A DNA stretch of 64,000 nucleotides from Hyphomicrobiaceae bacterium (GTDB lineage: Bacteria; Pseudomonadota; Alphaproteobacteria; Rhizobiales; Xanthobacteraceae): positions 1 to 64,000 of the forward strand of contig JAJPJB010000042.1 of the NCBI GenBank assembly GCA_021324465.1, in the 5' to 3' direction. Below are positions 1-64,000 of the stretch, in pieces. The notes below the pieces were generated by a model. It saw only the letters and a program-made list of their open reading frames with translations, did no database searches and was not told where the DNA came from. Numbering within the stretch: the stretch's first letter is position 1; the number at the start of each line of letters is the position of its first letter. Position numbers and translations under genes: made by a program.

Positions 1-406
1 AGTTCGCGAACTCGGCCCAGGTGCTCGCGCTGTTAATGATGTTGGCCGAATAGAGGCCCAGCGTGCCGGCGACCATGTCCATTAACCGCAACAGCATGGG
101 CATTTCCTTGGGCATGCATGTCTGATGAACGACCCGGAGCCGGCAACCGGCAAAGAAGCCCACGACGCCGACCAGAATTGATGCGGTCGATTGATAGGCG
201 ATCAGCGCATCAAAACCGCCGCGCCAGATCGAGCGCGCCATGCGGGCCACGCAAGCGAGCTTGGCAAATAGCGAGATGCCGGCGCGCGGATAAAGATATT
301 CGGTCTCGACCCGGAACTGCTGGCATGCAAGCCCGTCCTCGATCATGCGCGCCAATGTCGGCACACCGCCGCGTTCACCATCGTGAATGATTTGTACGAT
401 GCGCAT
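1..406 (-). CDS. Glycosyltransferase, N-terminal part (cut by window edge)
   Basis: Reading the minus strand from an ATG at 404-406 gives an open frame of 135 codons that runs off the left edge. It begins MRIVQIIHDGERGGVPTLAR, the usual opening of a GT4-type glycosyltransferase: a beta strand, then a glycine-rich nucleotide-sugar loop. Later comes a segment with the pattern Y-Q-S-T-A-S-I-L-V-G, followed by V-V-H-Q-T. The N-terminal Rossmann-like half is present, but the UDP-sugar-binding C-terminal half lies outside the window. It is divergent from the flippase gene at 536, and the 129 bases between the two starts probably hold both promoters. Its likely role is adding a sugar to a surface polysaccharide at the cytoplasmic membrane. 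The family call is good; the donor and acceptor are unknown. Confidence 0.75.
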   Translation of the reverse strand, partial: MRIVQIIHDGERGGVPTLARMIEDGLACQQFRVETEYLYPRAGISLFAKLACVARMARSIWRGGFDALIAYQSTASILVGVVGFFAGCRLRVVHQTCMPKEMPMLLRLMDMVAGTLGLYSANIINSASTWAEFAN

Positions 407-535
407 CACATCACGCTTGCAACGGGCCCCGCCTACGCGATTGTTTGTTTGATCGATCGGATGCGGCTTAACGCTGATCGACGAAAGCCCGTCGTAGCCC
501 CTTCTCCCGGTCGTAACAATTGCTTATCACGCGGC

Positions 536-1960
536 ATGCTTAACAGGTCAGGCCTGCTCTATCTGAGCGCACGCGTCATGTCGGCGGCCGGAAATTTTGT
601 GGCCGTCGCGATCTTTTCGCGCATGGCCGGGCCTGCGGAATACGGCCACTACGTGCTGATCTTTGCCTGGTCGCTGATCGTCTATGGTTTTGGCGCGCAA
701 TGGATGCGCTTTGCCTATTTCGGCGTTTACCATCTCGATCGCTTCGGCGAGTACATCGCCTCGTTGGCGCGGCTGCTTGCGGCTGGCCTCGTTCTGGTCG
801 CACTCGCGCTCAGCGTGATCGGCCTGTTCGGGTGGTTCGAGCCGGGCTTCTTGGCGGCGGTGTTTGCATTGGTTTGCGGCATCACGGTCTATGAAGCGAC
901 CTTCGAAGCCGCACGCACGCTGCTCAATGCGCGTGGCGCTTCGCTGGCGATGATCCTGCGCGCCCTGCTGGTTCTGCTTTTCGGCAGCGGCAGCCTGCAT
1001 TTTGGCGGCGGGGCGCGCGGCCTCGCCATTGCCATCGCGCTTGCCCACGTCATTGCGGCCGCCCCGACGCTGACCGGCTTCTCCAAGGTGCGCTTGTCGC
1101 AATCCACGCGCGCCGCAGCGCTCCACATCGTCAGCTACGGCTGGCCGCTCCTGCTCTCGTTCGGCGTCACGGCGGTCGGCCAGAGCGTCGACCGCTTGCT
1201 GCTCGCCCATTATCTCGGCATGGTCGCTCTCGGCTCCTATGGCGTGGTCGCCGATGTCCTGCGGCAGAGTTTCACCGTGCTGGGTGAATCGATCATCCTG
1301 TCGCTGGTGACGGTCGCGAAGACCCAGTCGAACCGCGGCGACAGCCTTGCCGCCAACGAGACGCTGCAAAAGGCCTTCACAGCCTGTCTCGCAGCGGCAT
1401 GTTTTGGCACGGCATTCTTTATCGTGTTCGGCGATACCGCGCTGCAGATCGTGCTGAAACCAGAATTCGTAGCGCCGATGCGCGACCTCATTCCGATTTT
1501 CGCAATTGCTTTCGCCTTCACGACCATGCGCAACTTCTATTTCGCGCAAGTGATCTATTTTTCCAATGCGAGCTATCTCGAGCTCGTCATTGCGGTCCTG
1601 TTCCTTGTTGTTTCGACGACATTGTCGATGCTGCTCGTGCCTCGCTATGGCCCGCATGGCGCGGCAGTCGCCCTAATGGCGGCCTGCACCTTCACGTGCT
1701 TCGGTTTTATGGTGCCGGGCCGGCGCCGGTTCAGGATGCCGGTCGACCTCGCAGCTTTGGTGGTGATGCCGACCCTCGCCGCGTTGTCGATCTTCGGCGC
1801 TCACGCGATGCAGCAACTGGTGGCCGATGCAGCGGCGAGATTGACGCTTGATGCAGCCCTATTCGCGGTGCTCGGTGGCTATGCGATCCGCCATTTCGGC
1901 CTGCTGCATCTGCCCGCCGCCGAAATTGTCGCCGACGGCGCCACGCTCGCGCAGCAATGA
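536..1960 (+). CDS. Wzx-like polysaccharide flippase (MATE/PST superfamily)
   Basis: A 474-residue, very hydrophobic protein with about a dozen predicted membrane segments, matching the length and layout of O-antigen/exopolysaccharide lipid-linked oligosaccharide flippases. The open frame extends upstream to 383, but residues before the ATG at 536 are not hydrophobic and overlap the divergent glycosyltransferase start. The ATG at 536 (MLNRSGLLYLSAR) gives a normal family N-terminus with a first membrane helix beginning near residue 10. The sequence around residues 200-260 (V-D-R-L-L-L-A-H-Y-L-G) fits the second half-repeat of the family. It overlaps the next gene by 4 bases (ATGA), implying co-transcription. 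Role inferred: moving undecaprenyl-linked sugar units across the inner membrane. Confidence 0.8.
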   Translation: MLNRSGLLYLSARVMSAAGNFVAVAIFSRMAGPAEYGHYVLIFAWSLIVYGFGAQWMRFAYFGVYHLDRFGEYIASLARLLAAGLVLVALALSVIGLFGWFEPGFLAAVFALVCGITVYEATFEAARTLLNARGASLAMILRALLVLLFGSGSLHFGGGARGLAIAIALAHVIAAAPTLTGFSKVRLSQSTRAAALHIVSYGWPLLLSFGVTAVGQSVDRLLLAHYLGMVALGSYGVVADVLRQSFTVLGESIILSLVTVAKTQSNRGDSLAANETLQKAFTACLAAACFGTAFFIVFGDTALQIVLKPEFVAPMRDLIPIFAIAFAFTTMRNFYFAQVIYFSNASYLELVIAVLFLVVSTTLSMLLVPRYGPHGAAVALMAACTFTCFGFMVPGRRRFRMPVDLAALVVMPTLAALSIFGAHAMQQLVADAAARLTLDAALFAVLGGYAIRHFGLLHLPAAEIVADGATLAQQ

Positions 1961-2763
1961 GCTGGCTTTGCTCCATGTCGCGTCCGCCGCACCCGCTTCG
2001 CCGCAGGCGGCCGCGCCATGTCCGATTTCTCGATATGCCGTTCGGCCAGCTGCACCAGGCCGAAGTGATCCGCCTCATCGTCGAACAGAGCGCGGGGCCC
2101 TATCGCTATATCGTGACGCCCAATGCCTACGATGTCGTTTCCGCGCATGATCAACCAAAAAGGCTTCTGCCGATCTATCAGGCAGCGTGGCTGTCAGTCT
2201 GCGACAGCCGTATCGTTCGCGCATTGGCGCGGCTTGAGCGAAACATCCTGCCGCTGGTCACCGGCAGCGATCTGGTGGCTCGCCTGCTCGCCACGCTGAA
2301 CGACCAGGATCGCGCGCAGCCGCCCAAACGAATTCTGGTCGTTGGGCCGTCAAGCGCCGTGGGGCCCATGCTCCACGGCGTCTATCCGAATGTTCCCCTC
2401 GAGGTCCTGCCGGCACCTTACGGATTGGCGCAAAGCGCCGCGCTGCGGCGTGAAGTGGCCCGGACCTGCATGGAGCGAGAATGGGATATCGCGCTTCTCT
2501 GCGTCGGCTGCCCGGCGCAGGCCTTGATCGCGCAACAGCTTGGTGAATTGGGCCGCAAAGCCGGCATTGCGCTCTGCGTCGGCGCGTCGATCGATTTTCT
2601 TGTCGGCAAGCGTTCGCGGGCGCCGCTCTGGCTGCAGCGGCTCGGTCTCGAATGGGCCTATCGCTTGGCATGTGAGCCGGCGCGGCTCTGGCGCCGATAT
2701 CTTGTCGAATCGCCTCGCATCTTCCGCATCTTCATGGCGACGCGGGCGCTGCGCGGCCGCTGA
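1957..2763 (+). CDS. WecG/TagA/CpsF-family glycosyltransferase
   Basis: A 268-residue protein resembling GT26 enzymes (WecG, TagA, CpsF), which transfer a sugar such as N-acetylmannosaminuronic acid onto a lipid-linked intermediate. Visible landmarks are a short LDMPFGQLHQAEV opening near residue 26, the Y-I-V-T-P-N-A signature near residue 50, C-D-S-R-I where the family usually has D-G-x-P, and a C-terminal stretch with L-G-L-E-W-A-Y-R-L, typical of the E-W-x-x-R-L motif. The start overlaps the flippase stop. A basic, proline-rich run of about 20 residues precedes the domain, so translation may start slightly later. It is probably part of the surface-polysaccharide locus; substrate unknown. 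Confidence 0.8.
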   Translation: MSWLCSMSRPPHPLRRRRPRHVRFLDMPFGQLHQAEVIRLIVEQSAGPYRYIVTPNAYDVVSAHDQPKRLLPIYQAAWLSVCDSRIVRALARLERNILPLVTGSDLVARLLATLNDQDRAQPPKRILVVGPSSAVGPMLHGVYPNVPLEVLPAPYGLAQSAALRREVARTCMEREWDIALLCVGCPAQALIAQQLGELGRKAGIALCVGASIDFLVGKRSRAPLWLQRLGLEWAYRLACEPARLWRRYLVESPRIFRIFMATRALRGR

Positions 2764-2770
2764 TTTCCGG

Positions 2771-3541
2771 TCAATGAGGGCGCCGATAGCCGAGCGCGGC
2801 CAGCGCATCGCGGATCGGCAGGCAAGGCATGTTCTCGGCCAGGACCGCCGCCACGGTCTCGCGCAGCAGCCTTGGCGCGCAGCCGATCCAGCTCGGCGGG
2901 TCGGCGACATCGTGCGTGGCAAAGATCAGCCAGCCGTTGCGCTCGCGCGTCTCGCGCAAGGCCCGCCGGAGCTTTTCCGAGGTCAACGTTCGATCATAAA
3001 GCGCGATCATGCGCAGCATGCCGAGATCGGCTACGCCTGCATTGATGCCCTCATAGATGCCGCGACAGCTGTCGAAGCGCTTTTGCAGCTGGAGCTTGCG
3101 CGGCAACGAGGCGCGGCCAAATGGATAGCAAAAATTCGTCAGGGCGATGCCGGGACACAGTTCAAGCAATCGGCGCTGGTTTTGGGTGCACTCCTCCGCC
3201 ATCTGCCGCGCGTCAAGATCTTCGACGCCAACATGCGAGAAGGTATGGCAGCCGATTTCGTGACCGGCATCGTGAAGCGCGCGTATCTGGGCCGGATCGA
3301 TCAGACGCCAATGGGTGTCGCGGCTGCCGCAAATGCCGCTGGCAACGTAGAATGTGCCGCGCACCCCATGCTGCTCCAGAATGGCGGCGCCATTCGTATA
3401 CGCAGAATCCGGCACATCGTCGAAAGTGAAACTCACGAGCGGCGCGGTGTTGCGCATCACCAGCGGCTTTGACCCCAAATGCCGCGCGCCACGCCGCAAC
3501 ACCCCCTTGATCAGCGGCTGCAACCTGCTGTGCATGATCAA
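2771..3541 (-). CDS. NodB-domain polysaccharide deacetylase
   Basis: A 256-residue carbohydrate esterase family 4 protein. Motif 1 is S-F-T-F-D-D-V-P, containing the catalytic Asp and the first metal ligand. Motif 2 is H-E-I-G-C-H-T-F-S-H, giving the two metal-binding histidines. Motif 3 is C-Y-P-F-G-R, and A-T-H-D-V near the end supplies the distal His. No clear signal peptide is visible, so it may act on a cytoplasmic or lipid-linked sugar. Its ATG overlaps the upstream glycosyltransferase stop by 4 bases, so the two are co-transcribed leftward. It converges tail to tail with the WecG-like gene, leaving only 7 bases between stops. Likely removes N-acetyl groups from a surface polysaccharide intermediate. 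Confidence 0.85.
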   Translation of the reverse strand: MIMHSRLQPLIKGVLRRGARHLGSKPLVMRNTAPLVSFTFDDVPDSAYTNGAAILEQHGVRGTFYVASGICGSRDTHWRLIDPAQIRALHDAGHEIGCHTFSHVGVEDLDARQMAEECTQNQRRLLELCPGIALTNFCYPFGRASLPRKLQLQKRFDSCRGIYEGINAGVADLGMLRMIALYDRTLTSEKLRRALRETRERNGWLIFATHDVADPPSWIGCAPRLLRETVAAVLAENMPCLPIRDALAALGYRRPH

Positions 3542-4722
3542 GTCCTCGCCGCCGCAAGGGGATCGCTCGTGGTCGCCCGCGAAAAGTGCAGATCGCCCAT
3601 GATTTCGAGGAATCGTTCGGCGGCGCGTGCCGCGGTGTAGTCGAGGCCCCGTGCTTTAAGCGCATTGCGGTCGGGTGCTGCATCCAAGGCCGCGACGATC
3701 GCCGCGGCCATCGCCTGCGCATCGCCGACCGGAACCAAGGCGCCGTAGCGGCCCGCCTTGAGAATCTCGGTCGGTCCATAGGGGCAGTCAGTCGCGACCA
3801 CCGGCGTGCCGCAAGCCAGCGCTTCGATGAGGGCGTTGCACAGGCCTTCGTAGATTGACGAGCAGACCGCGACACGCGCTCGCATCATCCAAACAAAGGG
3901 ATCCTCCACCTGCCCGGTGAAGATCACGCGATCGGCAAGTCCGTTTTCGCGCACCAGCGCTTCGAGCGCACCCCGCTCCGCCCCGTCGCCGATGATGGCC
4001 AGACGCCATCGGCGGGCGGGCGGCAGGAGCGTCATGGCGCGAACGAGCGTGCGCTGGTCCTTCTCGGGCGACAGCCGGCCGACGCAGACGACGAGATCCT
4101 TCTCGCGGCCGCTTTCGCCGTCCCAATGCGCAATCCGCGCCGCGGCTTGGTCCGGGATGACGGCGTTGGTCGACATCAGGGCGATTCGCGCTTCGGGCAC
4201 GGCAAAATGTTTCACCAGATCGCGCCGTGCCCCGTCGGTGAGCGCGACCACCCGATCGGCATAGCGGTAGAGGTGTCGCAGGATGCGATAGGCGATGCGA
4301 TTCTGCGCATAGGGATCGCGATATTGGGCAATCGACGGACTGCCCACCTCGCGCAGGATCAGCTTCGGGCGGCGCCTTCGCGGCAGGCTGCGCAGGGCGA
4401 TCAGCGTACAGAGGTTAAGCGCTGCCTCCGAGCTAACCACGGCCGCCGGGAGCAGTTGCCAGATCAGGCGCCGCAGTGCAGGAACCGCGTAGCGGATCTT
4501 TCTTCCGGGGATTTCGGTGACCGCAATGGCGGGATCAAGCATTGCTCGCAGCGGGCCTTGCGGGCGCAGCGCGAGCACGGCGATGCGAATGTTCCTGGCG
4601 GCAAGCGCGTTGCAGAGCAGGATCATGTCGCGCTGAGCGCCGCCGCCTTCGAAGGCACGCAATATGACCGCAAGGTCGGGACCAGGTTTTTCGGCACCAA
4701 AATTGTTGGTCGGCGACAACAC
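3538..4722 (-). CDS. GT4-family glycosyltransferase
   Basis: A 394-residue group 1 glycosyltransferase. The N-terminal domain has the glycine-rich acceptor loop (A-F-E-G-G-G-A-Q-R). The C-terminal domain shows V-C-V-G-R-L-S-P-E-K-D, then I-I-G-D-G-A-E-R, and the E-x7-E nucleotide-sugar motif within S-S-I-Y-E-G-L-C-N-A-L-I-E-A-L-A. The first codon of this frame is GTG; it lies two codons after an in-frame TAG, so an internal start is also possible. It is the first gene of a two-gene leftward unit with the deacetylase. The sugar it transfers cannot be told from sequence. The 277 bases between it and the efflux genes carry no supported gene. Confidence 0.85.
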   Translation of the reverse strand: MLSPTNNFGAEKPGPDLAVILRAFEGGGAQRDMILLCNALAARNIRIAVLALRPQGPLRAMLDPAIAVTEIPGRKIRYAVPALRRLIWQLLPAAVVSSEAALNLCTLIALRSLPRRRRPKLILREVGSPSIAQYRDPYAQNRIAYRILRHLYRYADRVVALTDGARRDLVKHFAVPEARIALMSTNAVIPDQAAARIAHWDGESGREKDLVVCVGRLSPEKDQRTLVRAMTLLPPARRWRLAIIGDGAERGALEALVRENGLADRVIFTGQVEDPFVWMMRARVAVCSSIYEGLCNALIEALACGTPVVATDCPYGPTEILKAGRYGALVPVGDAQAMAAAIVAALDAAPDRNALKARGLDYTAARAAERFLEIMGDLHFSRATTSDPLAAART

Positions 4723-4999
4723 GGCCTAATCTTTTTTGCTGCGTTTCCAGAAGATCGCAGCCACAATAGCCATCAGGAGAATGTTCGGATCAAGCGAGAA
4801 CCTGCCTTTTATTCTCGCCGTGAGCGAGCATCCTTAATTGCCGAGAGCGGGCACCTTAATTAACTTTAATCCTCTGGTCATTGAACGGTATGACGGGGCG
4901 GTATACTTCGGAAATTGGCCGATCGCTAACTGCCGCGTGGGAGGATTCCTGGAATAAAATTCGCGTTAGGGCGTTAACCTTGAACAGGATAGCTGGGTC

Positions 5000-6187
5000 A
5001 TGAAAACGAGGATGGCCGGGTGGAAGTCCCGGGGCATGTTCCTCGCGATCGCCGGGTTTGTGGCGGCCGGTGTGGTCGCTGCGATCGGCTTTTACCGTCA
5101 CGGCAGCACGCAAGCCGCCCAGAGCATGGCGGCTCCTGCGGTTCCGGTCACCGTGGCGCACGCCATACAGCACGACGTGCCGATCTACTATGACGCGCTC
5201 GGCACGGTTCAAGCGCTCAACACGGTGGCAATCCGCGCCCAAGTCAACGGCCAGATCATCTCCGTCAATTTCCGGCAAGGTCAGGAAGTCCGTCGGGGCG
5301 ACGTCCTTGCCAAAATAGATCCGGCCCCGTTCAAGGCCAATCTCGATCAGGCGGTCGCAAAAAAGAGTCAGGACGAAGCCCAGCTGATCGACGCCGAAAA
5401 AGACCTGGCGCGGTTCAAGACGCTCGTGCAGCGAAGCTTTGAGACCCAGCAGAACGTCGACGCGCAGCAAGCCAAGGTCGACCAGACCAAAGCCATGATC
5501 AATGCCGATCAGGCGGCGATCGAAGCGGCCCAGACGCAGCTCAATTACGCCACCATCACCGCGCCGATCGACGGTGTGGTCGGCTTCCGCCAGGTCGATG
5601 TCGGCAACATCATTCGCACCGCCGACGTTAATCCGCTGACAGTCCTTACGCAGATCAAGCCCTGTGATGTGATTTTCACGCTGCCCCAGAGCGATCTCGG
5701 ACCGGTGCGCGAAGCAATGTTGCGGGGCACTGTGCCGGTGTTTGCCTTCGATCAAGACGACAAGCAGCAGTTGGCGCAGGGGCATCTCCTTCTGATCAAC
5801 AATCAGATCGATCAAAACACCAGCACCATCCAGCTCAAGGCCGAATTTCCGAACCAGGACGAGCGGCTGTGGCCCGGCGAATTCGTGCGCATCCGTCTCC
5901 TGATCACCACCCGCAAGGAGGCCGTGACCATTCCGCCCGTTGCGGTGCAGCGCGGGCCGGACGGCTTCTATGTCTGGGTCATCAAGCAAGACGATACCGT
6001 CGAGCAGCGTCCGATCGAGGCGCAGATCGTGAGCCAGGACACGGCCATCGCCGCCAAAGGCCTTGCCGCCGGCGAGCGCGTAGTCGTCAATGGCCAATCG
6101 CGTCTCGATGACGGCACCCGTGTCACGATCCGATCGCAGAATCCGAACCCCAACGCTGGCGCGGACGAGCAGGCGGACAAGTCCTGA
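5000..6187 (+). CDS. RND efflux periplasmic adaptor (MdtA/AcrA-like)
   Basis: A 395-residue membrane-fusion protein of an RND pump. Residues 12-30 form an uncleaved membrane anchor or signal sequence. Next come the first lipoyl half (V-N-G-Q-I-I-S-V-N-F-R-Q-G), a long coiled-coil hairpin rich in D, Q, A and K from about residue 110 to 175, the second lipoyl half (A-P-I-D-G-V-V-G-F-R), then beta-barrel and membrane-proximal domains. The gene is immediately followed by its permease (stop TGA at 6185-6187, ATG at 6188). It links the inner-membrane pump to an outer-membrane channel, but no TolC-type gene lies nearby, so a channel encoded elsewhere is probably shared. Substrate unknown. Confidence 0.9.
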   Translation: MKTRMAGWKSRGMFLAIAGFVAAGVVAAIGFYRHGSTQAAQSMAAPAVPVTVAHAIQHDVPIYYDALGTVQALNTVAIRAQVNGQIISVNFRQGQEVRRGDVLAKIDPAPFKANLDQAVAKKSQDEAQLIDAEKDLARFKTLVQRSFETQQNVDAQQAKVDQTKAMINADQAAIEAAQTQLNYATITAPIDGVVGFRQVDVGNIIRTADVNPLTVLTQIKPCDVIFTLPQSDLGPVREAMLRGTVPVFAFDQDDKQQLAQGHLLLINNQIDQNTSTIQLKAEFPNQDERLWPGEFVRIRLLITTRKEAVTIPPVAVQRGPDGFYVWVIKQDDTVEQRPIEAQIVSQDTAIAAKGLAAGERVVVNGQSRLDDGTRVTIRSQNPNPNAGADEQADKS

Positions 6188-9100
6188 ATGAACGTCTCGG
6201 AAATTTTCATCCGCCGGCCGATCGCCACATCGCTGTTGATGGCCGCGCTCGCGCTCGTCGGCATTGTCGCCTTCCCGTTGCTCCCAGTCGCGCCGCTGCC
6301 CCAGGTGGACTTTCCGACGATCCAGGTCACCGCCACGGTGCCGGGGGCCAGCCCCGAGACCATGGCCGCGACCGTCGCCACTCCCCTCGAACGGCAATTT
6401 GGCCAGATCGCCGGTGTCACCCAGATGAGCTCGGTGAACTCGCTCGGTTCGACGGTGATAACGCTGCAATTCGACCTTAATCGCAATATCGACGGCGCCG
6501 CGCAGGACGTGCAGGCGGCGATCACCTCGGCCGGCAACCAATTGCCGAAAAATCTTTCGACGCCGCCAACCTATCGCAAGGTCAATCCGGCGGATTCGCC
6601 GATCCTGATCGTGGCGGCGACTTCGGAGACGTTGCCGCTGACCAAAGTCGACGACTTCGCCGAAAATGTCGTCGCTCAGCAGATTTCGCAGATATCGGGG
6701 GTTGCGCAGGTCGCCATCGGCGGCCAGCAGAAGCCCGCCATTCGGGTGCGTGTCGATCCGGCAAAATTGCAGGCGCGCGGGCTCACGCTCGAGGACGTGC
6801 GCGCCGCGCTCGGCAATGCCACGACGGATGCCGCCAAGGGCACGCTGCTTACGACCGAGCAAAGCTTCACCATCGCGACCAACGATCAGCTGACCGAGCC
6901 TGGGCCCTACAACGACGTGATCATTGCCTATCGCAACGGCGCGCCGGTTCGCATCCGCGACGTCGGATCGGCAAGCGAGGGGCCGCAGGACGTCACGTTG
7001 GGCGCCCTGCACCGCACCGATCCCGCCGTGATGCTGCTCGTATTCAAGCAGCCCGGCGCCAATGTGATCGCCACCGTTGACAACATCAAAGCCGCGCTGG
7101 CTCGGATGCATTCGCTGATTCCGCCCGGCATTCATCTGAGCACGGTCGTCGACCGCACGCAGACCATTCGAGCGTCCGTCAAGGACGTCGAGTTCACGCT
7201 GTTATTGTCCTGCGCACTGGTCGTGCTGGTCATCCTGCTGTTTCTGCGCAGCCTCCATGCCACGCTTATTCCGGGCGCCGCCGTCCCGCTGTCGCTCCTC
7301 GGCGCGACCGCGATCATCTATCTGGCCGGTTTCAGTCTCGACAACCTGTCGCTGATGGCGATGACCATTGCCGTCGGCTTCGTGGTCGATGACGCGATTG
7401 TCGTCGTCGAAAACATCTTCCGGCATCTGGAGGCCGGCACGACGCCGCTGCAATCGGCGATCAAGGGCGCGCGCGAGATCGGCTTCACAGTGCTTTCGAT
7501 CAGCATCTCGCTGATCGCGGTTTTCATCCCGCTGCTGTTGATGAGCGGCATCGTCGGACGGCTGTTCCACGAATTCGCCATTACCGTGATCGCCGCCATT
7601 CTGGTCTCGGTCGTGGTGTCGCTGACCCTGACCCCGATGTTGTGCTCGCGTTTTCTGGTGAGCGAACATGATCGCGAACATGGTCGGCTCTATCGCGTCA
7701 TCGAGGCCGGCTTTGAGGCGCTGCTTGCCGGCTATCGTCGCAGCCTCGACGTCGTGCTGCGGCATCAATTCACGACGCTGCTCGTGTTCCTGGCGACCGT
7801 CACCGTCACCGGCGTGCTGTTCGTCTTCATTCCCAAAGGCTTCTTTCCGACCCAGGACATCGGCATGATCCTGGGGCTTTCGGAAGCCGGCCAGGACGTC
7901 TCGCCGACCCGGATGCTGCAGATTCAGCGCCAGCTTTCCGAGGTCATCGCCAAGGATCCTGATGTCGCCGACTATGGATCGTTTTTCGGTCCGAGCTACG
8001 GCAACACCCAGAACACCGGCCGTTTTATCATCGGCCTGAAACTGCGCGATGATCGGACCGCCACGGCATCGCAAATCATCGATCGGCTGCGGCCGAAGCT
8101 TGCGCAGGTCACCGGCGCGCGATTGTTCCTGCAGCCCTCGCAGGACATCACGGTTGGCGGCCGCATCGCGCGCGGCCAGTTCCAATATGTGCTGCAGGAC
8201 CCCGATCTGCACGAATTGAATACGTGGGCGCCGCGGCTTCTTGCCAAGCTGAAAACGCTGCCGCAGCTCGCCGATGTCGCAAGCGACGCCATGAACAGGG
8301 CGCCGCTCATGACCATCACCATCAATCGCGACGCGGCCGCGCGCTTCGGTATTCAGCCGCAACTGATCGACGACACGCTCAACGACGCGTTCGGGCAGCG
8401 CCAAGTCACGCAGTATTTCACCAACAACTCCTATTACGTGGTGCTGGAAGTCGACCCGAAGGTGCAGAACGATCCGCACGCGCTCGATCAGATCTATGTT
8501 CGCGCTCCGGTCAACAATCAGCTCGTGCCGCTGTCGACGCTGGTCAGCGTCGACACGGCGCATATCGGACCGTTGCTGGTGTCGCATTCCGGGCAATTCC
8601 CGGCGGTGACGCTGACGTTCAATCTGCCGCCCGGCGTGGCGCTCGGGCAGGCGGTCGATGCGATCCGGCGCGCCGCCGATGAGATCGGCCTGCCGTCATC
8701 GGTGATCGGCAGCTTCCAAGGCAATGCGCAGGCGTTCCAGGCCGCGCTGGCCAACGAGCCGATCCTGATCGCGGCGTCGCTGGTCGTCGTTTATGTCATC
8801 CTCGGCGTGCTCTATGAGAGCTACATCCATCCGCTGACCATTCTCTCGACCTTGCCATCGGCCGGCGTCGGCGCGCTGTTGGCGCTCTGGCTCGGCGGCT
8901 TTGATCTGTCGGTGATCGGCATCATCGGCATCATTCTGCTCATCGGCATCGTCAAGAAGAATGGCATCATGCTGGTCGACTTTGCCATCAATCGCGAGCG
9001 CGCCGGATTGCCGTCACGCGAAGCCATCCGGCAGGCTTGCTTGCTGCGTTTCAGGCCGATCGTGATGACGACGATGACGGCGCTGCTCAGCGGGCTGCCG

Positions 9101-9301
9101 CTGATGTTCGGGCACGGCTCGGGATCGGAGCTGCGGCAGCCGCTCGGCTACTCGATGGTCGGCGGCCTCGCTTTAAGTCAGCTGCTCACCCTGTATACGA
9201 CGCCCGTCATCTATCTCTATCTCGACCGCTTCCAGTCATGGTTGCGAGGCGAAAAGGAAGAGCACGAAGCACCGCAATCGCTGCCGGTCGCCGCTGAATA
9301 A
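6188..9301 (+). CDS. RND multidrug efflux permease (MdtB/AcrB-like)
   Basis: A 1037-residue proton-driven exporter of the HAE-1 RND family, the normal length. It starts N-V-S-E-I-F-I-R-R-P-I-A-T-S, a typical MdtB/MdtC N-terminus, with two repeats of six membrane helices and large periplasmic loops. The proton-relay residues are intact: paired aspartates in V-V-D-D-A-I-V-V-V-E-N (helix 4) and the helix-10 lysine in G-I-V-K-K-N-G-I-M-L-V-D. It directly abuts the adaptor gene, so they are co-transcribed. One permease gene, rather than an MdtB/MdtC pair, suggests a homotrimer. No regulator gene adjoins. Very long antisense frames across it are GC-driven shadows. Confidence 0.92.
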   Translation: MNVSEIFIRRPIATSLLMAALALVGIVAFPLLPVAPLPQVDFPTIQVTATVPGASPETMAATVATPLERQFGQIAGVTQMSSVNSLGSTVITLQFDLNRNIDGAAQDVQAAITSAGNQLPKNLSTPPTYRKVNPADSPILIVAATSETLPLTKVDDFAENVVAQQISQISGVAQVAIGGQQKPAIRVRVDPAKLQARGLTLEDVRAALGNATTDAAKGTLLTTEQSFTIATNDQLTEPGPYNDVIIAYRNGAPVRIRDVGSASEGPQDVTLGALHRTDPAVMLLVFKQPGANVIATVDNIKAALARMHSLIPPGIHLSTVVDRTQTIRASVKDVEFTLLLSCALVVLVILLFLRSLHATLIPGAAVPLSLLGATAIIYLAGFSLDNLSLMAMTIAVGFVVDDAIVVVENIFRHLEAGTTPLQSAIKGAREIGFTVLSISISLIAVFIPLLLMSGIVGRLFHEFAITVIAAILVSVVVSLTLTPMLCSRFLVSEHDREHGRLYRVIEAGFEALLAGYRRSLDVVLRHQFTTLLVFLATVTVTGVLFVFIPKGFFPTQDIGMILGLSEAGQDVSPTRMLQIQRQLSEVIAKDPDVADYGSFFGPSYGNTQNTGRFIIGLKLRDDRTATASQIIDRLRPKLAQVTGARLFLQPSQDITVGGRIARGQFQYVLQDPDLHELNTWAPRLLAKLKTLPQLADVASDAMNRAPLMTITINRDAAARFGIQPQLIDDTLNDAFGQRQVTQYFTNNSYYVVLEVDPKVQNDPHALDQIYVRAPVNNQLVPLSTLVSVDTAHIGPLLVSHSGQFPAVTLTFNLPPGVALGQAVDAIRRAADEIGLPSSVIGSFQGNAQAFQAALANEPILIAASLVVVYVILGVLYESYIHPLTILSTLPSAGVGALLALWLGGFDLSVIGIIGIILLIGIVKKNGIMLVDFAINRERAGLPSREAIRQACLLRFRPIVMTTMTALLSGLPLMFGHGSGSELRQPLGYSMVGGLALSQLLTLYTTPVIYLYLDRFQSWLRGEKEEHEAPQSLPVAAE

Positions 9302-9720
9302 ATCAGGCAAATGGGTTGCAAAAAATTCGTTGATGGAGCACGGGGGCGCTCTGCCTGCGCGCCCGGAACACGCCGCCGCCGATCGAAACACGCCGCTTGC
9401 TGAACGCGGTTCCGCAATTGGTGCGGAAGGACCTTTGCACGGAGGCCCTTTCGCTCTTTTGGGGTGCCAACTTCGCTCCGCTTCGCAGGCGGCTTTGCAT
9501 TGCACAATTAATGGATGGCTGCACCTACACCGGAATGTGAAGGCGAGCGGACATGCAGCCGGCGTTTCCGCGCGTGCAGTCGCGCCGACTTGATGCCATG
9601 ATGTGGCGCAGACAGAGCTCGGGCGTGTTGCGGCCTTTCCCGCAAGCAAGCTGGCCGCAAGCAAGCGGCCCGAACCGAACGGTTCAGGACCCATTCTAGC
9701 CATGGGTCGGGAGGAGCAGC
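9302..9720. other. Non-coding stretch with inverted repeats before the DUF2189 gene
   Basis: No frame here has a plausible protein. A hairpin TTCCGC/GCGGAA lies at 9410-9428. A GAACCG-AA-CGGTTC inverted repeat lies at 9672-9685, and a GACCCAT/ATGGGTC inverted repeat with a 7-base loop at 9688-9708. The last one sits only two bases before a GGGAGGAG ribosome binding site, so it could be an operator or a structure that controls translation of the next gene. Confidence 0.4.
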
Positions 9721-10605
9721 ATGTCGCATGCACATATTCTCGTTGGCGCGAGTATGAGCCCGGCACAGCCGGTCGTCCGCGCGATCACGCCATCCGATCT
9801 GTACCGGGCACTCACCCGTGGCATCGATGATTTCCTCGCCATGCCGAGCCACGCGGTTTTCCTCTGCGTGATCTATCCGCTGCTCGGCATCTTTCTCATC
9901 GCATTCATGCTGAACACCGCGCTGCTGCCGCTGGCATTTCCGGTAGCCGCCGGCTTTGCACTTGTCGGACCGATCGCGGCAATCGGCCTTTATGAGCTGA
10001 GCCGCCGCCGGGAAGCAGGGCTTGAAAGCTCATCGCGGCACGCGCTTGACGTGCTGCACTCGCCTTCGCTTCCGGCGATCATTGCGCTCGGCATTTTGCT
10101 GATGACGATCTTTCTGGTTTGGATCGCGGTAGCCGAAGCCATTTATATCGCGAATTTCGGCTATCATGGACCCGATTCGCTGCGGCAATTCGTGCACGGC
10201 GTGCTGTTTACGCCGGCCGGCTGGACGATGACCGCGGTCGGCACCGCTGTTGGCTTCCTCTTCGCCGTCACCGTCCTCACCATCAGCGCGATCTCATTTC
10301 CGCTATTGCTTGATCGCGATGTCGGCGCCGCAATTGCGCTTGCCACCTCGATCCGCGTTGTCGCCAGAAGTCCGATGACCATGGCGCTGTGGGGCTTCAT
10401 CGTCGCGGCGCTCTTGGTCATCGGCTCGATCCCGTTCTTCGTGGGCCTGACCGTAGTGATGCCGGTGCTCGGTCATGCCACCTGGCATCTTTACCGCAGC
10501 GCGGTCGAGCCCGACCCCAACCCGCATCCGGATTATCGGCCGCAGCAACGCCCGCCGCGTTATGCGGCGGACTTCCCGGCCGCGCTGTTCCCGACCCGCC
10601 GCTAG
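9721..10605 (+). CDS. DUF2189-family integral membrane protein
   Basis: A 294-residue membrane protein of a family of unknown function (DUF2189). After a short soluble N-terminus with the pattern D-L-Y-R-A-L-T-R-G-I-D-D-F it has about six membrane segments: two near residues 45-90, one near 125, and the rest between 165 and 260. A proline-rich cytoplasmic tail follows (P-D-P-N-P-H-P-D-Y-R-P-Q-Q-R-P-P-R). A strong GGAGGAG site precedes the ATG. The gene stands alone, ends 17 bases before a clear hairpin terminator, and faces a small exported-protein gene. Function unknown; the family call comes from overall pattern. Confidence 0.7.
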   Translation: MSHAHILVGASMSPAQPVVRAITPSDLYRALTRGIDDFLAMPSHAVFLCVIYPLLGIFLIAFMLNTALLPLAFPVAAGFALVGPIAAIGLYELSRRREAGLESSSRHALDVLHSPSLPAIIALGILLMTIFLVWIAVAEAIYIANFGYHGPDSLRQFVHGVLFTPAGWTMTAVGTAVGFLFAVTVLTISAISFPLLLDRDVGAAIALATSIRVVARSPMTMALWGFIVAALLVIGSIPFFVGLTVVMPVLGHATWHLYRSAVEPDPNPHPDYRPQQRPPRYAADFPAALFPTRR

Positions 10606-10622
10606 CGGCGTCGCGCAGAGAG

Positions 10623-10651
10623 AACAGCGAGGCGAGCGTCGCCTCGCTGTT
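10623..10651 (+). terminator. Intrinsic terminator after the DUF2189 gene
   Basis: A perfect 13-base-pair stem (AACAGCGAGGCGA paired with its complement) closes a GCG loop and is followed by TCTTT. It lies 17 bases past the plus-strand stop and about 25 bases past the stop of the opposing small gene, so it may serve both directions. Confidence 0.8.
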
Positions 10652-10675
10652 TCTTTGCCCGCACCGATCTCAGCC

Positions 10676-10885
10676 TTACCAATTGTAGATATTCTGGTTG
10701 TAGCCGATGCTGCCGCCGCCGGTGAGCGACGGATCGTCGGAATTGATGGATCCCTTTCCCTGGGGAGCCATGTTGAAGAGCCGAGGACTGCGTTGATGGC
10801 TCACGCTTGATTTGGCCGACGCCGGGACCGCAAATACGGGCGCCGTAATCGCGGCGGCTAGAACAGCAGCTAAGACGCGCTTCAT
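10676..10885 (-). CDS. Small exported protein of unknown function
   Basis: A 69-residue protein. The ATG at 10883-10885 follows an AGGAGAAGCTC ribosome binding site. Residues 1-24 are a classic Sec signal peptide (M-K-R-V, a hydrophobic alanine-rich core, cleavage likely after P-A-S-A). The mature part is about 45 residues, polar, without cysteine, rich in S, N and G, and ends in G-Y-N-Q-N-I-Y-N-W. Longer frames starting upstream (to 11042) lose the signal peptide position and lack a ribosome site. It is probably periplasmic or secreted. No family recognised. It converges on the DUF2189 gene and shares the terminator region. Confidence 0.65.
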   Translation of the reverse strand: MKRVLAAVLAAAITAPVFAVPASAKSSVSHQRSPRLFNMAPQGKGSINSDDPSLTGGGSIGYNQNIYNW

Positions 10886-11040
10886 GAGCTTCTCCTGCGG
10901 CCCCCGCCCGCCGAACGCTATAACCGTCCGTTCCGCGCCAAATTCCATCACGGCTCGGTGAGCCGTCGCGCAGGCCGCATTTGTCATTGGCCGCCAAATC
11001 CTTATCATGCGAATGGGCAAATTTTTCGAAATGTTCTTGC

Positions 11041-12600
11041 ATGCTCAGCCTTGGTCAAAGCTTTGTTGGAAGCGTCGCCCGCGACCCTAAGGCGCTCGCT
11101 ATCGCCGATGGCGCCCTGCACCTAAGCTACGAGGAATGGTACCGGCGCATTTCGGCGCTGGTGGCGGGCTTCGATGCGCTCGGGCTTCGTCAAGGCGAGC
11201 ATGTTGTCACCGTGCTGCAGAACCGCTGGGAAGCGGCGACACTGCACTGGGCCTGCCAATTCGCCGGCCTCATCGTCACGCCGGTGAACTGGCGCTCGAC
11301 GGCCCAGGAGCTCGATTTCTATCTCGAGGATGCCGAAGCCAAGGCTGTCGTGTACGAGGAGGTTTCGGCGGCTGCGGTTGCCGCGTCTGCACGCGCGCAA
11401 GAGATCACGCGTGTTGCACTCGATGTCGCTCGACCTTCCGACGTCGCCTTCGCCGCACTCGTCGAGCGCGAAGCGCCCGGCGCCGTGCCGCGCGTTGATG
11501 CCGAAGCCTGCTCGGTCATGCTGTATACGTCGGGTACCACGGCACGGCCGAAAGGCGTGCCGCGACGCCAGCGCGCCGAGCGCGCCGCGGCGCTGGCTCA
11601 TGTCGCGCAAAATCTCTACGCGCGTGGCGAGCGCACGCTCGGCGTAATGCCGCTTTATCACACAATGGGCGTGCGCTCGCTGCTCGCTATGTCGCTTATC
11701 GGCGGCGCGTTTGTCTGCCTGCGCCGCTTTGATGCCGGCGAGGCGTTGCGCGTCATTGCGACCGAGCGCATTACAAACCTCTATCTGGTGCCGACGCTCT
11801 ATCATGACCTCATTCATCATCCGCAATTCGGCAGTACGAATGTCAGCACGGTGCGAAAGCTCGGCTTTGCCGGCGCGCCGATGACCCACGGCCTGCTGCA
11901 GAAATTGCAGGCCGCGTTTAGGCCGGAATTGTTTGTCAATCACTATGGCTCTTCCGAAATCTATACCTTCACCATCGACCAGAACGCGCCGGCCAAGCCG
12001 GGCTCGGCCGGCCGCGCCGGCATCAATCAGATGGTGCGAGTGGTGAAGCTCGGCGCCAAATCGGTCGATGACATCGCCGCCGTTGGCGAGGAAGGCGAGA
12101 TCGTCGCCCTCCTGGCTGGCGATGAATCCTTCGACGGCTATTGGCGGCGGCCGGATGCCGACGCCAAGGCACTGCGTCAAGGCTGGTATTTCACCGGCGA
12201 TACCGGCTTTATCGATCGAGACGGCGATTTGTTCGTCAGCGGCCGCGTCGATGACATGATCATCACCGGCGGCGAGAACGTCTCGCCGGTGGAGATCGAA
12301 TCCTGCCTGTCCCTGCACACGGCCGTGTCGGAGGTCGCTGTCATCGGGCTGCCGGACGAGCGCTGGGGCAAGATCGTCGCCGCCTTTATCAAGCGGCGCG
12401 GCCCGGTGACGCCCGACGAGCTTGACGAATTCTGCCGCAATTCGGGACTAGCCGCATTCAAACGTCCGCGCCGCTACGTCTTCGTCGAAGACATTCCGAA
12501 ATCGCCGGTCGGCAAGCTCTTGCGCCGGAAGCTCGTGGCCGGCGAATACACCATTGAGACCGCCGCGCCAGTTTCACGCCATCAGGGTAACGCAGCATGA
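11041..12600 (+). CDS. Class I adenylate-forming acyl/aryl-CoA ligase
   Basis: A 519-residue ANL-superfamily enzyme that would activate a carboxylic acid with ATP and join it to CoA. The phosphate loop is L-Y-T-S-G-T-T-A-R-P-K-G; note Ala where most members have Gly (T-T-G-x-P-K). Further motifs are N-H-Y-G-S-S-E-I-Y (A5), Y-F-T-G-D-T-G-F (A7), G-R-V-D-D-M-I-I-T-G-G-E-N (A8) and the catalytic lysine in S-P-V-G-K-L-L-R-R-K. The ATG at 11041 was preferred over an in-frame start at 10981 because the upstream 20 residues do not look like the family. It overlaps the enoyl-CoA hydratase by 4 bases. Substrate unknown; context suggests an aromatic or branched acid. Confidence 0.85.
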   Translation: MLSLGQSFVGSVARDPKALAIADGALHLSYEEWYRRISALVAGFDALGLRQGEHVVTVLQNRWEAATLHWACQFAGLIVTPVNWRSTAQELDFYLEDAEAKAVVYEEVSAAAVAASARAQEITRVALDVARPSDVAFAALVEREAPGAVPRVDAEACSVMLYTSGTTARPKGVPRRQRAERAAALAHVAQNLYARGERTLGVMPLYHTMGVRSLLAMSLIGGAFVCLRRFDAGEALRVIATERITNLYLVPTLYHDLIHHPQFGSTNVSTVRKLGFAGAPMTHGLLQKLQAAFRPELFVNHYGSSEIYTFTIDQNAPAKPGSAGRAGINQMVRVVKLGAKSVDDIAAVGEEGEIVALLAGDESFDGYWRRPDADAKALRQGWYFTGDTGFIDRDGDLFVSGRVDDMIITGGENVSPVEIESCLSLHTAVSEVAVIGLPDERWGKIVAAFIKRRGPVTPDELDEFCRNSGLAAFKRPRRYVFVEDIPKSPVGKLLRRKLVAGEYTIETAAPVSRHQGNAA

Positions 12601-13394
12601 TTGTGTTTGCCGATCCGCGCTTGCAGAAGCTCGATGGATTTCGTGTCGAAATCGATCCCGAGCGCGAGCGCGCCGACATCGTGCTGGACCGCCCGCCGCT
12701 CAATGTCATTGAGATGGGCCAGCGCGATCAGCTGCGCCTTGTTTTCGAGACCCTCGACGAGGACGAACGGGTACGCGTGATCGTGCTACGCGCGGTCGGC
12801 GAGCATTTTTCATCCGGCGGGAACATTGCGGGATTTCTGCGGGCTTCTCCCGAGCACGTGTCGAAACTTGCGTGGAATATCGGGGCGCCGGCGCGCTGCG
12901 CGAAGCCGGTGATCGCCGCCAATCGCGGCTATTGCTTCGGCGTCGGTTTTGAGATTTCGCTCGCCTGCGATTTCCGCCTCGCGTCCGAAACCTGCCTCTA
13001 TGCTTTGCCCGAACAGCGGCTCGGCCAAATTCCGGGATCGGGCGGCTCGGCGCGGCTGCAAAAGATCATCGGCATCACCCGTACCAAGGACATCGTGATG
13101 CGCTCGAAACGCATTCCGGCGAAGCAGGCCTATGACTGGGGCATCGCCACCGAGTGCGTGCCCGATGACAAGCTCGAAGCGGCGACCGACACGCTGGTCG
13201 AGGAATTGCGCACGTTCTCGCCGCTGGCGCAGCGCACTGCGAAGACGCTGCTCAACGAGACCGAAGACACCAATCTCGAAGCCGCGATCGAGCTCGAGGG
13301 TCACTGCTATAGCCGATTGCGGCAGTCCGACGATTTTCGCGAGGGTGTCGAAGCTTTCCACGCCAAGCGCAAGGCGCAGTTTCGCGGCACCTGA
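12597..13394 (+). CDS. Enoyl-CoA hydratase/isomerase family protein
   Basis: A 265-residue crotonase-fold protein translated from an ATG overlapping the ligase stop. The oxyanion-hole segment is H-F-S-S-G-G-N-I-A-G-F. The positions matching the two catalytic glutamates of hydratases are both filled: G-V-G-F-E-I-S-L-A-C-D-F-R and L-P-E-Q-R-L-G-Q-I-P-G-S-G-G. It is therefore likely an active hydratase, isomerase or ring hydrolase acting on the CoA thioester made by its upstream neighbour. The first 20 residues (F-A-D-P-R-L-Q-K-L) form a small N-terminal extension. The exact substrate cannot be told. Confidence 0.85.
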   Translation: MIVFADPRLQKLDGFRVEIDPERERADIVLDRPPLNVIEMGQRDQLRLVFETLDEDERVRVIVLRAVGEHFSSGGNIAGFLRASPEHVSKLAWNIGAPARCAKPVIAANRGYCFGVGFEISLACDFRLASETCLYALPEQRLGQIPGSGGSARLQKIIGITRTKDIVMRSKRIPAKQAYDWGIATECVPDDKLEAATDTLVEELRTFSPLAQRTAKTLLNETEDTNLEAAIELEGHCYSRLRQSDDFREGVEAFHAKRKAQFRGT

Positions 13395-13504
13395 TGCCGC
13401 ACAGCGATAACACAGGGCTGACAAACGGCCGGGGAGGACGTCACGTGATCTAAAAATACATGCACGCCGCTTGCAAGGAATTCGGCGTGCTTGGGGAGGG
13501 TAAA

Positions 13505-14767
13505 ATGCGCAATGTAAGCCTTTGGTTGAAGGCGCCGGCGGCGCTTCTTGTTGCTGTCCTTTTGCCTCTGTCGCCGGCGATGGCCGCCGATCCGATCAGA
13601 ATAGGGACGAGCCTCGCGCTCACCGGCGGCGTAGCGCCGATCGGCAAGCAGATATTGGCGGCGCTGCAGATCTGGCGCGATGACGTCAACGCCAAGGGCG
13701 GCTTGTTGGGGCGGCCGATTGAGCTTGTGTTTTACGATGATCAGAGCAATCCGGCCAATGTGCCGCAGCTCTACACCAAATTGATCGACGTGGATAAAGT
13801 CGATCTGCTGATCGGCCCCTATGCGACCAACATGGTCGCGCCGGCTATTCCGGTCCTCATGCAGTACAGGAAAACCACCATCGGCATTCTCGCCAATGCC
13901 GCCAACAGCAAGCTGCATTACGACCAATATTTCTCCATGCTGCCGACCGGGCCCGAGCCGCAAAAATCCTTTGCACTGGGCTTTTTTCAGCTCGCAGCCG
14001 CAGCCAAGCCGCGGCCGAAGACGGTGGCGATCGTCGCGGCGGATGCCGAATTCGCCCAGAACGCCGCCGATGGCGCGCGTCAGGTGATCAAGGAGATGGG
14101 TGGCTTCGATCTCGTCGCCGACCAAAAATATCCGCCATCGACGACCGACTACGGGCCGGTCATGCGTGCAGTGCAAGCGCTCAATCCCGATATCGTCTAC
14201 GTTGCGGCCTATCCGCCGGATTCAGTCGGTATCGTGCGCGCAGCGAATGAAATCGGATTGACGCCCAAAATGTTCGGCGGCGCGCTCATCGGGCTGTTGG
14301 TCACGCCAATCAAAGTGCAGCTTGGGCCATTGATGAATGGCATCATCAACAACGAGGTATTTTTGCCGGCGGCGTCTTTGAATTTTCCGGGCACGCGCGA
14401 GGTGATGGCGAAATATCAGGCCATGGCGCCGAGCGCGGGCATCGACCCGATCGGACCGGCCTTTCCACCGCTCGGCTATGCAGCCGGTCAGGTTCTGGCC
14501 CAGGCCGTCGAAGGCACCAAGAGCCTCGATCAGGTCAAGCTCGCCGCCTATATGCGCAGCCACGATTTTTCGACTGTCGTCGGCGACATCAAATTCGGCA
14601 AGGACGGCGAATGGGCCAAGTCGCGGGTATTCTTCACGCAGTTCCAGCATGTCGCGCCGAACTCGCTCGAGCAGTTCAAAGCGAACAGCCACGAAGTCAT
14701 CATTTGGCCGAATGAATATAAGACCGGCGAGATGATCTTTCCCTATGCCGCGGCCAAAAAGCCTTGA
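13505..14767 (+). CDS. ABC-type solute-binding protein (Leu/amino-acid-binding family)
   Basis: A 420-residue periplasmic binding protein of the type I (Peripla_BP_6/LivJ) family. The ATG at 13505 follows a strong GGGGAGGG site; the frame continues upstream, but only this start gives an immediate signal peptide (residues 1-27, ending in S-P-A-M-A). Mature features are I-R-I-G-T-S-L-A-L-T-G-G, D-D-Q-S-N-P-A-N-V-P and L-L-I-G-P-Y-A-T-N. Members in catabolic clusters often bind aromatic or short-chain acids. No permease or ATPase gene for this transporter is nearby, so it must work with components encoded elsewhere. It sits between the CoA-pathway genes and the FAH gene, which implies it delivers the pathway's substrate. 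Confidence 0.85.
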   Translation: MRNVSLWLKAPAALLVAVLLPLSPAMAADPIRIGTSLALTGGVAPIGKQILAALQIWRDDVNAKGGLLGRPIELVFYDDQSNPANVPQLYTKLIDVDKVDLLIGPYATNMVAPAIPVLMQYRKTTIGILANAANSKLHYDQYFSMLPTGPEPQKSFALGFFQLAAAAKPRPKTVAIVAADAEFAQNAADGARQVIKEMGGFDLVADQKYPPSTTDYGPVMRAVQALNPDIVYVAAYPPDSVGIVRAANEIGLTPKMFGGALIGLLVTPIKVQLGPLMNGIINNEVFLPAASLNFPGTREVMAKYQAMAPSAGIDPIGPAFPPLGYAAGQVLAQAVEGTKSLDQVKLAAYMRSHDFSTVVGDIKFGKDGEWAKSRVFFTQFQHVAPNSLEQFKANSHEVIIWPNEYKTGEMIFPYAAAKKP

Positions 14768-14786
14768 GCGATCCGATGAGCGGTGC

Positions 14787-15770
14787 ATGAACGGAAGCGT
14801 CTTTAAGCTCGCCACTTTGGCAAAGCCCGGCGGCAAAGCCTTTGTCGCCATCGTGTTTGGCGATGAGGCGATCGACCTGAATGCGGCGCACGCGGCCTAT
14901 CGCGCTGCGGGCGGCAAGGGCGCGCTCAGTGCGAGCAAAAGCATGCTCGGCCTATTGGAGGACTGGGACGCCAACTTTGCCGTGCTGCAGGAAATCGTCT
15001 TTTTTCTTGAAAAGGAGAGCTTGCGGCCGGGCGCCGCCCCGCTCGGAAGCCTTCAGGCCCGGCCGCCGGTCGGCCGCCCCGGCAAGATGTTGTACGCCGC
15101 GCAGAATTTTCGGGAGCACGTGGACGAGATGATCCGCGCCGGGATGTCGCCCGCGAGCGGACCCAAATTCACGGGCGAGAAATCGACCACGCGGCCGTAT
15201 CTATTCCTCAAGGCGCCGAGCACGCTGGCCGGTGCCTATGACGACATCGAAATCCCGCCGGGCATGGCCAAGATCGATTGGGAGGCGGAGATTGCGCTGG
15301 CGATCGGCAAGCGCGGCAAGCGCATCAAAGCCGAACAAGCGCTGGCTCATGTCGCGGGCTTCATGACCACCAATGACGTATCTTGCCGCGACATGCAAAT
15401 CCGCGCCGATCGGCCGGCGCTGCGCTCGGATTGGCTCGGCGGCAAGAGCCATGACAAATTCGCGCCGATGGGCCCGTTCCTGGTGCCGCGGGCGTTCGTG
15501 CCCGACCACATGAATTTATTCATTCGTCTGACCGTGAACGGTGAAGTCAAGCAGAACGGCAATACCTCGCAATTCATTTTCACCCCGGAGGAACAGATCG
15601 AGTACGCGTCCAACATTCTCACGCTAGAACCGGGTGATATTTTCAGCTGCGGCACCTGTGGCGGCGTTGGCCAGGGCACCAACGCCTTCCTCAAGGCCGG
15701 CGACGTTATGGAGACCGAGATTGAATCGCTCGGCCGGATGCGCAACCGGTTCGTCGCCGAGGCCAACTAG
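14787..15770 (+). CDS. Fumarylacetoacetate hydrolase (FAH) family protein
   Basis: A 327-residue protein whose C-terminal two thirds match the FAH fold used by fumarylacetoacetases, acylpyruvases and oxo-acid hydratases. Motifs are L-Y-A-A-Q-N-F-R-E-H, the metal-binding D-W-E-A-E-I-A-L-A-I-G-K, the loop T-N-D-V-S-C-R-D-M-Q and the segment K-S-H-D-K-F-A-P-M-G-P-F-L. The ATG at 14787 lies 19 bases after the binding-protein stop. The N-terminal 90 residues are less typical. A Mg2+-dependent C-C hydrolase or tautomerase activity on a keto-acid intermediate is expected; the substrate is unknown. Confidence 0.85.
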   Translation: MNGSVFKLATLAKPGGKAFVAIVFGDEAIDLNAAHAAYRAAGGKGALSASKSMLGLLEDWDANFAVLQEIVFFLEKESLRPGAAPLGSLQARPPVGRPGKMLYAAQNFREHVDEMIRAGMSPASGPKFTGEKSTTRPYLFLKAPSTLAGAYDDIEIPPGMAKIDWEAEIALAIGKRGKRIKAEQALAHVAGFMTTNDVSCRDMQIRADRPALRSDWLGGKSHDKFAPMGPFLVPRAFVPDHMNLFIRLTVNGEVKQNGNTSQFIFTPEEQIEYASNILTLEPGDIFSCGTCGGVGQGTNAFLKAGDVMETEIESLGRMRNRFVAEAN

Positions 15771-15774
15771 GTCA

Positions 15775-16944
15775 ATGCTGCCGTCGCAACGCGCCCTGTT
15801 CGATATCCCGAGCGACGTCTGCTTTCTCAATGCGGCATCGTACAGTCCGTTGCCTCTGGCGACGCTCGAAGCCGGCAAGCGGGCGGTGACGCGCAAGGGC
15901 CGGCCGTGGCTGATCGATAACGACTTTGCGCAAGCGCAGTACCAGCGTGCGCGCAAAGCCGCCGCGGCCGTAATCAATGCCGATCCAGCCGATATCGCGC
16001 TTATTTCGTCGGTGGGCTACGGCGTCGCCACGGCCGGCAAAATCGTACCGGTGCCGCGCGGTGCGCGGGTTGTGGTGCTGCACGACGATCACTCGTCGCC
16101 GGTGCTCGAATGGCTGACGCGTGCGCGGGATGGCGCTTTCGCTGTGGAGACGGTACGCCCGGATGCCGATCATGATTGGACCAGTGCGATCCTGTCGGCC
16201 ATCGAGCGGCCGGGTGCCGCGCCGCTGGCCCTGGTCTCGATTTCCTCGGTGCATTGGGCCGACGGCGCCGTGCTCGATATGGCTGCGATCGCCGGCGCGG
16301 TCCGCAGGCAAGGCGCCGCATTCCTGATCGATGCCACTCAAGGCGCCGGCGTCATTGCGCTTGATGTGCGCGCGCTCGATCCGGATTTCGTCGTGTTCCC
16401 GACCTATAAGTGGCTGATCGGCCCCTACGGCCGAGCCTTTCTCTATGTTGCTAGGCGCCATCAGAATGGCATTCCGCTTGAGCAAACAAGCTATGGTCGG
16501 CGCGCGGTGCGCGCTGAACAGGATATCTACTTCACCGATACGGATTATGTGAACGATGCACGCCGCTTCGACATGGGCGAGCGCGATCATTTCATCTCCA
16601 TGGAAATGGCGGCGATTGGCATGGAGATGATGGTGCAATGGGGCTGTCGGGCAGTTGCGGAACGGGTGGGCTGCCTGACCGCACGTCTGGCGGAGGGTTT
16701 GCACCGCGAAGGAGTGTCGTTTCCGGACGCAAGTATGCGAGCGCCGCATATTTTGTGTTTAAGCTTTGGCGCGGCCGGCGTGCCGAAGGGGCTTGTCGAC
16801 CGGCTCGCGGCCGAGAAAATTTATGTGGCGCAGCGCCTCGGGCGGCTTCGCCTCAGCCCCCACGTCTATAACGACCGAAACGATGTCGATCGCTTCCTCG
16901 CGGCATTCAATAGGATCATGCCAGAATACGAGGGACTGCCGTAG
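15775..16944 (+). CDS. Class V aminotransferase-fold PLP enzyme
   Basis: A 389-residue fold-type I PLP enzyme of the class V group (isopenicillin-N epimerase, kynureninase and cysteine desulfurase relatives). The PLP-contacting aspartate is in F-L-I-D-A-T-Q-G-A-G-V, and the Schiff-base lysine is in F-P-T-Y-K-W-L-I-G-P-Y-G. The ATG at 15775 is 4 bases after the FAH stop; a longer in-frame extension lies inside that gene and is rejected. The active site lacks the catalytic-cysteine loop seen in desulfurases, so a transamination, racemisation or lyase role is more likely. Context places it in the same catabolic unit, perhaps removing an amino group before CoA activation. Confidence 0.8.
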   Translation: MLPSQRALFDIPSDVCFLNAASYSPLPLATLEAGKRAVTRKGRPWLIDNDFAQAQYQRARKAAAAVINADPADIALISSVGYGVATAGKIVPVPRGARVVVLHDDHSSPVLEWLTRARDGAFAVETVRPDADHDWTSAILSAIERPGAAPLALVSISSVHWADGAVLDMAAIAGAVRRQGAAFLIDATQGAGVIALDVRALDPDFVVFPTYKWLIGPYGRAFLYVARRHQNGIPLEQTSYGRRAVRAEQDIYFTDTDYVNDARRFDMGERDHFISMEMAAIGMEMMVQWGCRAVAERVGCLTARLAEGLHREGVSFPDASMRAPHILCLSFGAAGVPKGLVDRLAAEKIYVAQRLGRLRLSPHVYNDRNDVDRFLAAFNRIMPEYEGLP

Positions 16945-17019
16945 AACCATGACTGGAGAGGCGCTAAAATCGCGGCAACGACAGTCGCAACAATCCTTGG
17001 AAACGCGCCGAGGCAGGCC

Positions 17020-17820
17020 ATGAAGCTAACGCCGCAACAGCTCAAGGACTTCGACGAACAGGGCTACCTGTTTTTCCCGAACTGTTTCAGCGAGGAGGAA
17101 ATCGCTTTGTTGCGGAAGGACGCCGAAGCGATCCTCAAGCTCGATCGCAAGGAGGTGTGGCGTGAAAAATCGGGCGCCCCGCGCACTGCCTTTGCCGCAC
17201 ATACGTTCAACGAGACATTCCGGCTGATGGCACATCATCCGCGGCTGGTCGAGCCGCTGCGCCAAGTGTTCGGCGAGGACGTCTACGTTCACCAGTTCAA
17301 GCTCAATGCCAAAGCGGCCTTCGAGGGCGACGTGTGGCAGTGGCATCAGGATTACGGCACCTGGGCGCGCGACGACGGGATGCCTGAGCCACGCGCGATG
17401 AACATCGCGATCTTTCTCGACGAGGTGATGCCGATCAACGGCGCGCTGATGCTAATCCCGAAAAGCCACAAGCAAGGCGTGCTCGCGGCCGGCCACGACA
17501 CCCTGACCACATCCTACCCGCTCTGGACACTGGACAAGGAGACCGTCACCCGGCTCGCCGCCGAAGGCGGCATCGTCGCGCCGACCGGCAAACCAGGCTC
17601 GGTCCTGATGTTTCACGGCAATCTGGTGCACGCCTCGCCGCCGAACATCACGCCGTTCCCGCGCAAGATCGTCTACCTGACGCTGTGCGCCGTCTCCAAC
17701 CACATTACCAAATTCACGCGCCCCGAATGGATCGCGCATCGCGATTTCACGCCGATTGTGCCGGTCGCCGATGACGCGCTGCTGTGCTACGCGCGTGCAC
17801 ATCGCGTTGCGGCGGAGTGA
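17020..17820 (+). CDS. Phytanoyl-CoA dioxygenase (PhyH/EctD-like) family oxygenase
   Basis: A 266-residue Fe(II)/2-oxoglutarate oxygenase. The iron ligands are visible: H-x-D in W-Q-W-H-Q-D-Y-G-T-W and the distal His in G-N-L-V-H-A-S-P-P-N; the 2-oxoglutarate arginine is in P-F-P-R-K-I-V-Y. The segment from W-Q-W-H-Q-D to N-G-A-L-M-L-I-P-K-S-H-K resembles ectoine hydroxylase more than human phytanoyl-CoA hydroxylase, but no ectoine genes are nearby. It could hydroxylate a free amino acid or an acyl-CoA. It follows the PLP enzyme by 75 bases and precedes the COG4091-type gene by 57 bases, on the same strand. Confidence 0.8.
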   Translation: MKLTPQQLKDFDEQGYLFFPNCFSEEEIALLRKDAEAILKLDRKEVWREKSGAPRTAFAAHTFNETFRLMAHHPRLVEPLRQVFGEDVYVHQFKLNAKAAFEGDVWQWHQDYGTWARDDGMPEPRAMNIAIFLDEVMPINGALMLIPKSHKQGVLAAGHDTLTTSYPLWTLDKETVTRLAAEGGIVAPTGKPGSVLMFHGNLVHASPPNITPFPRKIVYLTLCAVSNHITKFTRPEWIAHRDFTPIVPVADDALLCYARAHRVAAE

Positions 17821-17877
17821 AGGCAGCAAAGAGGATTTGCCTCAGCGATAGTCGCCGGCCGACGTCACGAGGACAGC

Positions 17878-19221
17878 ATGAACCTTCAATCCCTCCTCGC
17901 TGCGCGCATCCACGCTGGCAAGCCCATTCATGTCGGATTGATCGGCGCCGGCAAATTCGGCTCGATGTTTCTGGCACAAATACCCGCCATTGCCGGCCTC
18001 GAAGTCGCTGTCATCGCAGACCGCGACGTCGAGCGCGCCAAGGCCGCGTGCCGCACGGTTGACTGGGAGGCGTCTCGGATTGCCCGCACGCATTTTGCCG
18101 AGCGCGGCAGCGCCGCTATCGGCGACGAACGCGTCGAGGTGGTGGTCGAAGCGACGGGCGATCCGGTGGCCGGCATCGCCCATGCGATGGCCGCGATCGA
18201 GGCGGGCAAACATGTCATCATGGTCAATGTCGAGGCTGATGCGCTTGCCGGCGCTTATCTGGCGCGCAAGGCCCGTGCCGCCGGCGTGATCTATTCGATG
18301 GCCTATGGCGACCAGCCGGCGCTGATTACCGAAATGGTGGACTGGGCGCGCTCGTCAGGCTTTGAAGTTGTCGCCGCCGGCAAAGGCACCAAATATCTTC
18401 CCGCTTATCACATGGTGACGCCGGATAGTGTGTGGGAGCACTACGGTCTCACGACGGCGGAAGCCAAAGCCGCCGGCATGAATTCGCAAATGTTTAATTC
18501 GTTTCTCGACGGCACCAAGTCGGCAATCGAAATGGCCGCCGTCGCCAATGCCTGCGCGCTTGACGTGCCGCAGGACGGCCTGAAATTTCCGCCCTGCGGC
18601 GCCGACGAGTTGGCTCACGTGCTGCGGCCGCAGACTGTCGGCGGCGTGCTCGACAGGGATGGCATGGTGGAGGTCGTCTCCTCGCTGCAACGCGACGGCA
18701 GCCCGGTCGAGCGGGATTTGCGCTGGGGCGTCTATGTCGTGTTCAAGGCCAACAGCGACTATGCCGCCGCCTGTTTCAAGCAATACGGGCTGCCGACCGA
18801 TGGCAGCGGCCGTTATGCGGCCATGTACAAGCCGTTCCATCTGATTGGCCTTGAACTGTCGATCTCGGTCCTTAATGTGGCGCTGCGCGGCGAGCCGACC
18901 GGAACCTGCCGGGCGTGGCGCGGCGATGCGGTGGCGGTTGCCAAGCGTGCACTGAAAGCGGGCGAGATGCTCGACGGCGAAGGCGGCTATACCGTCTATG
19001 CGAAGCTCGTTCCGGCGGCGCGCAGTCTCGCCGGCAAGGCGCTGCCGATCGGGCTCGCTCATCACGTCGAGCTTGTGCGCGATGTGCCGGCAGGCGAGAT
19101 CCTGAGCGCCGATGATGTCGCGCTTGACGACACGTTACTGGCGGTCCGCATTCGGCGCGAGATGGAGCGCACGGCCGAAGGAGGTCGCCAGGCGGCTGGC
19201 GAAACCATGGCGGCCGAATAG
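17878..19221 (+). CDS. NAD(P)-dependent oxidoreductase with C-terminal SAF domain (COG4091-like)
   Basis: A 447-residue protein. Residues 20-45 are a Rossmann dinucleotide fold (V-G-L-I-G-A-G-K-F-G-S-M-F). The middle part resembles homoserine dehydrogenase and Gfo/Idh/MocA enzymes (M-V-N-V-E-A-D-A, then Y-S-M-A-Y-G-D-Q-P). The last 90 residues resemble an SAF domain (L-P-I-G-L-A-H-H-V-E-L, then G-E-I-L-S-A-D-D-V). This architecture is that of COG4091, 'predicted homoserine dehydrogenase with SAF domain', whose reaction is not established to my knowledge. It ends the plus-strand run of the catabolic block. The following 195 bases before the opposing dioxygenase stop carry no convincing gene. 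Confidence 0.78.
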   Translation: MNLQSLLAARIHAGKPIHVGLIGAGKFGSMFLAQIPAIAGLEVAVIADRDVERAKAACRTVDWEASRIARTHFAERGSAAIGDERVEVVVEATGDPVAGIAHAMAAIEAGKHVIMVNVEADALAGAYLARKARAAGVIYSMAYGDQPALITEMVDWARSSGFEVVAAGKGTKYLPAYHMVTPDSVWEHYGLTTAEAKAAGMNSQMFNSFLDGTKSAIEMAAVANACALDVPQDGLKFPPCGADELAHVLRPQTVGGVLDRDGMVEVVSSLQRDGSPVERDLRWGVYVVFKANSDYAAACFKQYGLPTDGSGRYAAMYKPFHLIGLELSISVLNVALRGEPTGTCRAWRGDAVAVAKRALKAGEMLDGEGGYTVYAKLVPAARSLAGKALPIGLAHHVELVRDVPAGEILSADDVALDDTLLAVRIRREMERTAEGGRQAAGETMAAE

Positions 19222-19416
19222 CCGCTTCGTATCCTACGGCGATTACCGAAGCATCGATGACCTGATCTCGTTCGACAGCCTGACGGCCTATGGCACCTTC
19301 GGGACGCGTCTGACGGAAGATAGCGACGGCGTCGCGAATTTTACTCTTGCGCAGGCTCAACGCTTGATCCTTGCCGAGGGGGGCAGCGTTCCTGCGCGAG
19401 GTTAGTGAGCTGACTG

Positions 19417-20304
19417 CTATTCCGCTGCAATCCGCGGCGGCGGGCGCATCGATTCAAGGCCGTCGACTGCGGTCGCCGAGATCGTGGTGCGCACCATGTG
19501 GCGCGCCTCATGCGCCGGCCAAGGCCGGCCGCGATGCATGGTGGCGCGATTGTCCCACATCACGACATCGCCGCCGCGCCACGCGTGGACGTAGGTCGTG
19601 CCAGGTGCGGTAGCTCGCTCGGTCAGGTCGTTGATCAACTTTTCGCCCGCCACCGGATCCATGCCGTCGACCGCATAGGCATGCGACGCGAGGTAAAGCG
19701 CGTTGCGACCGTTGACGGGATTCTTCCACACCATGCGCCAGCATTGCGGCGGCAGCACCGCGAGCTCCTCACTGGTGGCTAGGCCGGGCGCGATCTTGGC
19801 CCGCGAATGGCCGTAATGATGCCAGGCAAAGGAGTTTTCCAGACGGCTTTGCATTGCGGCATCGAGACGGTCGAAAGCGAGCCGGGTCGAGGCGAATTCG
19901 GTTTCGCCACCATCGGCCGGGATGATGCGGGCGGACAAGATCGACGCGAGCGCCGGCGTACTCTTGAACGAGCTGTCGGTGTGCCAAAGCTGATTGGCCT
20001 TGTTGCGCAATGCATAGCGGTGATCCGGCGGTACGACCTTGCCGTCTTTGTCGATCGTGGTAAGGATCACAAAATGCGTGCCGGTGCCGAGCGAGCCGAC
20101 TTTGGTCACTTCTGGCGGACCGAAGCGGCGCGAGAAAGCAAGCTGGCTTTCATCGGTCACCTCCTGGTCGCGAAACACCAGGACCGAATGCTCTTCAAAA
20201 GCGGCGCGGACCTCGGCGTAAGCGGAATCGTGGTTGACGACGTCTGCAAGGGTGACGCCCCGCAATTCCGCGGCGAAGCCCGGGCCGAGAGGAACAACCT
20301 CCAT
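19417..20304 (-). CDS. TauD/TfdA-family 2-oxoglutarate dioxygenase
   Basis: A 295-residue Fe(II)/2-oxoglutarate oxygenase of the taurine/2,4-D dioxygenase type. Motifs are the H-x-D in L-W-H-T-D-S-S-F, the distal His in N-R-A-T-M-H-R-G-R-P and the co-substrate arginine in H-M-V-R-T-T-I. The start at 20304 has an AAGGAGG site eight bases upstream; a longer frame to 20370 has none. Relatives cleave sulfonates, phenoxy acids or sulfate esters, or hydroxylate amino acids. It converges on the COG4091-type gene and is the second 2-oxoglutarate oxygenase within 3.5 kb, which supports an oxidative catabolic role. The exact substrate is unknown. Confidence 0.85.
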   Translation of the reverse strand: MEVVPLGPGFAAELRGVTLADVVNHDSAYAEVRAAFEEHSVLVFRDQEVTDESQLAFSRRFGPPEVTKVGSLGTGTHFVILTTIDKDGKVVPPDHRYALRNKANQLWHTDSSFKSTPALASILSARIIPADGGETEFASTRLAFDRLDAAMQSRLENSFAWHHYGHSRAKIAPGLATSEELAVLPPQCWRMVWKNPVNGRNALYLASHAYAVDGMDPVAGEKLINDLTERATAPGTTYVHAWRGGDVVMWDNRATMHRGRPWPAHEARHMVRTTISATAVDGLESMRPPPRIAAE

Positions 20305-20510
20305 GGTGGCATCCTCCTTAGGTTTTTGTGGTGTCTGCTCAAACCTCCTCCAAAACCGAACCCCTGGCAAGATGCGAATCCGACGCGCGTTTCGCCGCGC
20401 CGACGAAGCGCCGGTCCGGCCAAAAGGGCCGTGATGATCAAGCTCTTATTTGGTCAAGGCCGAGCGCGGCGCCGAGGCGATTTTAGCTCGAGCGGATTTT
20501 GTCGCATACG

Positions 20511-20939
20511 TTACGTTACTTGGAAGCAAGCGACGACCTCCGGCGGGATCGGTCGCGACTTCAGCCTGTCCGGATCGGCCGGATCGCGCGCCGCCCAGAC
20601 CCGGGTCTCGCGGCCCTCCACCGCGACCGTGCCGCGCAGTTCGAGCCGGTGCGCGACGTCAAAACTCGAGCGGCGAAATTCGGTGACCTGCGAGGTGAGT
20701 TCCACCACGTCGCCGAAGCGCGCCGGGACAATGAAACGAGCGCCGGCATTGACCAACGGGATGCCAACGACGCCGAAAGCCGAGGGCCATTCGTGCGGTT
20801 GCACGCCAAGCGCGGTGGCGAACAGGCCCCAGGAGCCCCGATCGAAAAACTCGAAAAATCGGGCATTGAAGACGATGCCCGCCGGATCGCAATGACCCCA
20901 TTGAATGATGAACTGCCGGCGGCTGAGAAGGTTGGCCAT
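20511..20939 (-). CDS. Hotdog-fold acyl-CoA thioesterase (4-hydroxybenzoyl-CoA type)
   Basis: A 142-residue single hotdog domain. The active-site segment W-G-H-C-D-P-A-G-I-V-F-N-A-R-F matches the 4-hydroxybenzoyl-CoA thioesterase family, with the catalytic Asp in C-D-P-A-G; F-F-E-F-F-D-R-G follows on the long helix. It would hydrolyse an aryl- or acyl-CoA to the free acid and CoA. It is transcribed toward the TauD-type gene, 206 bases upstream of it, so they may share a transcript. With the ligase and hydratase 7-9 kb away, it completes a CoA-thioester toolkit in this block. Aryl-CoA preference is plausible but unproven. Confidence 0.85.
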   Translation of the reverse strand: MANLLSRRQFIIQWGHCDPAGIVFNARFFEFFDRGSWGLFATALGVQPHEWPSAFGVVGIPLVNAGARFIVPARFGDVVELTSQVTEFRRSSFDVAHRLELRGTVAVEGRETRVWAARDPADPDRLKSRPIPPEVVACFQVT

Positions 20940-21463
20940 GACATCCCCGATCCCGCGGCCTTATCGCGGCCGGGGAACCGATGGTCAACTGTACGTCGTA
21001 GGCCCTAAGACTGTCGCAGGACGTAAGATTGTCGCAGGACTAAGAATCATGACGGGCGAGCTTGCGCCCGCCCGTCACGTTCCTAGCGCTGCTATCCGCG
21101 GCTCGGAACCAAGATCAAATCTACCACATGATGCGGCGCTGATAGCGGCAACTACATCTGGGCCGATCCGGCCTTGGCGATCATCGCATCCGGCAGAACC
21201 AAACACGACTGATCTGAGAGACAGGATAGCGCGGGGCTTTGCCGTCGCAAGTGAAAGCGCAAGCGCGTCACGATACAACTCGTTTGGGGATAATTCTGTG
21301 AATCAGTGCGGCGCGGCAGACTTAAAGTGAACAAACGACGGCGCTGTTATTGCGCTTTCAAATGCACGAGATCGGTGGATAAAATCATTTATCAAAAGAG
21401 AAACACCGAAATTGGTGCCTTTGATCCGCAAGACCCCGCCGCCGGAGCGTCATTCCGCTGCCG
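20940..21463. other. Intergenic region with direct repeats and a hairpin
   Basis: No gene supported. Two near-identical direct repeats, each reading TAAGAyTGTCGCAGGAC, lie back to back between about 21006 and 21041 and are followed by a third TAAGA. Just after them, GACGGGCG at 21051-21058 pairs perfectly with CGCCCGTC at 21069-21076. The rest is unusually AT-rich for this genome (21300-21420). The region separates nth from the thioesterase gene, both of which are read leftward, so it should include the thioesterase promoter. Confidence 0.4.
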
Positions 21464-22249
21464 CTACCGCGGGCGAATTGACGGTTTTGCCCGGCCATTT
21501 GCACAGATCGGAATGATGCATTTTTCACACAACGGCCGCCGCGCGACACAGACATAGCGGCCGTGCAGGATGAGCCAGTGATGGGCGTGCAGCCGATAGC
21601 GCTGCGGCACGACCTGCATCAGCTTCATCTCGACATCAAGCGGGGTCTTGCCGACGGCGAGACCGGTTCGATTGCCGACGCGAAAGATATGAGTGTCGAC
21701 GGCGATGGTCGGCTCGCCGAAGGCGATATTGAGCACGACATTGGCGGTCTTTCGGCCGACGCCGGGCAGCGCTTCGAGCGCCGCGCGGTCGCGCGGGACC
21801 TTGCCGCCGTGCTGCTCGACCAGCACGCGGGAGAGCGCGATGACGTTTTTTGCCTTGGTGCGATAGAGCCCGATAGTCTTGATTAGTTCGCGCACGCGCG
21901 CTTCACCAAGCTTGATCATCTTTTCCGGCGTATCAGCAAGCTTGAACAGAGCCGGCGTCGCTCTGTTGACGCCCGCATCGGTCGCTTGCGCCGACAATAC
22001 GACGGCGATCAGCAGCGTGAACGGATTGATATGTTGCAACTCGCCGCGCGGTTCAGGATTGGCGACGGCAAAGCGGCGGAACGCCGCCTCGATCTCTGCA
22101 GTTGTCCATTGTGGCAGTCCACCGTGAGCGGCCTTGCTGTCGGCTTTGCTCTGGGCCTTGCGTGGCTTGAGCTTAGCCGCCTTGCCCTTGCGGGCGGCCT
22201 GTAGGCGAGGCTTTGTGGCTGTTTGGCGTCTGGTGGTTTTTCGCCCCAT
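21464..22249 (-). CDS. nth: Endonuclease III
   Basis: A 261-residue DNA glycosylase/AP lyase that removes oxidised pyrimidines. The helix-hairpin-helix L-P-G-V-G-R-K-T-A-N-V-V holds the catalytic lysine, and V-D-T-H-I-F-R-V holds the catalytic aspartate. A lysine/arginine/alanine-rich N-terminal extension of about 45 residues precedes the domain, as is common in this order. The C-terminal iron-sulfur motif reads C-x6-C-x2-C-x4-C, whereas the usual spacing is C-x6-C-x2-C-x5-C. The ATG at 22249 lies only 12 bases from the divergent DUF2244 start, so its promoter must overlap that gene's 5' end. Confidence 0.92.
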   Translation of the reverse strand: MGRKTTRRQTATKPRLQAARKGKAAKLKPRKAQSKADSKAAHGGLPQWTTAEIEAAFRRFAVANPEPRGELQHINPFTLLIAVVLSAQATDAGVNRATPALFKLADTPEKMIKLGEARVRELIKTIGLYRTKAKNVIALSRVLVEQHGGKVPRDRAALEALPGVGRKTANVVLNIAFGEPTIAVDTHIFRVGNRTGLAVGKTPLDVEMKLMQVVPQRYRLHAHHWLILHGRYVCVARRPLCEKCIIPICANGRAKPSIRPR

Positions 22250-22261
22250 GACCTTTGTATA

Positions 22262-22816
22262 ATGAGCAGCATGAGCAGCGACAATATCGGTGGCGGCCCT
22301 AAGGCGGCGACCGGCGGCGGCAATGCCGCTGATCCAAAGATCTTTTCGGCGGTGATCACGCCGCACCGTTCGCTTGGCCCGACCGGTTTTCTCGTTTTCA
22401 TGCTCTGCATCGGCGGCTTGAGCTTCGTCTCCGGGATCGCCTTCGTGGTTATGGGCGCGTGGCCGATTTTCGGCTTCTTCGGCCTGGACGTGCTGCTTGT
22501 CTATCTCGCGTTTCGCGCCAATTACCGCAGCGCCCGTGCCTATGAGGAGGTGACCGTTACCGCGACGGAACTGACCGTGCGGCAGGTCAGCCATCGCGGC
22601 CGGGTCCGCGAATGGACCCTTAATCCGCTCTGGGTAAGGCTTGATCGCATCGTGCACGAGGAGTTCGGGATCGAGCGGCTGTTCCTTGTGTCACATGGCC
22701 GGCGGCTGCCCATCGCCGCTTTCCTGGGCCCGGCCGAAAAGGCAAGTTTCGCACACGCCCTGACCGAGGCTTTGACCGAAGCCCGCCGGGGGCCGACCCG
22801 TACGGTATTTGAATAG
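22262..22816 (+). CDS. DUF2244-domain membrane protein
   Basis: About 184 residues. A glycine/alanine-rich N-terminus is followed by S-A-V-I-T-P-H-R-S-L-G, then two adjacent membrane helices (roughly residues 45-90) and a soluble C-terminal domain with the pattern V-T-V-T-A-T-E-L-T-V-R-Q-V, typical of DUF2244. Two ATGs are possible, at 22262 and 22271; neither has a ribosome binding site. A perfect TATAAT at 22258-22263 overlaps the first, so the second may be read from a leaderless transcript. Divergent from nth. Function unknown. Confidence 0.7.
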   Translation: MSSMSSDNIGGGPKAATGGGNAADPKIFSAVITPHRSLGPTGFLVFMLCIGGLSFVSGIAFVVMGAWPIFGFFGLDVLLVYLAFRANYRSARAYEEVTVTATELTVRQVSHRGRVREWTLNPLWVRLDRIVHEEFGIERLFLVSHGRRLPIAAFLGPAEKASFAHALTEALTEARRGPTRTVFE

Positions 22817-22875
22817 CGCGTCGGCCTCAGAAATCGGGTGGTTAGGCCCTTATCCACGGCATAAATCGGGAGCAA

Positions 22876-23787
22876 ATGATGGAGGCATCCATGTTGTCGC
22901 CTGATCGCATTCGTGACGCCGCTCTCGACGCAGGGCTGCTGAGCGAGGCCGCCGCCGATTACGAGGTGGTGCGCCGCGCCATCGGCCACATTCGCGGCCA
23001 TTGGCGTGAACAGCCCGAAATCGAAACCATTGCTGAAGCGGCCGGCGTCACGCCGACCGAGCTGCATCACTTGTTCCGTCGCTGGGCGGGCATCACGCCG
23101 AAGGCCTTTCTGCAGGCTCTTACGCTCGACGGCGCACGGCAGCTGTTGCGCGCTTCGGCAAGCGTGCTCGACGCCACTTACGAAGTCGGCTTGTCGGGGC
23201 CCGGCCGCCTGCACGACCTGTTTGTTACGCACGAGGCGATGTCGCCGGGCCAATGGAAATCCGGCGGCGAAGGCTTGACGATGCGTTATGGATTTCACCC
23301 TTCGCCGTTCGGCACCGCGCTGGTCATGGTAACCGAGCGTGGGCTTGCTGGGTTGGCCTTTGCCGATCCGGGCGAAGAGCAAGCGGCGCTTGCCGATATG
23401 AAGCGGCGCTGGCCCAAGGCCAATTGCATCGAGGACCGCGCCGCTACCGCGCCCACTGCGCGGCGGATTTTTGATCCGTCGCAATGGCGGCCTGAACAGC
23501 CGCTGCGGGTCGTATTGATTGGTACGGATTTCGAAGTCCGGGTATGGGACGCGCTGTTGCAGATTCCGATGGGGCGCGCCACCACCTATTCCGGGCTGGC
23601 CGCCAAGTTGCACAAGCCAAAGGCGGCGCGCGCAGTCGGCGCCGCGGTCGGCAAGAACCCATTGTCGTTCGTCGTGCCGTGCCATCGCGTCATCGGCAAA
23701 GCGGGCGATCTTACCGGCTATCATTGGGGCCTGACCCGCAAACGCGCCATGCTTGGCTGGGAGGCGGGACAGGTCGCACTCCACTAG
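22876..23787 (+). CDS. AraC-type HTH / O6-methylguanine-DNA methyltransferase fusion (Ada-like)
   Basis: A 303-residue two-part protein. Residues 30-125 form an AraC-type helix-turn-helix domain (I-E-T-I-A-E-A-A-G-V-T-P-T-E-L-H-H-L-F). Residues 130-300 are the methyltransferase, with the acceptor cysteine in V-V-P-C-H-R-V-I-G. The N-terminal zinc-binding methylphosphotriester domain of E. coli Ada is missing, so it cannot sense damage by that route; it may act as repair enzyme and DNA binder only. This 'Ada without N-terminus' layout is common in alphaproteobacteria. The start could also be at 22891 (M-L-S-P-D-R). A repair-gene neighbourhood with nth is notable. Confidence 0.88.
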   Translation: MMEASMLSPDRIRDAALDAGLLSEAAADYEVVRRAIGHIRGHWREQPEIETIAEAAGVTPTELHHLFRRWAGITPKAFLQALTLDGARQLLRASASVLDATYEVGLSGPGRLHDLFVTHEAMSPGQWKSGGEGLTMRYGFHPSPFGTALVMVTERGLAGLAFADPGEEQAALADMKRRWPKANCIEDRAATAPTARRIFDPSQWRPEQPLRVVLIGTDFEVRVWDALLQIPMGRATTYSGLAAKLHKPKAARAVGAAVGKNPLSFVVPCHRVIGKAGDLTGYHWGLTRKRAMLGWEAGQVALH

Positions 23788-23876
23788 GTCTACCGCGCGG
23801 CGGCCTGTCCGGCTCGATTGACGCTCGTGCGGCAATCCGCAATATCCGCGCGCACCGTCAATACAAGGATAGGCCC

Positions 23877-25400
23877 ATGCAGCGGCGTCGGCCGGTTATG
23901 CTGGTTATTCTCGACGGCTGGGGTTGGCGCGAAGAGGCTGCCGACAACGCGATTCGTCGCGCCAGAACGCCGACATTCGACCGTCTGTGGCAAAATGGTC
24001 CGCACGGATTTCTCCGCACCTCGGGCAGAGATGTCGGCCTTCCCGAGGGACAGATGGGCAATTCCGAGGTCGGCCATCTCAATATCGGGGCCGGACGCGT
24101 AGTGATGCAGGATCTACCGCGCATCTCGCAGGCGATTGCCGACGGCGAGATTGCACGCGCGGCGGCGCTGACCGATCTGATTGCAAAACTCAAAGCGAGC
24201 GGCGGCACCTGCCATCTGCTCGGCCTAGTCTCGCCGGGCGGCGTGCACTCGCATCAGGACCACGCTGCGGCTTTGGCCAAGATTCTCGCTGCCGCGAGCG
24301 TGCCGACGCTCGTGCATGTTTTTACCGACGGTCGTGACACGCCGCCGCAATCCGCAGTCGACGACGTGAAACGGCTGCTCATTGCGCTGTCGCCCCCGGT
24401 AAAAATCGCAAGCGTCTGCGGGCGTTATTATGCGATGGATCGCGACAAGCGCTGGGATCGCGTCGAGAAGGCCTACGATGCGATCGTCGACGCGCAAGGG
24501 CCACACTTTGCCGATGCGCCAGCCGCGATCGCCGGGGCTTATGCCGACAAAAAATTCGATGAATTCATCGTACCGGCGGTGGTCGGCGACTATCGCGGCA
24601 TGAAAGATGGCGACGGGGTGCTCTGCTTCAATTTCCGCGCCGATCGCGTGCGCGAGATCCTTTCAGCGATGCTGGAAGCGAACTTTTCCGGCTTTGCGCG
24701 CAAACGCGTCATCCGCTTCGCCGCCGCTGCCGGCATGACGCAATACAGTGACGAGCTTGATAGACTGATGCCGGCGATCTTTCCGCCGCAGACGCTTGCC
24801 AACATTCTCGGCGAGGTCGTCGCGCATGCCGGCCGCACGCAGCTGCGCATGGCCGAGACCGAAAAATATCCGCACGTCACGTATTTCCTCAATGGCGGCC
24901 GCGAGGACCCCTATTCCGGCGAGGATCGGATCATGGTGCCGTCGCCCAAAGTAGCGACCTATGATCTCCAGCCGGAAATGTCGGCGCCCGAACTCACCGA
25001 CAAAGCGGTCGCGGCAATCAGTTCCGGCAAATACGACCTGATCGTGCTCAACTATGCCAATCCCGACATGGTCGGCCATACCGGCAGCCTGTCCGCGGCG
25101 ATCAAGGCCGTCGAGACGGTCGATGCCGGGCTCGGCCGCATTGCGGAGGCGGTCGAAAGCGCGGGCGGCATGCTTCTGGTAACGGCCGATCACGGCAATT
25201 GCGAAATGATGCGCGATCCGCAAACCGGGGGCCCGCACACCGCGCATACGACCAATCCGGTGCCGCTGATGCTGTTCGGCGGGCGCAACCGTGGACTGGT
25301 CGCGGAGGGTCGACTCGCCGATATCGCGCCGACACTGCTCGAGCTCATGGAATTGCCAAAACCGAAAGAAATGACCGGCACGTCGCTGCTTGCGGGCTAG
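23877..25400 (+). CDS. gpmI: 2,3-bisphosphoglycerate-independent phosphoglycerate mutase
   Basis: A 507-residue glycolytic enzyme interconverting 3- and 2-phosphoglycerate, of the usual length (about 510). It begins R-P-V-M-L-V-I-L-D-G-W-G, giving the first metal-binding Asp. The catalytic serine is in M-G-N-S-E-V-G-H-L-N-I-G. Late metal ligands are in V-N-Y-A-N-P-D-M-V-G-H-T and V-T-A-D-H-G-N-C-E. The open frame extends upstream into the methyltransferase gene, but the ATG at 23877 is the only start that fits the family N-terminus. It is alone between the Ada-like gene and an intergenic repeat. Confidence 0.95.
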   Translation: MQRRRPVMLVILDGWGWREEAADNAIRRARTPTFDRLWQNGPHGFLRTSGRDVGLPEGQMGNSEVGHLNIGAGRVVMQDLPRISQAIADGEIARAAALTDLIAKLKASGGTCHLLGLVSPGGVHSHQDHAAALAKILAAASVPTLVHVFTDGRDTPPQSAVDDVKRLLIALSPPVKIASVCGRYYAMDRDKRWDRVEKAYDAIVDAQGPHFADAPAAIAGAYADKKFDEFIVPAVVGDYRGMKDGDGVLCFNFRADRVREILSAMLEANFSGFARKRVIRFAAAAGMTQYSDELDRLMPAIFPPQTLANILGEVVAHAGRTQLRMAETEKYPHVTYFLNGGREDPYSGEDRIMVPSPKVATYDLQPEMSAPELTDKAVAAISSGKYDLIVLNYANPDMVGHTGSLSAAIKAVETVDAGLGRIAEAVESAGGMLLVTADHGNCEMMRDPQTGGPHTAHTTNPVPLMLFGGRNRGLVAEGRLADIAPTLLELMELPKPKEMTGTSLLAG

Positions 25401-25440
25401 ACCAGATGTGAGCTTTCAGGAGAGCGTTTTTTGTTTTGTC

Positions 25441-25490
25441 GCATTTTCTTAGGGAAAACCGGTACCCGCTTCTCCGGCAAATGCTCTAAA
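25441..25490 (-). repeat. Rhizobiales-type intergenic palindromic repeat, copy 1
   Basis: Read on the minus strand this 50-base element contains TTTAGAGCATTTGCCGGAGA, then GCGGGTACCGGTTTTCC and AAGAAAATGC. It matches copy 2 at 27649-27696 at most positions. Both have a GGTACCGGTTTTCC core and GCATTT/AAATGC arms that can pair. I recognise the pattern as a dispersed intergenic repeat common in this order. Confidence 0.75.
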
Positions 25491-25506
25491 TCAATGCTGA
25501 AAGAGC

Positions 25507-26712
25507 TCATGGCGGCCGCGGCGCGTCCAAATCGTTGTTCCTCTCGCAATGCGCGATCAACCTCTCAAGGAAGGCGGCGCAGCTCAAAAGCTCTGAAACT
25601 TCGACGAATTCGTCCGGCTTGTGGGCCTGTTCGATCGAACCCGGACCGATGACAATCGTTGGTATGCCGGCCATGCTGACGAAGAGTCCGGCTTCGGTGC
25701 CGAAGCTCACCTTGCCGTAACTGTTGCGCCCGGCGAGCTGTTGTGCGAGCGCGACCAGTGGGTGGTCGAGTTTTATATCGAGCGCAGGGTATTCCAAGAT
25801 TGCCTCGAAGGCGATGCCGCAGCTCGGCTCGGCTTTCCGCATCGCCGGCTCGATTTCTGACTTTGCCCATGCAACGATTGCATCGGTAACCTCCTTTGAC
25901 TCATTTGCGCCAAGGCCGCGCGCCTCGAATTCCACTACGCACTCGTCGGGCACGATGTTCAGTGCGGTGCCCCCCTGCACGATGCTGGTGAGCAGCGTCG
26001 TGTGCGGAATGTCGTACATATGCTCTCGCTGTCCCGCCTGGGCGAGCTGCGTGGCGCGACGGCGTATCTCCCCAATCAGCGCCGCAGCATATTCCACAGC
26101 ATTGACGCCGTTCGGCGCCAGCGAGGAATGGCAGGATTTGCCGCGAAAGGTCGCACGCACCCCGTGCTTGCCCTTGTGGCCGACGATGACCTGCATTTGC
26201 GTCGGCTCGCCGACAAAACAGCCGAGCGGCTTGACCGGAGCTTGCGCGAGCTCGCGCAACAGCGGCCGCACGCCGATGCAGCCGACCTCTTCGTCGTAGG
26301 AGATCGCGAGATGGATCGGCATTTTCAGGCGGGCGCGGCCGATCTCGGGCACCATCGCAAGGCAGACTGCGACAAAGCCCTTCATGTCGGCGGTGCCACG
26401 CCCATACAGGCGTCCGTTGCGCTCGATCATTTTGAACGGCGCGCTGGTCCACGGCTGGCGGTCGACAGGGACCACATCGGTATGTCCCGACAGTATGAGG
26501 CCGGGCCTGTCCTGCGGCCCGATCGTCACCCACAACGATGCCTTCTGCCGCGTTTCATCCGCGAGCCGCCGGCCCGTTATTCCAAATGAGGCCAGATACT
26601 TTTCGATATAGGTGATGAGCGACAGGTTTGAACGATCGCTGACAGTGTCGAACGCAACCAGATCCGCCAGCACTTTCCGAATACGCTCGCCTCTATCGTC
26701 AACCATGGTCAT
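25507..26712 (-). CDS. argE: Acetylornithine deacetylase (M20 family)
   Basis: A 401-residue zinc aminoacylase of the ArgE/DapE/M20 family, which hydrolyses N-acetylornithine to ornithine in arginine synthesis. Metal-site motifs are L-S-G-H-T-D-V-V-P, Y-G-R-G-T-A-D-M-K-G, S-Y-D-E-E-V-G-C-I-G and, near the C-terminus, F-G-T-E-A-G-L-F followed by G-P-G-S-I-E-Q-A-H-K-P. These fit ArgE better than DapE. Hyphomicrobiales usually also carry the recycling enzyme ArgJ, so this copy may act on other N-acyl amino acids. It is 42 bases downstream of dapB on the same strand. Confidence 0.85.
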   Translation of the reverse strand: MTMVDDRGERIRKVLADLVAFDTVSDRSNLSLITYIEKYLASFGITGRRLADETRQKASLWVTIGPQDRPGLILSGHTDVVPVDRQPWTSAPFKMIERNGRLYGRGTADMKGFVAVCLAMVPEIGRARLKMPIHLAISYDEEVGCIGVRPLLRELAQAPVKPLGCFVGEPTQMQVIVGHKGKHGVRATFRGKSCHSSLAPNGVNAVEYAAALIGEIRRRATQLAQAGQREHMYDIPHTTLLTSIVQGGTALNIVPDECVVEFEARGLGANESKEVTDAIVAWAKSEIEPAMRKAEPSCGIAFEAILEYPALDIKLDHPLVALAQQLAGRNSYGKVSFGTEAGLFVSMAGIPTIVIGPGSIEQAHKPDEFVEVSELLSCAAFLERLIAHCERNNDLDAPRPP

Positions 26713-26754
26713 GCGGCGCGCCGGTGCTTGGCCGGTCGGAGCGAGGAGGCCAGT

Positions 26755-27582
26755 TCATATATCCCTCAGCCCCAACACATCTGCCATCGAATAAAGTCCA
26801 GGCCTCTTGTCGCGCGCCCATAAAGCGGCATGCAACGCGCCGCGCGCAAAGATCATGCGATCTTCCGCACGGTGGGTGAGCTCCACGCGCTCGGCCGGGC
26901 CGGCAAAGATTGCTGAATGCTCACCGACGACGGTTCCGCCGCGCAGCGAGGCAAAGCCGATATCGCCCTGACAGCGCGGCCCGGTTACTCCATCACGACC
27001 GCGAACGGAGCGCTGCGCGAGATCGATGCCGCGGCCTGCCGCCGCCGCACGGCCGAGCATCAAAGCGGTGCCCGACGGCGCATCGATCTTCTTGTTGTGG
27101 TGCATTTCCACGATTTCAATGTCGTAGTCATCGCCGAGCGTTTTGGCGACGCGCTTGGTCAGTGCCACAAGCAGATTGACGCCAAGGCTCATATTGCCGG
27201 ATTTCACGATCGTGGCGCGATTGGCCGCTGTGGCGATCACGGCCTCCTCTTCGGCGGAATGTCCGGTGGTGCCGATGATATGGACCTTGCCGGCGGCTGC
27301 CGTCAGTTCGGCGAGCGCAAGCGTTGCCGCAGGAATTGTGAATTCAATCAGGCCATCGGCCGCGCTCAGCGCGGTGGCGACATCGCTTGTTACCTTCACG
27401 CCGTTGGCACCGAGGCCGGCAAGCTCGCCGGCGTCGCGCCCGATTGCAGTCGATCCACGGGCTTCGACGGCGCCGGCCAGAACAAAGCCCTTGGTCGCCG
27501 CGACCGCGTGGATGAGCGTACGCCCCATTCGCCCTGCCGCCCCGGCGATCACCACACGCATCTCGGAATTTGCCGCAGACAT
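26755..27582 (-). CDS. dapB: 4-hydroxy-tetrahydrodipicolinate reductase
   Basis: A 275-residue enzyme of lysine and peptidoglycan-precursor synthesis. The N-terminal NAD(P) fold is [19 protein letters not shown] is the nucleotide loop, and the signature [15 protein letters not shown] holds the catalytic lysine. The ATG at 27582 is chosen; 27561 (M-R-V-V-I-A-G) is also possible. A longer frame to 27639 lacks family resemblance. It is transcribed ahead of argE. The 150 bases upstream contain the second intergenic repeat. Confidence 0.93.
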
Positions 27583-27648
27583 GTGGCCTCCAACCGCGCC
27601 GATATTGCGGGGCGGCCGCGCCCCAGCAACACGCGCCATTGTTTATGC

Positions 27649-27696
27649 TAGAGCATTTTCCGGAAAAGTGGGTACCGGTTTTCCGCAAGAAAATGC
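27649..27696 (+). repeat. Rhizobiales-type intergenic palindromic repeat, copy 2
   Basis: Starts TAGAGCATTTTCCGGAAAAG and continues GTGGGTACCGGTTTTCCGC then AAGAAAATGC. It is the counterpart of copy 1 (25441-25490) in the opposite orientation. The two copies bracket argE-dapB as inverted repeats about 2.2 kb apart. Confidence 0.75.
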
Positions 27697-27733
27697 CACG
27701 AGACAAATGCCGCGGAGCGTAACGTGAAGTCCG

Positions 27734-28366
27734 CTAGAACTTCGGGCCGTCGTAGCCTTCGACGATGATGATATCAGCCGTAGAACTGGCGTCGCGCAGC
27801 GTCTTCGCCGCCTGGTAACCAGGCGAACGATAGCAGGCGAGCGCGGCTTCATAACTCGGGAACTCGATCACGACAGTGCGGTCGCGCACCTGGCCTTCCG
27901 GCACCTCGCGAGTGCCGGCGCGCACCAGAAAACGTGCGCCGAATTCGCCGAACGGTGCCTGGTTCGCGACGAGATAGGCTTTGTAGCCTTCCGGATCGCT
28001 CACATCGATATGGCCGATCCAATAGCCCTTGCGCGCGGCCGATGGCGGCGGCGAACCCACGACCTGAGGTTGCACGCCGTCATAGCCTTCGATGATCACG
28101 AAATCGCAGATCGAATGGGCGAGCCGCAGCGGCCGCGCGCGCTGATACTCGTCCGAGCGATAACAGGCGAGCGCGGTGGCGTAATCTGGAAATTCGCGGA
28201 TCACGGCGCGGGAGCGGAAATGGCCTTCGACGATTTCGCTCCTGCCGCCGCGCACCAGCGCAATGCCGTTGAATTTTTGATGGGCCGGCGGCGTCGCTGC
28301 CATATAGGCCTGGTAGCCGACCGGATCGCTGACATCGATCTGCGGAAGCCAGTAGCCCTTGGGCAT
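27734..28366 (-). CDS. Tandem DUF1330 protein
   Basis: A 210-residue protein made of two copies of a dimeric alpha/beta-barrel (DUF1330-like) domain, about 90 residues each. The first copy has K-G-Y-W-L-P-Q-I-D-V-S-D-P, A-L-A-C-Y-R-S-D-E-Y and I-I-E-G-Y-D-G; the second has K-G-Y-W-I-G-H-I-D-V-S-D-P, A-L-A-C-Y-R-S-P-G-Y and I-V-E-G-Y-D-G. The family normally has one domain and dimerises, so this is a fused pseudo-dimer. The ATG at 28366 was chosen over a longer frame inside pyrF. It follows pyrF by 19 bases, so they are probably co-transcribed. Function unknown. Confidence 0.8.
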   Translation of the reverse strand: MPKGYWLPQIDVSDPVGYQAYMAATPPAHQKFNGIALVRGGRSEIVEGHFRSRAVIREFPDYATALACYRSDEYQRARPLRLAHSICDFVIIEGYDGVQPQVVGSPPPSAARKGYWIGHIDVSDPEGYKAYLVANQAPFGEFGARFLVRAGTREVPEGQVRDRTVVIEFPSYEAALACYRSPGYQAAKTLRDASSTADIIIVEGYDGPKF

Positions 28367-28385
28367 GGCGCGTTCCCCTTCGACC

Positions 28386-29099
28386 TCAGACTCTCTCGCG
28401 CCTTTCGGCGGCCGCCGCAATCTCGGCCACGATCGCCTTGGCCGCAGCCTTCGGATCCGGCGCAGCAACGACCGGTCGGCCGACAACGAGATAGTCGGCG
28501 CCGGCGGCGATCGCCGCGGCCGGAGTCGCAATGCGCTTCTGGTCGTCTGGCTCAGTGCCGGCCGGTCGGATACCGGGAGTCACTAAGATCATTTTTGCTC
28601 CGACGATATTGCGAATTCTTGCCGCTTCCTCGGGTGAACAGACGAGGCCGTCGATGCCGATGTCGTGCGCCTGCGCGGCGCGCTCGGCGACAAGCTCCGA
28701 CACGGTGAAATCGTAGCCGGCGGCGGCCAGATCGGCATCGTCGTAGGAGGTCAGCACGGTCACGGCAAGGATGCGCAGAGTCCCTTCCCGCGCTTCGACC
28801 GCCGCTTTCATGGTCTGCGGATAGGCATGCACCGTGAGAAAAGTCGCACCCGATCGGGCGACGCTTTTGACGCCCTGCGCCACCGTATTGCCGATGTCGT
28901 GCAGCTTAAGATCAACAAAGACGCGCTTGCCCCCCTCGATCAGCTCTGCGGCATAAGAAAGGCCGCCGGCAAAAGCGAGCTGATAGCCGATCTTGTAGAA
29001 CGATACGGCCTCGCCGAGCCGCGCCACCATGCTCTGCGCCGCCTCGACCGAAGAGACATCGAGGGCGACGATCAAGCGGTCGCGCGGCTCAAGCTGCAT
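28386..29099 (-). CDS. pyrF: Orotidine 5'-phosphate decarboxylase
   Basis: A 237-residue enzyme that makes UMP, the last step of de novo pyrimidine synthesis. The active-site signature [14 protein letters not shown] carries the catalytic Asp-Lys-Asp set. V-T-P-G-I-R-P and V-V-G-R-P-V are the phosphate-binding loops. The length is typical for the bacterial type. It is followed by the tandem DUF1330 gene, and preceded after 46 bases by a flavin reductase on the same strand. Confidence 0.95.
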
Positions 29100-29145
29100 C
29101 GCCCTCTCCTCGACGCGGACGTACTATCAAGATCGGCATTCGCTC

Positions 29146-29727
29146 CTAGGCCATAACGCTGGCCAATGCGATCAGCCTGCGCATAGCACTTTTCAAGGCG
29201 GCTGCAAGGGTTTCGTCTTTGAGATTGTCCATTTCGTCGAAAGCCTGGTCGGCACGCGGCACGGCCACCTGCTCCGGAATCACGAGCGCGCCGCAACCCA
29301 ATTCCAGGATCTGGCGCAAGGCCATCAGCGAGCGCAGTCCGCCCGCCGAGCCGTTCGCAGCCGAAGCAATGGCGAACACGCGGCCCTTGAAGGCACCGTA
29401 GGTCGGCTCGCCCGGCTCGCGCACCCGCGAAATCCAGTCGATCATATTCTTGATCAGCGGCGTCACCGAAGCGCTGTATTCAGGACTCGTGATGACGATG
29501 CCCTGGTGCGCCAAGAACAGGCGCTTGAGCTTCAGCGCCGATTCCGGCATGCCTGCGGAGGCCGCGAGATCGGCGTCGAACAGCGGCAGCGTGTAGTCCT
29601 CAAGCGAAATCTTTGTGACCTCGGCCTCGGCGAGAGCAAGCTCCTTTGCTGCCAGCGCCGCCAGGCGTGCATTGTGCGAGCCGGTACGCAACGAACCGGG
29701 GACGACCAGGATCTTTGGTGTACGCAT
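29146..29727 (-). CDS. NADPH-dependent FMN reductase family protein
   Basis: A 193-residue flavodoxin-like protein. The phosphate-binding loop for FMN is V-P-G-S-L-R-T-G-S-H-N, and the second signature is I-T-S-P-E-Y-S-A-S-V-T-P. These match the NAD(P)H:FMN/quinone reductase family (ChrR, azoreductase type). It is likely a soluble quinone or flavin reductase with an antioxidant role. It lies between the phospholipid methyltransferase gene (12 bases upstream) and pyrF. The physiological acceptor cannot be deduced. Confidence 0.85.
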   Translation of the reverse strand: MRTPKILVVPGSLRTGSHNARLAALAAKELALAEAEVTKISLEDYTLPLFDADLAASAGMPESALKLKRLFLAHQGIVITSPEYSASVTPLIKNMIDWISRVREPGEPTYGAFKGRVFAIASAANGSAGGLRSLMALRQILELGCGALVIPEQVAVPRADQAFDEMDNLKDETLAAALKSAMRRLIALASVMA

Positions 29728-29739
29728 AAGCGATGCGCA

Positions 29740-30486
29740 TCAGGCCTTGCGATAGACCCAGACCCGCGCCGGCGGAATGTTCAGCCAAATGCGTTCGGAG
29801 GCTTCGGCGGAAAATCCTTTTAGCCGCGTGGGTACCGGAGACGCCACCGAATAGGTGAATTGGATGAAAGGCGCGCCGGGCAGCATCAAATCGAAGGCGT
29901 CGCGCAACAGCCGCAACCGCATCTTGACCGGCTTGGTAATCAGCGGCAGGCCCGAGACGACTGCAGCGGCGGGCTGCAGAAGCAGCGCTTCCAAAAGCCG
30001 CCGCATGCTGTATGCATCACCCTGGACCAGCGTGGCTTGCGGAAAGCGGGTGCGCAGGATTCGACAGAATGACGGATTGAATTCGACCAGAACGAGCCGC
30101 GACGGCTCGACTCCGGCGCGCACCAGAGCCTCGGTGACCGGCCCGGTGCCGGGACCCAATTCCACTACCGGCCCGGAGCTGTGCGGATCGACATAGCGCG
30201 CCATCGTGCGGGCAAGCATTTTGCCCGAGGGCGTCACCGCGCCCGTCGACAGCGGACGCTCGATCCACGAGCGGATGAATCGCACTTCGTCGTCGAGCCG
30301 GATACCGCGCTTGAGCTCGAACTGCTTGATGCGCTGCTCGATCTTCTTGCCGATATCGTCGCGGCGCTGCTCGAGAATCCGGAACTGCCGCTCGATACGA
30401 CGCTCGATGATGGTCTTGCCGAATTCGAGTAGCCTCAGCTGCCGCTCGATCTTTCGTTCGAATTTTTGCAAAGCCGGCAGCGGCAT
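29740..30486 (-). CDS. Phospholipid N-methyltransferase-like SAM enzyme (PmtA type)
   Basis: A 248-residue protein. Residues 1-70 form a highly charged helix rich in R, K, E and Q (E-R-R-I-E-R-Q-F-R-I-L-E-Q-R), probably a coiled coil or amphipathic membrane-binding element. The SAM-binding motif is V-V-E-L-G-P-G-T-G-P-V-T-E-A-L, then L-V-L-V-E-F-N-P. This resembles rhizobial PmtA, which makes phosphatidylcholine from phosphatidylethanolamine, but the coiled N-terminus is longer than in classic PmtA (about 200 residues). It is near dnaJ and upstream of the flavin reductase. Phospholipid methylation is likely, not certain. Confidence 0.72.
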   Translation of the reverse strand: MPLPALQKFERKIERQLRLLEFGKTIIERRIERQFRILEQRRDDIGKKIEQRIKQFELKRGIRLDDEVRFIRSWIERPLSTGAVTPSGKMLARTMARYVDPHSSGPVVELGPGTGPVTEALVRAGVEPSRLVLVEFNPSFCRILRTRFPQATLVQGDAYSMRRLLEALLLQPAAAVVSGLPLITKPVKMRLRLLRDAFDLMLPGAPFIQFTYSVASPVPTRLKGFSAEASERIWLNIPPARVWVYRKA

Positions 30487-30564
30487 GACATCCCACGCGA
30501 CAAATTTCCATGCGACAGAATCTTGCCGCTTTTAAAGCATTTGAGTGACAAAGGCCATATAGAG

Positions 30565-31707
30565 CTATGCCGAACCGGCACGACTACCTAGGCCGTCAAG
30601 GAACTCCTTGACCTTACCAAGAAAGCCCGACGATTCCGGTTGCGTCTCGGTCGACGACAGTCGATCGAACTCGGCCAACAATTCGCGCTGCTTCTTCGTG
30701 AGCTTCTGCGGTGTTTCGACGACGACCTGAACGTACATGTCGCCGTTCTGGCGCGCCCGCAATACCGGCATACCTTTGGACTGCAGTCGAAAGCGCCGGC
30801 CTGATTGCGTTCCTTCCGGAATTTTGACCTTGGTCTTCCCGCCATCGATGGTCGGCACTTCAACTTCGCCGCCCAAGGCGGCCGTCACCATCGACACCGG
30901 GACGCGGCAATGCAGGTCGGCGCCCTCGCGCTGGAAGAATGGATGCGCGCCGATCGACAGGAAAATGTAGAGGTCGCCCGGTGGGCCGCCGCGAATGCCG
31001 GCTTCGCCTTCGCCGGCCAGGCGAATGCGCGTGCCGTCTTCGACGCCAGGCGGGATGTTCACTGCCAGCGTGCGCTCCCGTGTCACGCGGCCGGAGCCGG
31101 CACAAGCCACGCACGGACTGTCAATCGACTGGCCGCGGCCGTGGCAATTCGGGCAGGTCCGCTCAAGCGTAAAGAAGCCTTGCGCGTGGCGCACGCGGCC
31201 CTGACCTCCGCACATTGGACAGATTTTCGGCTTGGTGCCGGCCTTGGCACCGGAGCCCGAACAGGCCTCGCATGTCACCGAGGTCGGGATGCGGATCTGC
31301 GCATTCTTGCCAAGATAGGCGTCCTGGAGCGAGATCTCCATGTTGTAGCGCAGATCGGCGCCGCGCTCGCGGCCAGAACCGCGGCCGCGGCCGGTCGACA
31401 TGCCGAAAATGCCTTCGAACAGATCGGAGAAGGTCGTGCTGAATTCGGCGCCGAAGCCGGCAGCCGAGCCGCCCATGCCATGCTCGAACGCGGCATGGCC
31501 ATAGCGGTCGTAAGCTGCACGCTTCTCAGGGTCCTTGAGAACCTCGTACGCTTCGTTGACTTCCTTGAAGCGGTGTTCGGCTTCCTTATCACCCGGATTG
31601 CGATCCGGATGGTACTGCATGGCCTGTTTGCGGAACGCCGCCTTGATGTCGGTCTCGCTCGCGGTGCGATCGACCGCCAGAGTTTCGTAGTAACAGCGCT
31701 TGGCCAT
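30565..31707 (-). CDS. dnaJ: Chaperone DnaJ
   Basis: A 380-residue Hsp40 co-chaperone that stimulates DnaK ATPase. It has a J-domain with H-P-D (residues about 35-37) in [10 protein letters not shown], a G/F-type linker (residues 75-110), four zinc-finger repeats ([32 protein letters not shown]) and the C-terminal substrate domain. The J-domain starts A-K-R-C-Y-Y-E-T-L rather than the usual K-R-D-Y-Y-E-x-L, a small variation. It follows dnaK by 189 bases that contain a hairpin, so it may be partly uncoupled from dnaK. Confidence 0.96.
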
Positions 31708-31829
31708 TAGACCCCGCCCGAAGATGTCCAATGAGCCAAGATGCGAGGCAAGTTACAAGCCGAATGACCAGCCCAGTCGACAGACAAGCAATCGGCCGAC
31801 TCGACCATCTTGCTGGCTGCTGACGACGT

Positions 31830-31856
31830 GCACCCCCGCTTTTCATTCGGGGGTGC
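31830..31856 (-). terminator. Hairpin between dnaK and dnaJ
   Basis: GCACCCCCG at 31830-31838 pairs perfectly with CGGGGGTGC at 31848-31856 across a 9-base loop. It lies 40 bases past the dnaK stop. No T-run follows on the minus strand, so it may be a weak terminator or an RNA stabiliser that sets the dnaK:dnaJ ratio. Confidence 0.6.
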
Positions 31857-31896
31857 TACACTGTAATGCCGCAACGGCATCGCCCGCCTCGCCGGC

Positions 31897-33819
31897 TCAA
31901 GCGGATTTTTTATTCTTCTTGTCGTCGTCGACTTCGGTGAATTCGGCATCGACGACGTCTTCCTTCTTGCCCTCGGCTCCAGAGCCGGCACCAGCGCCGC
32001 CGGTCTGCTGCTCCGCAGCCTGCTTGTACATGGCCTCGCCGAGCTTCATCGATGCCTGCGCCAGGGCATTGGTCTTTGCCGCAATCACGCCGGCATCATT
32101 GCCCTTCAAGGCTTCCTTGAGATCGGCCATCGCGTTTTCAATGGCGCGACGATCGGCCTCGCTGACCTTTGAACCGTGCTCGGCGAGCGTCTTCTCGGTC
32201 GAGTGGACCAGCGCTTCGGCATGGTTCTTCGCTTCGACCTGCGCTTTGCGCTTCTTGTCCTCCTCGGCGTGAGCTTCGGCGTCCTTCACCATCTTCTCGA
32301 TATCGGCTTCGGACAGGCCGCCCGAAGCTTGGATGCGAATCTGCTGCTCCTTGCCGGTGCCTTTGTCTTTGGCCGACACGTTGACAATGCCATTGGCGTC
32401 AATGTCGAAGGTGACCTCGATCTGCGGTACGCCGCGCGGCGCCGGCGGGATGCCGACCAGATCGAACTGGCCAAGCAGCTTGTTGTCGGCTGCCATTTCG
32501 CGCTCGCCCTGGAACACACGGATCGTTACCGCGGTCTGACCGTCTTCGGCAGTCGAGAACACCTGGCTCTTCTTCGTCGGGATGGTCGTATTGCGATCGA
32601 TTAGGCGCGTGAACACGCCGCCGAGCGTCTCGATGCCAAGGGACAGCGGCGTCACATCGAGCAGCAGCACGTCCTTGACATCGCCCTGCAGCACGCCCGC
32701 CTGGATCGCCGCGCCGACCGCTACCACCTCGTCCGGATTGACGCCCTTGTGCGGCTCCTTGCCGAACAATTGCTTCACAACCTCCTGGACCTTCGGCATG
32801 CGCGTCATGCCGCCGACGAGAACAACCTCATTGATCTCGGCCGCAGAGAGACCAGCATCTTTGAGCGCCAGCCGGCACGGCTCCACGGTCTTCTGAATGA
32901 GATCCTCGACCAGCGCCTCGAACTTGGCGCGCGTGAGCTTCATCGTCAGGTGCTTCGGGCCGGAAGCATCTGCGGTAATGAAGGGCAGATTGATTTCGGT
33001 CTGCGTCGTCGACGACAGCTCGATCTTGGCTTTTTCGGCGGCTTCCTTGAGCCGCTGCAGCGCAAGCTTGTCACGGCGCAGATCGATGCCCTGCTCCTTC
33101 TGGAATTCATCGGCCAGATAGTTCACCAGCCGCATATCGAAATCTTCGCCGCCGAGGAAGGTGTCGCCATTGGTCGATTTCACCTCGAACACGCCGTCGC
33201 CGATTTCGAGTATCGAAATATCGAATGTGCCGCCGCCGAGATCGTAGACCGCGATCATGCCGGACTTGTTCTTGTCGAGCCCGTAGGCGAGCGCGGCTGC
33301 CGTCGGCTCGTTGATGATGCGCAGCACTTCGAGGCCGGCGATCTTGCCGGCATCCTTGGTGGCCTGACGCTGTGCGTCGTTGAAATAGGCCGGGACGGTG
33401 ATGACGGCCTGCTCGACCTTGCTGCCGAGATAGGCCTCTGCCGTCTCTTTCATCTTCTGCAGCACGAAGGCGGAAATCTGTGACGGCGAATAGGTCTTGC
33501 CTTCGACCTCGACCCAGGCGTCGCCATTCGAGGCGCGCGTAATCTTATAAGGGACAAGCTTCTTGTCCTTTTCCACCGTTGGGTCGTCGTAGCGACGCCC
33601 GATGAGACGTTTGACTGCGAAAATTGTGCGCTCCGGATTGGTGACCGCTTGGCGCTTTGCCGGCTGGCCGACGAGGCGCTCGCCATCGTCCGTGAAAGCA
33701 ACGATAGACGGCGTGGTGCGCATGCCCTCCGAATTTTCGATGACCTTTGGCGTCTTGCCTTCCATGACGGCGACGCAGGAATTCGTGGTCCCAAGATCGA
33801 TACCGATGACCTTGCCCAT
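31897..33819 (-). CDS. dnaK: Chaperone DnaK (Hsp70)
   Basis: A 640-residue Hsp70, the usual length. It begins [16 protein letters not shown], with further ATPase signatures [12 protein letters not shown] and [12 protein letters not shown], the [12 protein letters not shown] linker to the substrate domain, and a lid ending in an acidic tail ([10 protein letters not shown]). A GAGAGAGG-type ribosome site lies about 11 bases upstream. A sigma-32 promoter with all consensus positions matched is present at 33966-33996, so it is heat-shock induced. It folds nascent and stress-damaged proteins with DnaJ and GrpE. Confidence 0.98.
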
Positions 33820-33965
33820 GGTCCTAAATCCTCTCTCTTGCGGCAGGTCGGGCAGGCCCCGAAGGCGCCCAAAAATCCGACCCCCTTTTTCTACGCTCGG
33901 TCCACCTCAGGCGCGGCGCAAGCCAACTGTCATACATGCTTGCTGCGCGAGGCAATTTCCCTTGG

Positions 33966-33996
33966 CTCATATAGGAGGGCATCATTGGCCTGCAAG
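33966..33996 (-). promoter_or_regulatory. Sigma-32 (RpoH) promoter of dnaK
   Basis: On the minus strand, CTTG (33996-33993), exactly 17 bases, then CCTATATGAG (33975-33966). This matches the alphaproteobacterial RpoH consensus CTTG-N17-CYTATNTNNG at every specified position. Transcription would start near 33960, leaving a leader of about 140 bases before the dnaK ATG. Confidence 0.85.
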
Positions 33997-34247
33997 GCAG
34001 GAGCCGCCGGTAATGCGCCTCGCATCGGATATTGGCGGCCGCCCAGGCAAAGCGCGGGGACTGCACGGCCCGTATGCAGGCCGATGGTCGGCGCGCATTG
34101 ACATGCCGGATGTCCGCGAATTGCCATATAATCCCTGCCCCACCAGCGCCCGCAGCCGACGCGGCAAGCCGCGTGAAATGCGCGACGCGCGGCAAAATTG
34201 CCGGGCCGTGGTAAAGGCCCGATAAAGACCTGCTCAAGCGCTGCGCA
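33997..34247. other. Region upstream of alkB and behind the dnaK promoter
   Basis: No gene is convincing, although open frames run through on both strands because of high GC. A TATAAT at 34127-34132 faces alkB, but the nearest TTGACA (34098-34103) is 23 bases away, too far for a standard promoter. This stretch should hold the alkB promoter. Confidence 0.35.
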
Positions 34248-34961
34248 ATGGCGAAATCTCAAGCCCTGAACCTTGGAATTGACGGGCTGCGGCTCTATCG
34301 CGGCTACCTCGACCGTGAAGCGCAGGCCGCGATGGTCGCGCAGATCCGGCAGGTTTGCGCAGCCGCGCCTCCGTTTACGCCGCGAATGCCGAAATCGGGC
34401 CGGCCGTTTTCTGTGCGCATGACAAATTGCGGTGTGCTTGGCTGGGTCTCGGACGAGAACGGCTATCGCTATCAGGCGACCCATCCGGAGACCGGGCAAG
34501 CGTGGCCGCCGCTGCCACAGGCTTTGGCAAGGATCTGGGGCGAGATCGCCGATTATCCCTGTGTGCCGGAGGCCTGCCTGATCAATTTCTACAGGGCCTC
34601 GGCAAAGATGGGTCTACATCAGGACCGCGACGAGCGGGATTTTGCCGCACCTGTCGTCTCGCTTTCGCTTGGCGATTCCTGTTTGTTTCGGGTCGGCGGT
34701 ATGAGACGCAGCGATCCTACTCGCTCCTTTCGGCTCGATTCGGGTGACGTGGTCGTGCTGGGGGGCGCCGCGCGGCTGGCCTTTCATGGCGTCGACCGGA
34801 TTTATCCCGGCACCTCAACCCTGCTCACCGAGGCCGGCTTCAGCGAGGCTGGATCTGGTCTGGGCCGGCCGAAGGGGACTGGACGGATTAACCTGACCAT
34901 GCGACGGGTGACGACGCCCGATACCGTAGCAGCGGAGCCCGCGCTTAACGGCCGTTCATGA
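34248..34961 (+). CDS. alkB: Alkylated-DNA repair dioxygenase AlkB
   Basis: A 237-residue Fe(II)/2-oxoglutarate oxygenase that removes methyl groups from 1-methyladenine and 3-methylcytosine. It has I-N-F-Y-R, then the iron-binding H-Q-D-R-D-E, a distal histidine in F-H-G-V-D-R-I, and the two arginines of R-I-N-L-T-M-R-R. Aromatic residues of the base pocket precede it (G-W-V-S-D-E-N-G-Y-R-Y). The length fits E. coli AlkB (216) with a longer C-terminus. It overlaps the next gene by 4 bases (ATGA). Together with nth and the Ada-like protein, the window holds three DNA-repair enzymes, but they are far apart. Confidence 0.93.
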   Translation: MAKSQALNLGIDGLRLYRGYLDREAQAAMVAQIRQVCAAAPPFTPRMPKSGRPFSVRMTNCGVLGWVSDENGYRYQATHPETGQAWPPLPQALARIWGEIADYPCVPEACLINFYRASAKMGLHQDRDERDFAAPVVSLSLGDSCLFRVGGMRRSDPTRSFRLDSGDVVVLGGAARLAFHGVDRIYPGTSTLLTEAGFSEAGSGLGRPKGTGRINLTMRRVTTPDTVAAEPALNGRS

Positions 34962-36079
34962 CCAGAGTGACACAGATTCGACCCGATCGGGTGCGCGAGG
35001 CTCTTGCCGCCGCGGCTCTTGCCGCCGCGGCTTTGATCGCTGCAGCATTGGTCCTCTCGGAACCCGCAGCGCATGCAGCCGACGTGATTTTTCCGACAGG
35101 CTCGCGACTCGGGCTCATTCCGCCCGCCAGCATGGTGCCAAGCCGTAATTTCATGGGTTTCGAAGATCCCGACAAGAATGCGGCCATTCTCCTGACCACG
35201 TTGCCGGCGCAGGCCTATGCGCAGCTCGAAAAATCCATGATGCCCGATGCGCTGCGCAAGCAGGGCGTCGAGATCGACAAGCGCGAGCCAATTCAGCTCA
35301 GCCTCGGCAAAGGCTTTCTGCTCAGCGGCAAACAGACTGCCAACAATGCGCGCTACCGCAAATGGCTGCTGGTCGTGTCGGCAGGGGATATCACGGCGCT
35401 GGTCACCGTGCAGGTCCCTGAGCAGGACGCCACCTATCCCGACAAAGCGATGCGCGATGTTATCGCATCACTTGCGATACGTCCGAGTGTGCCCGACGCC
35501 GAGCGGCTCAGCCTGTTGCCGTTCAAAGTCGGCGATTTGGCCGGTTTCCAGGTCGAAGACGTCCTGCCGGGACGCGCTTTGATGCTGGTCGACAAGGCGA
35601 GCGAGACGACTGCCGACCGCGATGCCGATCAAGGCAAAGGCCAGGGCGAGACCGCGGACGACGCCCAAGGTCACATCCAGGAGCAAAGCAAACATCGCAT
35701 TGGCGGCCAGAGCAAAAACCAAGATGCCCTCGCCAACCCGCCAACTTTAAACGCGCGCTTCTTCATCGCCGCAATGCCGGGCGGCCCCGGCCAGCCGGAA
35801 GACCGCGATAATTTCGCGCGCGTGCTGTTCCAGCAGATCGGCGGCGTCAAGGATGTGCAGGTCACCGACGCAGAACCACTGCGCATCAACAATCAGTCGG
35901 GCTACGAAACCTTGGCCAAAGCCAAGGAATCGCAGAGCGAGACCGATGTCATGATTGTGCAGTGGCTGCGCTTTGGTACCGGCGGCTTCTTACAGATGGT
36001 CGGCATTGCGCGTGCCAACGTGTGGCCGGATATGTTTACCCGCCTGCGCACCGTGCGCGACAACATCGATCCAAAATAG
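34958..36079 (+). CDS. Exported protein of unknown function, co-transcribed with alkB
   Basis: A 373-residue protein with an N-terminal signal peptide (basic residues 1-14, then a long alanine/leucine core, cleavage likely after A-A-H-A near residue 41). Two conserved-looking regions (about residues 45-215 and 260-373) flank a hydrophilic linker rich in D, Q, E, G and K (residues 215-258). The C-terminal half has F-F-I-A-A-M-P-G-G-P and V-M-I-V-Q-W-L-R-F-G-T-G-G-F-L-Q-M-V-G. I do not recognise the family. It is likely periplasmic. The 4-base overlap with alkB shows translational coupling, an odd partner for a DNA-repair enzyme. It converges on grpE, with 10 bases between stops. Confidence 0.75.
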   Translation: MTRVTQIRPDRVREALAAAALAAAALIAAALVLSEPAAHAADVIFPTGSRLGLIPPASMVPSRNFMGFEDPDKNAAILLTTLPAQAYAQLEKSMMPDALRKQGVEIDKREPIQLSLGKGFLLSGKQTANNARYRKWLLVVSAGDITALVTVQVPEQDATYPDKAMRDVIASLAIRPSVPDAERLSLLPFKVGDLAGFQVEDVLPGRALMLVDKASETTADRDADQGKGQGETADDAQGHIQEQSKHRIGGQSKNQDALANPPTLNARFFIAAMPGGPGQPEDRDNFARVLFQQIGGVKDVQVTDAEPLRINNQSGYETLAKAKESQSETDVMIVQWLRFGTGGFLQMVGIARANVWPDMFTRLRTVRDNIDPK

Positions 36080-36089
36080 TCGACCGGCG

Positions 36090-36788
36090 TCAGCCAACCG
36101 CCTTCGCGTTGTCGTTGGTGGCGTTGTCGGCGGCCTGGGCCGGCGCGGTCTTGGGACCGCCCTTGGAAACGCCGACCAGCGCCGGGCGCAAAATACGTTC
36201 GCCGATCATATAGCCCGGCTGTACCACCTGCACAACGCTGCCTGCCGGCACGCTTGCATCCGGCACTTCAAACATCGCCTGATGCAAATTCGGGTCGAAT
36301 TTCTCGCCCTGCGGCGAGAACTGGCGAATGCCGTTCTTCTCCAGCGCCTTCAGCAGCTCGCGCTCTGTCAGATCGACACCCTCGATCAGCGCTTTGACGC
36401 CGCTTTCGGCGTTGGCGCGCATCTCCGGCGTTACCGCGTCGAGCGCGCGCCGCATATTGTCGGCAACCGCGAGCATATCGCGCGCAAACGAGGCCACGCT
36501 GTAGACTCGTGAATCGGCGATCTCGCGCTCGGTCCGCTTGCGCAGATTTTCCATTTCGGCGAGCGTGCGCAAGAGCCGATCCTTCAGGTCGGCATTTTCG
36601 CGCTCAAGCGCGGTGGAGGGCGCAGGACTTGGCTCACGATCTGGCGCCTGGCCTGAAGCCTGATTTGGCGCCTGACCCGAAGTCTGATTTGGCGGAGCAT
36701 TTTCGGCGGCGCCTGGCGCCTGATCCGGCGCGGCAGCCTCAGGCGGCGGGGCCGCTTCGTCCTCAGCGCGAGCGGTCTGTTCCGTCAT
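36090..36788 (-). CDS. grpE: Nucleotide exchange factor GrpE
   Basis: A 232-residue co-chaperone that releases ADP from DnaK. After a long N-terminal tail (residues 1-75) rich in A, P, E and Q, a coiled coil starts near [14 protein letters not shown], then R-K-R-T-E-R-E-I, and the C-terminal head has the family signature F-D-P-N-L-H-Q-A-M and V-V-Q-V-V-Q-P-G-Y. The ATG at 36788 (M-T-E-Q-T) is the typical start; a longer frame to 36896 is not. The tail contains a short imperfect repeat (N-Q-T-S-G-Q-A-P then N-Q-A-S-G-Q-A-P). hrcA lies 155 bases upstream on the same strand. A candidate sigma-32 promoter lies 80 bases upstream. Confidence 0.95.
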
Positions 36789-36868
36789 CTGCGATCCCAT
36801 TAGTTCAGCGATACGAAAAACACCCAAATTTTCGGCAGCGGCAACCTCGGTCCGCGCCAATGTCGGGC

Positions 36869-36897
36869 ATATCAGGGCTGAAAGCGCAAAAATCAAG
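36869..36897 (-). promoter_or_regulatory. Candidate sigma-32 promoter of grpE
   Basis: On the minus strand, CTTG (36897-36894), 18 bases, then CTGATAT (36875-36869). The -10 has one mismatch to CYTATNT and the spacer is one longer than ideal. The location, about 80 bases before the grpE ATG, is right for a heat-shock promoter internal to hrcA-grpE. Confidence 0.45.
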
Positions 36898-36943
36898 CGG
36901 CCCGACCGGGAAGATCGGCGCAGAGAGAGACTGGAAAATGGCC

Positions 36944-38029
36944 TTAGCCGCCGAGCAGCTTACTCACCACCTTGGCCGTATAGTCCACCATCGGAACAAT
37001 TCGTGCGTAATTGAGCCGTGTCGGGCCGATCACTCCAAGCACACCGACAATATGGCCCGACGCATCGTGATAGGGCGCGACAATCGTGGAAGAGCCCGAC
37101 AGCGAGAACAGCTTGTTTTCCGAGCCGATGAAGACGCGCACCCCGTCGGCCTGTTCGGCACGGCCGAGCAAATCGATGACCTCGCGCCGGGTCTCAAGAT
37201 CATCGAACAGAAGCCGCACCCGCTCGAGATCCGCGATTGCTTTGAGGTCGTCGAGCAGATGCGCTTGACCCCGGACAATGAGCTTGCGCTCCTCGTTTTC
37301 ACCGCCCGACCAGCTTGCCAGGCCGTCGGCGACAATTCTCTGGGTGAGCTCGTCGAGCTGCGCCTTGCTCTCCTGCAGCGTCCGTTCGATCTCGCGCTTC
37401 ACCTCATCAAGCGTATGGCCGCGGATCCGCGCATTGAGAAAATTGGTCGCTTCGGTCAGCGCCGACGTCGGCAGGCCGACCGGTATGTTAAGCACGCGGT
37501 TTTCGACCTGGCCATCTTCCCCGACGAGGATCACGAGCGCTCGTTCCGGCTCGAGTCGGACGAATTCGATGTGTTTTAGGCGCGGATTCGATTTCGCGGT
37601 CAGCACGACGCCGGCGGCTCGGCTCAGACCCGAAAGCAAGCCAGAAGCTTCGGTCAAAACGGCTTCGACCGATTTGCTCTGCCCAGAGGCGGCGACCTGA
37701 GCTTCGATCGCCTTGCGGTCGCGTTCGGTGAGATCGCCGACTTGCATCAAGGCATCGACAAAGAAGCGCAAGCCGATTTCGGTCGGCAGCCGTCCGGCCG
37801 AGGTATGTGGCGCATAGACCAGCCCGAGCTGCTCGAGGTCCGACATCACATTGCGCACCGAGGCAGGCGACAGCGTCATCGGCAGAATGCGCGAGAGGTT
37901 GCGCGAACCGACCGGCTCGCCGGTGGCCAGATAGCTTTCGACGATCTGACGAAAAATCTCGCGCGATCGCTCATTGAGCTGCGCGAGGCCCTGCTGGTTC
38001 ACGCCAACCGGGAATTCATGACTGGCCAA
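36944..38029 (-). CDS. hrcA: Heat-inducible transcription repressor HrcA
   Basis: A 361-residue repressor that binds CIRCE elements, usually ahead of groESL. It has an N-terminal winged helix ([16 protein letters not shown], then [21 protein letters not shown] and [14 protein letters not shown]), then a GAF-like dimer domain with [12 protein letters not shown]. There is no ATG near the right place. A TTG at 38029 with GGAGGG nine bases upstream gives a start equivalent to that of relatives. GTG starts at 38065 and 38101 are alternatives. No CIRCE (TTAGCACTC-N9-GAGTGCTAA) was seen in the window. Confidence 0.92.
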
Positions 38030-38056
38030 GTCTTGCGACCCTCCAAGTCTTGCGAC
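38026..38056 (-). repeat. Two 14-base direct repeats at the hrcA start
   Basis: On the minus strand GTCGCAAGACTTGG occurs at 38056-38043 and again at 38039-38026, period 17. The junction between them forms GGAGGG, a Shine-Dalgarno sequence correctly spaced for the TTG start in the second copy. Confidence 0.8.
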
Positions 38057-38120
38057 TTTCACCTGTGATGCGGCGCCGCAAGCGGGAACCCGCCTCAACA
38101 CCGCAAGCCAGCAAAATATA

Positions 38121-39497
38121 TCATCCTGCTGTCGCTATCGCACGGGGCGCGGTCTCGGCGCGCAGCAAGTCCATAAGCTTACGAACCGAACCGAATTCCT
38201 CCAGGCGATCGACGGCCTCGATGACCGCGCAGGCGTTTGCGTCCGACAGGACGCCCGCAGCATAGGTGCGGAACTTTTCTTCGATCTGGGCGCGCGACAG
38301 CGGATTCTCCGGCGCGCCAAGCGGATGCTCGCACTCTGCCGACAAGAGCGTGCCATCCACCATCTCGATGTCGACGACGGCCTGTGAGCCCTTAACCGTA
38401 GGATCGGCGCGCACCTGGACCCGTTGCGCGGCAAATGCTCGCAATCGCGAATCGTCATAGCGATCGCGCTCAAACTGCGCCAAGGTGAGCGCTCGATCAT
38501 GAAGGATGATGGCCGCGATGTAATGCGCGGACAACAGCGCCTCGAATTTGGCTTTGTAGGTGGCAAAGGCGCCATGCAGGTCAAAGGCGCTCTGGCTCAG
38601 CGCGACGCGAACCTGACGCACCTGGGCCGGACCGATCTTATTCCTCTCCACGAGATCGAACATGGCGGTGGCCAAGCCTTGAATGACCGTCGCTGACGGC
38701 CAGAGCCGCAGGGCGATTTGCTCAAGCTCAAAACGCTTGCCGAGTTCGGCAACAGCGAGACCGGGCAAGCCGCCATTGGCGTAGCTGTGGTAGAGACCGC
38801 CATCCTTGGCGGTGAGAAACTCGCGGGTGGCGACAAAATTTTGCTGCGCCAACAGGGCCGCCAGGAGTCCCGACAGCGCGCCGCGGCATTGATGGAATTT
38901 CACCGTCGGCGTGCCCCAGGCGGCATAGGTGCCGGCGGCCTGGCTGCCGGCCAGGCCGAAAGCGCGCGCCATGGTATCGGCATCGAATCGAAGCAGCGAA
39001 CCGACGGCGGCTGCCGCACCGAACGGGCCAATGATGCCTGGCCCATGCCAGCCGCGGGCACGAAATGCCGGATAATCGAGGCTGATGCCGATGCGGGTCG
39101 TCACTTCGCAGCCCGCGGCAATCGCGACCAAAAGCGCGCGCCCCGAAAGCCCGTCGCGCTCCGCGATCATCAGCGCCGGCGGTACGACTTCCGGTGTGAT
39201 ATGAGTCATGGTCGCGCGATGCACATCGCACATGGTGGTAGCGGTGACGAGATAAGCGTTCAGGAGCGTGGCGCCGGCGAGCGATAGATAGCCGCCGCCG
39301 ATCACGCTCGATTGGGCGCCTTGTGCCAACGCGGCGGCGAAGGCCGCGACCTGAGGGGTTTCCTCGCCGCGTCTGCCGGCGACCGCACAGGCCAGCGCGT
39401 CAAGCAAAAGATTCTTGCAATGGTCGCGCACTGACGGCGGAAGATCGTCATGAGTCAGCGTGGCGGCGAATGTCGCGATCGCTTGGGTCGCTTCCAT
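38121..39497 (-). CDS. MmgE/PrpD family protein
   Basis: A 458-residue protein of the 2-methylcitrate dehydratase/cis-aconitate decarboxylase fold. The N-terminal helical domain has [13 protein letters not shown], followed by [34 protein letters not shown] and [17 protein letters not shown]. The C-terminal part has W-P-S-A-T-V-I-Q-G. The frame extends to 39920, but the ATG at 39497 fits the family. Neighbours (hrcA, rph) do not indicate a pathway, and no methylcitrate cycle genes are nearby, so the substrate is open: a dehydratase or isomerase of a tricarboxylate-like acid. Confidence 0.85.
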
Positions 39498-39660
39498 AAC
39501 TGGCGCAAGCCTCCCGGATTCCAGGACAAGCGTAACGGCTGATCGCGCCGCGAGGCAACCGGTACCGCAACGGGCCTGCGGCATCGTTGCGTTTGGCGCC
39601 ATTGCACTGATGACCGCGGACCGCCTAAAAGACGCTTCATTCGGCAACCGGGAGATCTGC

Positions 39661-40374
39661 ATGCGGCCGAGCCGCCGACAGCCTGATGAGTTGCGCGCCG
39701 TCTCGCTCGAACGCGGCGTGGTCAAATACGCGGAGGGGTCCTGCTTCGTGAAATTCGGCGACACCCACGTCCTGGTCACCGCCACGCTCGAGGATCGGCT
39801 GCCGCCTTGGCTGAAGGGCCAGGCGCGCGGCTGGATCACCGCCGAATATGGCATGCTGCCGCGCGCGACACTTGAGCGGACCCGCCGCGAAGCTTCGGCG
39901 GGCAGGCAGAATGGCCGCACAGTCGAAATTCAACGACTGATCGGACGCAGCCTGCGCTCGGTCGTGGACCTCAAGGCGCTCGGCGAACGGCAAATCACCA
40001 TTGATTGCGACGTGATCCAGGCCGACGGCGGCACCCGCACGGCCTCGATCACCGGCGCCTGGATCGCGCTGCATGATTGTCTCGCCTGGATGAAGGCGCG
40101 GCAGATGATCGAGGCCGAGGTGCTGCGCGACCATATTGCGGCGATTTCCTGCGGCGTCTGCGCGGGCGTGGCGGTGCTTGACCTCGATTATGCCGAGGAT
40201 TCGCAGGCCGATACTGACGCGAATTTTGTGCTGACCGGCTCCGGTCATATCGTCGAAGTGCAAGCGACGGCGGAAAAGACCCCGTTTTCGGAAGAGCAGT
40301 TTTCGGCGCTGCTGGCGCTGGCGCGCAAAGGTGTCGCCAAACTGGTTGATTTGCAAAAGATGGCGGTGATGTGA
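39661..40374 (+). CDS. rph: Ribonuclease PH
   Basis: A 237-residue phosphorolytic exoribonuclease that trims tRNA 3' ends. It starts [12 protein letters not shown], with V-L-V-T-A-T-L-E, the phosphate-site R-x-G-R-T-type run ([18 protein letters not shown]), [14 protein letters not shown] and a late V-E-V-Q-A-T-A-E. It is divergent from the MmgE/PrpD gene; 163 bases lie between the starts. The stop overlaps the GTG start of rdgB, so the two are co-translated. Linkage to hrcA is typical of this order. Confidence 0.96.
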
Positions 40375-41012
40375 GCGGCCCTCCTCATCGTCGCATCACA
40401 GGCAGGCTCGTGATTGCGACGCATAATCCGGGAAAGCTCGCGGAGATGCGCGAATTGCTTACGCCCTATGGCGTCGACGCACTATCGGCGGGCGAATTGG
40501 GACTCAAAGAGCCTGAAGAAACCGGTACGAGCTTCGGCGATAATGCGCGAATCAAGGCGCAAAGCGTCGCCGAAGCGACGGATTTGCCGGCTTTTGCCGA
40601 CGATTCCGGCCTGGTCGTGGATGCGCTCGACGGCGAGCCGGGAATCTATTCGGCGCGGTGGGCCGGCCCTGATAAGGATTTTGCCAGAGCCATGCGCATG
40701 ATCGAAGACAAATTGCACGGGCGCGGCGCCCTCAGTCCTGACCGACGCAAGGCGCATTTCATCTCGGCACTTTGCGTCGCTTGGCCGGACGGCCATCTGG
40801 AGCAATTCGAGGGTCGCGTCGATGGCGTGCTGGTCTGGCCGCCGCGGGGCGACAAAGGCTTTGGCTATGATCCGATGTTCCTGCCCGATGGCCATAAGCG
40901 GACTTTTGGCGAAATGGCCAGCGAGGAGAAACATGGTCTTCCCCCGCGCGGCAGAGGTCTCTCGCATCGGGCCCGCGCCTTTCTGGAGCTCGCGGAGGCG
41001 TGCCTTGGGTAG
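40371..41012 (+). CDS. rdgB: XTP/dITP diphosphatase (RdgB/HAM1)
   Basis: A 213-residue house-cleaning pyrophosphatase for deaminated purine nucleotides. It has [14 protein letters not shown] (phosphate loop), [11 protein letters not shown] and [11 protein letters not shown] (catalytic Asp), then G-F-G-Y-D-P-M-F and L-S-H-R-A-R-A. It starts at GTG 40371, overlapping the rph stop by 4 bases (GTGA). It overlaps hemW by 8 bases at the other end, so rph-rdgB-hemW form one tight operon. Confidence 0.95.
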
Positions 41013-42171
41013 CAGCGGCTCGGCCGGTAAGGAGGCGTTCGGCGTCTATATTCATTGGCCGTTTTGCCTATCGAAATGTCCGTATTGCGACTTCAACAGC
41101 CATGTCCGGCATGCGGCGATCGACGAGCAGCGCTTTCTGCGGGCGTTTCACCGCGAGATCGAAACGGTCGCCGAGCGGGTGCGCGGCCGCACCGTCTCGA
41201 CCATTTTTTTCGGCGGCGGCACGCCATCCTTGATGCAGCCATCGACGATTGCCGGTGTGCTTAATTCTATCGCCCGTCAGTGGCGCGTCGCAGCTGATGC
41301 GGAAATCACGCTGGAAGCGAATCCGACCAGCGTCGAAGCCACCCGCTTTCGCGGCTATCGCGCCGCCGGTGTCAATCGTGTTTCGCTCGGCGTTCAGGCG
41401 CTCGACGATCAGGTCTTGGCCGAGCTTGGGCGGCTGCATACCGCGCGGGAGGCGCTTGAGGCCGTCGGCGTCGCTCGCTTGGTGTTTGATCGCTATTCTT
41501 TCGACCTGATCTATGCGCGGCCGAACCAGACGCCCAAGGCTTGGGCTAAAGAACTCAAAGCTGCGCTCGCAGAGGCCGGCGAGCATCTTTCGCTTTACCA
41601 ATTGACCATCGAGCCCGAAACGCCGTTTGCTGCGCTCCACGCGGCAGGCAGATTGCAGTTGCCGGACGAGGACACGGCCCGCGCGCTTTACGATACGACG
41701 CAGGAGATCTGCGCCGCGCACGGCTTGCCGGCCTATGAAATTTCAAACCATGCCCGACCCGGCGCCGAGTGTCGGCACAATCTCGTCTATTGGCGCGCCC
41801 AGGAATATGCCGGCATCGGCCCGGGCGCGCATGGCCGGCTCGACATTGACGGCGAGCGCCATGCTACCGCGACAGCAAGACGGCCGGAGGCTTGGCTGGC
41901 GCTGGTAGAGGCGGAAGGCCACGGGATCACCAGTGACGAGGTGCTTTTGCGGGAGGAGCGCGCCGACGAGTTTCTTCTGATGGGGCTTCGGCTGTCCGAG
42001 GGTATCGAACTCGCGCGCTATGAGGCCATTGCGGGGCGGACCCTGGATCCCGCGCGCATTGCGACGCTGCGTGAGCATGGGCTGGTCGAAACGACAGAAA
42101 CAGGCCGCCTGCGCGTAACGATGCCGGGCTTTCCGGTCCTAGACGCGGTCGTCGCCGATTTGGCCGCGTAG
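41005..42171 (+). CDS. hemW: Radical SAM heme chaperone HemW
   Basis: A 388-residue radical SAM protein of the oxygen-independent coproporphyrinogen oxidase family; HemW members insert heme rather than oxidise porphyrin. The cluster motif is [18 protein letters not shown] (C-x3-C-x2-C). F-F-G-G-G-T-P-S-L follows, then I-T-L-E-A-N-P and N-R-V-S-L-G-V-Q. It lacks the extra C-terminal cysteine context of HemN. There is no ATG in place; a TTG at 41005 has GGAGG about seven bases upstream and is the best start. Last gene of rph-rdgB-hemW; converges with the LpoA-like gene. Confidence 0.92.
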
Positions 42172-42200
42172 GCACGGCTCCGATTTCATAAGTCGGCTTA

Positions 42201-43385
42201 CTATCCGGCCGGCGAGCCGCCGAAGCTTTTTGGTGCAGCGGCCACCACTTGGGCGCCGCCGGGCGCCACCCGCAGGACTGCAAGCCCGCGATCATTCGTG
42301 CCGTCGGGACGGAAGCGAAACAGCCCATCGATCCCCGAAAAGCCGGAGGGATTGGTCAGCGTTTCAGGCGAGAACCGGTTCGCACCCTGCGTCTTGACCA
42401 GGGCGGCGACCAAGGCCACCGCGTCATAGGCCAAAGTGGCAGTTCGGACCGGGTCCTGCTTGTAACGGGCGCGATAGCGCATGGTGAAGTTGCGGTACCC
42501 TGCCGCGTCAGGCGCCGCATACCAGCCGCCATCTAACGATGCGGTCGCATAAATTCGCGGATCGTCCCACAGTCCGGTGCCGAGAAGCTGCAGCCGTTTC
42601 ACATTGACGCCGTTACCGGCCAGGGCGGCGACAACATCTGGGACGGCGTCCCCGCCATCGGGAATGAACAGCGAATCGGCACGGGCCGACGCCTGGGCCA
42701 CGATCCTGACTGGATTCGCCATGCCACCTTTGTCGTGAGGGTAATGTTCCAGCGCGATAATTTGCCCGTTGTGACGCGCCACCGCCTGCTTGAGCGAGGC
42801 TTCCACCACCGCGCCATAGGCGTTGTCCGGGATGAGCGCCGCAAAGGAGTGCTTTCCGGTGGCGGCGGCATATTGAACGATTCGCTCGACGTCTGATTCC
42901 GGCAAAAAGCTCAAGAGATAGACGCCGCTTGCCGCGACATTTGCGTCCGTTGAAAACGCGATGACGGGGATGTTGCGCGCCCGCGCCACTTGCCCGACGT
43001 AAGTGACCGACTGTGCGAAAAGCGGGCCTAGGACGATTTCGGCCCCTTCGTCGATCGCCTGCTGGGCGCCAAGCCGGGCCGCCTCGGCTGTGCCGCCGTC
43101 GTCTTTCAGCAAAAGCTGCACATTCGGTTCTTTGAATTCCGCAATCGCCATTTCCGCAGCATTGCGCATGGCTTGGCCGGCGACACCCGCATTGCCGGGC
43201 GCGCTCAGAGGCAGAATAAGGCCAGCCTTGACCTGACCGGCGCCGATCGTCACGCCCTGTGGCGTCTGCGCACCGCTCTGCGCCGGCGGTGTGGCGGAAA
43301 GATATTGCGAATTCTGGGTGCACCCGGCTGCAAACAGGCCGGTCGTCGCCAAAAGCCCCGCAATCGAGCGGCGCCGCGTCGGCAT
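42201..43385 (-). CDS. LpoA-like lipoprotein, periplasmic-binding fold
   Basis: A 394-residue protein. The ATG at 43385 gives a compact lipoprotein signal (M-P-T-R-R-R-S, hydrophobic core, L-F-A-A-G-C with the lipidated Cys at residue 22). A GTG start 12 codons upstream is possible but puts the basic region too far in. The rest has a type I periplasmic-binding fold: V-K-A-G-L-I-L-P-L-S-A-P-G, I-V-L-G-P-L-F-A-Q-S-V and Y-D-A-V-A-L-V-A-A. Alphaproteobacterial members are usually called penicillin-binding protein activators, by analogy with E. coli LpoA, which also neighbours rsmI and yraN. Peptidoglycan regulation is an inference. Confidence 0.8.
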   Translation of the reverse strand: MPTRRRSIAGLLATTGLFAAGCTQNSQYLSATPPAQSGAQTPQGVTIGAGQVKAGLILPLSAPGNAGVAGQAMRNAAEMAIAEFKEPNVQLLLKDDGGTAEAARLGAQQAIDEGAEIVLGPLFAQSVTYVGQVARARNIPVIAFSTDANVAASGVYLLSFLPESDVERIVQYAAATGKHSFAALIPDNAYGAVVEASLKQAVARHNGQIIALEHYPHDKGGMANPVRIVAQASARADSLFIPDGGDAVPDVVAALAGNGVNVKRLQLLGTGLWDDPRIYATASLDGGWYAAPDAAGYRNFTMRYRARYKQDPVRTATLAYDAVALVAALVKTQGANRFSPETLTNPSGFSGIDGLFRFRPDGTNDRGLAVLRVAPGGAQVVAAAPKSFGGSPAG

Positions 43386-43608
43386 GGACGCCGACGCCAA
43401 AGGCTTCGATTGCGACGACACGGGCGGTTCTCCTCACGGCGCGGACAATAGCGCCAAGCCAATAGGCATCGCCAATCTGACATATTGGCGGCGAATCGTT
43501 AACCAAAGGAATGAACAGGACATTCCGGCGCGCCGGGGCCGGTTCGCGCGATGGCGCCGCGGCTTCGCCGTCATGACGCCAGAGCGCGGCGCGGCTAAAT
43601 TGGCGGCG

Positions 43609-44553
43609 ATGAGCAAGACCAACCAAAATCAGGCCGCCCCCGAGCGACAGCGGCGCTACACGCTTGCCGGTCAACGGATCTCGGCGCCAAAACTTGCGCC
43701 CGGCCTGCATATCGTCGCAACTCCCATCGGCAATCTCGGCGATATCACGTTGCGGGCGCTGGAAGCTCTTGCCGGTGCCGACGTGATCGCCTGTGAGGAC
43801 ACCCGGGTCACCCGTAAGCTTCTTGATCGTTACGGGATTGCGACGCCGCTAACGCCTTATCATGAGCACAATGCGGCGCAGGCAAGGCCGATGTTGCTGA
43901 ATCGCCTGCTGCAGGGCGCGAGTATTGCGCTGGTATCGGATGCCGGCACGCCGCTGGTGTCCGATCCGGGATTTAAATTGGTGCGCGCCGCGCAGGAGGC
44001 GGGATTGACCGTCACAACGCTGCCTGGCGCCTCGTCGCTCCTGGCTGCGCTGACGGTCGCTGGCTTGCCGACCGATCAGTTCCTGTTCGCGGGCTTTCTG
44101 CCGCCGAAACAAGCCGCGCGCCGTTCGCGTATCGCCGAGCTCGGCCATATTCCGGGAACGCTCGTCTTCTTTGAGACCGCACCGCGCATCGCTGCGGCGC
44201 TGGCCGATCTCGCCGATGGTCTCGGCCAGCAACGCCAAGCGGCGCTGTGTCGCGAGCTGACCAAGCTGCACGAGGATGTGCAGCGCGGCAGTCTCAGAGC
44301 GCTGGCGGACGCTTGTGCCGATAAGGAGCCGCGCGGCGAGCTTGTGCTGGTCGTCGCGCCGCCGCCGGCACGACAGCCCGCGAGTGCGGCCGAAATGGAG
44401 TCCTTGCTGCGCGAGGCGCTGTCGCGCGGATCAGTAAAGGATGCCGTCGATGAAGTTGCGGATTTGACCGGCCTGCCGCGGCGCGACGTCTATCAACGCG
44501 CGCTGGCGCTCGCCAAAACCGAAGGGCAAGCCAGCGATGGCACGCCGCGCTGA
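43609..44553 (+). CDS. rsmI: 16S rRNA (cytidine1402-2'-O)-methyltransferase
   Basis: A 314-residue SAM enzyme methylating C1402 in the ribosomal decoding centre. Family signatures are [32 protein letters not shown] and [17 protein letters not shown]-terminal helical domain follows. The ATG at 43609 (M-S-K-T-N-Q) is chosen; 43573 (M-T-P-E-R-G) is also possible. It is divergent from the LpoA-like gene and overlaps yraN by 17 bases. Confidence 0.95.
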
Positions 44554-44944
44554 ACCGCTCAAGCCGCTCAAAGCCGCGCCGCGACCGGAACGCCTGGCGG
44601 CATTCAAGCTTGGCCTCTCGGCCGAAAGCCGCGCCGCCATGCTCTTAATCGCCAAGGCCTATCGGATTCTGGCGCGGCGTTGGAAAACGCCATTCGGCGA
44701 AATCGACATTGTTGCCCGCCGTCGCCGCACCCTGATCTTTGTCGAGGTCAAAGCGCGCGCGACCCTGGACGAGGCTGTGGAAGCCGTCACGGAACGTTCA
44801 AAGCAGCGCATCATCGGCGCCGCCGAGCTCTGGCTCGCGCACCATCCCGCCGACGCCGAGGGCGACATTCGTTTCGACGTGATCGTGGTCGTGCCGGGCA
44901 AGATCCCGCAGCATATCGTCAACGCTTTCGATGCCGGCCGCTGA
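44537..44944 (+). CDS. yraN: YraN-family (UPF0102) nuclease-fold protein
   Basis: A 135-residue protein with the restriction-endonuclease-like core of the YraN/UPF0102 family: [13 protein letters not shown], then [20 protein letters not shown]. The G-E-I-D and E-V-K residues fit a PD-(D/E)xK metal site. Family function is unresolved, with DNA-processing roles suggested. It starts inside the rsmI 3' end, so it is translationally coupled to it, and is followed after 98 bases by gshB. Confidence 0.9.
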
Positions 44945-45042
44945 TTCACGCATGGCTGTAGCCCGCAGCGCAGAAATTGCGTAGAGCTTTGCCGCCACCA
45001 TTGCGGTGACCCGCCCCGTTGTCCCAAGAGCCGAAAGAAACA

Positions 45043-45984
45043 ATGAGCTTGAATGTCGCCGTCCAAATGGATCCGATCGAGCGGATCAACATCCGTGGCG
45101 ATTCCACCTTTGCTTTACTGCTGGAGGCGCAAGCACGCGCTTTTAACTTGTCCTATTACACGCCGGACAGGCTGTCCTTGCGTGACGGTAAAGTGCTTAC
45201 CACCGTCCACCCGCTGGTCGTGCGCGATATTCCGGGCGATCATTTTACCCTGGGTGAGCCGCGACAAGCCGAGCTATCCTCGTTTGATGTGGTGCTGCTG
45301 CGTCAAGACCCGCCGTTCGACCTCGCCTACATCACCTCGACGCATATGCTCGAGCGGGTCCAGCCGAAGACGCTCGTGGTCAACGACCCGGCGCAGGTGC
45401 GCAATGCGCCGGAAAAGGTCTTTGTCACCGAATTTCCCGATCTGATGCCGCCGACGCTGGTGACGCGCGATCTCGCCGCGATCAAAGCGTTTCGCGCCGA
45501 GCATGGCGATATCGTCATGAAGCCGCTTTACGGCAAAGGCGGCGAAGCGGTGTTTCTGCTGTCGCGCGAGGATCTCAATTTCGGCTCGCTCTACGATCTG
45601 TTCGCTGCCACATTTCGCGAGCCTTGGGTGGTGCAGAAATTTCTGCCGGCGGTGAAGGAGGGCGACAAACGCATCATTTTGGTGGACGGCGAATTTGCCG
45701 GCGCCGTGAATCGGGTGCCCGCGGCAGATGATCTGCGCTCCAACATGGTGCGCGGCGGCCTGCCCAAGGCGACCGACCTCACCGATCGCGAGCGCGAAAT
45801 CTGCAAGCGGCTCGGACCGGCTCTGCGCGAGCGCGGCCTGCTATTTGTCGGCATCGACGTGATCGGCAATTATCTCACCGAGATCAATGTCACTTCGCCG
45901 ACCGGCATTCGCGCCGTGAAGAATTTCGGCGGGCCCGACATCGCAGCCCTGATCTGGGACAAGATCCTGGAAAAGCGCCGCTGA
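45043..45984 (+). CDS. gshB: Glutathione synthetase
   Basis: A 313-residue ATP-grasp ligase joining glycine to gamma-glutamylcysteine. It has [12 protein letters not shown] at the N-terminus, [24 protein letters not shown] (ATP loop), [11 protein letters not shown] and [11 protein letters not shown]. The ATG at 45043 is preferred over an in-frame TTG at 45019. Linkage with rsmI-yraN is typical. The product is the main thiol buffer of the cytoplasm. Confidence 0.96.
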
Positions 45985-46373
45985 TTTTGCTCGCTGCGCG
46001 CCGGCACGGGCGCCACAGCGCCGATGCCCGAGCGCGTGGATTTGCGTACCGTGAGCACGAGTGCCGCGGCAATGATGCAGAGCGCTTAGCACGCCTGGCG
46101 TGCCCATGGCGGCGGCGACCAAAAGAGTGAAGAAGGTTACGGCGCCACCACCCAGCCATAATGCCGTCGGCAGGCGCGACTTATCCGACGAGATTCTCGA
46201 GACAACACGCCGCGAATTGCTGGACGCGGGCAAGCGCCGATGAGCCCCGGCTGCGCGCGCCGGAACTTCTGTTCCTTAAATGTTCTTGCGGTGAAACGTC
46301 CGGTAGTTTAGATTTGTTCCCGCGACCAAGGGGGGCATGCCTCCGATAGGGAAAGACATTCCTCGGGCGGGCC
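45985..46373. other. Gap between gshB and comM, possible decayed small membrane protein gene
   Basis: No intact gene is supported. On the minus strand from 46233 a frame encodes a hydrophobic stretch (A-L-W-L-G-G-G-A-V-T-F-F-T-L-L-V-A-A-A-M). A second frame, entered near 46080, continues with another (C-I-I-A-A-A-L-V-L-T-V-R-K). Joining them needs a frameshift, so this could be a decayed two-helix protein or chance. Confidence 0.3.
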
Positions 46374-46436
46374 AGACATCGATCAGGCAAAGGCAGGCAT
46401 CAATCAGGCAAAGGCAGACATCGATCGGGCAAACAT
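46374..46436 (+). repeat. 21-bp tandem repeat (three copies) abutting the comM start
   Basis: Three successive 21-base units begin AGACATCGATCAGGCAAAGG at 46374, AGGCATCAATCAGGCAAAGG at 46395 and AGACATCGATCGGGCAAAC at 46416. A degraded fourth may precede them (about 46353). The last unit runs into the ATG of comM and takes up the place where a ribosome binding site should be. Confidence 0.85.
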
Positions 46437-47973
46437 GGTCCAGCGCGTCTCCACGGTTGCGTTCGAGGGCATTGAAGTCCGGCCTGTCGACGTTCAGGTC
46501 CAGGTTGCACCGGGCATGCCCGTCTTTACCATTGTCGGTTTGCCCGATAAGGCGGTGTCGGAAGCCCGCGAACGCGTGCGCTCGGCCATGATCGCCTCGG
46601 GGCTCGCGCTGCCGGCCCGCCGCATCACCATTAATCTCGCGCCGGCCGATTTGCCCAAAGAGGGCAGCCATTACGATCTGCCGATCGCCCTCGGGCTCAT
46701 GGCCGCGATCGGCGCCATCCCGCACGATGCCCTTTCTGGCTTTACGGTTCTCGGTGAGCTTGGACTTGACGGCTCGATCGCCCCGGTCGCGGGCGTGCTG
46801 CCCGCGGCCATCGGGGCCAATGCGCGCGGCGAAGGACTGATGTGTCCCGCGGCTTGCGGACCGGAAGCGGCCTGGGCAAGCCCGGAGATCGAGATCATTG
46901 CCGCGTCGTCGCTCATTCAGCTCGCCAATCACTTCAAGGGCACGCAAGTGCTGTCGCGGCCGCAGCCGAAAATTCTGGACGTGACGGGTCCCGCGCTCGA
47001 TCTCGCCGATATCAAGGGCCAGGAGAGCGCCAAGCGCGCCCTCGAAGTGGCAGCGGCCGGCGGCCATAATTTGCTCATGGTGGGCCCGCCCGGTGCCGGC
47101 AAATCCATGCTCGCGGCGCGGCTGCCATCGATCCTGCCGCCCCTGGCGCCGGCCGAATTGCTCGAAGTGTCGATGGTCGCTTCGATCGCAGGCGAGATCA
47201 AAGGCGGCGCGCTAACCAATCGCCGGCCGTTCCGTGCGCCCCATCACTCCGCCAGCATGCCGGCTCTGGTGGGCGGCGGTCTTCATGCGCGGCCCGGCGA
47301 GGTGTCGCTGGCCCATCATGGCGTACTGTTTCTCGACGAATTGGCGGAATTCCAGCCGCACGCGCTCGACTCGCTGAGGCAACCGCTGGAAACCGGCGAG
47401 GTCTCGATCGCGCGCGCCAATCATCGTGTGACCTATCCGGCGCGGTTCATGCTGGTCGCGGCCATGAATCCCTGCCGCTGCGGGCACGCCAGCGATCCCG
47501 GCTTCGCCTGCCGGCGCGGGCCTGCCACGCGCTGCGCGGCCGATTATCAGGCGCGATTGTCGGGACCATTGCTCGACCGCATCGATCTGCATATTGAAGT
47601 CCCGGCGGTCACCGCCGCCGACCTCATCCTGCCGCCTCCGACCGAGGGCAGCCGCGAAGTCGCCGAGCGCGTGGCGCTTGCGCGTGAGCGTCAGGTGGCC
47701 CGCTATGCCGCAATCGGCCTGCCGCATATTCGCAGTAACGCCGCCGTCTCAGGCGCGGTCCTTGAAGACGTGGCGCGGCCTGACGCAAGCGGCATGTCGC
47801 TCCTGCGCGAAGCCGCGGACGCCATGCGGCTCTCGGCCCGCGGCTATCATCGTGTGCTGCGCGTGGCGCGGACGCTCGCCGATCTCGACGGCGTCGAAAA
47901 GGTGAGCCGGGTTCATTTGGCCGAGGCCCTGTCATACCGCGCATTGGCAGACGAAGTCCGCCATGCGGCCTAA
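46435..47973 (+). CDS. comM: ComM/YifB-family Mg-chelatase-like AAA+ ATPase
   Basis: A 512-residue protein. Its N-terminal Lon-protease-like domain starts M-V-Q-R-V-S-T-V-A-F-E-G-I-E and has L-P-K-E-G-S-H-Y-D-L-P-I-A. The AAA+ core has Walker A V-G-P-P-G-A-G-K-S-M, Walker B V-L-F-L-D-E-L-A-E-F, the P-F-R-A-P-H-H-S-A-S loop and a cysteine-bearing insert (N-P-C-R-C-G-H). ComM is a helicase that extends recombination branches during natural transformation in some bacteria. The start at 46435 matches relatives, although a repeat replaces the ribosome site. No other competence gene is nearby. Confidence 0.93.
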   Translation: MVQRVSTVAFEGIEVRPVDVQVQVAPGMPVFTIVGLPDKAVSEARERVRSAMIASGLALPARRITINLAPADLPKEGSHYDLPIALGLMAAIGAIPHDALSGFTVLGELGLDGSIAPVAGVLPAAIGANARGEGLMCPAACGPEAAWASPEIEIIAASSLIQLANHFKGTQVLSRPQPKILDVTGPALDLADIKGQESAKRALEVAAAGGHNLLMVGPPGAGKSMLAARLPSILPPLAPAELLEVSMVASIAGEIKGGALTNRRPFRAPHHSASMPALVGGGLHARPGEVSLAHHGVLFLDELAEFQPHALDSLRQPLETGEVSIARANHRVTYPARFMLVAAMNPCRCGHASDPGFACRRGPATRCAADYQARLSGPLLDRIDLHIEVPAVTAADLILPPPTEGSREVAERVALARERQVARYAAIGLPHIRSNAAVSGAVLEDVARPDASGMSLLREAADAMRLSARGYHRVLRVARTLADLDGVEKVSRVHLAEALSYRALADEVRHAA

Positions 47974-48146
47974 TCACGCCGACCGCTGCGCGACACGTAC
48001 CTGGTTCCGCGCCCACGCAGCTCAGCTCTCGGCGGCCATGGAGCCGATGCCGCCGTCACGGCGAATCGGATTAAATGGTGTTCGATTCGACCCCAAGCGG
48101 CGCCGCGTCTGCTTGGACCACAACCGGCATTCGCAGGCCTCCATCC

Positions 48147-48962
48147 ATGCCCATTCCCGTCCGGCCTCTGGCCTTTATCACCGCCTCGACCGATCACGGC
48201 ACCTTGATCGTGAACCGATTTGATCAACATGCCGGAGCTGGCGGCAGCTTTGGCGTCGGCTACCAACTTCTCGGCCAAGCCTCCTATGATTGGCAAGAGG
48301 TAATCTTGTTGCGGACCTTGCTCGATCTGCGGCGCAAGCATTATGGCGATGGCGTCGTCGCGATCGATTGCGGCGCCAACCTTGGCGTCCACACTATCGA
48401 GTGGTCCAAGCATATGACCGGCTGGGGCAGAGTATTGGCTTTCGAAGCGCAGGAGCGGATCTACTACGCACTTGCGGGCAATATCGCCATCAACAATTGC
48501 TTCAATGCCCGCGCCATCAATGCTGCGGTATCAAGTCAAACGGGCACGATGAAAATTCCACAGCCGAATTATCTGGCCAATGCCAGTTTCGGCAGTCTGG
48601 AGCTCCGAAAGCAGGACAGGACGGAATTCATAGGCCAAGTGATCAACTATTCCGAAGACGCCATGATCGACGTGCCAATGCTCCATCTCGACTCGTTCAA
48701 CTTTCCCCGGCTCGATCTGATAAAGATCGACGTCGAAGGCATGGAGCTTGACGTCTTGGCCGGCGCGGCGAAATGCATCGCCGAGCGGCAGCCGATCCTC
48801 TATGTCGAGGCATTGAAGACGGATCAGAACGCCCTGCGCGGATGGCTCGAACGCGCCGGCTACTCGATATTTCCGGTCGGAATGAATTTTCTCGCGCTCC
48901 ATAAGAACGACAAAGGCCTGGAAAACGTCAAGTTCACACCCTCGGCAAGCTCTGCCACCTAG
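48147..48962 (+). CDS. FkbM-family SAM methyltransferase
   Basis: About 271 residues. The SAM-binding core is V-A-I-D-C-G-A-N-L-G-V-H-T, then V-L-A-F-E-A-Q-E; the FkbM C-terminal motif is L-I-K-I-D-V-E-G-M-E-L-D-V-L-A-G-A. The N-terminal segment T-D-H-G-T-L-I-V-N-R-F-D is shared with a subgroup near glycan loci. The start is uncertain: the frame also opens at 48075. Members O-methylate sugars or small molecules. It stands alone between comM and folE, with no glycan genes beside it, and codon use looks slightly less GC-rich than its neighbours. Confidence 0.8.
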   Translation: MPIPVRPLAFITASTDHGTLIVNRFDQHAGAGGSFGVGYQLLGQASYDWQEVILLRTLLDLRRKHYGDGVVAIDCGANLGVHTIEWSKHMTGWGRVLAFEAQERIYYALAGNIAINNCFNARAINAAVSSQTGTMKIPQPNYLANASFGSLELRKQDRTEFIGQVINYSEDAMIDVPMLHLDSFNFPRLDLIKIDVEGMELDVLAGAAKCIAERQPILYVEALKTDQNALRGWLERAGYSIFPVGMNFLALHKNDKGLENVKFTPSASSAT

Positions 48963-49028
48963 GCTGTCGTCGTCGTCCGGCACGGGCAATTCTGCACCGA
49001 GCGACGATCGATTTTTCTTTCTCCGATG

Positions 49029-49688
49029 CTAGCCGACGCCGTTGCTGCCGTGAACGGAACCGCGCATTCCGATGGCTGACAAGAATTCTTGCCGCGTCTC
49101 GGCGTGGTCGCGAAAGACGCCGAGCATGCGGCTTGTAACCATGGTAACGCCCGGTTTGTGCACGCCGCGCGTGGTCATGCATTGATGCGTCGCCTCCGTG
49201 ACGACGGCGACCCCATGCGGCTTGAGCACGGAATCCAGACAAGAGGCAATCTCGGCGGTCATCTTTTCCTGGATCTGCAGCCGCCGGGCATAGACCTCGA
49301 CCAGTCGCGCCAGCTTTGAGATGCCGACGACGCGGTTGCGCGGCAGATAGCCGATATGGACGCGGCCGATGATCGGCGCGAGGTGATGTTCGCAATGCGA
49401 TTCAAAACGAATGTCGCGCAGGACCACGACCTCGTCGTAGCCGCCGATCTCCTCGAAGGTGCGCTTGAGATAATCCCGAGGATCGTGGTTATAGCCGGCA
49501 AACCATTCCTCATAGGCGCGCACGACACGCGCCGGCGTGGCTCGCAAGCCTTCGCGGTCCGGGTTGTCGCCCGCCCATTGAATGAGTGTACGCACGGCAG
49601 CCTCGGCCTCGGCCCGCGACGGCCGGTCGGACCGGTTTTTTTCGGCGGTCTTCGACCGTCCGCGTTTTGAAATCAGGGGCTTGTCCAT
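49029..49688 (-). CDS. folE: GTP cyclohydrolase I
   Basis: A 219-residue enzyme making dihydroneopterin triphosphate from GTP, the first step of folate synthesis. Zinc and active-site motifs are [23 protein letters not shown] and [14 protein letters not shown] 30-residue basic N-terminal tail precedes the domain. The ATG at 49688 was preferred over a longer frame. It is divergent from the histidine kinase gene at 49910; the 221 bases between them should hold both promoters. Confidence 0.95.
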
Positions 49689-49909
49689 CCGAATACTCCG
49701 GCACAGCTCGCATAGGCGCAGCGCTGCCACAGGGTCATGGCCGCGGTCATGTTAACAAAGCATCAACCTTCGCTCCAATCGCAGGCCTCAGGCTTTCAAC
49801 GCCGGCAAGAGATGCGCAAGGTTCATAAGCCAAATTGGCCGTCAGCGCATCGGTAACCGAAATCCGGCGGGGCGCCCTTCCTGCGCTGCGCCAAGCGGGG
49901 ACAGACACA

Positions 49910-52129
49910 ATGCGGCCTCGCGCGCGACTGCGAAAGCCCGCCATAATTACCCGCCGGCTGCTCTCCTTGATCATTCGCGGCGTGGCGATCACCACGACGT
50001 CCTTCGCGGTGGCTTTCGGGTTCTTGTCCGGCGCCACCAGCGGCAATTACGACCCGAATATGTTCGCCATCGGCGTGGCAGCGTTGTTCGGTGCGGCCTG
50101 CGGCGGCATGGGTATTATGCTGTCACGCATTCGACAAATGAAAGGCGAGTTGCGTGAGCTCGAAGCGCGGCTCGAGGAAGTGGAAGATCGCCACTGGGAA
50201 ATCAAGGAGGCGCAGGAGCGCGCAAACAGCTTTTTTGAAGCGCAGGGTGATGTCATCGTTCGGCGCGACAGCTCCGGCACGGTCACCTATGTCAACGATG
50301 CCTTCTGCGCGCTGGCCGGGCGGAGCCGTGACGAACTCGTCGGCAGCAGTTTTGCCTTGCCGGTCGAGGAGCAAGGCAAAGCCGTGCAGCACGCGGATGG
50401 TACGCGCATTTACGACCAGAAGATTCGGTCGGGCGACGGTTCGCGCTGGATCGCCTGGCGAGAGGTCACCGTTCGCTCGGACGGCGAGAGCGAGACCCAG
50501 AGCGTCGGCCGCGACATCACCGACCGGGTCATGGCGGAACGGGCGCTTGCCGAGGCGCGGGATCAGGCGGAAGCGGCCAACCGCGCCAAGTCGCGCTTCC
50601 TGGCCATGGTCTCGCACGAGATCCGCACGCCCCTCAATGGCATTCTTGGCATGGCCGATCTCCTCGGCGACACGCCGCTCACGCCCGAACAGACGAGCTA
50701 TGTTGCGGCCACAAAAACGTCGGGCCAGACGCTGTTGGGCTTCATCGAGGAAATGCTCGATCTCGCCAAGATCGAGGCGGGCCGGCTCGAATTGACGGCC
50801 GCACCGTTTGCGCTCGCCGGATTCGTTGAAGCAACTGTCGAACTCCTCGGCCCGCGCGCCCAGGGCAAGGGCCTCGAAATCTGCGCCTATATCGACGAAC
50901 GCTTGCCGGCCCGCGTTATCGGTGACGCGGCGCGGCTGCGCCAGGTGCTGTTCAATCTCGCCGGCAACGCCATCAAGTTCACCGAGAGCGGGGGTGTGTC
51001 GATTATCGTCGAGCCGAGCGAGCAGCCCGATCACATTGCGATCTCGGTGCGCGATACCGGGATCGGCATCGCGCCTGAAAATCAAACCCGCATCTTTGCC
51101 GAATTCGAACAAGCCGATAGCGGTCCGACGCGAAAATTCGACGGCATCGGCCTCGGGCTGACGATCTCCAAACGCATCGTCGAGCGCATGGGCGGCACGA
51201 TCGCGATCGAAAGCGCGTTAGGCAAAGGATCGACCTTCCGCGTCACCATACCGCTGCGGCGCGATGGCGTCGCCGACGTGTCGGCATTCACCGCGCCCGA
51301 CCTTCATGGGCATAATATTCTCATCATTGCTCCGGCGGCGATCGAAGCCTCTTTGCTGGCGCGTCGGTTGCAGCGTTGGGGCGCGCGCACCGCCATTGTT
51401 CCCGACGAAAATGTTGCAGCCGCCCTGATGCCCGAGCAGCCCTGGAGCGCAGTTTTGGTTGACCATGCGCTCGGTACCGGAACGAGCGCGGCGCTGGCGA
51501 GACTTGCGGCGAATGCTTCACGTCGGCTCGTACTCGTTACACCGGCCATGCGGCACGAGCTTTCGGCGCTCAAAGAGGCCGGCTTTACCGGCTATCTGAT
51601 CAAGCCGGTCCGCGCCGCTTCGCTCGCCGCGCGTTTCTCGGCCGACGACGCTTTCGACCATGGAATGGCGGCCGAGGAACCAACCATCGCGCCGATTGCA
51701 GCGCCGCCGGTCGTACCCGGCGGCGACGGTTTGTCGATCCTCGTCGCCGAAGACAACGAAATTAATGCGCTGCTCATGCGCGCTTTGCTGATGAAGCTAG
51801 GTCATCACGTGACGATGGCGGAGAGCGGCAGCGCTGCGGTCGCGTGCTGGGAGGCCGCCCGGGCAGCTGGGACACCCTTTGATCGCGTGCTGATGGATCT
51901 GCACATGCCCGGCATGGACGGCATCGCGGCTACCCGTCGCATCCGCGCCGTCGAAGCCGAAGATCAAGGCTTGCATACCCCGATCATCGCGTTGACCGCA
52001 AACGTCTCTGCCGAGGATCGCGACGCGTGCCTGGCGGCCGGCATGGATGGTTTTCTGATCAAGCCGCTCGATCGCGACCAGCTGGCAGAAGCGCTCGCCG
52101 CATCAAACTCCGCCGCTTTCGCCGCCTGA
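49910..52129 (+). CDS. Hybrid sensor histidine kinase (PAS, HisKA, HATPase, two receiver-like domains)
   Basis: A 739-residue membrane kinase. Two membrane helices lie near residues 20-70, then a coiled coil ([12 protein letters not shown]), a PAS domain ([16 protein letters not shown]), an H-box with phospho-His 236 ([12 protein letters not shown]), an N-box (N-A-I-K-F-T) and G-boxes (D-T-G-I-G-I-A, G-L-G-L-T-I). A receiver-like domain lacking the usual acidic triad ([10 protein letters not shown]) follows, then a true receiver with D663 in [11 protein letters not shown]. The ATG at 49910 gives a normal N-terminus. No response regulator or phosphotransferase gene adjoins. Signal unknown. Confidence 0.9.
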
Positions 52130-52132
52130 AGC

Positions 52133-53086
52133 TTACAGGCGCCGCAGCGCCACTTCCTCGACCAGATGGCTTTCGCCCTTTTTCAAGATCAGATCGGCGC
52201 GCGGCCGCGTCGGCAGGATATTCTCCCGCAGATTGACGAGATTGATGCGATTCCAGATCGAAGTCGCGGTCGCGATCGCTTCCTTGTCGGAGAGGCGCGC
52301 ATAGCGATGAAAATAGGATTTGGGATCGGCAAATGACGTACCGCGCAGCGTCAGGAAGCGATCGACATACCAGCGCAGCAGCACGTCCTCATCGGCATCG
52401 AGATAGACCGAGAAGTCGAAAAAATCCGAAACGAACGGCACGGCTTTGCCGTCACGCGGCAGACGACCGGCCTGCAATACATTGAGGCCTTCGACGATCA
52501 AAATGTCCGGTCGATCGATCTCGACCCACTGATTGGGAATGATGTCGTAGATGAGATGCGAGTAGACCGGCGCCCGCACCGGTCGGCGTCCGGCCTTTAT
52601 GTCTGAGAGAAAGCGCAACAGCGCCGGCAAATCGTAGCTTTCCGGAAAACCCTTCTTGTCCATCAGGCCTTCGCGCTCAAGCACAGCGTTCGGATAGAGA
52701 AAGCCGTCCGTGGTGATGAGATCGACCTTGGGGACGTTTGGCCAACGGGCAAGCAATGCCTGCAGCACCCGCGCGGTGGTGGATTTGCCGGCCGCGACCG
52801 AGCCGCCGACGCCTATGATATAGGGCATCTTGGCGTCTTTGGTACCAAGGAAGTCCTGCTGCGCGCGAAACAGACTTTGGGTCGCCGCGACGTAAAGCGA
52901 CAGAAGCCGCGATAGCGGCAAATAAATCTCTTCGACCTCCGACATGTCGAGCCGATCGTGCATCGAGCGCAGCCGTACGATTTCGTCCGGCTCGAGCGTC
53001 ATCGGCGTATCTTCGCGCAGCGTCGCCCATTCACCGCGTGAATAAACGCGGTACGGCGAGACGTCTTGCGTGGCGCGCTGCTCCAT
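52133..53086 (-). CDS. coaA: Pantothenate kinase (type I)
   Basis: A 317-residue P-loop kinase for the first step of coenzyme A synthesis. It has Walker [36 protein letters not shown] and I-V-E-G-L-N-V-L-Q. The length matches E. coli CoaA (316). It is downstream of hisE (52 bases), as in related genomes, and its stop is only three bases from the kinase gene stop on the other strand. Confidence 0.96.
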
Positions 53087-53138
53087 GAAGGCGATGACTT
53101 CCGGATTTTAATGTCGGCTCGTTTCTGAAATCCGCTCC

Positions 53139-53462
53139 TCAGCCGCTCTTGCGTGCCGCTTTTTCATCGAGGCCCGATTGGCGGGTGCGCGCGGCGAGCT
53201 CGGCTTCGACCTCGTCAAGCGTGATGCCGCGGGCGTGCAACACGACGATGAGGTGATAGAGCACATCGGCGGCCTCGCCGATGACCCGCCCCCGCTCCTC
53301 ACTGATGGCGGCAATTGCGGCTTCGACCGCTTCCTCGCCGAGCTTTTTGGCGCATTGCGCCACGCCGCGATCCAGGAGCTTGCGGGTATAGGACAACTCC
53401 GCGCTCTCTTGCGCGCGGCTCTGCACGCGCCTTTCCAGGTCGTGGAGGGTGAACGCCGACAT
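53139..53462 (-). CDS. hisE: Phosphoribosyl-ATP diphosphatase
   Basis: A 107-residue MazG-like all-alpha pyrophosphatase for the second step of histidine synthesis. It has S-Y-T-R-K-L-L-D-R-G, C-A-K-K-L-G-E-E-A-V-E, and E-A-A-D-V-L-Y-H-L-I-V-V-L, which together hold the metal-binding glutamates and aspartate. The ATG at 53462 (M-S-A-F-T-L-H-D) fits; a short upstream extension does not. It is separated from hisF by 634 bases holding an opposing pseudogene, so it must be transcribed through that or from its own promoter. Confidence 0.95.
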   Translation of the reverse strand: MSAFTLHDLERRVQSRAQESAELSYTRKLLDRGVAQCAKKLGEEAVEAAIAAISEERGRVIGEAADVLYHLIVVLHARGITLDEVEAELAARTRQSGLDEKAARKSG

Positions 53463-53577
53463 CAATAGTTCCTTCTGCAACTATCCTTACCACGTATACC
53501 TCAAATATTCTCTAGTACGTCTAGGGAAAGAGCACGAACCGAGTAAAAAACCCCACCTGTTCGGCTTTGGATCGGCC

Positions 53578-54089
53578 ATGAAGCCATCTGGTCTCGATTT
53601 CTGGTTCGATTTTGCATCGACCTATTCCTACCCTGCCGCCCTGCGGCTGGGCGCCCTATCCAAGGACGCCGGCGTCATCGTCAATTTCCGGCCCCCGAGC
53701 GCATCTGCATGGAGCTCTCGCTGCCCTTTATGCGGCCCGAGCCATTTCCGCAGAACAGCCTTCTTGCCGCCCGTATTGCATTGATCGGCCTGGCGAGCGG
53801 ATGGGGGGAAGCGTTTTGCGTCGAGGTATTTCGCGCCGAGTTCGGCGAGGCCGGGCGCATCGACGACCCGGCGACGATCGCCGACGTCCTGACGCGACTC
53901 GACATTGCGGCTGACCCTGTGCTCGCCGTTGCCCAATCCGATGACAACAAAGCGCGTTTGCGGAGCCAGACCGAGGAAGCCCGGCGGCACGGCATTTTTG
54001 GCGCGCCTACGTTCATTTGCGCCGATGGTGAAATGTTCTGGGGCAATGATCGCCTGGAGCATGCGCTGCTTTGGGCAAAAGGCCCATAG
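53578..54089 (+). pseudogene. Broken 2-hydroxychromene-2-carboxylate isomerase (DsbA/kappa-GST fold)
   Basis: Two frames together give one protein. The first (53578 to about 53694) starts M-K-P-S-G-L-D-F-W-F-D-F-A-S-T-Y-S-Y, the glutathione-binding start of the family, and ends V-I-V-N-F-R-P. The second (from about 53694) reads P-E-R-I-C-M-E-L-S-L-P-F to the natural end (I-F-G-A-P-T-F-I-C, then F-W-G-N-D-R-L). Family members have about 30 residues between these parts (including a Y-M-W-R-D segment) that are absent here, and the frames differ by one, so an internal deletion with frameshift is inferred. It opposes the his genes. Confidence 0.8.
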
Positions 54090-54096
54090 CGCAGCG

Positions 54097-54873
54097 TCAA
54101 GGATCGAGGCGCATCGGCAGTCCCGCGCGCGCCATGTAAACCTTGGCGTCACGCACCGAATGTTCGCCGAAGTGAAAGATCGAGGCGGCGAGCACCGCAC
54201 TGGCATGGCCGTCGCGAATGCCTTCGACCAGATGTTCGAGCGTGCCGACACCGCCCGAAGCGATGACCGGCACCGTCACGGCATCGGCAATGGCGCGCGT
54301 GAGCGCAATGTCAAAGCCTTTTCGCGTCCCGTCGCGATCCATGGAGGTCAGCAGAATTTCGCCGGCGCCAAGGGCGGCCACTTCCCGCGCATAAGCGACG
54401 GCATCGATGCCGGTCGCCTTGCGCCCGCCGTGTGTAAAAATCTCCCAGCGCGGCGCCTCGCCGGGCTTTGCCACGCGCTTGGCATCGACGGCAACGACTA
54501 TGCACTGATCACCGAATTTTTCGGCGGCTTCCTTTACGAAGTTGCGACGCACGACTGCCGCGGTATTGATGGAAACCTTGTCGGCGCCAGACGCCAGCAG
54601 TACGCGAATATCTTCGATGGTGCGGATGCCGCCGCCGACGGTGAGTGGCATGAAACAGGCTTCGGCGGTGCGTCGCACCACATCCAGCATGATGCCGCGG
54701 TTCTCGTGGCTAGCGGTAATATCGAGGAACGTCAGTTCATCGGCGCCGGCTTCATCATAGGCGATCGCCGCGGCGACAGGATCGCCGGCATCCCGCAGAT
54801 TGACAAAGTTGACGCCTTTGACGACGCGGCCGTCTTTCACATCCAGGCAAGGAATGAGGCGGACCTTGAACAT
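54097..54873 (-). CDS. hisF: Imidazole glycerol phosphate synthase, cyclase subunit
   Basis: A 258-residue (beta/alpha)8 barrel forming IGP and AICAR from PRFAR with ammonia from HisH. It begins [18 protein letters not shown]; the catalytic Asp is in this strand and the second Asp in [21 protein letters not shown] is a phosphate loop. Start and hisA stop overlap by one base (TAATG). Confidence 0.97.
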
Positions 54874-55613
54874 TACGCCGGCGCCTTCGCGTCGCGCACC
54901 AATGCCAGCGCCGCCGCGGCATCGAGCCGACCGTCATAGAGCGCGCGGCCGATGATGGCGCCTTCGAGCTTCTGTGCGCGCGGTTCGAGCAGCGCCTGCA
55001 CATCGGCGAGCGAAGCGAGTCCTCCCGAGGCGATAACGGGAATCGAGATGCTTTCGGCCAGCGCAATCGTGGCAGCGAGGTTGAGGCCTTTCAGCATGCC
55101 GTCGCGCGCGACGTCGGTATAGATGATGGCGGCCACGCCAGCGTCCTCGAAACGCCGCGCGAGATCGAGCGCGGAAAGGGTCGAGACTTCGGCCCAGCCC
55201 TCGACGGCTACGCGACCGTCGCGGGCATCGAGCCCGACCGCGATCCGGTCGGGAAAGGCGCGGGCCGCTTCCCTCACCAGCGCCGGATCGCGCACCGCCG
55301 CGGTGCCGATAATGACGCGCGCGACGCCTTTGCCAAGCCACGCCTCGATTGTCGCACGCTGGCGAATGCCGCCGCCGAGCTGCACCGGAATTTTGACCGC
55401 GCTTAGAATGCGCTCGACCGCAGTTGCGTTCATCGGTTTGCCGGCAAAGGCCCCGTCAAGATCGACAACATGCAGATATTCAAAGCCCTGCCCGGCAAAT
55501 ATCTCGGCCTGCGCAGCGGGATCGTCGTTGAAGATCGTCGCGCGCGCCATGTCGCCCTGCCGCAGACGCACGCAACGACCGTCCTTGAGATCGATGGCCG
55601 GAAACAGAATCAC
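54873..55613 (-). CDS. hisA: ProFAR isomerase
   Basis: A 246-residue (beta/alpha)8 barrel related to HisF that isomerises the ProFAR intermediate. It starts at GTG 55613 (read as [12 protein letters not shown]), which overlaps the hisH stop by 4 bases (GTGA). A longer frame from GTG 55622 is less likely. L-G-G-G-I-R-Q and [10 protein letters not shown] hold phosphate and catalytic positions. Confidence 0.96.
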
Positions 55614-56260
55614 GGCTTCCACTTCAAAAAATTTGCGATCAGCGCGATGCCGAGTTTTTGGCTCTTCTCGGGATGAAATTGGGTGCCGACAATATTATCG
55701 CGTCCGACCACGGCGGTAACGGCGCCGCCGTAATCGGCCTCGGCAATCAGATCGGCGCGGTCCGCGGGCTTGAGTTGATAGGAGTGCACAAAATAAGCGT
55801 GGCGCCCATGCGGACCCAGGGCGAGGCCGGCAAGCAGCGGATGCTCTCGCGCGACATTGAGCGTGTTCCAGCCCATATGCGGAATTTTCAGGCGTGGGTC
55901 TTTGGGTGTGATGCGATCCACCTCGCCAGCGATCCAGCCGAGACCATCTTTCACTTCATATTCGAGACCGCGCTCGGCGAGGAGCTGCATGCCCACGCAA
56001 ATGCCGAGGAACGGGCGGCCCCGCCGGCGTACCGAGTTGTCGAGCGCCTCGATCATTCCGGGCACCGCGTCGAGGCCCCGTTTGCAGTCGGCGAAAGCGC
56101 CGACGCCGGGGAGCACCACACGCTCGGCGCGCGCCACAACGTCCGGATCTTGCGTCACCACAATGGGCTGGTCCAGACCGGCCTCCTGCGCCGCACGCTC
56201 AAAGGCTTTCGCCGCCGAATGCAGGTTGCCCGAGCTGTAGTCGACGATTGCGACACTCAC
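55610..56260 (-). CDS. hisH: Imidazole glycerol phosphate synthase, glutaminase subunit
   Basis: A 216-residue class I glutamine amidotransferase that supplies ammonia to HisF. The nucleophile is in [10 protein letters not shown]; the His-Glu pair is in G-T-Q-F-H-P-E-K-S. The N-terminus reads [13 protein letters not shown]. It starts at GTG 56260, overlapping the DUF2628 stop by 4 bases, and the frame upstream of this is not part of the protein. Confidence 0.96.
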
Positions 56261-56775
56261 CGCCGTGCTCCTGGCTCGGGGAATAGGCCGATGATACCGG
56301 ACGAATAGGCCGCCCGCGGCGCCGCTGCTGAAGCCGGTGCTGCCGTCGGCGGCGGAGGCGGTGGTGCCGGCGCTTCGCTCGACGATGGCGCGCGCCGCAC
56401 CCAAGCGTCAAAAAACCGTCGCTCGGCATCTTCGAGATCGGTGCCGGTAACGACGCCGATCGTCTTCCAGCGTCGGCGTCGAAGTCCGAGACGGCGCAAG
56501 GTGCCGCCCTCAAGTCCGACCAAAAGCGCGATCAAGACAGCGACGAGCGAGATCACCGTGCCGGAAGCGCCAACAGCACGCATTGCTGTTTCGATACCGA
56601 TTGTGAGAATAAGATAGAGCATCAGCACCAACCAAAGCCGGTGCCTCAGCATCCATAACGGCGCGAGCAAAAACGCCCACCAATAGAAGCCGTCGCGCAC
56701 AAAGGCAAAGCGCGTCGGGTCGGCCAAGGCGCCGGACTCCCGCACCGGCGGTTCGTGAACGGTGTAAACGGGCAT
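56257..56775 (-). CDS. DUF2628-family membrane protein in the his operon
   Basis: A 172-residue protein. It starts [10 protein letters not shown], then [19 protein letters not shown], typical of DUF2628, with three membrane helices (residues 30-100). The tail is alanine/proline-rich with a run of eight prolines broken by one alanine. It sits between hisB and hisH, a conserved place in this order, but no role in histidine synthesis is known to me. It overlaps hisH by 4 bases, so translation is coupled. Confidence 0.85.
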
Positions 56776-56842
56776 GACTGTATAGTGGCTTTCGTCGTTT
56801 GAGCGCCAAGCACGATCTGTGGCAAATCGTGGCCGCTATTAT

Positions 56843-57436
56843 CTAGTTACCGAGTGTGCCTTTGGTCGAGGGCACTTCGTTGGCCGCCTTCGGGTCGATT
56901 GCGACCGCCGCGCGCAACGCCCGCGCCAGCCCTTTGAAGCACGACTCGGCAATGTGATGGTCGTTGCTGCCATAAAGCGTGGCAACGTGCAGTGTCAGCG
57001 CCGCATTGACAGCAAAGGCCTGGAACCATTCCTGCACGAGTTCGGTGTCGAACGGGCCTATCTTTGCGCGTCCGAACTCAACCTTGAAGACCAAAAACGG
57101 ACGACCGGATATGTCAAGCGCGATGCGGGTGAGCGCCTCGTCCATTGGAACATGCACATCGGCGTAACGGGTAATACCCTTCATGTCGCCGAGTGCCTGT
57201 TTCACAGCCTGGCCCAGCGCGATGCCGACATCCTCGGTGGTGTGGTGATGGTCGATGTGCAGATCGCCCTTGGCCTTGACCGTCAGATCGATCCGCGAAT
57301 GCCGCGCGAGCAGATCGAGCATATGATCCAGGAAACCGATGCCGGTCGCGATTGACGAGGCGCCGGTACCGTCGAGGTTAACGGCCACCTCGACATCGGT
57401 TTCCTTGGTCGTGCGTTTCACGGATGCCTTGCGCAT
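56843..57436 (-). CDS. hisB: Imidazoleglycerol-phosphate dehydratase
   Basis: A 197-residue single-function HisB (no phosphatase domain), as usual outside enterics. Mn-binding motifs are [25 protein letters not shown] and [12 protein letters not shown]. The ATG at 57436 (M-R-K-A-S-V-K-R) fits; the open frame continues upstream but lies antisense to hslV. First gene of the his operon; divergent from hslV by 169 bases. Confidence 0.97.
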
Positions 57437-57605
57437 CGTGCTCTCCAGAGCCGCGCCGAGGGCGCTTTGCCGGGCGCCTTTTAACAGGGCCGAGCGGGCC
57501 AGCCAATCTTTCCGGCGGCCGCCCGGCACGCATTTGCATTGCCGGACGGCAACTCCTAAATCATTGCCTTGACCGCGGGTTTTCCCAACGCACGACGACG
57601 CCTTC

Positions 57606-58169
57606 ATGGCAGCGAACGAGACCGCCCAAGCCAGCCTCTGGCACGGCACAACAATCCTGACCGTCCGCAAAGGCGGACTGGTCGCAGTCGGCGGCGACGG
57701 GCAGGTTTCGATCGGCCAGACCATCGTCAAAGCCAATGCCAAGAAGGTCCGCCGGCTCGGCAAGGGCGACGTCATCGGCGGCTTCGCCGGTGCCACGGCC
57801 GACGCCTTTACCCTGTTCGAGCGATTGGAATCCAAGCTCGAACAATATCCCGGCCAGCTCACGCGCGCCGCGGTGGAGCTTGCCAAGGATTGGCGGACCG
57901 ACCGGTTCCTGCGCCGGCTGGAAGCGATGATGATCGTGGCCGATAAGGACATTTCGCTTGTGCTCACCGGTACCGGCGACGTGCTTGAGCCTGAGGGCGG
58001 TATCACCGGCATAGGTTCGGGCGGCAATTATGCGCTTGCTGCGGCACGGGCGCTCGCCGACGGGCCGCTGGATGCGGAAGCCATCGTGCGCCGGTCGCTC
58101 GATATTGCAGCCGAAATCTGCGTCTACACCAACCGCAATGTGACCATCGAGACGTTGAAGGCCGCCTGA
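57606..58169 (+). CDS. hslV: ATP-dependent protease subunit HslV
   Basis: A 187-residue proteasome-like peptidase. After processing, the nucleophile is Thr15 in [26 protein letters not shown] and [14 protein letters not shown] are standard. It forms the proteolytic double ring capped by HslU. A possible sigma-32 promoter upstream (CCTAAAT at about 57554) has a poor -35 element. It is followed three bases later by a GNAT gene. Confidence 0.96.
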
Positions 58170-58172
58170 GTT

Positions 58173-58682
58173 ATGCCGTCGTCCGGAAATGCACGTGGGC
58201 CCGACTATGCCTTTCGGAGCATGACAGCATCGGATTTGCCGCAGATCCGGTGCTGGCTCCGCGAGCCGCACGTTGCGCGATGGTGGGGCGATCCGGACAC
58301 CCAATATGCCTTGATCAAGGGCGATCTCGATCATCCCGCCATGGATCAATTCGTCGTCGCCATCGATGATCGGCCCTTTGCCTATCTGCAGTGCTATGAT
58401 CCTACCGCGTGGCCCAACAACGGTTTCGGTCCATTACCGCGGGCCGCGCGCGGCATCGATCTATTTATCGGCGAGCCCGGCGTGATCGAGCGCGGCCACG
58501 GCACGGCGTTAATCCGTGGGTTCATTAGCCGTCTGAGGGAAACGGGTGTGCCGCGGGTCGTGACCGACCCTGATGCGGCCAATGCGCGCGCGGTGCGCGC
58601 CTATGAAAAGGCCGGGTTTGAAAAAGTGCGTCTTGTAAATACGCCCGACGGCTGCGCGTTGTTCATGGTATGCAACACATGA
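58173..58682 (+). CDS. GNAT-family N-acetyltransferase, between hslV and hslU
   Basis: A 169-residue acetyl-CoA-dependent transferase similar to aminoglycoside 6'-N-acetyltransferases. It has [13 protein letters not shown] near residue 30, a D-L-F-I-G-E-P strand followed by [10 protein letters not shown] (acetyl-CoA loop), and [13 protein letters not shown]. It lies 3 bases after hslV and overlaps hslU by 4 bases, so it is expressed with the protease. Resistance to aminoglycosides cannot be claimed; the native substrate is unknown. Confidence 0.88.
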
Positions 58683-59983
58683 CCGACTTCTCCCCTCGCG
58701 AAATTGTCTCCGAGCTCGACCGCTACATCGTCGGCCAAGCCGATGCCAAGCGTGCCGTCGCCATTGCCTTGCGCAATCGCTGGCGACGGCTGCAGCTTGA
58801 CGAGCGGCTGCGCGAAGAGGTGCTGCCGAAGAACATTCTGATGATCGGGCCAACCGGTGTCGGCAAGACCGAGATTTCGCGACGGCTGGCAAAGCTTGCC
58901 GGAGCGCCGTTTTTGAAGGTCGAGGCGACAAAATTCACCGAGGTCGGCTATGTCGGCCGCGATGTCGAGCAGATCGTGCGGGACCTTGTCGAGGTTGCGA
59001 TCACGCTGACGCGCGATAAGAAGCGCAAGGACGTGCGCGCGCGAGCGCAGAAGGCCGCCGAGGACCGCGTGCTTGATGCGCTGGTCGGCGCCAGTGCCAG
59101 CGCTTCGACCAAGGACACGTTCCGCAAGAAGCTGCGCGCCGGCGAACTCGATGACAAAGAGATCGAGATTGAAGTGCAGGCGCAGGGCGGGCTGCCGATG
59201 TTCGATATTCCCGGCATGCCTGGCGCGCAGATGGGAGCGATCTCGATCGGCGATATTTTCGGCAAGCTCGGCGGTGGCCGAACCAAGACGCGGCGCGTCA
59301 CTGTTCACGATTCCTATGACATCCTGATCAACGAGGAATCCGACAAGCTTCTCGACACCGACCAGCTGACGCAAGAAGCCATCAAAGCGGTCGAGAACAA
59401 CGGCATCGTGTTCCTTGACGAAATCGACAAGATCTGCGCGCGTGACGGCCGCGCCGGCGCCGACGTGTCGCGCGAGGGTGTGCAGCGCGACTTGCTGCCG
59501 CTGATCGAAGGTACCACTGTCGCCACGAAACACGGATCGGTGAAGACTGACCACATTTTGTTCATCGCTTCGGGCGCCTTCCACATTTCGAAACCGTCCG
59601 ATCTGCTGCCCGAGCTGCAGGGCCGGCTGCCGATCCGCGTTGAGCTCAAGCCGCTGACCCGCGACGATTTTCGCCGCATTCTGACCGAGCCGGAAGCTTC
59701 CCTGATCAAGCAATATGTGGCGCTGATGGGCACCGAAGGCGTCACGCTCGAATTCTCCGAAGACGCGATCGATGCGGTGGCTGACGTGGCGGTTGCGGTG
59801 AATTCGAGCGTCGAAAATATCGGTGCGCGCCGTTTGCAAACTGTCATGGAGCGCGTGCTCGATGACGTGTCGTTCGGCGCGCCCGATCGCTCAGGCGACA
59901 CCGTGCGCATCGATGCTGATTACGTGCACAAGCATGTCGGCGATCTGGCGAAGAACGCCGATCTGAGCCGCTTTATCCTCTAG
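58679..59983 (+). CDS. hslU: ATP-dependent protease ATPase subunit HslU
   Basis: A 434-residue AAA+ unfoldase. It begins [20 protein letters not shown], with Walker [11 protein letters not shown], the pore loop G-Y-V-G-R-D, Walker [11 protein letters not shown], and the C-terminal D-L-S-R-F-I-L that docks into HslV. The I-domain (about residues 110-230) is present. The start overlaps the GNAT stop (ATGA). Confidence 0.97.
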
Positions 59984-59995
59984 CTGGCTGGGACC

Positions 59996-60181
59996 TCAGT
60001 CCGTTGCCGTCGCGAGCAGATGGTCGAGCCGAGTGCTCGCCGGTACCAGATCCGCCCGCTCTGCGCGATTGATTTCGCGGATCATCGCCATCCATTGCTC
60101 CACCTGCGCCAGCATCTTCGAATCACTGATTGGCGCGCGCGCAGCCTCGATCTTGGCGGACGAAGCGGGAACATCGGTCAT
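59996..60181 (-). CDS. Small uncharacterised protein
   Basis: A 61-residue acidic/basic mixed protein, predicted helical, without signal or membrane segment. The middle reads A-P-I-S-D-S-K-M-L-A-Q-V-E-Q-W-M-A-M-I. It ends 12 bases from the hslU stop, convergent. Its sober composition and fit in the gap suggest a real gene, but I recognise no family. Confidence 0.5.
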   Translation of the reverse strand: MTDVPASSAKIEAARAPISDSKMLAQVEQWMAMIREINRAERADLVPASTRLDHLLATATD

Positions 60182-60273
60182 AACGGCACTACTCCGACAA
60201 CGCTACAGACATCCTTTCTCGCCGACGAAGGTGGCCGTTTCGTGCGGATAATTTGACAATCTTCATTTTAAGG

Positions 60274-60822
60274 TTAACGAATTCGCCGCAATCGCACATA
60301 AAGCGCGCCCGCTCCGCCGTGCGCCACATGCGCCTCGGCAAAGCCGACGACGAGCGCGCGAAAGTTCGGCAGCGCAAGCCACAGCGGCACCTGTCGCCGC
60401 AGCACGCCGCGCTCGCGCTCAACATCGCCGGATTTTTCCGTCCCCTTCCCGGTCACGATGAGCACCAAGCGGGCGCCATCCGCCTGCGCCCGGCGCAAAA
60501 AGGACAACAGCCTGCGATGTGCCTCGCTTTGTGTCATTCCGTGCAAATCGATGCGCGCATCGATCGCCTGCCGGCCGCGCGCAACCTGTTGCCTCTGCCG
60601 CCGATCGAGCGGCGCCGGAGATGGCGGCTTTTTTGAAGGCGGCGCCTGTGACCGTTTCGGCGTGGCGCGCGGCGTTTCAGCCGTCTCGCCCTTTATGGCG
60701 GCCGCCGCTTCAGGCTTCTCGGATTGGAATTTAGCCTCGGTTTGACGGAGCGGCGCAACCGAGCGCACAAAGCCGCTCCACAGCGCGCGCTCCGCATCGG
60801 TCAGCTGACGGCGGCGCCTCAT
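60274..60822 (-). CDS. Smr-domain protein
   Basis: A 182-residue protein. The first 80 residues are low-complexity (P, S, K, A-rich), the rest an Smr (small MutS-related) domain: I-D-L-H-G-M-T-Q-S-E-A-H-R, V-L-I-V-T-G-K-G, and H-G-G-A-G-A-L-Y-V-R-L. Smr domains act as nucleases in DNA or RNA metabolism; the D-L-H-G and H-G-G-x-G-A motifs needed for this are intact. It overlaps the mltA stop by 4 bases, so the two are co-translated. Confidence 0.9.
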   Translation of the reverse strand: MRRRRQLTDAERALWSGFVRSVAPLRQTEAKFQSEKPEAAAAIKGETAETPRATPKRSQAPPSKKPPSPAPLDRRQRQQVARGRQAIDARIDLHGMTQSEAHRRLLSFLRRAQADGARLVLIVTGKGTEKSGDVERERGVLRRQVPLWLALPNFRALVVGFAEAHVAHGGAGALYVRLRRIR

Positions 60823-62237
60823 TTTCTTTGTCGCGCAATGGCCTTCGCCTTCGGCGCCCCTGCCGGCGCGATTGCGGGTCTGGCTTCGGGCAAAGGGACA
60901 TCTTGCGCGGTCAGGTCTGCAGGAGGCGGATCGGTTGCGTCCGGCAGCGCCGTGGGATCATCCATCGTACTGGTGGCGAAACTAAACGGGCCGGGCCGCT
61001 CCGGCGGCAGCGGGATATCGCGGCCGGCTTCGACTGGATCGAGTGCACGCGGCAGCAGCATGACGAAACCGCCGGTATGTTTGATGCGTCCGGCAATGCG
61101 CGCGGCTTCATCGCCAGCACCGAAATAAATGTCGGCGCGTGCCGGGCCGACAATCGCCGAACCGGTATCCTGGGCGATCATCAGACGGTCAAATTTGGTT
61201 GCCGCCTTTTCGCCAGCGATCGGCAAGGCGGCCTGGATGAAGAACGGCGTGCCGTAGGCATGCAGCGAACGGTCCACGGCGATCGAGCGGCCGGGCATGA
61301 GCTGCACGCCCTCGCCGCCGACTGCTTCATCTTCGTTGGCGAGATTGGTAATGCGAAAAAAAACATAGGACCTGTTCTGCCGGCGCACATCTTTAGCCTG
61401 ATCGGGATTGGCCTCCATCCAGTCGCGGATGCTTTGCATCGACACCTGGTCCTTGGTCATGATCTTGCTGTCGACCAGAACGCGACCGACCGGCGTATAG
61501 GGCCAGCCGTTGTGAGAGTCGTAATTCACGCGCAAGATGGTGCCGTCCTCGAGCCTGATACGCGCCGATCCCTGGATCTGGGCGAACAGGACGTCGACCT
61601 GGTCGCGCAGATAGCAGATTTCCAGATGCCAGCCGTCGAGTGCGCCGTCCTCGATTTCCGCGCGCGTATAATACGGCACGATCTTGCGCCGGCCGACTCG
61701 ACGGCCGACAAACACACCCTTGCTCGGGAACACGTCGCCAAGCTTGCGCCGTCCCGACGCGACGAGATTCGGCGGACGGCGATAAAGCGGCGCCGTAAAT
61801 TCGCCGGTCGGCACACGCGATCCGTCCATGATCGGCTCGTAATAGCCGGTGAGAAAGCCGTCCGTGTCACCGAGCTTATTGATGCGGATCGGCGCAAAAT
61901 TCTCCTCGAAGAATTTTTTGGCACCCTCGTCGTCGAGCGGAATCGCCGCTTTAGCGCGGACGCAGATATCCTTCAGCGCGGCGGGAATTGCCGGAAGCTC
62001 TCGCGTTTGTCGTTGCTTGGCGTCGAGAGTTCGGCAGCTTGATAGGAAGGCGGCGAAGGCCGCGGCATGATCATCGTCGTTCCAGCCCTCGAGCTCCGCC
62101 CAATCGACTGGCTGATATTGCGTGTCCGGGAATGTGATCGGCTGGCGCTCCTGCCCGAAAGCGCGGCCATGCGCGGCGACAAAAATGCCGACAACGCCCG
62201 CGAGCAGGATCAGCAGACGAACGCCGTACGCCGCCAT
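60819..62237 (-). CDS. mltA: Membrane-bound lytic murein transglycosylase A
   Basis: A 472-residue exported enzyme cutting peptidoglycan glycan strands. A signal sequence covers residues 1-28 (no lipobox cysteine, unlike E. coli MltA). The MltA domain has F-L-T-G-Y-Y-E-P-I-M-D-G-S-R and F-A-Q-I-Q-G-S-A-R-I; the C-terminal 3D domain has I-A-Q-D-T-G-S-A-I-V-G-P-A-R-A-D-I-Y. A proline-rich tail follows. Encoded between the Tim44-like gene (4 bases upstream) and the Smr gene. Confidence 0.93.
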   Translation of the reverse strand: MAAYGVRLLILLAGVVGIFVAAHGRAFGQERQPITFPDTQYQPVDWAELEGWNDDDHAAAFAAFLSSCRTLDAKQRQTRELPAIPAALKDICVRAKAAIPLDDEGAKKFFEENFAPIRINKLGDTDGFLTGYYEPIMDGSRVPTGEFTAPLYRRPPNLVASGRRKLGDVFPSKGVFVGRRVGRRKIVPYYTRAEIEDGALDGWHLEICYLRDQVDVLFAQIQGSARIRLEDGTILRVNYDSHNGWPYTPVGRVLVDSKIMTKDQVSMQSIRDWMEANPDQAKDVRRQNRSYVFFRITNLANEDEAVGGEGVQLMPGRSIAVDRSLHAYGTPFFIQAALPIAGEKAATKFDRLMIAQDTGSAIVGPARADIYFGAGDEAARIAGRIKHTGGFVMLLPRALDPVEAGRDIPLPPERPGPFSFATSTMDDPTALPDATDPPPADLTAQDVPLPEARPAIAPAGAPKAKAIARQRK

Positions 62238-62241
62238 CGCC

Positions 62242-62964
62242 TCACTGCCCGGATTCGGTCGCGATCACTTTCCAGTTTGGATCGCGCGAGGAAATGTCGC
62301 GCGCAAAGGTCCACACGTCCGTCACGTCGATGACCTTCTCGGCATTGCCTTCGACCACCGTGCCGGCGCGGTCGCGCGTTGCGCTTATGAGTTTTGAAAG
62401 AAAGCGAACCGTCACTTGCGCGGTGCGATTGCGCAATTCGGCGGCGGTGATCATGGAACTGTCAATCGACACGAATCGCGTCTCGGCACTTTCGCCGCGG
62501 CGCTCGCGCTCAGTAATCGCGGTGTCAAAGCCGTCAAACACTTCCCGTGACAAGAGGCTGCGCAATTGGCGGCGGTCGCCGCTGGCAAAGGCCGTCACGA
62601 TCATCTCGTACGCCGCGCGCGCGCCGGCAATGAAATGCCGGCCGTCAAAGCTCTGATCGGCGGCGGCAATCGCATCAAGCCCCGCGGCCACGCCCGAACC
62701 GCCTTCGGCAATGTCCTTCCACCGATCGGCAGGCGAGGTTGGCGCGGCCTCGGTCGGCCGCGCTACAGTCTCCGGAGGACGCTGCGGCAGAGTAACGACC
62801 TTGTCGCTGGCCGGCGGGCTGCGCACCACATCGCGTGCCGAATAGGGATCATAAGGCGGCCGTTCCCGGCCCGTCCGCTGACCCAGGACGCTGCGCAGGC
62901 GCAGGAAAATGAACACGGCAAGCGCCAGGAAAATGATGGTATAAATGTCGAACACGTCAGGCAT
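62242..62964 (-). CDS. Tim44-like domain membrane protein (TimA)
   Basis: A 240-residue protein with one membrane helix near residues 5-24 (I-I-F-L-A-L-A-V-F-I-F-L-R-L-R), a linker rich in P and R, then a Tim44-like domain from about residue 100 (F-I-A-G-A-R-A-A-Y-E-M-I-V, G-D-R-R-Q-L-R-S-L-L-S). The C-terminal strand is F-A-R-D-I-S-S-R-D-P-N-W. Alphaproteobacterial homologues are the bacterial relatives of mitochondrial Tim44. The ATG at 62964 fits the helix; a start at 63018 is possible. Linked to mltA and, divergently, secB. Confidence 0.9.
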   Translation of the reverse strand: MPDVFDIYTIIFLALAVFIFLRLRSVLGQRTGRERPPYDPYSARDVVRSPPASDKVVTLPQRPPETVARPTEAAPTSPADRWKDIAEGGSGVAAGLDAIAAADQSFDGRHFIAGARAAYEMIVTAFASGDRRQLRSLLSREVFDGFDTAITERERRGESAETRFVSIDSSMITAAELRNRTAQVTVRFLSKLISATRDRAGTVVEGNAEKVIDVTDVWTFARDISSRDPNWKVIATESGQ

Positions 62965-63367
62965 TCTTTCGGCGTCGCTGGTAGCGGGAACGGTACAACC
63001 GCAGGGGTCCGAACTCACCGCCGGAGGAAACCGGGTCCCTCGGGATATGTAGGCACGCCTTTCTCCAGGTACAGCCTTGGCGCCAATTCGTGGCCGATAA
63101 TCGTGACCTTAGCGTGCCGACGCTGAAGATTAAACCTTCGCCGGGCTGGCGCCAATCGCGGATGCACCCCTCTTCGACATGCTTTTGGGAGAACGGACGA
63201 ATTTGCCAGCCGAATCATACCGCCCGGCCGGGCGGCGGATCGGCATTGTTCGCCTCAATGGCCTGTGTTAGCCAAGCCGGCGGTCAAGGTCTGTTAATCA
63301 AGTCACGCCATGAGCCAAGGCCGAATACGGGGCCAAAGCCGTGCGCGGTCGCCGGAGATCAAAGAGT
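62965..63367. other. Divergent intergenic region between the Tim44-like gene and secB
   Basis: No gene supported in about 400 bases. Relatives often carry fxsA here; no FxsA-like frame is visible. The region should hold promoters for both flanking genes, but I cannot point to a clear -35/-10 pair. Confidence 0.35.
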
Positions 63368-63871
63368 ATGTCAGCGACCAATGGCGGGCCCGACCCGCAA
63401 GCCGGAACATTGCAGATGCCGATGCCGCAGATCGGCATGGTCACCCAATACGTGAAGGACTTTTCCTTCGAGAATCCGAACGCGCCGCGCTCGATGGCGC
63501 CGAGCACCCAGCAGCCCGGCATCAATATCAATATCGGGGTCGAGGCGGCGCCGCTGACCGAGAGTGATTGCGAGGTAACGCTGCGCCTGGATGGCCGTGC
63601 CGAATCGCAGGGTTTGCTGCTGTTCAGCTTCGAGCTGCTCTATTGCGGCGTGTTCCGCGTCATCAATGTGCCGGCCGACAGCCTTCAGCCGACCATCATG
63701 ATCGAGTGCCCGCGGCTTTTGTTTCCATTCGCCCGCGAGATCATCGCGACGGCGACCCGCAACGGTGGCTTTCCGCCGCTCATGCTGGAGCCGGTAGACT
63801 TCGCCGCGCTGTACCGTCAGCGCATGGCCAGCGCGCAGGGTTCGCCGGCATTTCCGATGAATCCGAACTAA
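63368..63871 (+). CDS. secB: Protein-export chaperone SecB
   Basis: A 167-residue tetrameric chaperone keeping precursor proteins unfolded for SecA. It has [31 protein letters not shown] and the C-terminal signature [10 protein letters not shown] and [13 protein letters not shown]. Starts at ATG 63368. Its stop overlaps the convergent dnaQ stop by 4 bases. Confidence 0.97.
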
Positions 63872-64000
63872 TCCAGGCTTACGTAATCGCGCCAGATCGC
63901 GTTTTCGCCCAGGCTGGCAACAAAGCGACGATGCGCGGCACGCTCCTCATCCGAGATTCGGGGCGGAAGCGGCGCGGGCCGTTCTCGCAACACGATCGGT
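63868..64000 (-). CDS. dnaQ: DNA polymerase III epsilon subunit, C-terminal end (cut by window edge)
   Basis: The minus strand from the right edge is open for 43 codons to a TAG at 63870-63868. It reads [16 protein letters not shown], then [13 protein letters not shown], ending I-W-R-D-Y-V-S-L-D. This matches the alphaproteobacterial DnaQ tail, including the A-H-x-x-F-V-x-x-L-G pattern. dnaQ next to secB is the usual order. The exonuclease domain lies outside the window. Confidence 0.8.

Follow-up and report, generated by a model that had tools for sequence, protein, structure and literature searches.

Nine reading frames, all with named folds (open reading frame reading and Pfam), lie between positions 11041 and 20939 of the window, the whole stretch of 64,000 nucleotides that was analysed; their coordinates follow our choice of start codons. 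Seven are on the + strand. The first two are an HmfD-type CoA ligase, the 2-furoyl-CoA synthetase orthologue (11041-12600), and an HmfE-type crotonase (12597-13394), which overlap by 4 bases. They are followed by a solute-binding protein (SBP) of the Leu/Ile/Val (HAAT) type (13505-14767; Peripla_BP_6), a FAH-superfamily hydrolase (14787-15770; FAA_hydrolase), a class V PLP enzyme (15775-16944; Aminotran_5), an EctD-like PhyH Fe(II)/2-oxoglutarate oxygenase (17020-17820; PhyH) and a DLO2-type (DXR-II-like) NAD(P)-dependent oxidoreductase of COG4091 (17878-19221; DRL_cat). On the - strand, a convergent TauD-family Fe(II)/2-oxoglutarate oxygenase (19417-20304; TauD) is accompanied by a 4HBT-superfamily thioesterase (20511-20939; 4HBT_2). 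The widest gap in the + strand run is 110 bases, between the crotonase and the SBP. The genes, folds, strands and order given in a sequence-only reading of this DNA are thus borne out, as is its spacing of overlaps or gaps of at most about 110 bases. To the left are a DUF2189 gene and an RND pump; to the right are housekeeping genes of the gpmI, dapB, pyrF, dnaJ and dnaK families (Pfam) and an nth-like gene (judged from its translation). No permease was found among the annotated genes flanking the block, and none lies beside the SBP.

The ligase is 65% identical over 503 aa, and the crotonase 78% identical over 258 aa, to their counterparts in a Cupriavidus necator pENH92 cluster, which was recognised as hmf-type from gene content and order. 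For scale, figures given in PMC6678421 put C. basilensis and P. pseudoalcaligenes at 61% identity for HmfD and 80% for HmfE. The Cupriavidus plasmid cluster has the order UbiD-UbiX-TctC-GMC-sterol desaturase-LysR-HmfA-B-C-D-E-MFS, and the window crotonase shares 74.7-80.7% identity with the best 25 of 1774 plasmid records. Genes for HmfABC lie immediately 5' of hmfDE on all four plasmids examined (L240-L243) and in six (L184, L186, L191, L192, L193 and L195) of the 12 relatives' loci (L184, L186-L195 and L212). Across 61 genomes, 17 encode both hmfA and hmfDE, 4 hmfDE only, 2 hmfA only and 38 neither (Fisher value 1.6e-9, which is no strict probability because relatives are non-independent). 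The 21 hmfDE-positive genomes comprise 20 identified by an HmfE protein search at 62-100% identity (the next best matches are at 36-38%, nearly all candidates having been scored) and one (G010) counted via hmfD and an hmfE tail. On sequence, we assign the window ligase and crotonase as the HmfD and HmfE orthologues of the 2-furoate pathway. The best solved chain for the ligase is a 4-chlorobenzoyl-CoA ligase, and none of the 45 solved matches of the crotonase at 1e-20 bears a dehalogenase name; a reading as a 4-chlorobenzoate fcb operon was set aside after the crotonase matched HmfE.

Genome-wide searches of the window's genome (G000; 107 contigs, 99.67% completeness) covered HmfA (the ring hydroxylase's large subunit) and HmfF. 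The best HmfA match is at 37%, with none at 1e-150, and HmfF was not found. Five congeners (G004, G008, G009, G013 and G017) have best HmfA matches of 57-60%. At this completeness and number of contigs, the absence of HmfA is likely to be real but is unproved. With no HmfA above 37% and no HmfF, the furoate pathway of this genome is, judged by gene content, incomplete or altered; its second step would be absent or replaced, unless the assembly has lost it, and we therefore class the block as holding hmfDE and not as an hmf pathway. At the cut used, G000, G002, G015 and G022 are hmfDE-positive without hmfA, G002 and G015 being only 65% and 68% complete.

Within the genus, the order hmfD-hmfE-(SBP-FAH)-PhyH-DLO2, with TauD-thioesterase convergent, is partly kept. 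The run hmfD-hmfE-SBP-FAH occurs in the window, G004 and G017, with the SBP orthologue next after hmfE in G004, G007 and G017 and the FAH orthologue next after the SBP in G004 and G017. FAH adjoins PhyH in G004, with no PLP gene between them. The final hmfE codons lie immediately 5' of PhyH in G010, as does an hmfE 3'-end remnant in G001 (locus L032; 61 bases at 85% DNA identity, 23 codons at 78%). The L032 arrangement, with DUF2189 beside PhyH, was considered as an empty site predating insertion and rejected, the remnant being a deletion scar. Also rejected was the hint from an early neighbour survey that the upper five genes never occur near PhyH-DLO2, an artefact that arose because this remnant and a contig-edge hmfE tail (L005) fell below the length cut and contigs were short. 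Elsewhere, SBP orthologues sit amid other genes in G002, G005 and G012 (L203-L205), a different gene follows hmfE in G009 and G018 (L182 and L183), and PhyH-DLO2 occurs without adjoining hmfDE in G005, G006 and other genera. Since segments of this order are found again in related genomes, co-localisation of the block within the genus is more than accident.

Among the loci compared, a class V PLP gene lies between FAH and PhyH in the window only, and its relatives in other genomes have different neighbours. It scores 67.9 bits against the SufS model, below the curated cut-off of 475.1, and identity as a cysteine desulfurase was rejected; its structure model is weak (pLDDT 49.5). TauD is convergent to DLO2 in L032 and L005, and in L035 with one gene between; it is on the other side of DLO2 in L034 and convergent to FAH in L178. 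The thioesterase also stands behind TauD in L035 and L005. The single nine-gene unit that the sequence-only reading had proposed, with scatter in relatives as its refuter, fails in part, since the nine genes do not form one conserved unit: at this position a PLP gene was observed in the window's copy only, the neighbours of SBP and FAH vary among several congeners, and PhyH-DLO2 is independent elsewhere.

That pair recurs in many relatives. Across 101 genomes, 22 encode both PhyH and DLO2, 2 PhyH only, 30 DLO2 only and 47 neither, so that DLO2 is present in 22 of the 24 PhyH-positive genomes (Fisher value 3.9e-6, again no strict probability given non-independent relatives). The two are same-strand neighbours no more than 170 bases apart in 8 of 40 loci, and neighbours on one strand also on an Indioceanicola plasmid; a GntR-cluster gene lies beside PhyH in L041, L042, L045 and L111 (confirmed by Pfam for L042). 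PhyH and DLO2 are a separate pair, independent of hmfDE elsewhere. The PhyH sequence carries an HxD...H...R pattern (H109, D111, H204 and R215), residues that, from family knowledge, we take to be those of the iron-ligand pattern. Its closest solved chains are 7e01 and 7dzz (219.6 bits); that these might be proline hydroxylases is a guess for which a literature search, by title, gave no support, and a search on PDB 7dzz returned nothing related. The single-sequence structure model of PhyH is a failed fold (pLDDT 31.3).

On balance we favour, with some reserve, reading the block as a composite catabolic island built on an hmfDE core and not as one new pathway. The orthologous hmfD-hmfE core would account for two steps in the breakdown of 2-furoate, those of the CoA ligase and the crotonase; in this route 2-furoate is converted to 2-furoyl-CoA, HmfABC hydroxylates the ring and 2-oxoglutarate is then released. 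The SBP and FAH genes, which part of the genus has at this position, probably serve for uptake and for hydrolysing an intermediate, either an oxo-acid or a lactone. The substrate of PhyH is probably a small acid, carboxylic or amino, that it hydroxylates at an aliphatic carbon; its partner DLO2 would then oxidise, or oxidise and rearrange, the resulting alcohol with NAD(P)+. The class V PLP gene, observed in the window's copy only, and the convergent TauD-thioesterase pair make up the other two parts of the island. The catabolic role with CoA activation suggested from sequence is supported. The accompanying claim that no described pathway has this gene set is right only in part, as it fails for the first two genes; among the papers listed for furoate or FAH in combination with PhyH or SAF terms, none has such a set, by title or hit counts.

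Two observations sit less easily with a composite. Synteny in the genus implies a stronger linkage of hmfDE to PhyH-DLO2 than the word suggests, and HmfA and HmfF are missing from G000, as is hmfA from three other hmfDE-positive genomes.

An alternative to the composite island, to which we give a minor share of belief, is that hmfDE have switched to a different acid in this lineage: after the loss of HmfABC, the ligase and crotonase would serve a substrate delivered by PhyH, DLO2 and FAH. The missing HmfA in a nearly complete assembly and the conserved placing with PhyH fit this. However, three genomes that share this locus (G004, G010 and G017) still encode an HmfA-like subunit, at 57-60% and on separate contigs, with hmfBC next to it in G004 and G017, and the window HmfE is still close to that of Cupriavidus (78%). 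A slightly less probable proposal, which we regard as doubtful, makes PhyH-DLO2 a two-enzyme module of an undescribed kind, which in this genus would feed a small acid into the route of HmfD and HmfE: a hydroxylation would be followed by an NAD(P)-linked step that oxidises the alcohol so formed or rearranges it oxidatively. If true, a first pathway could be assigned to the uncharacterised DLO2 family, and where a genome lacks HmfABC one of the two 2-oxoglutarate oxygenases might even replace the molybdenum hydroxylase. Improbable, in our view, is one pathway for a single acid, along the lines of the sequence-only reading, with the whole + strand run of seven genes and the convergent pair providing uptake, PhyH/DLO2 oxidation, PLP-dependent transamination or cleavage, activation and cleavage; close same-strand spacing and the junctions of hmfE (G010, and as a remnant G001) and FAH (G004) with PhyH speak for it, but the missing PLP gene in G004, the varied SBP and hmfE neighbours and the free-standing PhyH-DLO2 pairs speak against it.

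On the composite reading, what looked like a novel nine-gene pathway divides, in a way that can be tested, into a core known from furan-acid degradation, for which the window's genome seems to lack the second step, and the recurring PhyH-DLO2 pair. The frequent partner oxygenase and the regulator offer a concrete route to finding the DLO2 reaction.

By sequence, the COG4091 gene encodes a DLO2-type oxidoreductase, not DXR-II. In 2013 DLO2 was distinguished as a family of DXR-II-like oxidoreductases; PMC3847144, in which the family is uncharacterised, lists C. necator N-1 under it, and a literature search on DLO2 or DXR-like proteins gave one paper on DLO families among the matches listed. In an unrooted FastTree of 24 sequences, in which the C. 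necator N-1 pBB1 protein stands in by strain name for the DLO2 sequences of that paper, the window protein groups with DLO2-type sequences, away from DXR-II, and support is 1.0 for the branch that leads to Brucella and the two proteins sharing its eight residues. That it should be a DXR-II making MEP for isoprenoids is most improbable and was rejected: among solved structures the Brucella enzyme (3upy/3upl, 204 bits) comes nearest to it and it retains both substrate-anchoring lysines and Gly121, but Thr229, His250, Arg320, Tyr322 and Val351 read S, K, K, F and R (of these, 229 and 250 alone differ throughout the DLO2-type rows, among which 320, 322 and 351 vary), two DXR-II-type plasmid proteins agree with Brucella at 8 of 8 sites, the tree splits the window protein off, the genome already carries DXR-I, and the four DLO proteins assayed in PMC3847144 are reported there to give no complementation.

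Compared with known systems, the PhyH protein resembles EctD and leucine-hydroxylase types (leucine hydroxylase 5nch, 159 bits; ectoine hydroxylase 4mhr, 157 bits) and has their iron-ligand pattern. Its score of 174.5 bits falls short of the curated cut-off for ectoine hydroxylase (336.5), and that identity was rejected on this ground; the block, unlike EctD systems, has no ectoine genes. The window DLO2 is 50% identical to its single match on pBB1 and shares non-DXR-II residues at the diagnostic sites. The relatives nearer to it often form a pair with PhyH, whereas DLO2 genes at 51-54% identity have a quinol-monooxygenase-like gene, a dehydrogenase and a TRAP transporter as neighbours instead. 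As in the hmfABCDE cluster of Cupriavidus basilensis HMF14 and relatives, hmfD and hmfE are adjacent and in the same order; the window differs in having them without adjoining hmfABC, hmfFGH or an hmf regulator, and followed instead by SBP-FAH-PLP-PhyH-DLO2.

All nine genes of the block at 11041-20939 are present in the window, with the folds named in the sequence-only reading. The plus-strand run (11041-19221) has a single 4-base overlap and no gap above 110 bases, and comprises a ligase and a crotonase (hmfD and hmfE, named after 2-furoate degradation genes of Cupriavidus basilensis HMF14), a solute-binding protein (SBP), an FAH-superfamily hydrolase (FAH), a class V PLP enzyme, the oxygenase PhyH and a COG4091 oxidoreductase of DLO2 type. 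As had been described, TauD and a 4HBT thioesterase lie in the opposite direction; both converge on this run. A promoter-like match occurs upstream of the ligase (10981-11008), with no excess of such matches in the region (2, against a shuffle mean of 2.8); terminator-like matches number 20, compared with 11.8 (sd 3.4) in shuffles. The flanks are ordinary: to the left lie DUF2189 and an RND pump, to the right an nth-like gene (from its translation) and gpmI-, dapB-, pyrF-, dnaJ- and dnaK-family genes.

The RND left flank is common to the window and congeners G001, G004, G008, G009, G010, G012 and G017, and includes DUF2189 in all eight loci except G009. After this flank, the window carries hmfD-hmfE-SBP-FAH-PLP-PhyH-DLO2, then TauD-thioesterase on the other strand. 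G004 has hmfD-hmfE-SBP-FAH-PhyH up to a contig end, G017 has UbiD-hmfD-hmfE-SBP-FAH with TauD opposed, G012 hmfD-hmfE-FAH, G008 hmfD-hmfE and an FAH fragment, and G009 hmfD-hmfE. A short contig of G007, which is not among the genomes listed with this flank, bears hmfD-hmfE-SBP. In G010, hmfD stands at the end of one contig and the final 17 codons of hmfE open another, ahead of PhyH-DLO2 and opposed TauD-thioesterase; G001 has DUF2189, a 61-base hmfE remnant, PhyH-DLO2 and opposed TauD. Because this hmfE tail and remnant directly precede PhyH, the linkage of hmfE to PhyH predates the arrangement seen in the window. The SBP-FAH part varies, and synteny in the genus is partial.

The proposed gene-neighbourhood search thus divides the block: PhyH and DLO2 are often neighbours, and in G004 FAH adjoins PhyH, but SBP-FAH is variable and, among the loci read, the window alone has PLP placed between FAH and PhyH. 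PLP relatives at 61-71% identity, from four of the relatives and six named genomes (a seventh match is at 26%), have no block genes alongside, bar weak superfamily-level matches in two loci (L093, L124). A number of contigs with FAH are too short for a judgement, and the gene after hmfE is a different one in G009 and G018. SBP orthologues lie amid other genes in G002, G005 and G012 (L203-L205), within a gene set that is shared in part; judging by the L203 sequence, one member is a VOC (ring-cleavage) dioxygenase-like protein.

PhyH pairs with DLO2. Among 101 genomes, with PhyH counted at 66% identity or more (fragments included) and DLO2 at about 50% or more, 22 have both, 30 DLO2 only and 47 neither; PhyH alone occurs in 2, G054 and, as a fragment at a contig edge, G004. 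PhyH (at least 67%) lies near DLO2 relatives in 11 of 40 loci, as a same-strand neighbour within 170 bases in eight; in the other three it is 2.2 kb away, 3.5 kb away or on the opposite strand. Next to PhyH stands a GntR-cluster gene in four loci (L041, L042, L045, L111). The neighbours of DLO2 in L037 and in L039 include members of a single gene cluster, the L039 copy with a methionine-synthase-like (Meth_synt_2) domain.

The COG4091 protein has a DRL_cat domain and scores 204 bits to the Brucella enzyme 3upy. PMC3847144 distinguishes DXR-II from the DLO1 and DLO2 families, both uncharacterised, and lists DXR-II marker residues. Eight diagnostic sites read GKKTHRYV in the Brucella enzyme and two DXR-II-type plasmid proteins (31-32% identical to the window protein) and GKKSKKFR in the window protein; sites 229 and 250 are non-DXR-II in 21 of 21 DLO2-type rows, and sites 320, 322 and 351 vary. 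An unrooted tree of 24 sequences splits the two groups with support 1.0, and DXR-I is present in the window genome. These sites, the tree and DXR-I argue strongly against an isoprenoid DXR-II; by its residues and phylogeny the protein is DLO2-like and not required for isoprenoids.

More distant DLO2 proteins (51-54%), encoded on plasmids of Agrobacterium, Limimaricola and Sinorhizobium, have genes for a quinol-monooxygenase-like protein, a dehydrogenase and a TRAP transporter alongside, and Chelatococcus DLO2 (55%) has TRAP genes and this monooxygenase. No such partners were found at the Roseibium, Acuticoccus and Comamonadaceae plasmid loci, where the neighbour is a class II aldolase (Roseibium) or unremarkable. 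From these neighbourhoods, the DLO2 family looks catabolic, with changing partners. In plasmid loci L116-L118, DLO2 is accompanied by the quinol-monooxygenase-like gene and the TRAP transporter, by an oxidoreductase that depends on NAD(P), and by a LysR regulator, with sugar-transport and kinase genes in the vicinity in L117 and L118; these clusters may represent an undescribed sugar-acid pathway.

A DNA search with 11041-16990 against 101 genomes (that of the window, 19 congeners and, beyond the genus, 41 from the family and 40 more from the order; two candidates scored per genome) found the ligase-crotonase pair widespread. By protein search, HmfE occurs at 62-100% identity in 20 of 61 genomes, the next crotonases being far off (36-38%). 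Twelve loci were read away from the RND-flanked site (L184, L186-L195, L212; two from congeners). In six (L184, L186, L191, L192, L193, L195) the three genes of a xanthine-dehydrogenase-type hydroxylase lie directly 5' of the pair, reproducing the hmfA-B-C-D-E order; in L187 its large subunit precedes the pair. In other genera of the family (L184, L191, L193, L195) hmfABCDE occurs together with an AraC regulator gene and with ABC transporter genes of the Liv type, the last likely a dedicated furoate uptake system.

Across the 61 genomes, the HmfA-like subunit (called at E <= 1e-150) and hmfDE go together: 17 have both, 38 neither, 4 hmfDE only (G000, G002, G015, G022) and 2 hmfA only (G006, G016). 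The window genome, G000, is an exception, with no HmfA above 37% identity to the Cupriavidus query among all 32 candidates scored; best matches in G004, G008, G009, G013 and G017 reach 57-60%. Seven congeners (L264-L270) have hmfABC on stretches without hmfDE, and one of them, G006, has no hmfDE. The UbiD adjoining hmfD in G017, 61% identical to that of a Burkholderia cluster, is present in 2 of 41 genomes (G017, G022) and was not found in G000. Since hmfDE is there, G000 seems to hold the end of the furoate pathway without its middle, as judged from HmfA; loss from the 107-contig assembly may be an alternative. Contig 67 of G000 (L271) bears a molybdenum-hydroxylase set with HmfA-, HmfB- and HmfC-like proteins at 36, 37 and 60% and its own CoA ligase (30% to HmfD), which may substitute for HmfABC or form a different aromatic-acid route.

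From family knowledge, HmfD would activate a ring acid such as 2-furoate and HmfE would act on a later CoA ester; PhyH, with its HxD...H...R residues in place on inspection of the sequence, would hydroxylate an aliphatic carbon, and DLO2 would oxidise the resulting alcohol with NAD(P)+. For SBP, FAH, the PLP enzyme, TauD and the thioesterase, roles beyond their folds are guesses.

The sequence-only reading knew of no described pathway with this set. That holds for the PhyH-DLO2 pair and for hmfDE placed beside it, for which we found no paper in the open-licence literature, but not for the first two genes, whose hmfDE core is already known. According to PMC6678421 and PMC12064950, HmfD makes 2-furoyl-CoA, HmfABC oxidises it, and HmfE is proposed to release 2-oxoglutarate. 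A Cupriavidus necator plasmid (L240) carries UbiD, UbiX, TctC, GMC oxidoreductase, sterol desaturase and LysR genes, then molybdopterin, FAD and 2Fe-2S subunits, an AMP-binding protein, a crotonase and MFS, a putative hmf-type cluster by its gene content and order; the A-B-C-D-E core also occurs on Bosea (large subunit split over two frames), Paracoccus and Burkholderia plasmids. Identity to the L240 proteins is 65% over 503 aa for the window ligase and 78% over 258 aa for the window crotonase, comparable to the 61% (HmfD) and 80% (HmfE) given in PMC6678421 for C. basilensis against P. pseudoalcaligenes. At this orthologue level of sequence identity, the block's first two genes are hmfDE.
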